Shown here piece by piece: positions 1 to 23,575 of a DNA stretch of 23,575 nt. Position 1 is the first letter of the stretch. Each line of letters begins with the position of its first letter. The position numbers and the translations under genes are program-made. The notes under the pieces were generated by a model, which saw only the letters and a program-made list of their open reading frames with translations, ran no database searches and was not told the DNA's origin. This DNA comes from a virus, in the IMG/VR virus record IMGVR_UViG_3300005613_000421, positions 1 through 23,575 of that record; one strand, written 5' to 3'.

Positions 1-2
1 TG

Positions 3-272
3 TGGGGTTATGTGAACGGTTGGGTGTTTGGCAACGCTCGGGTGGCTGGGAACGCGCGGGTGTATGGCAATCTGAAGCTAAAGGCAGGACTGTTCTTCGG
101 CTGGAAATACAAATCAGAAGAAATTAAGACGGTGGAAATTGACGAAGACAAGGAACTGATTTACAAGGGAGAGGCTGAGTTCGGTGAAGAAGCAGACGAT
201 ATGATTGGCGAAGAGGTTGAAGTCAAGATTAATGGCAAGACATATAAAGCAGTGATTCAGTCTGAGGATTAA
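3..272 (+). CDS. Hexapeptide-type repeat protein, 5' truncated
   Basis: The reading frame is open to the left edge (Trp-Gly-Tyr before the GTG at 12), so the gene very likely begins outside the window and only its last 89 residues are visible. The first 25 residues carry a regular repeat, VFGNARVAGNARVYGN, with a G-N-A-R-V period of six. This resembles the left-handed beta-helix repeats of transferase-like and phage polymer-forming proteins. The remainder is acidic (many E and D) and non-repetitive and ends SED. The next gene starts 12 bases downstream on the same strand, which suggests one operon. No catalytic residues can be assigned. The role is unknown; the visible part may be the end of a helix with a capping domain. 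The GTG at 12 as a true start is less likely because the repeat extends into the upstream codons. Confidence 0.6.
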   Translation, partial: WGYVNGWVFGNARVAGNARVYGNLKLKAGLFFGWKYKSEEIKTVEIDEDKELIYKGEAEFGEEADDMIGEEVEVKINGKTYKAVIQSED

Positions 273-284
273 CCCCCCAACATT

Positions 285-845
285 ATGACCAATAAACAAA
301 CAAAGAAAGATTTGAAGAGGGATGAAAAAATGCCTGAGTCCGAGCAGGGTGCTTGGAAGTTTCTAATTGAGACTGGATTGATTGATTTTGAACGTGATTG
401 GATTTGGGGATTTGACAGTAAAGACGAAAACGAGATAAATCCATATGATGTTGCTTTAAGTTTAGCCCAACTCCTGTCCGACACTAGGGCTGAGGTGGAG
501 AGGGAAACGGCTGAGGGGTGTAATTGTGAAGAAGTAGAAATGGGAAGTTATGATTATCAGGTGGCAATGAAACAACACTCAAACGGCAAGTCAGTTGATA
601 TTGATATTTGTTTAGCGACAGAAATTGCCTCGCTGTGGAAACTTGGGATAAGAACCGTAGAAAGTTGCTGTGGACACAAAAAGACAGACGGTTATATAGC
701 GGTTGAAAGAATTGAAGATGTCAATATGATGTTAGCTTTGGGATATAAGGACCTAACAAATAAAGACCCAGACTATCCTATTTTCAGACATTGTTTTTTT
801 CCAAAATTTAGACCAGCCAAAGATATTTACCTAACCAAGAAGTGA
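285..845 (+). CDS. Phage protein with CCGH motif (putative metal-binding domain)
   Basis: 186 residues. The C-terminal half has the pattern LATEIASLWKLGIRTVESCC followed by GH (residues about 110-131). I recognise this from a widespread family of small phage proteins built as 'two-helix, GIxTxxSCCGHG, strand'. The Cys128-Cys129-Gly-His131 cluster could bind a metal, but the activity of the family is not known to me. The N-terminal ~85 residues are acidic, contain an additional Cys79/Cys81 pair, and look like a separate helical segment. The ATG at 285 was chosen because it lies 12 bases after the previous stop and has the TTATG context shared by most genes here; Met16 (330) is an alternative. 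No Shine-Dalgarno sequence is visible. The neighbours are other small accessory phage genes. Function unassigned; the CDS itself is secure. Confidence 0.75.
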   Translation: MTNKQTKKDLKRDEKMPESEQGAWKFLIETGLIDFERDWIWGFDSKDENEINPYDVALSLAQLLSDTRAEVERETAEGCNCEEVEMGSYDYQVAMKQHSNGKSVDIDICLATEIASLWKLGIRTVESCCGHKKTDGYIAVERIEDVNMMLALGYKDLTNKDPDYPIFRHCFFPKFRPAKDIYLTKK

Positions 846-847
846 TT

Positions 848-1162
848 ATGAAACAAGAAGATGAGAAAATCTCTGCCAGAAAAATCCTAAAAGATTATAT
901 ACATACCAATGTTTTAGGTTGTGAATGGATTGACCCAACTGATGTCGGTGAGTTTTTAAGCGTTATCGACAAAGCCCTAACCCAAGCCAAACTCCAAGCG
1001 GCCAAAGAGATGATTGGGGCTTTACCAGAAGAAGAGGAGTTGTTGCGTATGCCAGAAGACCACCCAGAGAATCAGAAGCTCAAATGGTTCAATCAGGTAA
1101 ATAGGGGGATTAGAGAAAAACTAATATTAAAAGCCAAAGACTTAAATATTGATATTGAGTGA
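848..1162 (+). CDS. Hypothetical protein, 104 aa
   Basis: An ATG at 848, two bases after the preceding stop, gives a 104-residue, highly charged, mostly helical protein. An in-frame GTG at 842 would add only two residues and is less likely. Visible features are a Lys/Ala helix (ALTQAKLQAAKEMIGALPEE) and an acidic EEEE segment in the middle. I do not recognise a family. The start has TTATG context and no Shine-Dalgarno. Its tight position between two other small genes, with only one base to the next ATG, supports it as a real operon member. Phages often carry such charged small proteins that act on host processes, but nothing here shows a specific role. Confidence 0.65.
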   Translation: MKQEDEKISARKILKDYIHTNVLGCEWIDPTDVGEFLSVIDKALTQAKLQAAKEMIGALPEEEELLRMPEDHPENQKLKWFNQVNRGIREKLILKAKDLNIDIE

Positions 1163-1163
1163 T

Positions 1164-1373
1164 ATGGAGAAAAGAAAAGTTAAGATTCGTTTTCACGGGC
1201 CAATAGCCGAACACGATATTCAATGTTGGCTGTGCAATAAGAACCCTGCCGTCTATAATATGCACTCGAATTGGGTTTTTGAACCTTGTTGGGATTGTCA
1301 GAAGGCAATCGGAGGAACTGTTTACAGAGTCCGTAATAGATTTATTAAGTGGTTGTTAGAATTTAGCCTATGA
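1164..1373 (+). CDS. Small four-cysteine zinc-finger-like protein
   Basis: 69 residues from the ATG at 1164, one base after the previous stop; an in-frame TTG at 1149 lies inside the upstream gene and is disfavoured. Two CxxC knuckles are visible: C21-W-L-C24 and C42-W-D-C45, 17 residues apart, as expected of a structural zinc ribbon. A basic, aromatic C-terminus follows (RVRNRFIKWLLEF). Tryptophans flank both knuckles. Zinc binding is inferred from the motif. A nucleic-acid or protein-binding role is possible but not demonstrated. The stop overlaps the next start (ATGA at 1370), indicating translational coupling. Confidence 0.65.
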   Translation: MEKRKVKIRFHGPIAEHDIQCWLCNKNPAVYNMHSNWVFEPCWDCQKAIGGTVYRVRNRFIKWLLEFSL

Positions 1374-1828
1374 CCAAAGACAATACCTGTATGGGCTTAA
1401 CCAAAAAAGATATAGAGAAAGCCTTAGAAAAAGCTGATAAGGAACAAAAGAAGGTATTGGATTACCAACCCAACCAAGAGGATTGGGAGGAATACATCCG
1501 CCACGCAGTCCGTCAGGGATACGAGAACCTTGCCGTAAACAAAGTCCGTGAACTCACCTACCAGAAGCTCAAGGAAGGTATGGAGAGGGCATTGGACAGG
1601 GAACTAATAGCCAGCATAATCCACGATATTTGGTGTCATTGGATGAATTACCTGCTGGACAAGGTGGAAGTGAAAGACATCGAGGATTACGCCCGTTGGA
1701 CTCGCCAGCGTGATACTGACTACGCCAACCTTAGTGAGAAGGAAAAGGAATCAGATTGCCATCAGGCTGATAAAATCATCACCGCCATCAGGGAGGAGAT
1801 TGAGAACCTAACCAAACCTAAAGAGTAG
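1370..1828 (+). CDS. RyR-like domain phage protein
   Basis: 152 residues starting in an ATGA overlap with the preceding gene. The C-terminal half contains HDIWCHWM (residues 85-92), a W-T-R-Q stretch, then YANLSEKEKESD and a following A-D-K-I. This is the pattern of a common phage family related to the RyR domain, normally H-x-x-W ... Y-x-x-L-x-E-x-E-K-x-x-D-R. In this copy the residue after D130 is Cys, where Arg is usual in relatives I remember. The N-terminal half is charged and helical. RyR-like phage domains have been suggested to bind ligands or nucleic acids, but the function is not settled. It sits in the accessory operon, five bases before the HAD gene. Family assignment is from memory of the motif; the CDS is certain. 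Confidence 0.7.
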   Translation: MTKDNTCMGLTKKDIEKALEKADKEQKKVLDYQPNQEDWEEYIRHAVRQGYENLAVNKVRELTYQKLKEGMERALDRELIASIIHDIWCHWMNYLLDKVEVKDIEDYARWTRQRDTDYANLSEKEKESDCHQADKIITAIREEIENLTKPKE

Positions 1829-1833
1829 AGAGT

Positions 1834-2124
1834 ATGACCACAATCGCATTTGACATTGACGGGACACTTAGGGGTTTGCAGAACGACAGGCTGGACTACG
1901 ATACGATTTTACTGCTCCGCCTGCTGTCCCAGATGAACAACCGCATCATCATCTGGTCGGGTGGCGGGGAGGAATACGCCAGACAGTTCGCCGAGAAGGT
2001 AGGGTTGGACGAATGGGCTGACGAAATCTGCGCCAAGACCAAGGAGAACGCAAAGCATTACGATGTGGACATCTGCTTCGACGATGAGTTCGTGGAGCTT
2101 GCCAAAGTTAATATCAAGGTATGA
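1834..2124 (+). CDS. Minimal HAD-superfamily hydrolase/phosphatase
   Basis: 96 residues with the HAD core in order. Motif I is DIDGT at residues 7-11, giving nucleophile D7 and acid/base D9. Motif II is WSGG (S42). Candidate motif III lysines are K68 and K70. Motif IV is FDDEF, with Mg-binding D83 and D84. There is no room for a cap domain, so this is a cap-less (C0-type) enzyme similar in size to small phage phosphatases acting on nucleotide or nucleic-acid phosphate ends. All catalytic positions appear intact, so it is probably active. The substrate cannot be told from sequence; nucleotide or RNA/DNA 3'-phosphate metabolism is the usual guess. Its stop overlaps the next ATG (ATGA at 2121), indicating coupling. 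Confidence 0.85.
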   Translation: MTTIAFDIDGTLRGLQNDRLDYDTILLLRLLSQMNNRIIIWSGGGEEYARQFAEKVGLDEWADEICAKTKENAKHYDVDICFDDEFVELAKVNIKV

Positions 2125-2267
2125 AAGACGAAAAGACATCCTACGCCCCAGACATCAAAATACCAGCCGACAAGCTGGCAAGGGACCTCAAGAAAAGGTT
2201 CATCAACGGCGAGATGTCGTTCGAGGCCTGTCTTGAGGAGTATGCGAGGCTGGCTGACGTGAAGTGA
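2121..2267 (+). CDS. Small hypothetical protein, 48 aa
   Basis: A short ORF starting in an ATGA overlap with the end of the HAD gene and stopping one base before the next ATG (2269), so it fills the gap exactly. The product is charged. It has an unstructured start (KDEKTSYAPDIKIP) and then a helical part containing LARDLKKRFINGEMSFEACL. The 'F-x-x-G-x-x-S-F-E' turn resembles short phage regulatory or linker peptides, but I cannot assign a family. The exact overlaps at both ends are the main support for it being translated. Confidence 0.65.
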   Translation: MKDEKTSYAPDIKIPADKLARDLKKRFINGEMSFEACLEEYARLADVK

Positions 2268-2268
2268 T

Positions 2269-2778
2269 ATGAAGAGGAAAGAGCAATATCTTACAATTCT
2301 CGTGTGGATGGGGATAATCGCCTTCTGTTCGGCGTTCTGGTATCTGACGATATCTACGGCAGTCAGGGCAATCAGCCATAAGGAGGTAGACAGCCTGCCG
2401 ATGGCCAACGATCGGATAATCTCAGAACCTGACGAACCAATGCTCATCGAAGATGAGGACGGCAAGCGCAGGCTATACGGAGCCGCAAGCTGGTATGACT
2501 ATGACTTCAACGAGGACGGGACATCGAGGTTATGTTACATAGACAGGGAAGACTGCTGGACAGGAACCCATTTTGTCGCTGCGATGAGGGATGTCCCAAG
2601 GGGAACCACGGTAAGGGTGACTAACCTGAACAGCAGGAAATCGGTGGATGTCGTCATTACCGATTACGGGCCGGAAGAGGCAATCTTCCCCGGCAGGATA
2701 ATCGACCTCTCTTCCTGCGCCTTCTCAGAGCTTGAGTACTTGCCTGTAGGTGTAATGGAGGTTATGGTGGAGTGGTGA
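2269..2778 (+). CDS. Membrane-anchored RlpA-like double-psi beta-barrel protein (candidate cell-wall lytic protein)
   Basis: 169 residues. Residues 1-7 are basic and 8-30 form one hydrophobic membrane segment, followed by a ~40-residue acidic linker. From about residue 70 the sequence follows the RlpA/DPBB pattern: GAASWYDYDF, then CWTGTHFVAAM, then VPRGTTVRVTNL, then VVITDYGP (the conserved Asp is D132) and finally RIIDLSSCAF. RlpA-type proteins cleave or bind peptidoglycan glycan strands; the topology predicted here puts the barrel outside the inner membrane. Three cysteines (89, 96, 150) could form disulfides there. It is the last plus-strand gene before a terminator and the only visible candidate for a peptidoglycan-degrading lysis enzyme outside the virion genes. 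A host-wall-modification or entry role is also possible. The start is one base after the previous stop, with ATATG context. Confidence 0.8.
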   Translation: MKRKEQYLTILVWMGIIAFCSAFWYLTISTAVRAISHKEVDSLPMANDRIISEPDEPMLIEDEDGKRRLYGAASWYDYDFNEDGTSRLCYIDREDCWTGTHFVAAMRDVPRGTTVRVTNLNSRKSVDVVITDYGPEEAIFPGRIIDLSSCAFSELEYLPVGVMEVMVEW

Positions 2779-2856
2779 GGCCAGAAACACCCCGTTTTTG
2801 CCCCCTATTCGGCTCTAGGAACGGTTCTGGGACGAAAGACGGTAAAGTATGCCTGT

Positions 2857-2895
2857 AAACCAAAAGAGAGGCGTTTTTGCCCCTCTTTTTGGTTT
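2857..2895. terminator. Convergent-gene hairpin terminator
   Basis: The two arms run 2857-2873 (AAACCAAAAGAGAGGC with one offset base) and 2879-2895 (complementary, ending TTTTTGGTTT), around a short T-rich loop. The A/T-rich outer arms allow it to work from either side, as expected between converging operons ending at 2778 and 2914. The stem has one mismatch and one bulge, and there is no separate long T-run beyond it, so its strength is uncertain. The surrounding 135 bases contain no gene. A 12-base string, CGTTTTTGCCCC, occurs at 2793-2804 and again inside the hairpin at 2872-2883. Confidence 0.6.
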
Positions 2896-2913
2896 GCCGT
2901 GTTGTCTTTTGCT

Positions 2914-4395
2914 TCATTCCCCTGACACTAATGACGATAAGCCTATCGTGGCGGCTTTCCTCACTGGGGCCAACTTTCCTGGTTGCATTCCTGCTGTCCT
3001 TATTCCTTGAGCCGCCCTAGTGCTTATGGCTGGATTCAGTACCGTATCGTCCACTATTCTCTGCAGCCATTTGAACCATGGCAATTTTTCTACCTGTCTC
3101 TTTGCGAGTTGCGTGGACGCTAGTTTCTTCATGTCCATCGCTATGCCAAGCTCCTTGTTCAGTGACTCTATTGCGGTATTTCCCACTTTGGCGGCATCTG
3201 CATCTATGGAACGCCTCAATGCGTCCCTGTACGCATACCTTACCTGCGATATGAAACTGGTGTTGGCGTCACCGGCATGCAGCCAAGCCGAATCCGGTAT
3301 CAGCGAATCATACAGTCTCTTTGCCTCTATCTTGTCCGTGACGCTCAATGCCTGATTCATCCTTCCCATCTCGAAACTCACCTTCTTCATCTCAGACGCG
3401 GAAAGCCCCCCCAATGTGTCCTGAACCTCATTAAGGACTTCCTTATAGATGTCTTTCCTTGAAGTCTTCGGAACTAAAGCGTCTATTCCCTTTGCCTCTT
3501 TCATCAACCTGCTTCCTTTTTGGACTATCTGATTCTTTGCTTTCTCTTTTAGCGTGTTGTAAGTGCCGACATAAATAGGTTTTCCGGCATCATCCACGAT
3601 ATTGGCCGCTTCCTCCCCGAATGTCCTGAATCCCTTCTCTATGTCTTGGGCGACTTCCTTTGTCGGAGGCTGCAGTTCCCGATTGTAGATTCTCCCCACC
3701 GTCTTCTGTCCAAGTGAGGATTTGGCTATCTGCCTGATTCCGTAGCCTATCCCCTCCAAGGCACCCGATACCGCAAGTCCGGCCACTGCCCCTTTAGCGG
3801 TTGATTTTACGATTCCACCCGCTCCCTCTCCCCTTTCAAGCGCTCCCTTAGCCCCCGTTCCGGCACCGAGTGCAGTCCCAAGCGCAAGCCTGCCTGTCAA
3901 GGTTGCGGGAGCGGCAGCACCTGCGGCAGCCCAACCGAGTGTACCTAATGCCTCACCAGACACGTCCTTTCCGGTCTTCGTAAGTTCCGGTATCTGCTGT
4001 TGTGCTTCCGGAATTATCGGCTTTCCTCCGAGTTGTAGCCTGATTCTGGCTTTCTGCTCTTCGGTAGTTCCTGGCTTGTTAAGGAGTTTGGCAAGCTGAA
4101 AATTGGATTCGGCTTCGGCTATATTTGCCTCTCCTATCGACTTGGAGGCACCGCTTGCCCCTATCGCCGTACCCAAAGTCTTGCCGAAACCGACTATTCC
4201 CTTGGACATCTGCGGTTTCGCCGATTCCTGCGGTTTCTGTACCTGTTGTGTCGTTCCTGAAACCATCGCCGCTATCTCAGGATTGCGTTCGGCCATCCTT
4301 TTCCCTATGTCGAAGTCGCTGAACTTGCCCAATGCCTCAGGATTCCTCGATTTGGCTCTGGCCCCTATTTCCTCGTAAGTGTATGTGTTAGGCAT
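2914..4395 (-). CDS. Putative internal virion / DNA-ejection protein
   Basis: 493 residues, last gene of the late minus-strand operon. The N-terminus has short repeated motifs, YTYEEIGARAKSRNPE and DIGKRMAERNPE. Such K/R-x-x-NPE repeats are typical of podovirus-type ejection proteins that I have seen beside adaptor genes. Residues about 147-220 are very rich in Gly and Ala with several GxxxG spacings (for example GTLGWAAAGAAAPATLTGRL). This suggests a membrane-active or helix-packing segment. The C-terminal half is charged and helical. It overlaps the upstream gene by 8 bases. The position after the adaptor and the RNNNP-domain protein, plus the Gly/Ala membrane-like region, suggests it is injected with the DNA. 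No enzymatic motif is visible. Function is inferred from context. Confidence 0.6.
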   Translation of the reverse strand: MPNTYTYEEIGARAKSRNPEALGKFSDFDIGKRMAERNPEIAAMVSGTTQQVQKPQESAKPQMSKGIVGFGKTLGTAIGASGASKSIGEANIAEAESNFQLAKLLNKPGTTEEQKARIRLQLGGKPIIPEAQQQIPELTKTGKDVSGEALGTLGWAAAGAAAPATLTGRLALGTALGAGTGAKGALERGEGAGGIVKSTAKGAVAGLAVSGALEGIGYGIRQIAKSSLGQKTVGRIYNRELQPPTKEVAQDIEKGFRTFGEEAANIVDDAGKPIYVGTYNTLKEKAKNQIVQKGSRLMKEAKGIDALVPKTSRKDIYKEVLNEVQDTLGGLSASEMKKVSFEMGRMNQALSVTDKIEAKRLYDSLIPDSAWLHAGDANTSFISQVRYAYRDALRRSIDADAAKVGNTAIESLNKELGIAMDMKKLASTQLAKRQVEKLPWFKWLQRIVDDTVLNPAISTRAAQGIRTAGMQPGKLAPVRKAATIGLSSLVSGE

Positions 4396-6289
4396 AAGTC
4401 TTTCCTTCCCTCCAGCCCTCTCGCTGTCGCATGGAGGATATTAGCTGATTAAGTTCGGCATCGGTCATCTGTCCGGTGGTCTTTCCCCTGAGTGACGCCG
4501 GAGCGACATCAGCTCCGTATCCGTCGCCAGACCACCGCCTCATCGCCTGTTCAAGAGGAAGACCTGAGTATGACTTTGCCCTGAGCAAATCTCTTGCGGC
4601 CTTGAGTCCGGTTGCCTCATCGGGAAAAGCGGCGAATACTCCACCGTCCGTTGCCGCCGTTCCCTCGAAAGCTCCGTATCCCTTGGAGAAGTCACCGAAC
4701 TTGATGTTGAGAGGGTTGTTGTTCCGCCACGAGGCCGAGCCTCCCTGCTTGGATTGGCCGTTTCCGTAAGTGACCGTAAGCGAGACTTGATCCGTGTCGC
4801 CCCCAACCTTCCTAAAACCTATCGATTCCAGTGCGGCATCCAAGTCGTCCCCAGCTCCAGTTTCACCCGGTACGTTCCTTCCCGACAATGCCTGCTTGTT
4901 CTTGTAGGTCGTTATGTTGCTGGTCAGCGTGGAAATGAGTCCGTTGATTTTTGACATCGCCGTCTCCGGAGTGTCGAACATCGTAGCCAGAATCTTCTTA
5001 TATTTCTCTTCGTCTTCCTTGCGAAGCACACCGCCTTCCAGTGATTTACCGACCATCTGCTTAACTAGGTCGATTTTTGCCTGTACCTGCTTGGCTTCTG
5101 ACCACGGCCATAATGACTGCAATCCCGAAATCGGACCGATGTATTCCGGGTTTTCCTCCACTATTTTCTTAAGTTCATTCAGTTGTTCCACGGCCGTTTC
5201 GCTCTGCGTGATTTCCTTGATGGCGGTGTCCGACAATGGCTTGCCGAACGCACTGAATCCCAATGAATTGAGCGTTGGGGCGATACGTGCCTTTTCTGTC
5301 GATGTCATCTGGTTCCATAGTTCAGGATTGTCGATTACCGCATTGACCAACGGGTCAGAGGCGTCAACCCCCATTCCGGCCGCCTTGGCCTTCCTGTTGG
5401 CGTCCCTAGTCTGGTATTCGTCGAAGGTCAGAGGCTCCCTGCCCGCGTCCTTTTCCTGTTTGGAGTAGAACTCATACTCCCCGACCGTTCCGGTACTTTC
5501 CTTCGGGGCGGAGAATATCGGCATCTTGGTCACCGGGTCGTACATAATCTGTCCTGGTGAAAGCGTGATTGGTGCGGTCTTATTTTCCTCACCTTCCATC
5601 AGCGACTGCTCGAAGTTCAGCCTGGCCAATGCCTGTGCCTGTTGCTGTTGTTGGGCCTGCTGTGCCATCGCCAAATCTCCCTGAAGCCTAGCTCCCTGAA
5701 TCTCTGCCCTGTTCGCCATCGAGGCCTGCTGACCCGATATGAACGGCATGGCTATCGGCTGGTCGGCTATGTTCTGGAGTCCTGTATCTACAGACTGCAC
5801 GAAGTCGAGATATTTCTTCTTGGCTGCGTCCACATTACCCGAAGAACCCAATGAAGTTATGTAGTCCGCATATGCCTGACGATATGCCGTTTCCTGTGGT
5901 GAAGGGGCTGGAGCGGGAGCTGGAGCGGGAGCAGGTGAAGGGGCTGGAGCGGGTGCAGGTGTCGCTGTCCTTCTGGCCTCGGCATCGACGAGCATCTTGG
6001 CTACTTCCGGACTTTGCCCTCCGACCTGACCTAACGGATCTATCGGGACGCTCGGAACTTTTGGAGCTGTTGCGGTAAAACTCTGGGTTACGGTCGGTTG
6101 GGTAATCTTCGAGCTGATGAACTCGTCCTTCGGCGATGGGGCTGTTTTCCGATACGGAACACCCGAATCCGGAGCCTTGATGCTGAACGGGTCTGACGGA
6201 GAAACAAATGAAGGTATATCCCTGTTCATCGGGCCAGGCTTGACCCTCTTTTTAGTAAGTAGTGTAGGATTGAACGGATCGATTGCCAT
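4388..6289 (-). CDS. Virion protein with Pro/Ala linker and C-terminal RNNNP (P5-like) domain
   Basis: 633 residues from the ATG at 6289; the upstream in-frame ATG (6316) lies inside the preceding gene and is disfavoured. Order: a disordered P/S/T-rich N-terminus, then a Pro-Ala linker (about residues 115-138), then a Gln/Ala helix with a QQQQQAQA run. A central region follows with GKSLEGGVLRKEDEEKYKKI, a motif common in podovirus-type structural/ejection proteins. The last ~118 residues begin SWRNNNPLNIKFG and include GGVFAAFPDEATGLKA and MRRWSGDGYGA. This resembles domains in phage virion proteins such as PRD1 P5-like and internal proteins, often suspected of peptidoglycan interaction. No SD precedes it, only A8 then TATG. 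Likely an internal/ejection protein; enzymatic activity not shown. Confidence 0.65.
   Translation of the reverse strand: MAIDPFNPTLLTKKRVKPGPMNRDIPSFVSPSDPFSIKAPDSGVPYRKTAPSPKDEFISSKITQPTVTQSFTATAPKVPSVPIDPLGQVGGQSPEVAKMLVDAEARRTATPAPAPAPSPAPAPAPAPAPSPQETAYRQAYADYITSLGSSGNVDAAKKKYLDFVQSVDTGLQNIADQPIAMPFISGQQASMANRAEIQGARLQGDLAMAQQAQQQQQAQALARLNFEQSLMEGEENKTAPITLSPGQIMYDPVTKMPIFSAPKESTGTVGEYEFYSKQEKDAGREPLTFDEYQTRDANRKAKAAGMGVDASDPLVNAVIDNPELWNQMTSTEKARIAPTLNSLGFSAFGKPLSDTAIKEITQSETAVEQLNELKKIVEENPEYIGPISGLQSLWPWSEAKQVQAKIDLVKQMVGKSLEGGVLRKEDEEKYKKILATMFDTPETAMSKINGLISTLTSNITTYKNKQALSGRNVPGETGAGDDLDAALESIGFRKVGGDTDQVSLTVTYGNGQSKQGGSASWRNNNPLNIKFGDFSKGYGAFEGTAATDGGVFAAFPDEATGLKAARDLLRAKSYSGLPLEQAMRRWSGDGYGADVAPASLRGKTTGQMTDAELNQLISSMRQREGWREGKTYA
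5898..5953 (-). repeat. Tandem repeats encoding a Pro/Ala linker
   Basis: A 20-base unit, GGTGAAGGGGCTGGAGCGGG on the plus strand, appears at 5898-5917 and again about 36 bases later, with shorter GGAGCGGGAGC units between. On the coding strand it gives alternating Pro-Ala residues with Ser. It is likely a length-variable flexible linker of the 633-residue virion protein. Confidence 0.7.
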
Positions 6290-6296
6290 ATTTTTT

Positions 6297-7247
6297 TTAG
6301 CTAAAAGTAGTGTCAATTTCTCTTGGCGGAACGTTGGGGTCAGGAACGTCTAGGTTCTCGGGGGGCAGGTAATGCCTCTCGTCCTTCCCTGTCCCCTCCA
6401 GCATACGGCCTATCGCCCCGCCATATACTGATGACAGTCCGGCCTCGACCCCGCCGTCATACAGTCTCCAGAATACGGAAGCCTTGGCGGAATCCTCCTT
6501 GGAGTAATAGAGGGCGACTGCCCTGTAGATGGGGGCTATGTCGTATTCCTCGGGGATTCCCGAAACCTGACCGATTACGTAAGCCGCCGTTCCGGCCGCT
6601 ATCGAAGTCCCGTCATACGGTTTCTTGAGGGTAAGGTGCGTATTGTCCGTAACGGACAGAATTTCATACCACATTCCGTCACCGTTGTTGGCCGTGTCCG
6701 ATTCCGTAATCCTGATGAACCTACCGGCCATTGAAGCCGTCCATACGGTAGAGTCTCCGACTACGGCAACTCCGCCGTTGGCGACTGAGGTAATCGTTCC
6801 GGTCGAATAGTCGGCTATCGTCCTGAACCCGACCCTGCTTCTTCCCCTGAAAGTTATCGTGTTTCCTGCCGTTGCGGGAGTCGGGGCAATCAGTACGGTC
6901 GTCCCCTGCCTGTACCAGTAGAGCGGAGCGTCAGATTCACCCAGATTGGAGGACAACACCACCTTCCATGAATCGGAATCGACTATCGGTTTCGGCATAT
7001 AGACGGTGGTTCCGACCGTTACGGACAGGTCATTGAGCCTGTCGCCTATGGAGTTCGGAATCTGGTATGCCTGCTGTGAAGCTACCGTGTCGAGTGTCTC
7101 GACCGATTCGAGGAAAGCGAAAGGCCTGATTGACCTTACGGCCAGTATCGAGTCGTTTATCAGTGAATCCCCGACCGTCAGGTTTGCAGATGACGAGTCG
7201 TTGCAGAGAGTTCCGTATAGGTTTCTTGCGGTCGTGTATGTGTACAT
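6297..7247 (-). CDS. Head-tail adaptor / tail assembly protein (T7 gp11-like position)
   Basis: 316 residues from the ATG at 7247, five bases after the preceding stop; a longer in-frame start lies within the upstream gene and is unlikely. The N-terminus, YTYTTARNLYGTLCNDSSSA, then LINDSILAVRSIRPF and VASQQAYQIPNSI, follows the usual pattern of podovirus and related adaptor proteins. These have an N-terminal helix bundle that docks on the portal, then a beta domain. A beta-rich insertion (GTITSVANGGVAVVGDSTVW, then GMWYEILSV) follows. The C-terminus again turns helical (AVALYYSKEDSAKASVFWRL) as expected of the connector helices. It probably forms the ring below the portal. Family recognition is by motif pattern, not a search. 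Confidence 0.7.
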   Translation of the reverse strand: MYTYTTARNLYGTLCNDSSSANLTVGDSLINDSILAVRSIRPFAFLESVETLDTVASQQAYQIPNSIGDRLNDLSVTVGTTVYMPKPIVDSDSWKVVLSSNLGESDAPLYWYRQGTTVLIAPTPATAGNTITFRGRSRVGFRTIADYSTGTITSVANGGVAVVGDSTVWTASMAGRFIRITESDTANNGDGMWYEILSVTDNTHLTLKKPYDGTSIAAGTAAYVIGQVSGIPEEYDIAPIYRAVALYYSKEDSAKASVFWRLYDGGVEAGLSSVYGGAIGRMLEGTGKDERHYLPPENLDVPDPNVPPREIDTTFS

Positions 7248-7252
7248 AGGAT

Positions 7253-8479
7253 TTAGGCGAAAGATGTCATTATTATGTTGCAAGACGATGATGGTGAACC
7301 GAGAATTGTCGTCCAAGTTATCGTTATGTTGGTTTCGTCCACGTCAGTGACCGCCCCACCGACGGCCCAACCGGCTCCCTGGTCCACATAAATGCAGTAA
7401 CTGCCGTTAGTTCCGGCATTTCCCCCTCCGTAAATGCATTTGTTGTTCGTTCCGTCGAAAGTCCCGTTAGAGAAGCTGGGTGTTGTCAAGTTACAGCTTT
7501 CGCTGAAGGTTATCGTGCTCGGTACTGTTCCCAATCCGTGCGCATAAGTCACTTCTCCGGTGCCTGAATTGGTGTGGGTGGCGGTTATGACGCTTGAACT
7601 TGCGCCGGTGGACACGTTCCTCCATGCCCCGTTCTGGTAGACTCTAGTGGCATAAGTGCCAGTACCGGCATAGTATCTAGTATACCTGAACCCTTCCTGA
7701 CAGAATCCAGGTATCGTTTCCGGGTCGCTTTCCGCCGGATAAGAATCCAGCCACAGAAAATCCCTCATCGGACACCATAGATCAAAAGCTCCCCAACGCC
7801 TGAATACCCCACTTCCGCCAACTTCACGTCCCCCTACCCCATATATCCTGATAAGCGTATTTATGAAGCCAACATTGTTCTTGGTGACGGTAGCGGAACC
7901 GGTTGACGTGTCGGTTACTGTCTCTCCGGCCACGAAAGTCCCGTCTATATTGGTCAGAATGAGTGTCCCCTCCGTTCCCTCGTCGAAGACTTCGAGTATT
8001 TTGGCAGTCGCTCCCGATGTCCCTCCCGTAACTGTCAGTCCTGCGGTAAATGCCCCTGTTTCGGTACCGTAATTGATGGACGAACATTCGGACTTGATGA
8101 GCATCTTCTGGGCGTATTTGGGCAGGTCGAACGACCAGGACGGGGAGTTCCTTGACGAGTCGTTGGCCGCCTCAAGGAATATCCGGCCGTAGTCGAATCC
8201 GTTGTGCCTTACTGTATCGTCCCTGAGCGGTGAGTTCCTGAAATAGATGCCGTAACCCCTTTCCGCGAAGAACCCCCAAAGGTTCCCGACCGCTGAACGG
8301 CCTACCCTTCCCCAAAACGCGCTTATGCTTGACCTGAAATTGGCCAGTTCGGACAGCAGGATATTCCTTACCCCGTTCCTGTCAATCTTCGGGTCGTCAG
8401 GTGAGCCGTTGCCGCCATTCTTGACGTAAGGGCTGACGGACTCCGCATTGCTTCCGGTTTTTGCGGGTCTAGTCGTCAT
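7253..8479 (-). CDS. Virion/tail protein with TGGTSGAT repeat domain
   Basis: 408 residues. The N-terminal part (1-140) is unique and may attach to the virion. Residues 141-199 form a beta module, TAGLTVTGGTSGATAKILEV ... GTFVAGETVTD, that recurs in the next upstream gene. The C-terminal third (about 270-408) is Gly/Ser/Thr-rich. It contains GEVTYAHGLGTVPSTITFSE, a pattern common near the tips of phage fibre proteins, and ends in a beta segment. It overlaps the 5' end of its upstream neighbour's stop by 11 bases. A tail fibre, spike or nozzle-associated protein is the best guess; the ligand is unknown. Confidence 0.6.
   Translation of the reverse strand: MTTRPAKTGSNAESVSPYVKNGGNGSPDDPKIDRNGVRNILLSELANFRSSISAFWGRVGRSAVGNLWGFFAERGYGIYFRNSPLRDDTVRHNGFDYGRIFLEAANDSSRNSPSWSFDLPKYAQKMLIKSECSSINYGTETGAFTAGLTVTGGTSGATAKILEVFDEGTEGTLILTNIDGTFVAGETVTDTSTGSATVTKNNVGFINTLIRIYGVGGREVGGSGVFRRWGAFDLWCPMRDFLWLDSYPAESDPETIPGFCQEGFRYTRYYAGTGTYATRVYQNGAWRNVSTGASSSVITATHTNSGTGEVTYAHGLGTVPSTITFSESCNLTTPSFSNGTFDGTNNKCIYGGGNAGTNGSYCIYVDQGAGWAVGGAVTDVDETNITITWTTILGSPSSSCNIIMTSFA
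7883..8059 (-). repeat. Beta-module copy 1 (TGGTSGAT domain)
   Basis: Encodes residues 141-199 of the 408-residue virion protein. It is related to residues 158-216 of the adjacent 595-residue protein: both have VTGGTSGAT, then a variable stretch, then TLIL, GTFVA and ETVTD. It is one of two paralogous modules in neighbouring genes. Confidence 0.75.
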
Positions 8480-10256
8480 ATATCGTCAGTTTAACGGTTA
8501 TGGGAAAAGCTATCGGAGTCGCTATCGTCCCTGACCACGTGAAGTCAATCCTGAACGAGTTGTCTCCCGTCTTGGGCATCTCCCCGTTGACGTAAGTCAC
8601 CTTCTTGGCCGATGGATAATTGGTGTTGCTGATTGCGGTCAGCGACTCGGTGGCGTCACCTAAATCGTATGAGATTAAGGGTTGTATCGAAGTTCCTGAA
8701 GCCACGGCAGACCCCAAAGGCACGTGAATCTCGTCTATCTTGAATTTGCGCCCGATTATGGCGGTCGGTAAGCTGAGTTTCCCCTGTACGGTAGCTCCCC
8801 TCTTGTACAGTCCGTTTCCGTCGGTGTCATTATAGGCGCTAACGATGATGTCGGGATTGGATTGGGAAGAATTTTGCCGAGTGATTGACTTGATGGCGGT
8901 AACGCATTGCGTCTGACTGGCCAACAGCGAACCGACCGAGATTATGTTCTGGAGGTCATAGTTCGATTGTGACGATTCGGAACCAAGCGCGTATACCGCC
9001 GAGGATTCCTGCGGTGTGAGGCAATACGAACCGAACAGCAGCCTTCTGCCCTCGATGTCGACCGCCCCCTGTCTCGGCGGCGTGCCGTCCGCTATATAAG
9101 TCGCCTCCTGAACCGTATCCCCTCCGGAGTAGGTGGAAATCCTGCATCCTTTCAGGGCCGAACCGGTAAAGACGTGAAGCTCGCCGTTCCTGACCATCAT
9201 CGCCGTCGCCAACGAGTCAGGAAGGGTTATCATCTGATCGAAAGTCACCGTATTGGTCGGATTCCAGATGAACAAAGCGGCCGGCCCCTGATTTATCTGG
9301 TAGTTGATGGTCTGGACTGCCGTTATGGAGACTGAAGTCGAATAGGAGGCTATCGAGGTCGGATAGAACCCGAAAGGCAAGTCAAGCACGTTATATGCCG
9401 AAGGGACGTCGGTATCGTCGATTTCACCCTCATAAGTGCTTTTCATCGTGTGTATCCTGTGAATCAATCCCTGTCCGTTGGCGAAATCACAAAAATAAAG
9501 AGAATTGTCGGAATGAACCCAACCCCAATGGTTAGGAATTATCGAGTTCCTCACATACGGATAAGTCGTATCGTTCAGTTTGGTTTGACTTCCTAGAATC
9601 GAATCAGTGAAAGCTCCGAGAGTCGATCCTGTACCGCTACCGGAATCCGTTACCGTTTCGGCCACAAAAGTTCCTTCAACTCCGCTCAGTATCAGAGTAT
9701 CGGGACCTGTCGTCTTTCCGATAATGTATCCGGTAGCTCCTGATGTTCCTCCCGTTACCTTAAGTCCAATCGTAAATGACGCTATTCCAGTTGTCATCGT
9801 CAAACTACCTCCTGCCCATATTCCGTCTACAAGCGAAGGTATATTGTCTAACGGTCCGTATCTCGATACGTCGTCCTTTCCTTTACCTGTTCCGAAGATA
9901 TAAATGTAATTATTGTAATATGTCGCTCCTTCGGCATTATCTCCCGCCACTGTCCCGATGAGTGTCTCGGAAGCCAAAGACGAATTGTATCTCACCAGCC
10001 TTCCGTTAGCCAAGACGACATAGGTGTTCGTGTTCTGGGGACAGTTGACTATGGCGATTACCTTGTCGTTGACGTTCGAACCTGAGAATTTGGTCATTGC
10101 ACATGGAGTGGCGGCTCCCAACGCCAAAGTATCGCCGGAAATCACCAAATCGGGGTCAATCCCTGACGAAGCCTCAAACTGCCCGTCGGACGCCCCGAAC
10201 CTCCGGGAAGCCCTCCCTTTCAGTATGGAAGTGTATGTTACGGTTGCCTTTCTCAT
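8469..10256 (-). CDS. Large virion protein, beta-rich (possible propeller), with TGGTSGAT module
   Basis: 595 residues. The sequence is dominated by beta-strand patterns with repeated short hydrophobic strands and G/N turns (VIAIVNCPQNTNTYVVLANG; YYNNYIYIFGTG; AALFIWNPTNTVTF), which suggest a propeller or beta-sandwich architecture. Residues 158-216 are a beta module shared with the neighbouring gene, apparently inserted between propeller-like strands. The last ~100 residues form a separate beta domain ending PITVKLTIYDD. It stops 11 bases inside the next gene. The start at 10256 (CATG, no SD) is the only good Met near the N-terminus and lies 10 bases after the small membrane-peptide stop. 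Probably a tail-associated structural protein (hub, nozzle or spike); exact role unknown. Confidence 0.6.
   Translation of the reverse strand: MRKATVTYTSILKGRASRRFGASDGQFEASSGIDPDLVISGDTLALGAATPCAMTKFSGSNVNDKVIAIVNCPQNTNTYVVLANGRLVRYNSSLASETLIGTVAGDNAEGATYYNNYIYIFGTGKGKDDVSRYGPLDNIPSLVDGIWAGGSLTMTTGIASFTIGLKVTGGTSGATGYIIGKTTGPDTLILSGVEGTFVAETVTDSGSGTGSTLGAFTDSILGSQTKLNDTTYPYVRNSIIPNHWGWVHSDNSLYFCDFANGQGLIHRIHTMKSTYEGEIDDTDVPSAYNVLDLPFGFYPTSIASYSTSVSITAVQTINYQINQGPAALFIWNPTNTVTFDQMITLPDSLATAMMVRNGELHVFTGSALKGCRISTYSGGDTVQEATYIADGTPPRQGAVDIEGRRLLFGSYCLTPQESSAVYALGSESSQSNYDLQNIISVGSLLASQTQCVTAIKSITRQNSSQSNPDIIVSAYNDTDGNGLYKRGATVQGKLSLPTAIIGRKFKIDEIHVPLGSAVASGTSIQPLISYDLGDATESLTAISNTNYPSAKKVTYVNGEMPKTGDNSFRIDFTWSGTIATPIAFPITVKLTIYDD
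9609..9785 (-). repeat. Beta-module copy 2 (TGGTSGAT domain)
   Basis: Encodes residues 158-216 of the 595-residue protein. Compared with copy 1 it has VTGGTSGATGYIIG and GTFVAETVTD, lacking the Gly of GTFVAGETVTD, and the connecting loop is shorter. The codons differ, so the copies are diverged, not a recent exact duplication. Confidence 0.75.
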
Positions 10257-10266
10257 GCGATTCTGG

Positions 10267-10380
10267 TCAATTGCCTATATTTATGTTGAGTCCGAGGACA
10301 AATGCGGTCACGGAAAAGGCCAGTATGTAGATTGCGGCGTGCCTGATGACCATCTTTATATACCTTTTCCTGCTGTCCAT
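10267..10380 (-). CDS. Small single-span membrane protein, 37 aa (second holin candidate)
   Basis: The ORF begins with ATG at 10380, three bases after the stop of the XhlA-like gene and with the TTATG context used throughout. It ends ten bases before the ATG of the large virion protein. The product has a basic N-terminus (MDSRKRYIKMVIRH) followed by one hydrophobic span, AAIYILAFSVTAFVLGL, and a short polar tail. Pairing with an XhlA-like gene suggests a holin or lysis-regulator role. A different frame over the same bases is open longer but encodes a non-hydrophobic, Arg-rich product and is rejected. Function is inferred only from topology and neighbours. Confidence 0.6.
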   Translation of the reverse strand: MDSRKRYIKMVIRHAAIYILAFSVTAFVLGLNINIGN

Positions 10381-10383
10381 AAG

Positions 10384-10620
10384 TCAAGTGATTAGGTTTA
10401 TTATCCCGACCCCCAATGCTCCCAGAACCGGCCCGACAACCAGCCATATTCCCTTCTTCATAGCCTCGAGCGTCTGTCCGTGCAATGCTTGGGTTATCTT
10501 AATCTGGGATATGTCGGACTGGATATGGGTAAGGTGATTATCCTTGAGCAGGTCAATCTTTGTCTCAAGCGAGCTGAAACGTTGATTTGATTCCTTGATG
10601 TGCGATTTCAGTTCCGACAT
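10384..10620 (-). CDS. XhlA-like holin / membrane protein
   Basis: 78 residues. Residues 1-50 are amphipathic and helical (LETKIDLLKDNHLTHIQSDI), a coiled-coil type segment. Residues about 57-77 form one C-terminal hydrophobic span with Gly spacing, WLVVGPVLGALGVGIINLI. This order, coiled coil then terminal membrane helix, is that of the XhlA (hemolysin-type) holin partner family of phages. It lies directly before a second tiny membrane protein, as expected of a two-component holin. The position inside the tail gene cluster is unusual but seen in other phages. Without a search, a virion membrane-interacting protein is an alternative. Confidence 0.6.
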   Translation of the reverse strand: MSELKSHIKESNQRFSSLETKIDLLKDNHLTHIQSDISQIKITQALHGQTLEAMKKGIWLVVGPVLGALGVGIINLIT

Positions 10621-10629
10621 AATCTATGG

Positions 10630-11328
10630 TCAGCTGATCAAGTTCCTAGTCGGTTCGTTCAGATCAACGACTGAAACGTAATCAAACCACGCGTCACCTG
10701 TAAGCGTTCCGGCTCCTGTATGCCCGTAGAACCTGAGTAGCGCGGCGGCATACACTGCATCGGCAGGGGCAACTATGTCGGATTCGTAGTAAGTCCAGTC
10801 TTGGTCTGTCTTTATCGCCCCTGTCGCATAGGAAGCGGACTTGAGCGAACCGTCGCTTTTCATAAAGACCAACCCTAACTTCAACCCGTCCGTGCTGTCC
10901 CCGCTCATGTTGTCGGTCTTAATCCAGCCTGACAGCCTGTAAGTGTTGCCTACAATCACTCTCATCCTTCCCTTGGCCCCTGTCCCATACACTCCATCCC
11001 AATTATTGGACTTGCCTACCACATACTTTCCGGCATCTATGTGAAGCTTGAGCGAGGCCGAACCGGCGTACCTTTCGACCTCGTCGAAATTGGCTGTCCA
11101 GCCTCCGCTTGAGCCGTTTGCATGCCAATGGTAAGTGTCGTCCGTAGCCGAACCAGAAGCCGTGCCGTCTATGTAGCCGTTAGCGGTCTGGTTGGCCGTG
11201 AAAGGCGGAATGCTCTCGAAGTCGCCGTTTAGAACCCAGTTTCCGCCCAACTTGTGGCGTGGAGAAGCTGGGGTGATTTGGGAGCGGTTGGAGGCAAGAA
11301 CCCTATTTGTTTCTAGGCTTCTTCCCAT
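10630..11328 (-). CDS. Carbohydrate-binding (CBM4/9-like) virion protein
   Basis: 232 residues. After a polar ~28-residue N-terminus the sequence follows the CBM4/9 jelly-roll pattern: GGNWVLNGDFES (29-39), SASLKLHIDAGKY, TYRLSGWIKTDN, DWTYYESDI, and the closing AWFDYVSVVD. Such modules bind polysaccharides. In a virion operon it most likely supplies glycan adsorption to the cell surface or to extracellular polymer. There is no catalytic domain alongside it, so binding alone is expected. The start at 11328 (ATATG) overlaps the upstream gene by 16 bases. Family call is by pattern; Trp/Tyr residues suitable for sugar stacking are present. Confidence 0.75.
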   Translation of the reverse strand: MGRSLETNRVLASNRSQITPASPRHKLGGNWVLNGDFESIPPFTANQTANGYIDGTASGSATDDTYHWHANGSSGGWTANFDEVERYAGSASLKLHIDAGKYVVGKSNNWDGVYGTGAKGRMRVIVGNTYRLSGWIKTDNMSGDSTDGLKLGLVFMKSDGSLKSASYATGAIKTDQDWTYYESDIVAPADAVYAAALLRFYGHTGAGTLTGDAWFDYVSVVDLNEPTRNLIS

Positions 11329-11558
11329 ATTTCCGTTTCTTTAGTGTTCTCTATCCCATTGAACCTATCGGACAGAAATTCGCACGCCATACTTTCCTTG
11401 GTTTCGTCAACAGTCTCATGAGGTATCTCAAACTCATGGTAAAAGGAAACGTCAGGCTTTTTGTTTCCCTTAATGGTAAGGTCAAATGATGTCTTGACGA
11501 TGTTTCCGTCAATGTCCCTTACCATGACTTTCTTGTTGGTTGTTGTGAATTTAGGCAT
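11313..11558 (-). CDS. Hypothetical protein, 81 aa
   Basis: A small acidic protein: an N-terminal beta-like part (KKVMVRDIDGNIVKTSFDLTIKG cut here into strands around D-G-N) and a charged helical C-terminus (ETVDETKESMACEFLSDRF). I do not recognise a family. It sits three bases after the 192-residue structural gene and overlaps the CBM gene, so it is part of the same transcript. A chaperone or minor virion role would fit the position, but nothing in the sequence proves it. Confidence 0.6.
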   Translation of the reverse strand: MPKFTTTNKKVMVRDIDGNIVKTSFDLTIKGNKKPDVSFYHEFEIPHETVDETKESMACEFLSDRFNGIENTKETEIWEEA

Positions 11559-11561
11559 AGG

Positions 11562-12140
11562 CTATGCGGCCACAAGCGCACCATCAGAAGACAGTGGGAT
11601 ATAGACGGCCGTTATGGTGAAAGTGGCATCTTGTGCGTCCCCTGCGGTAGTGTATGTAAGCCTAACCTTGGTTGTTGCCCCAGTCTTCTTGGTGATGACG
11701 AACGGCTGGAACGGCCCGACACCTGCGGCGGTTTCGGTCAATGCCCCTGCGACGTTGTCGGCCACGGCAAGGGCCGAGGCGGCGGCGGCGTTCTTGACGA
11801 ACATCGTCCCGACCGCAAGGTCAGAAAGCACTGGGTCGGTGGCCTTGGTCAGCTGGACGGTAGCCGTGGCGTCGTTCAGGTTGAAGTTGACGTCAGTGCA
11901 GGAGTTGAGGACGGTTGCGGTGGCGATCTCTCCGTATATGGCAAGCACCTCGACAGAACCAGTGAGGATGAAGCAGTCAACGTCTGCGGTTTCGTCGTCT
12001 CCGTTAATGGTGATGGTTTTTGTTACCTTAATCCCGCCGGAGCGGCGAAGGTAATCATGTTGAGAATTGACGGAAGGAGAGGCCGGAAGGGCGATTTGAG
12101 CCCCTCCGACAACGTCATTTTTGAAGGATTGCGGTTGCAT
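11562..12140 (-). CDS. Putative structural protein, 192 aa
   Basis: 192 residues rich in Ala, Thr and Val with alternating strand patterns (VKTITINGDDETADVDCF-type hairpins, then VRLTYTTAGDAQDATFTITA). It has no charged helical domain. This composition, and its place between two other structural-looking genes, suggests a decoration or fibre-related virion protein. No specific family recognised. The start at 12140 has an ATTATG context without SD, four bases after the preceding stop. Confidence 0.6.
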   Translation of the reverse strand: MQPQSFKNDVVGGAQIALPASPSVNSQHDYLRRSGGIKVTKTITINGDDETADVDCFILTGSVEVLAIYGEIATATVLNSCTDVNFNLNDATATVQLTKATDPVLSDLAVGTMFVKNAAAASALAVADNVAGALTETAAGVGPFQPFVITKKTGATTKVRLTYTTAGDAQDATFTITAVYIPLSSDGALVAA

Positions 12141-12144
12141 AATT

Positions 12145-12945
12145 TTAGATGTAACGGATAGTCATCGACAGGTAAGCACCTCCGATAGTTTTCGTGAACT
12201 CGGTCGAACTCAAACACACGACAAGTCCTGTCGAGGCATACAGGCCCTGATCAAGGAAGTCAAGATTGAACGGAGTATCAGTGCCTGTCGTATGCTGAAT
12301 CTTTGTAGGAGCACACAGCAACGTAACAGCACCATCAGCAGGAAGGGAAGCGGCGTTAAGAACCTGAACGTAGTAAGTTGCAGTGGCTGCGGTCGAGTCA
12401 ATCCTTCCTGAAATGTGGCGAATGACCCCTGCTGCTGCCTTGACCACGCTTGAAGCCTCAAGGGCGGCGGATTGATCAACGCTCCAGCAGTATGTTGAGG
12501 CTGCCAGTGGCTTATCGACCGTAGCAATCACGCCATTAGTGTTGTCCTCGGCGACTGGGGCATAGGTTTCCCTATTCAGGAGAGAACCAGCGTTATCAGC
12601 CTCCAATGGGCCACCCTGCCCGTTAGTCCGAGTGGTCGGGGTGGTATGGAATACCGCCCATGGGAGTGTGTTCAGGAAGCCGGTAAGGGTCGCCGAGACG
12701 GTGGTTACGGCAGTCCTAATCCTGTCCCAAGTCGTGCCGTTGAAGCCACTTATGAAGGAAGCCATGCCGGAGACTGTCGGATTTGCCGTACCGTCTGCCA
12801 TAGCACCTGGGTCTCCGCCTATGTCAACCAGAAGACGTTTGGTGGAGTCGTCAACCCTCAAGTTGACAATCTCCTCTGATGAGTTAGTTATCGCCCCTGA
12901 TACAGGGACACGGTTTGCATCTCTTTTAAGCACTTCGTCAGCCAT
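12145..12945 (-). CDS. Putative structural protein, 266 aa
   Basis: 266 residues. The N-terminus, MADEVLKRDANRVPVSGAIT, followed by IVNLRVDDSTKRLLVDI, resembles the opening of a group of phage virion proteins that I have seen near head genes. The rest is beta-rich with an Ala/Thr/Ser bias and a regular end, YLSMTIRYI. There is no signal peptide or membrane span. The gene follows the coiled-coil gene by one base. Likely a virion component (fibre, spike base or decoration); function inferred from context only. Confidence 0.6.
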   Translation of the reverse strand: MADEVLKRDANRVPVSGAITNSSEEIVNLRVDDSTKRLLVDIGGDPGAMADGTANPTVSGMASFISGFNGTTWDRIRTAVTTVSATLTGFLNTLPWAVFHTTPTTRTNGQGGPLEADNAGSLLNRETYAPVAEDNTNGVIATVDKPLAASTYCWSVDQSAALEASSVVKAAAGVIRHISGRIDSTAATATYYVQVLNAASLPADGAVTLLCAPTKIQHTTGTDTPFNLDFLDQGLYASTGLVVCLSSTEFTKTIGGAYLSMTIRYI

Positions 12946-12946
12946 A

Positions 12947-13723
12947 TTATTTATGATTAAGGTTACTTTCTAATATTTTTTTCATGCGGGAAATATCCTG
13001 CTCGTCCTTAAATACTTTTTCCTCCCTTTTCTGTAGCGTTCCAGCCCATTCATCAATAGATTTAAGCTTTTCCCTTGATTTTGCGAGTTTCCTTATTTCC
13101 ACAGACAACGATTCCTTCTCTTCTTTCGCTTCGGCAAGCAATCTTTTAGCTTCAGACTCGTCATCTTTTATTCCGTTGAGCCTAGATTCGATTTCTAGGC
13201 ATTTTTCAGCCTCGTACTTCCTCATTAAGCTTTCCTTCTCGGAAAGTTCGGTATCCTTCGCTTCCAGTTTGGCATTGAGTCCGTTGACCCTATCTAGGCT
13301 TACGGAAAGCTCTTTGTTCTTCTCTTCGATTTCAGCCTGTTTTCTCTCTAGTTCCGCCTGTTTCCTGTCCAAATCTTTCTTTCTCTTTTTCAATGATTTT
13401 TCAGTATCCTCAAGAATCGACCTTAAGGTCTCTTGAGATTCCTTTTCCTTTTCGATTTGACGCCTTAAGCCGTCCAACGGCTCAAGTGCTTTGGCTTTTC
13501 TCTTTTCGAGCTCCTTCAGCTCATCCAGGATTTCTGCCTTTACCTTCTCGCAGTGCCTTAAGGTAGTTTCAGCCGCTGCCTTCGCTTCCATTTCGATTTC
13601 TGCCTTACGTTCCTCAAGCCTACCCTCAAGATTGTTGAGTTCAGACCTACGAGTCGAAAGCTTGACCCCTAATTCGGCAAGTTCCTCCTGTATCGCAAAT
13701 GCTCGCTCAGACAGAACAGTCAT
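12947..13723 (-). CDS. Long coiled-coil protein
   Basis: 258 residues, almost entirely Glu/Lys/Leu/Arg/Ala in heptad order with hardly any Gly or Pro: for example RRSELNNLEGRLEERKAEIE and ELERKQAEIEEKNKELSVSL. A continuous two- or three-strand coiled coil of roughly 200 residues is predicted. No globular domain is visible. The gene lies one base from both neighbours in the head-to-tail part of the operon. It could be a fibre shaft, an assembly chaperone, a second scaffold or a length-setting rod. Its base composition differs from its neighbours (more A/T, as expected of Lys/Glu codons). Confidence 0.7.
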   Translation of the reverse strand: MTVLSERAFAIQEELAELGVKLSTRRSELNNLEGRLEERKAEIEMEAKAAAETTLRHCEKVKAEILDELKELEKRKAKALEPLDGLRRQIEKEKESQETLRSILEDTEKSLKKRKKDLDRKQAELERKQAEIEEKNKELSVSLDRVNGLNAKLEAKDTELSEKESLMRKYEAEKCLEIESRLNGIKDDESEAKRLLAEAKEEKESLSVEIRKLAKSREKLKSIDEWAGTLQKREEKVFKDEQDISRMKKILESNLNHK

Positions 13724-13724
13724 A

Positions 13725-14267
13725 TTATCCGGCCATCTTGGCCATTATCTTCTCCTTAAGGTCATTATTCTTGTCGGTTGGGGAGAACTTGATTCCCAAT
13801 TCCTTGACTTTGGCAATTAAGCCAGAACGATCAAGCGTATCGAGTTCTGAATCTTCAGAAATTTTCGGAACATCCTTGTTGTCTTCCTCGATTCCCTTGC
13901 GGAAATCGTTCAACTTGGCGATTTCCTCCTTCAGCAGGTCAATTTCGGATTTCTTGGCAGGAGTGTCTACTGTATATTCCTCTCCAAGAATCTCCTTCAT
14001 CTTCAGTTCCTCGGCCTCTTGGGTGAACAGTACAGTGCCGTTGCCCCCGTTGCTTGTCGGGTCTTTCGGGTCCCAAGAAGTGGCTCCCTTGTCTCCTGAA
14101 ATAAGGATTTTTCTTGCGAGATGTCTGGCAAGATGAACCCCTACGACATACGGGAAGCTCAATGACTCCTTCGCCCTTACGGTGAACGGAGCGCCCCCGT
14201 AATTATGAGTAAAATCCTCGTCCGTTATGTTGGTCATTACGACCACCTTACCTACGCTATTGTCCAT
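13725..14267 (-). CDS. Head-associated protein with C-terminal HeH/LEM-like motif
   Basis: 180 residues. Residues 1-55 hold VVVMTNITDEDFTHNYGGAP and VVGVHLARHLARKIL, a pattern common in small phage proteins located just after the capsid genes. The middle is Glu/Lys-rich and helical. Residues about 144-178, LDRSGLIAKVKELGIKFSPT followed by a K-x-x-L-K-E-K-I helix, match the short helix-extended-helix (HeH/SAP/LEM-like) fold that can bind DNA. A role in head completion or genome contact is plausible. The start (14267) has an A-rich, SD-less leader ending ACATG. Confidence 0.6.
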   Translation of the reverse strand: MDNSVGKVVVMTNITDEDFTHNYGGAPFTVRAKESLSFPYVVGVHLARHLARKILISGDKGATSWDPKDPTSNGGNGTVLFTQEAEELKMKEILGEEYTVDTPAKKSEIDLLKEEIAKLNDFRKGIEEDNKDVPKISEDSELDTLDRSGLIAKVKELGIKFSPTDKNNDLKEKIMAKMAG

Positions 14268-14303
14268 GTATTTTTGGTTATGGGCTTAATAGTGCCCTTA
14301 TCC

Positions 14304-14323
14304 CTTCCCCCATAAAGGGGAAG
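14304..14323. other. Perfect intergenic hairpin, no T-run
   Basis: Inverted repeat CTTCCCC-CATAAA-GGGGAAG (7-bp GC-rich stem, six-base loop) in the 66-base gap between the decoration-like gene and the HeH-like gene. Neither strand has a following T-run, so it is not a standard terminator. It could stabilise or mark a processing site in the capsid mRNA. Confidence 0.6.
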
Positions 14324-14333
14324 AGTAAAGGTA

Positions 14334-15029
14334 CTAGATGTTCACGAAGACGTGAGCGAGGATATCCGCAGACTCGTTGGCGACACGGCAGAAGCCGAGC
14401 GTCTGCTCGTCGTAGGAACCCTTGGCCGTGGTCGCCTTGACCACTTGGCCGGTGGTGTCGTCGCCGGTGACGAAACCGGTACCGACTACCAAAGACTCGC
14501 CGGCAAGCACGACGCCGTCGCCACGGGTCAACAGCCAACCGTATGAACCGGCTGCGATTGCCACTTGGGCGATACCGACGGCCTGCTGAACCTTGGAGGT
14601 GATGGCCGACTTGTCCACCAGGAACGGGGTCATGATGGTGATGTCGGAATCCGCCACGTCCAGGGCAGTCGAAAGGGCATAGGCCGGTTCCAACTCCAGA
14701 GTGTCGGCGGTGTTGTCCTTGATTTTGGCCAACTGACCGACACCGGTGCCGGAATCGACATAGACCCAACCGCCGGCATAAGCGCCAGCTGTCCAGCCTG
14801 CGCTTGCCTCAGTGATGTAGACATTCCTGCCTAACGAGTCCTGAGACGAGGAACAGGTGTCGGCGGAAGCTACAGCGTTTGGCACGGCGACCGAACCCTT
14901 AGCTAGGGCTGAATCAGCCTTCACGTACACCCATTCACGGCCGTCAGCCGTCACTGCCCGTTGGCCGGGAGTGATGGAGCCTTGTGCGGTCGTAGCCTGT
15001 TGCACGTCCTGAAATGATATTTTCATCAT
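14334..15029 (-). CDS. Putative capsid decoration / head protein
   Basis: 231 residues, second gene after the major capsid. It has GREWVYVKADSALAKGSVAV near the N-terminus, a Gly/Thr-rich middle (GWVYVDSGTGVGQLAKI), and the pattern GSYGWLLTRGDGVVLAGESL in the C-terminal third. All are compatible with a small beta-sandwich or barrel such as capsid-stabilising proteins have. It begins with two Mets; the second, three bases downstream, is an alternative start. There is no SD. Decoration or head-fibre function is inferred from position and composition. Confidence 0.6.
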   Translation of the reverse strand: MMKISFQDVQQATTAQGSITPGQRAVTADGREWVYVKADSALAKGSVAVPNAVASADTCSSSQDSLGRNVYITEASAGWTAGAYAGGWVYVDSGTGVGQLAKIKDNTADTLELEPAYALSTALDVADSDITIMTPFLVDKSAITSKVQQAVGIAQVAIAAGSYGWLLTRGDGVVLAGESLVVGTGFVTGDDTTGQVVKATTAKGSYDEQTLGFCRVANESADILAHVFVNI

Positions 15030-15052
15030 ATCTGTCTGTTGTTATCTGTTAA

Positions 15053-16057
15053 TTATGTTCGTCCGATTTCGCCTGAAGCGGCAGCGGCGCATTCCTGATA
15101 GTTATTGGACATCAGGACAGTGGTCGGAACCAGGTTGTCTCCGGTAGCCCCGAAGGTCTTGGCGGAACACCCGAAGGTATTGCCGACCAATGAGCCTACG
15201 CATCCCGTCAGGGCAAGCTGTTTGGCGTTGGTTCCTGAACCGATGGCGGGAAAGCACGGGAAGTCGTTGTTCCTGATTACTACCCCGTTCATGCCCGAAC
15301 CTCCGGCCAGATACAGGTTACAGTCCACGTTGGCGGCTGGACCGGAGAACACGTTGTCCTCGATGATGACATCCTGCGGTTGGGAACCGGAAGTCCCCAG
15401 AAGCACAATGTCGCCGACGTTCTTGTAGAACCTGTTGCCTGCAATCCTGACCTGCCATGCACCGCCTGCGGCTGACCATTGTATGGCTCCGCCAGTTGCG
15501 GCGTTGGTCGCTGTTGTTCCGACGCAGTTCTTGAAGTGGCATCCGATGATTGACGTTCCGAAGGCAGTCTTGGTGGAACCGTCGTCGTCAAGCAGGATAC
15601 CGCCTCCAGTAGCTCCTGTTCCATTAAAGCCAAGACCGGCAATGGTTACACCAGGTGCCCTGATGGTCAGTAATGCTTGTGTCGTGGTTGAACCGACCTT
15701 AAGTTGCGGAAGTCCGCCTTGAGTCCGGTTCTCGAACCCATCGCCTATAATCCTCATGCCCCACTTGGCGGCAGGGATGACGATATTTTCGGTATAGGAA
15801 CCAGGGTCAGTGTCTCCAGCGGACATGTTTTTGGCCTTGACGATGACTGTCGTCAGCTTCGTACCTGCGGTCACGGCCGCTTGGATTGTGGCGAACGCCT
15901 TTTCTGGCGAACCGCCATCGTTGTTGTCGCTACCGGAATTGGTATCGACGAACAGCGTATTGCCGAAGCTGGAGGACATGAAGCCGAGCACTTCGCTGAC
16001 CAATACCTTCCAGCCTTCCTTCAGGCCTGGTAAGACTTCGTTCAATAGATAGCTCAT
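15053..16057 (-). CDS. Right-handed beta-helix virion protein next to the capsid gene
   Basis: 334 residues. The opening helix (1-30) is followed by GNTLFVDTNSGSDNNDGGSP and KAFATIQAAV, the standard entrance of pectate-lyase-like beta-helix proteins. From about residue 100 onward the rungs are visible as I-x-G / V-x-I-x-N repeats (VTIAGLGFNGTG, TSIIGCHFKNC, VRIAGNRFYKN, VIIEDNVFSG, VVIRNNDF). No catalytic triad of a tailspike hydrolase can be assigned with confidence. It lies immediately downstream of the major capsid gene, where a tailspike is not usual, so a head-surface fibre or decoration is an alternative. The N-terminal 30 residues could be the attachment part. Confidence 0.75.
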   Translation of the reverse strand: MSYLLNEVLPGLKEGWKVLVSEVLGFMSSSFGNTLFVDTNSGSDNNDGGSPEKAFATIQAAVTAGTKLTTVIVKAKNMSAGDTDPGSYTENIVIPAAKWGMRIIGDGFENRTQGGLPQLKVGSTTTQALLTIRAPGVTIAGLGFNGTGATGGGILLDDDGSTKTAFGTSIIGCHFKNCVGTTATNAATGGAIQWSAAGGAWQVRIAGNRFYKNVGDIVLLGTSGSQPQDVIIEDNVFSGPAANVDCNLYLAGGSGMNGVVIRNNDFPCFPAIGSGTNAKQLALTGCVGSLVGNTFGCSAKTFGATGDNLVPTTVLMSNNYQECAAAASGEIGRT

Positions 16058-16087
16058 AATGTAATGGTTATGCCTTATGGCTATTTA

Positions 16088-17167
16088 TTAAGAAAGTCCG
16101 GTCATTTGGCCCTGTAGGCGCGGGTTCTCGGAGATGAAGTTGCCGGCATAGAGCAAGTAGCCGACTTCGGCCAACTGATCAACCGGACTCATCAGGGCAC
16201 GGAACTGGAAGCCCTTGGTGGACGGCACGTTACCGATTGTCCCCTTCGGGGTCTCGTCGGTTCCGCTCCGCTTGAAGTTTAGAGTTTCGTATTTACGGCC
16301 TTGAGCGTCGCTCTTCAACGTAATGCCCTTGAAGCCGAAATACTTGGTGTTGACCATGAACATCTTGCCTGACGGGCAGGCCTCATCCTTGGCGATTGGG
16401 GTGCCACGGAAGAACAGGACATTGAACCCTGCGTTGGCTCCGGCGCTCGGTGCCATGCCTGGAATCATGCCGAAGGCGTTCATCCTTGGATATCCGGAAG
16501 TGGTGTAGTTGTTCCTTGTCGTCGGGGTGAGCAAGGCCTCATACTTGCTCCACAGGCTCTTGGTGGTGGAGATGATGTCGGGGGAATCCATTCCGGCCTC
16601 GACCGCATCATAGGCGGTAGCCATCTTGTTCAGGGTGAGGGCACCGGCGGAAGCCAGGTAATAGCCCTTCCATGAGGTGTAGGTGCCACGGGCCAATCCG
16701 CCGTAAGTGGCGACATTGGTGGCATCGTCGGCCGCTCCGTAGAGCGAATCCCATGCGTTGCCGACTCCGGTTCCGGTATACATGTTCTGGGCCATCAGAC
16801 GGGCGATGGACTTTGCCTGAGTGTCGAACTCGATGTCGAAAAGGTTGATTATCCGCTCGTCGCCTTGGTTGAGTGTGGTCTCCAAATCGGCCACGACTAC
16901 AGGCTTGTAGCACATCTTAGGCTCGAACGACGCGGTTACGCGAGTGTTCTGCCTGTCCGAATCCAGAACGTCGGCCACGCCTGTGTTTCCTCCGTTCGTG
17001 GTGTCCTGATACTGGATTGGGAACTCGAATTTGGTCCCGGTAGCCCATTCCTTGGCGTTTTGGAGGATGGTCATCAGCAGAGGCGAACCTTTGGTGATGG
17101 TGTCATAGCACTTCGGGACTATCTTTGTCCGAGTGACGGTCGTCACTTCGGGGGTGAAAGTTGCCAT
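16088..17167 (-). CDS. Major capsid protein (HK97-fold)
   Basis: 359 residues, the expected size, three bases downstream of the scaffold gene and followed by decoration-type genes. It opens TFTPEVTTVTRTKIVPKCYD and has the GTKFEFPIQYQDTTNG strand region (E-loop type). A spine-helix segment carries FDTQAKSIARLMAQNMYTG, then the GAADDATNVATYGGLARG motif that is frequent in phage coat proteins. A central helix/A-domain segment follows (DIISTTKSLWSKYEALLTP), then FMVNTKYFGFKGI and a closing strand set near the C-terminus. It forms the icosahedral shell around the scaffold. The leader is SD-less (TTAAAAAATAACTATG). The order portal, scaffold, coat makes the identification strong. Confidence 0.92.
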   Translation of the reverse strand: MATFTPEVTTVTRTKIVPKCYDTITKGSPLLMTILQNAKEWATGTKFEFPIQYQDTTNGGNTGVADVLDSDRQNTRVTASFEPKMCYKPVVVADLETTLNQGDERIINLFDIEFDTQAKSIARLMAQNMYTGTGVGNAWDSLYGAADDATNVATYGGLARGTYTSWKGYYLASAGALTLNKMATAYDAVEAGMDSPDIISTTKSLWSKYEALLTPTTRNNYTTSGYPRMNAFGMIPGMAPSAGANAGFNVLFFRGTPIAKDEACPSGKMFMVNTKYFGFKGITLKSDAQGRKYETLNFKRSGTDETPKGTIGNVPSTKGFQFRALMSPVDQLAEVGYLLYAGNFISENPRLQGQMTGLS

Positions 17168-17169
17168 AG

Positions 17170-17883
17170 TTATTTTTTAATTCGGCGCAACATCTCTTGA
17201 GGCGACTCGTTGAGGCTTTCCAGGTACTGCTGGTAGGTAGGTTCACCGTCAGGCTGGTCTGTTCCTTCGCTGACCGGCCCGTCGGCATTCCTCTTGGTCA
17301 TGTTCGCCACCACCTTCTGTTCGGTGGACTTAACGGCGAGTTTCATGTCCTTCATGCTCCTATACGCCCCCATAAGGTCGTTATGGCCGTACTTCGTGGC
17401 ATGGGCGAAAAGCAAGTCCTCGTTCAGTTCAGGCTCAAGTTTCCTTATCTCCTCCACTTGGGTCTGTACCCATGAGCTTACCTGTTCCCTTGCCTGCCGT
17501 TCCTTGGCCTGTTCGGCCTCGGACAGCGTGGCCATATATCTCGCTTGGGCGTCCATCAGTTCCCTGTATGTCTTGGGTTGCCAATTTGGGTCGTCCCACG
17601 GATGTTGAGCTTCCTGTTTGTTAGGTTCCGCTTGGGGCGGGTTCTTGGCTCTTGCGAGTTCCTGCGACTTGCGGGTGAACTCCGAGTTGAGCTTGAGGTA
17701 TTCTTCCTTGACCTGCTCGCCCGTGAGTTTCCTTCCGTCAGGAAGCTCGTAAAGCCCTTCTTCTGTCTTTGTCTCTGTTTCTTCGGTTTCGGTCTCCGTT
17801 TCCGGTTGGACCTCTGGGGTCTCCTCCACGGTTTCCTCTACCGTTTCTGCCGTCTCTGGGACGACTGTCGTTTCATCTTCCAT
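17170..17883 (-). CDS. Scaffolding protein
   Basis: 237 residues from the ATG at 17883, chosen over a longer in-frame start at 17919 because the former gives the acidic scaffold-like beginning and lies in the gap after the small gene. Residues 2-50 are almost all Glu, Thr, Val and Pro (low complexity). Then comes LYELPDGRKLTGEQVKEEYL, a motif frequent in phage scaffolds, then long charged helices (residues about 60-170) and a basic helical C-terminus (SPQEMLRRIKK) of the type that contacts the coat. Its position directly before the major capsid gene, with a two-base gap, supports the role. No protease motif is visible. Confidence 0.85.
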   Translation of the reverse strand: MEDETTVVPETAETVEETVEETPEVQPETETETEETETKTEEGLYELPDGRKLTGEQVKEEYLKLNSEFTRKSQELARAKNPPQAEPNKQEAQHPWDDPNWQPKTYRELMDAQARYMATLSEAEQAKERQAREQVSSWVQTQVEEIRKLEPELNEDLLFAHATKYGHNDLMGAYRSMKDMKLAVKSTEQKVVANMTKRNADGPVSEGTDQPDGEPTYQQYLESLNESPQEMLRRIKK

Positions 17884-17943
17884 GTAATTTCGACTGCTTC
17901 CGCATGGGTTGGTCAGCACGACTCCCCGCTTCGGCTTGGTCGG

Positions 17944-18099
17944 TTACTTCTTAGATTGAATCATGTCGATGTACTTCTCCCTTTCGGGCTTCCAGCCTGC
18001 CTTCCTCATCGTTCCGTAAACATAGGCTCCGGCCCTTTCCTTGCCCAATCCCTTCTTCTTGGCCTGCGCCTTGAGGGAACGTTCCATGACTTCCGGCAT
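17944..18099 (-). CDS. Small basic protein between portal and scaffold, 51 aa
   Basis: Begins with ATG at 18099, one base after the portal stop, in the ATATG context. The product is strongly basic: RSLKAQAKKKGLGKERAGAY, then VYGTMRKAGWKPERE. The 'AYVYGTMRK-x-GWKP' pattern occurs in small proteins of many uncultured phages next to portal genes. No function is known to me. The high Lys/Arg content allows DNA or protein contact. The 60-base gap that follows, up to the scaffold ATG, holds no other gene. Confidence 0.75.
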   Translation of the reverse strand: MPEVMERSLKAQAKKKGLGKERAGAYVYGTMRKAGWKPEREKYIDMIQSKK

Positions 18100-18100
18100 A

Positions 18101-19837
18101 TCATCGTTTGGCTATCGGTTCTGTAGGACCTATCGGCGTCTCGTTGATCGGCGGTGGAGGCGGCGGTATGACTCCGGTAGCGGAGAACGGGTCTGCCTTG
18201 AAGGCCATCGCCCTTGCGGCCATTCCCTTCGGGTCGTCATACCCTTCCTCAGTCAGGTAATCGGTCATGCTCAGCACGTCCTTGTCATTCTGTGCCCTCT
18301 CGAACTTGAACTTCCTGTCTTCCGGCAGGGTCTTGCCGGGGATTACCCTGACCTCCGTTCCGTCGATGAAGTCGTTCCTCATCAGCTCCATCGTCTCCGT
18401 CGCACCGCTAGGACCGATTGACTTGGCGTAATGGGTTTCGGTGTAGTTCAGCTTTGCCATATGGTAGAACCAGTTGAACAGTTCCCTCGATACGTAATCC
18501 ACCACTTTTACCAGTTCTGTCAGGTTCTGGTAGCTCTGGTCGATGAGTGCTAGACGGCCGGCTTTCGTCTCCGTCCCTTCCCTCTCTCCCCTGAACGCGG
18601 AACTGGCGGCCATTATGTTGTCTATCTCGTTCCTCGAATCGACCATGTCCTCATAGACGAAATTGGGCAGCGGGCTTCCTGTCTCCCTCTGGACTCCGGC
18701 CACCACTCCCTTGCCCCAAATCAGTCCTTCGGCGTCATATTTCAGCTTCCGTGCCTCGTCCTGCGACATCACGCTCGAATCAACCTTGGTTATTCCGTTG
18801 ACCATGCGGGCATTGTCGTCTATCTGCCTCTTGCGCCTGTCCACGGCCTCCTGAAGGGGGATTGCCTGCTCGATGAGCGATGTCCTGCCTATCGGCTTAC
18901 GTTCGTCGTTCAGTATCGTGGCGAAGATGTAGGGCTTCCTGGGGCGGTCGAAATGGTTGAACAGATACTGCTGAAGGCCTAAATCCTCCATGTCGCTCTC
19001 GTCTATGGCCATTCTCTCCTCCTGCGACTCTTCCGCCACCCTAAATAGCGTATCGGGCGGGTTCTCCTTCGTGTTGGCCAGCATGAAGGCCTCAGAGTCG
19101 TTCAGCCTGATTCCGTCCCAGTCCCAATACGGATTCCTCTTCCTCTCCAGTATCAGGCTTCCGTACTTGACTATCTTCCAGTCGCCAATCCAAGCCTCCT
19201 TGTAGGTAACTTGCTTGCCTTCTATGAAAGCCTGTGTCTCGTCGTTCCCGGAGGTCTTGAGTATTTCCGCCTTCTTGGACGGGTATTTTGCTATCAGTCC
19301 GGTGAGGGAACATTCAATCTGCTCTATGGCGAAGTCCGAATCCTCCTCCTTCGTGGCCTTTGGTGAGAACCTGACCTTGCGAGGATCGACTGACCTGACG
19401 TTGAAGTCGTTCAGTTTCGGGTCCCAAAACGGCTTAAGGACAAGCAATCTGGAGAAATACAGAAACCTGAGGGCTGACCTCAGTTCGCCCTCCACGTTCA
19501 GATCCTCGTACCTCTGGACCAGATACCTCTCCTGTGTCCTGGCAAGTCCCTTGGCCTCGTCTGTCTCCCTTCCTGGAAGAACGTTAGGTTTTGGCGGGTT
19601 TGCTATCAGGGCGTTAATCGTGGATTCTGAATCCCTGAATATCCTGTTTGACCTCACCCTGTGTGATTTGGCCGACACCCTCAAGAGATGGTTCGGCAGG
19701 CGTTTGGGGTCACAGTCGTAATATGTGGTGTTCAGGTCATATACCTGACTTATCGTGTCCCAAACGGAAGATGCCGAATCCCATCGGCTGTCTATCAGTT
19801 TCTTTAGCTGTTGGTCGCTCAACGTTCCTATGTCCAT
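18101..19837 (-). CDS. Portal protein
   Basis: 578 residues, positioned after TerL and before scaffold/coat, the normal place for the portal. Features typical of P22-type and related portals are visible. The N-terminal helices include QVYDLNTTYYDCDPKRLPN. Long wing strands include LVLKPFWDPKLNDFNVRSVD with PRKVRFSP following. A stem/crown helical region contains GRTSLIEQAIPLQEAVDRRK and DNARMVNGITKVD, and then SAFRGEREGTETKAGRLALI. The C-terminus ends in a Pro run (IPPPPPP) and is probably flexible. As a dodecamer it forms the DNA channel and docks the terminase and adaptor. The leader is T-rich with no SD and begins 6 bases after a terminator T-run. Confident from length, position and pattern. 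Confidence 0.9.
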   Translation of the reverse strand: MDIGTLSDQQLKKLIDSRWDSASSVWDTISQVYDLNTTYYDCDPKRLPNHLLRVSAKSHRVRSNRIFRDSESTINALIANPPKPNVLPGRETDEAKGLARTQERYLVQRYEDLNVEGELRSALRFLYFSRLLVLKPFWDPKLNDFNVRSVDPRKVRFSPKATKEEDSDFAIEQIECSLTGLIAKYPSKKAEILKTSGNDETQAFIEGKQVTYKEAWIGDWKIVKYGSLILERKRNPYWDWDGIRLNDSEAFMLANTKENPPDTLFRVAEESQEERMAIDESDMEDLGLQQYLFNHFDRPRKPYIFATILNDERKPIGRTSLIEQAIPLQEAVDRRKRQIDDNARMVNGITKVDSSVMSQDEARKLKYDAEGLIWGKGVVAGVQRETGSPLPNFVYEDMVDSRNEIDNIMAASSAFRGEREGTETKAGRLALIDQSYQNLTELVKVVDYVSRELFNWFYHMAKLNYTETHYAKSIGPSGATETMELMRNDFIDGTEVRVIPGKTLPEDRKFKFERAQNDKDVLSMTDYLTEEGYDDPKGMAARAMAFKADPFSATGVIPPPPPPINETPIGPTEPIAKR

Positions 19838-19842
19838 AAAAG

Positions 19843-19873
19843 AAAAAACGGGAAAACCGTATAGGTTTCCCGT
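19843..19873 (-). terminator. Intrinsic terminator immediately before the portal gene
   Basis: On the minus strand, arm ACGGGAAACC (19873-19864), loop TATAC, arm GGTTTTCCCGT (19858-19848) and then six T's down to 19843. This is a classic rho-independent terminator with one bulged T. It lies only 6 bases before the portal ATG at 19837, downstream of a promoter-like sequence, so it must be read through or act as an attenuator. Confidence 0.8.
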
Positions 19874-19877
19874 CTTC

Positions 19878-19911
19878 AGATAGGGCTTTCGCCGCTCCTT
19901 AGATTAGGGCT
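19878..19911 (-). promoter_or_regulatory. Paired direct repeats between promoter and terminator
   Basis: On the plus strand AGATAGGGCT (19878-19887) and AGATTAGGGCT (19901-19911) are near-identical with their ends 24 bases apart, about two helical turns. The lie between the promoter -10 and the terminator suggests a paired protein-binding site (operator), or a leader-RNA element. Confidence 0.4.
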
Positions 19912-19925
19912 GTTGTCTTAATTCA

Positions 19926-19954
19926 AGAATAGCACATTATCGTTGAAAAATCAA
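19926..19954 (-). promoter_or_regulatory. Promoter candidate before the portal/head operon
   Basis: Minus strand: TTGATT (19954-19949), a 17-base spacer, then TATTCT (19931-19926) preceded by TGC, an extended -10. The same bases also fit a Bacteroidota-type arrangement, TTTG then 20 bases then TATTCTTG. A perfect inverted repeat, GAAAAAT-nnn-ATTTTTC (19945-19961), overlaps the -35. The -35 lies on the end of the small gene upstream. Confidence 0.5.
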
Positions 19955-20124
19955 ATTTTTCCCAATGTCAGCCTGTCATGCCTCTCAACTTCCCTGATGT
20001 TTCCTTCATGGTCAAAATGTATGGTGGCCGAGCCCGACCTTATGGCGAACACGCCGTAAGCCTCAAGTCTCCTGAAGGACAGGAACAGCTTGGCCTCTTC
20101 GTCGGTTAGTTCAATCCTCTGCAT
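19951..20124 (-). CDS. Small phage protein following TerL, 57 aa
   Basis: 57 residues from ATG 20124, which overlaps the TerL stop by 14 bases; an upstream in-frame ATG (20142) lies deeper in TerL and is less likely. The sequence ELTDEEAKLFLSFRRLEAYG, then VFAIRSGSATIHFDHEGNIR, matches a small family often found between TerL and portal in phages: a helix followed by a two- or three-stranded sheet with G-S-A-T-I-H-F-D. No function known to me. It ends at the edge of the 113-base regulatory gap. Confidence 0.7.
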   Translation of the reverse strand: MQRIELTDEEAKLFLSFRRLEAYGVFAIRSGSATIHFDHEGNIREVERHDRLTLGKI

Positions 20125-21670
20125 ACTTGATGTGTTCCTCAAGATTTAGCCTGAACCCGTCCTCCGTCCTCACTATCGCCTCTGGCCTGTCAACCTTGTC
20201 GGGTATCAGTATCGCATCTCCCAATCCTCCATAACGAGCAAGCTCATAGAACAGCAGGGCGAAAAGTAGATGGTCTTCCTTGGTCTTCCCTTCCCATACG
20301 TAACGCTCAATCCCCCGACTGTCTTCTTCCTTGACTTTCCTCATCGTCGTGCAGTGGGCTATGAAAAGCCTGAACATGGCGTCAGCAGGGCAATGTATCG
20401 GTATAAGACCGTTCTGCATCCTTGAGACAACGAAGTCAATAAGCCTGTTCCTGTCGGCCTTGATTATTCCCCGCTCCTCTCCCTCACCGAACCTGGCTAT
20501 CCTGTTGCTCTCCCTGTCCCTCTGGAGATAGCACATCGAGAACTTCGGGTTGTTGGCCACATAAGCCCTCGAAATCTCGTTTTCGGGCTGGGCGTCTATT
20601 ACCGCTATCGGGTCGTACGTCTTCACCAGTTCGTCCAAATCCGACCAGTCGTGGAACCGTCCGAACCTGGTTATCCCCTTCTCCGAGCCTAGGACAAAAT
20701 GTTTTACGCTTCCCACATCAACTCCCAAGTACCATTTGCCGGTCTCTTGGGTGTGTGGAGTCCAGCAGTCAAGCAAGAGAGTGCGTGTTATCGCCAAAAC
20801 AGACGGAGTGTATGGCTCTCCAAGAACGAAGTTATGAAAGTATTCCTCAGAACCCTCGGAGTCCTTGATGATGTCGTCAGCCGTTATCCAGTCGCATATA
20901 AGATGTGACAGGTGATATCCGCTTACCGTTCCCTCTGGACGAGTGGCTATCCACTTTCCCTTACGACGAGCTTCGTTGGGCATTTCCCCATTGCACTCCT
21001 TGCAGATGAATATCCGGCGTTCCATATCTATTGAGTCAGGCCAGTCCATCGTCACCCATTCCTTGCAGTGAGGACAAAGGCAATGCCATTCCTTCATGTC
21101 TGACTTCTTCCATTCCTCGTCAATCAGGTCGCCGTCGGTAGTCGGGTTTGAGAATGACCAGCGCCCCTTGTACTTGGATGATTTTGTTCGTGACTTCATT
21201 GTCTCCATCTGGAGCTGGTCTGACCTGCTGGCCTCGTCATGAATGACCACGTCAGCAGTGGTGGAGATTGCGGCAGTCTTACTTACCGTTCCCTTATAGT
21301 GGATGAAGCGTCCGTCAATCTCCTTGCGTTCAACAGAGTCGGAATCCATATCACCAAGCACGTGCCTGTTCTCCTTGATTAGAGGATTTACCTTAGAGGT
21401 GACAAATTCTCTAGTGTCAGAATCAGTAGGAAACGAGTAGATTATTCCTAGCCTAAGATACTTAAGGGCATACATCACCTTGAGGGTGAAGACAACGCTT
21501 TTCCCTATCTGGGCCGCCCCCTTGATGACGATATTCGGGTTCCAGTCAGAGAGGACATCCAGCCAGAACAGCCTGTGCCTGAAAGAAAGCGGCTCGCCCT
21601 TCTCGGTCTTGAGTCCGCTCTCGGCTATCCAGGTGAGGATAGAGTGCCGCTTTATGTCGTCTTTGGGCAT
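20111..21670 (-). CDS. terL: Terminase large subunit (GpA-like, with zinc ribbon)
   Basis: 519 residues from the ATG at 21670, which follows the stop of a 22-residue peptide in a TGATG overlap; a longer in-frame start at 21724 would run through that peptide and is disfavoured. The ATPase domain has Walker A KGAAQIGKS (residues 50-58) and Walker B VVIHDEA (141-147), with a coupling motif near SFSNPTTDGD. A four-Cys zinc ribbon follows (C199-P-H-C202 and C223-K-E-C226), as in the lambda GpA family. The nuclease domain has GVDVG (D318), VIDAQ (D359) and TKEDH (D466), a plausible RNase H-like metal site. It cuts and pumps phage DNA into the prohead through the portal. Confidence 0.92.
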   Translation of the reverse strand: MPKDDIKRHSILTWIAESGLKTEKGEPLSFRHRLFWLDVLSDWNPNIVIKGAAQIGKSVVFTLKVMYALKYLRLGIIYSFPTDSDTREFVTSKVNPLIKENRHVLGDMDSDSVERKEIDGRFIHYKGTVSKTAAISTTADVVIHDEASRSDQLQMETMKSRTKSSKYKGRWSFSNPTTDGDLIDEEWKKSDMKEWHCLCPHCKEWVTMDWPDSIDMERRIFICKECNGEMPNEARRKGKWIATRPEGTVSGYHLSHLICDWITADDIIKDSEGSEEYFHNFVLGEPYTPSVLAITRTLLLDCWTPHTQETGKWYLGVDVGSVKHFVLGSEKGITRFGRFHDWSDLDELVKTYDPIAVIDAQPENEISRAYVANNPKFSMCYLQRDRESNRIARFGEGEERGIIKADRNRLIDFVVSRMQNGLIPIHCPADAMFRLFIAHCTTMRKVKEEDSRGIERYVWEGKTKEDHLLFALLFYELARYGGLGDAILIPDKVDRPEAIVRTEDGFRLNLEEHIKYAED

Positions 21671-21738
21671 CAGATGAGTATCCCTATGATTATGAGCAGG
21701 AGAACTACGATAATGCACCCGCAACCGTCATTGTCCAT
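21670..21738 (-). CDS. 22-residue membrane peptide coupled to TerL
   Basis: ATG at 21738 (ATATG context), then MDNDGCGC followed by 14 almost uninterrupted aliphatic residues (IIVVLLLIIIGILI) and a TGA that shares its A with the TerL ATG (TGATG). The product has a short acidic N-terminus with two Cys and one membrane span reaching the C-terminus. It is far below ordinary gene-finder limits. The exact stop/start overlap and the shared start context support real translation. It could be a lysis/holin-type or membrane-signalling peptide, or simply a leader that couples TerL translation. Confidence 0.6.
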   Translation of the reverse strand: MDNDGCGCIIVVLLLIIIGILI

Positions 21739-21750
21739 ATTATGTGTGAG

Positions 21751-21778
21751 ATTAAATATAGCATGGCTATTTGGTCAA
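21751..21778 (-). promoter_or_regulatory. Promoter candidate before the 22-aa peptide and TerL
   Basis: Minus strand: TTGACC (21778-21773), a 16-base spacer, TTTAAT (21756-21751). A start site about seven bases downstream would leave a leader of only ~5-10 bases before the ATG at 21738, close to leaderless. The -35 is part of the end of the preceding gene. Weak evidence. Confidence 0.35.
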
Positions 21779-22231
21779 TTTCCGTCCGTCTTCCCATTCA
21801 CGCCTCTCCAGTTCGGCCAACCTGTCCGATTCCCTCTTCCTCAGTTTCCAGCCGTAGACGGAATCGAACCTCGGGTCATCAGGTTGAAGCAGTGCGTCTC
21901 CCATTTCGGCCCTTTCGCGGGCAAGAACCTTCGATTTGCAGAAGTAAGGGTCGTTCTGCTGGTCGGTTATCCTCCTCCTTGTCCAGTGTCCTTTAGGACA
22001 TTTGGCCTCATAGAAAGCGATATGTTCCGGATAGCAGGTTATCGTCCCCTTGAATCCGATGGCCTCAAAATCCCTGTCGCATCTCTCGCAGAAGAAATCA
22101 GTCAGTTTGGTGTCGGGGGCTTCGTCAATCTCCCTCTGCCTTGCGTAGAGCCTTTCCTCCTCTGCCTTTTCCCTTTCCCGCTGTTCGGAGTTGTAGTCAA
22201 CTATTCTGTTGAGCCTGTCCAGTCTGTTCAT
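21767..22231 (-). CDS. Zinc-finger-like protein between TerS and TerL
   Basis: 154 residues starting in an ATGA overlap with the preceding small gene. A charged N-terminal helix (SEQREREKAEEERLYARQRE) is followed by FFCERCDRDFEA (CxxC) and, about 30 residues on, AKCPKGHWTRRRI with C and H ligands. A conserved-looking QQNDPYFCKSK and a charged C-terminal helix follow. This is the pattern of a common phage protein placed in the terminase region. Zinc binding is inferred from the C/H spacing. It could aid TerS/TerL or DNA recognition, but that is context-based. Confidence 0.7.
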   Translation of the reverse strand: MNRLDRLNRIVDYNSEQREREKAEEERLYARQREIDEAPDTKLTDFFCERCDRDFEAIGFKGTITCYPEHIAFYEAKCPKGHWTRRRITDQQNDPYFCKSKVLARERAEMGDALLQPDDPRFDSVYGWKLRKRESDRLAELERREWEDGRKLTK

Positions 22232-22371
22232 TTTCCCTCGATTAGTTTGGCCAGTTTTTTCCTTATTCCCTTAAGTCCTGACTGTTTGGCTTCCAATTCC
22301 TCAATCACCTCCTCTTCGGTAGAGTCGCCTATGATGACCGCTTTGCCGTCCCCCAATTCGTCATTCTCCAT
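22228..22371 (-). CDS. Small charged protein after TerS, 47 aa
   Basis: ATG at 22371 lies inside the end of the TerS gene (11-base overlap) and the stop overlaps the next ATG (ATGA at 22231). The product begins acidic (ENDELGDGK), includes VIIGDSTEEEVIEELEAKQS and ends basic (IRKKLAKLIEGK), an amphipathic helix. AAAGGA about nine bases before the ATG is one of the few SD-like sequences in the window. No family recognised. Confidence 0.65.
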   Translation of the reverse strand: MENDELGDGKAVIIGDSTEEEVIEELEAKQSGLKGIRKKLAKLIEGK

Positions 22372-22807
22372 AAAGCGTGTCCTTTACTGCCTCATCGAGC
22401 TGTTTTGCCCTTTCGGCGACTTTCGGGTTGGTGAGGATGTTTATCGTGGCGTCAATCCTTGCGGTCGGTTCCTTTGTCCGCTCCTTCAGCCTGTTGTATT
22501 CCCGGACTGCCTGAAGCGATGTTTGTGGAGAAGCTCCCTGATTTATCCAGAACAATAATCTTTTGTCAACATGCTCGTCATTGAGTCCGCCGCTCTCCAG
22601 AAGGTCGTTTATCCTGGTGTTCACCGTGTCGTTTGACAGTAACCTGTATGCCCCAGTCCTAGCCACCTCATACGACCCCTTCTTGTTCGTATCAATGTTG
22701 TATGCCTCTATGTATGCCTGAGTGCCGTTGCCGAACATCTCCCTGTCAGTGGTATAGAGCTTGCAGAATAGTTCCTGCTTTGGAGTCAGTTTTGGCTTGT
22801 TGGGCAT
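22361..22807 (-). CDS. terS: Terminase small subunit
   Basis: 148 residues. The N-terminus KLTPKQELFCKLYTTDREMF, then GTQAYIEAYNI and RTGAYRLLSNDTVNTRINDL, is the standard Terminase_2-type DNA-binding helix-turn-helix region. The central and C-terminal parts are helical (oligomerisation) with a basic/acidic tail ending DTLYGE. It recognises the packaging site and hands the DNA to TerL, three genes downstream. The start at 22807 has ATATG and no SD. Confidence 0.85.
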   Translation of the reverse strand: MPNKPKLTPKQELFCKLYTTDREMFGNGTQAYIEAYNIDTNKKGSYEVARTGAYRLLSNDTVNTRINDLLESGGLNDEHVDKRLLFWINQGASPQTSLQAVREYNRLKERTKEPTARIDATINILTNPKVAERAKQLDEAVKDTLYGE

Positions 22808-22818
22808 ATTGGGGCAGG

Positions 22819-23148
22819 TTACTTCCTTTTGATCAGTTTGGCCTTCTGGACTATCTTCTTTTCTCCAATTGCGGAAGTCTCAATCTCGTCCCAGACCTTC
22901 TTCTCTACGTTCAGGTATTCGTGGAGTAGGGCTATCTCTTCTTTGAATTGCCTTGAAACCGTACAGGCAATACGAAAATCTATCGGCTTACTAAGATTAT
23001 CTTTAAATTTCCTTAATTCATCTCTCAAATTATTTATAGCTTCAAAAGTAAAATTCAAATCTCTTAATCGAGTCTCTTTTTCTTGCCAAACCCAAACAGT
23101 CAGAACTACGGCGTACAGGAACAGAGCTCCTATGAATATATAAGTCAT
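22819..23148 (-). CDS. Membrane-anchored coiled-coil protein, 109 aa
   Basis: Residues 3-22 form one hydrophobic span (YIFIGALFLYAVVLTVWVW), followed by charged helical sequence (RLRDLNFTFEAINNLRDELR) that can form a coiled coil, and a basic Lys-rich end. An N-terminal span plus coiled coil is the topology of inner-membrane spanins, but also of many others, and no outer-membrane partner is seen. It begins in an ATGA overlap with the upstream zinc-finger-like peptide. A lysis role is speculative. Confidence 0.6.
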   Translation of the reverse strand: MTYIFIGALFLYAVVLTVWVWQEKETRLRDLNFTFEAINNLRDELRKFKDNLSKPIDFRIACTVSRQFKEEIALLHEYLNVEKKVWDEIETSAIGEKKIVQKAKLIKRK

Positions 23149-23267
23149 ATTATCGTTGTTTTACCTTCATAACCTTCTTCGTATTCGGATTCGGCGTGTT
23201 CCTCACAGAACTGCTGCTCTCCTTCAAGAAGTCGGTTATTGCAGTTTTCGTGTTCGCAAACGTACAT
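23145..23267 (-). CDS. 40-residue zinc-finger-like peptide
   Basis: ATG at 23267 (AAATATG), stop overlapping the next ATG (ATGA at 23148). The sequence MYVCEHENCNNRLLEGEQQF, then CEEH, places Cys4, Cys9, Cys21 and His24 as possible zinc ligands (C-x4-C and C-x2-H). The remainder is acidic. Such minimal fingers are common among uncharacterised phage genes. The overlaps at both ends support it. Confidence 0.6.
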   Translation of the reverse strand: MYVCEHENCNNRLLEGEQQFCEEHAESEYEEGYEGKTTII

Positions 23268-23269
23268 AT

Positions 23270-23362
23270 TTACGCACTTTTAAACATTATCACTGAGGCG
23301 ATTATTGCCAGGATTATGGCGACAATCACCGTTAATAAATCCTTAAGCCCTTCTGGGGTCAT
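23270..23362 (-). CDS. 30-residue membrane peptide
   Basis: ATG at 23362 overlaps the stop of the upstream gene (ATGA), and the stop lies two bases before the next ATG. After a short polar start (MTPEGLKDLL) there is one membrane span, TVIVAIILAIIASVIMF, and a short polar end. It is tightly packed in the operon just before TerS. A holin-like or membrane-protein-modulating role is possible, but nothing specific can be shown. Confidence 0.6.
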   Translation of the reverse strand: MTPEGLKDLLTVIVAIILAIIASVIMFKSA

Positions 23363-23571
23363 TTCTTTCCTGTTATCATTTCTCCTATTCCCATTTCAGC
23401 CATTTCTTCCATTGCTTTACCTATTCCGATACTAAAAGAAACGAACTCAATGGTCTGTCTAGTTTTCTTGAGCCGACTTCTCCAGAGAAATTCATACCAT
23501 TTAGTGTCCTTAATCATTTCATCAAGCTCTCCCATAAGTTGCATTCGTGTCCAAAAGTTTGAATCAGGCAT
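23359..23571 (-). CDS. Hypothetical protein, 70 aa
   Basis: 70 residues from ATG 23571, only four bases from the right edge, so a longer form beginning outside the window cannot be excluded. Charged and helical: FWTRMQLMGELDEMIKDTKW, then a basic stretch RSRLKKTRQTIEF and a Met/Glu-rich helix. No family recognised. The ATGA overlap with the 30-residue membrane peptide links it to the same operon. Confidence 0.55.
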   Translation of the reverse strand: MPDSNFWTRMQLMGELDEMIKDTKWYEFLWRSRLKKTRQTIEFVSFSIGIGKAMEEMAEMGIGEMITGKK

Positions 23572-23575
23572 GGAA

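Follow-up and report, generated by a model that had tools for sequence, protein, structure and literature searches.

Why should a promoter be separated from the gene that it faces by a transcription terminator? The question is raised by an uncultured tailed phage, in which the stretch from terminase to portal holds both signals side by side, just ahead of the portal gene.

Gene order and phage context

The DNA that we analyzed, hereafter the window, is a 23,575-base fragment of the IMG/VR record IMGVR_UViG_3300005613_000421 (positions 1-23,575). Its late genes are located on the minus strand, as follows.

22361-22807, minus strand: TerS, late operon
20111-21724, minus strand: terminase large subunit TerL, GpA type, upstream of c14 (PF05876, E = 2.6e-20; PHROG 675, E = 7.8e-82)
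19951-20124, minus strand: small gene c14, 57 aa from its ATG, or 63 aa if translation starts at an upstream TTG (c14 HMM, E = 4e-23)
18101-19837, minus strand: portal, first gene behind the putative attenuator, ATG at 19837 (PHROG 156, E = 3.8e-12)
17170-17919, minus strand: probable scaffold gene
16088-17167, minus strand: major capsid

The plus strand carries, facing the late operon, genes for a DPBB-domain lytic transglycosylase (2269-2778) and, by a weak match, a HAD-like hydrolase (1834-2124). The portal protein is 44-56% identical to those of its IMG/VR relatives, and the nearest named phage by this protein is a TM7 phage (25% identity). A scan of bacterial genomes with the portal proteins gave matches in two metagenome bins only, one of them Scalindua. 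Shine-Dalgarno-like motifs are scarce before ORFs of at least 120 aa (present at 3 of the window's 20 and, counting 4-mers, at 3-13 in each of the related contigs G001-G019), so the hosts may start translation largely without Shine-Dalgarno sequences.

Promoter, leader and terminator ahead of the portal gene

The following features lie between c14 and the portal gene; those of the promoter and the U-run were read from the sequence.

19949-19954, minus strand: -35-like hexamer TTGATT, overlapping the c14 stop codon
19926-19934, minus strand: extended -10, TG-C-TATTCT (TG at 19934-19933, TATTCT at 19931-19926)
19894-19910, minus strand: small hairpin GCCCU-AAUCUA-AGG(A)GC, predicted to form once the terminator has formed (MFE of the full leader)
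19848-19874, minus strand: intrinsic terminator hairpin, ranking first among the terminator-like sites of the region scanned
19843-19848, minus strand: U-run of the terminator, TTTTTT

The first-pass annotation of this DNA had described an extended -10 promoter, TTGATT-17-TATTCT, and we found it where it had been placed, on the minus strand and with a spacing of 17 nt; the transcription start is predicted near 19919. Its consensus score is 8/12, under the scanner threshold, and taken alone it is therefore not above chance. A consensus scan of the region likewise revealed no excess of promoters or terminators. The annotation had also placed a strong hairpin and T-run 6 bases from the portal ATG; the hairpin and T-run hold up, and the gap to the ATG is 5 nt. 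The leader between the promoter and the end of the terminator is approximately 75 nt long, and the folding energy of an 84-nt leader is -26.2 kcal/mol (z = -3.5), a value that none of 200 shuffled sequences equaled. An AAGGAG in the leader was considered as part of a short ORF or as a Shine-Dalgarno sequence and rejected, because no start codon follows at a suitable spacing.

Conservation of the layout among related phages

Four IMG/VR scans with portal proteins and the bacterial-genome scan yielded 85 distinct portal-upstream regions, two of which are cut by contig ends, leaving 83 that could be assessed. The promoter-leader-hairpin-U-run layout is kept before the portal gene in about 55 of the 83. 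In these relatives the gap between TerL and portal contains a sigma-70-like promoter, a short leader, and a hairpin with a U-run, and the portal start follows within a few bases. Among the 42 relatives whose antiterminator (described below) could be parsed, 24 have a perfect TATAAT (6/6), and 37-38 have a -10 with at least 5/6 matches within 45 nt before the antiterminator (mean of 20 and maximum of 30 in shuffled sequences). Judged across relatives, the layout as a whole is far beyond chance. A descriptor search run on 19 long related contigs showed the element to be single-copy per genome and present only before the portal gene, the other matches being noise inside coding regions.

The switch is absent from the other 28 regions; relatives of this kind, mostly of one clade, have neither leader nor hairpin. 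In most of these attenuator-less relatives (among L011, L022, L025-L031 and L034-L057) a gap of 5-7 nt separates the portal -10 from the start codon, and the portal mRNA would therefore be leaderless.

GroES- and GroEL-like genes are located between TerS and TerL in most relatives (G001-G015, e.g., L228, L232, and L236), with none at that place in the window; GroEL/Cpn60 genes also occur in the distant TM7 phage MG269973 and in MW202566. We considered the GroES/GroEL genes as a partner of the element and rejected them, since they are present in most relatives yet do not track it.

A predicted antiterminator shares a strand with the terminator

In almost all of the relatives that could be parsed, the terminator 5' arm doubles as the 3' arm of an upstream hairpin, the antiterminator. 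Its 5' side usually consists of a 4-bp outer stem, 3 nt (AAA, UAA, or AAC), and an inner stem of 3-5 bp, and its loop is 5-8 nt long and A/C-rich, AACAC being the most frequent. The 3' side runs through the inner strand, one intervening C or A, and the outer strand, and both of these strands belong to the terminator 5' arm.

The pairing was assessed by an alignment-free swap test, in which the fold energy of the 32 nt upstream plus the first 11 nt of the arm was compared between each phage's own combination and combinations swapped between phages. The mean for 38 leaders was -7.02 kcal/mol with their own arms and -4.92 kcal/mol with swapped arms (z = -7.35), and none of 20,000 permutations was as low. 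As controls, taking the upstream piece from 40 nt further off gave z = +0.8, and 68 further terminators from intergenic regions of these phages gave -6.06 (own) and -6.07 (swapped; z = 0.04). Compensatory changes were looked for in the related phages and are present in both stems of 42 parsed antiterminators, which were picked because they pair, so that the unbiased evidence is the swap test of the 38 leaders with its controls. The pair types are CG/GC/TA at inner pair 1, TA/GC/AT/CG at inner pair 3, CG/GC/TA at outer pair 3, and GC/AT/CG at outer pair 4. Within the same 42, the 3' halves of the terminators covary with the shared strand (z = -11.6).

The two structures are predicted to form in order. 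When the RNA ends just behind the antiterminator, this hairpin is the MFE structure in 38 of the 42; once the terminator is complete, it is so in 2 of the 42. The terminator is much the stronger of the two (median energies, -19.8 vs -4.9), and termination should therefore be the default.

The antiterminator of the window, CCC-UAA-UCU-[25 nt with GGC-GAAA-GCC]-AGA-C-GGG (-12.4 kcal/mol), has the following parts.

19907-19909, minus strand: 5' strand of the outer stem, CCC, within the first repeat, pairing with 19869-19871
19901-19903, minus strand: 5' strand of the inner stem, UCU, within the first repeat, pairing with 19873-19875
19876-19900, minus strand: extended apical part with GGC-GAAA-GCC and the second repeat, replacing the short A/C-rich loop (by folding)
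19869-19875, minus strand: switch strand AGA-C-GGG, common to both hairpins, serving the antiterminator as its 3' strand and the terminator as its 5' arm (by folding and the swap test)

This is a variant form; extended apical parts are also found in L019 and L002, which lie near the window on the portal tree. With its own arm the window leader has an MFE of -13.5 vs -9.3 with the arms of other phages, its own being the best of 38. As the RNA 3' end moves through 19869-19855 the antiterminator remains the MFE structure; by 19851 the terminator has replaced it.

Two near-identical repeats spaced by two helical turns had been pointed out in the first-pass annotation. The copies, AGCCCTAATCT (19911-19901) and AAGCCCTATCT (19888-19878), are real; they lie 23 nt apart and differ by a 1-nt indel, and a comparable match arose in 11 of 1000 shuffles. 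The first copy pairs with the terminator 5' arm and hence serves as the antiterminator 5' half. The second sits inside the extended apical part, and we see no role for the two-turn spacing.

Some relatives depart from the usual form. The outer stem is doubtful in L070 and L075, as is the entire antiterminator parse in L012, L071, and L209. In a subclade comprising L085, L087, L090, and L092 the antiterminator/terminator pairing is kept and the U-run is degenerate; there the switch may act weakly or otherwise. L111 and L210 have a second, unrelated hairpin between the element and the portal start.

The small upstream gene c14

The c14 family, whose members are usually 57-90 aa long, is encoded directly upstream of the promoter. 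Its profile was found within 900 nt upstream of the portal gene in 55 of the 83 assessable regions and was missing from 28. The element is present in all 55 c14-bearing regions, in 52 of which the automatic rule reported the terminator. Among the other three, the portal start of L003 had been placed late, and in L111 and L210 the element, of standard architecture, lies further upstream; the c14 matches of these two are weak (E = 0.07 and 0.0035). The switch is absent from all 28 c14-less regions, three of which trip the terminator rule: L049 and L054 through AT-rich promoter sequence, and L056 through a plain hairpin with no antiterminator. In full contigs c14 occurs once, at the place upstream of the portal gene, and there is none in the leaderless phages G016 and G017.

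On the portal tree, c14 and the attenuator change together 4-5 times; with so few independent changes a sign test cannot reach significance (at best p = 0.125). Since the two flank the promoter, losing both while keeping the promoter takes two deletions, which argues for a functional link.

AlphaFold2 models of c14 show a small alpha-beta fold, a helix plus a beta-hairpin (pLDDT of 88 for the window and 91 for L076). Sequence searches gave no match to a Pfam or PHROG family or to an RNA-binding family, and a fold search gave no significant match to solved structures (MADS-box matches, E > 0.3). A resemblance to DUF2292/YezD or XtrA was considered and was not supported by Pfam. The median net charge is -1; c14 is hence not basic, which favors polymerase binding as much as RNA binding. 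From its position and co-occurrence, the c14 product is a tentative candidate for the antitermination factor of this element.

Proposed mechanism and alternative explanations

Judging from sequence and folding, we consider it quite probable that the element is a promoter-proximal transcription attenuator before the portal/head operon, and its cis-acting part is best read as holding back the head genes. RNA polymerase would start at the promoter and make the antiterminator hairpin first (in the window, CCC-UAA-UCU ... AGA-C-GGG). Were this hairpin left unstabilized, newly made GGUUUUCCCG would capture its 3' strand to build the intrinsic terminator, of which that strand would be the 5' arm; transcription would then end after approximately 75 nt. 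If a trans-acting factor held the antiterminator, the polymerase would read through into the portal gene; the candidate factor is the product of c14, the gene immediately upstream, which is probably expressed together with terminase. The comparison of relatives supports the two competing conserved structures, the order in which folding predicts that they form, and their position; we infer termination itself and its regulation. The first-pass annotation had suggested that the element, as an attenuator, may control the switch from terminase to head genes, or else make a short regulatory RNA. The conserved, covarying antiterminator favors the attenuator over the small RNA, and the position of the element is consistent with control of that switch. 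Leader-peptide or ribosome-mediated attenuation was rejected, because the -10 ends a median of 17 nt before the antiterminator and leaves no room for a leader peptide.

A factor, perhaps c14, might instead load onto the polymerase via promoter DNA, as in the lambda Q and AlpA systems, so that the terminator is ignored and the RNA antiterminator is secondary. Those systems too have the factor gene ahead of the promoter, followed by a short leader, the terminator, and late genes (PMC6606751, PMC9371919); here c14 lies directly upstream of the promoter, and small polymerase-binding phage antiterminators such as P7 exist (PMC6624301). This explanation nevertheless leaves unaccounted for the conservation and covariation of an antiterminator that overlaps with the arm of the terminator, and no known Q or antiterm family is found in the window or the 19 related contigs (PF06530 or PF03589, 0 of 20 records; control genomes were positive); we regard it as unlikely.

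It is less likely still that the terminated transcript is itself the product, a short regulatory or packaging RNA of the pRNA or 6S kind. The promoter and terminator do bracket some 75 nt, in a single copy per genome, but the most conserved hairpin could not persist in the completed, terminated transcript, and its conservation therefore makes sense only during transcription. Moreover, the loop and stem sequences vary widely, and the Rfam 15 covariance models gave no match at the gathering score in the window and 14 relatives. That a plain terminator merely ends the terminase transcript beside an ordinary, unregulated promoter is hardly tenable: each part alone is close to chance in consensus scans, but a terminator in this place would shut off the gene that the promoter serves, and the control terminators of the same genomes lack the preference for their own arm (z = 0.04 vs -7.35 for the element).

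Comparison with known antitermination systems

Classical phage late-gene antitermination depends on Q, N, put, or P7-like factors that act on the polymerase (PMC6606751, PMC6624301, PMC9378689). The attenuator that we propose for these phages has, by sequence and folding, two features of its class, namely an intrinsic terminator between promoter and gene and a strand-sharing alternative hairpin with covariation. A riboswitch-like antiterminator/terminator switch before phage head genes did not turn up in a limited literature search. Dozens of phages that lack cultured hosts keep the putative switch, and a possible protein partner is encoded beside it; purified transcription components would therefore suffice for a test, with no need of phage growth. 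The two may form a new pair, gained and lost together in a large group of uncultured phages, in which c14 would bind an RNA antiterminator family, or the polymerase there, and time head-gene expression; we put this forward tentatively, at somewhat less than an even chance. Such a group would offer many natural RNA-protein pairs, whose recognition could be read from co-variation.

The RAT sequences recognized in BglG/SacY/LicT systems are hairpins of approximately 25-30 nt with one or more asymmetric internal loops that overlap the terminator 5' arm. The phage hairpin is comparable and overlaps the arm in the same way; however, its stem and loop sequences are different and varying, and it precedes phage head genes rather than sugar operons. 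The CAT_RBD protein domain (PF03123) was found in 0 of the 20 records, with positive control genomes.

In the ANTAR-dependent attenuators of EutV and NasR, a protein can stabilize a hairpin that competes with a terminator (PMC3369931), and the phage element shares this competition. Those attenuators are defined by two hairpins with hexanucleotide loops bearing A at position 1 and G at position 4 (PMC3369931), whereas the phage element usually has one hairpin with a 5-8-nt A/C-rich loop and lacks the conserved A1/G4 hexaloop. A search for the ANTAR domain (PF03861) gave 0 of 20 records, the control genomes being silent too. A phage-encoded NusG N-terminal domain (PF02357), as in NusG, LoaP, or RfaH, was not found.

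With lambda Q, its late promoter and tR', and with Pseudomonas AlpA, the phage locus would share a regulator gene directly upstream of the promoter, a short terminated leader, and late genes, including structural ones, behind the terminator (PMC6606751, PMC9371919), a likeness that holds if c14 is the regulator. It differs in that no Q or AlpA homologue was found and c14 has no recognized fold, and in that the terminator here competes with a conserved antiterminator hairpin. The put RNA of HK022 acts on the polymerase by itself (PMC9378689). Like put, the leader would be a nascent phage RNA that lets the polymerase pass terminators; unlike put, its hairpin overlaps the very terminator that it would block.
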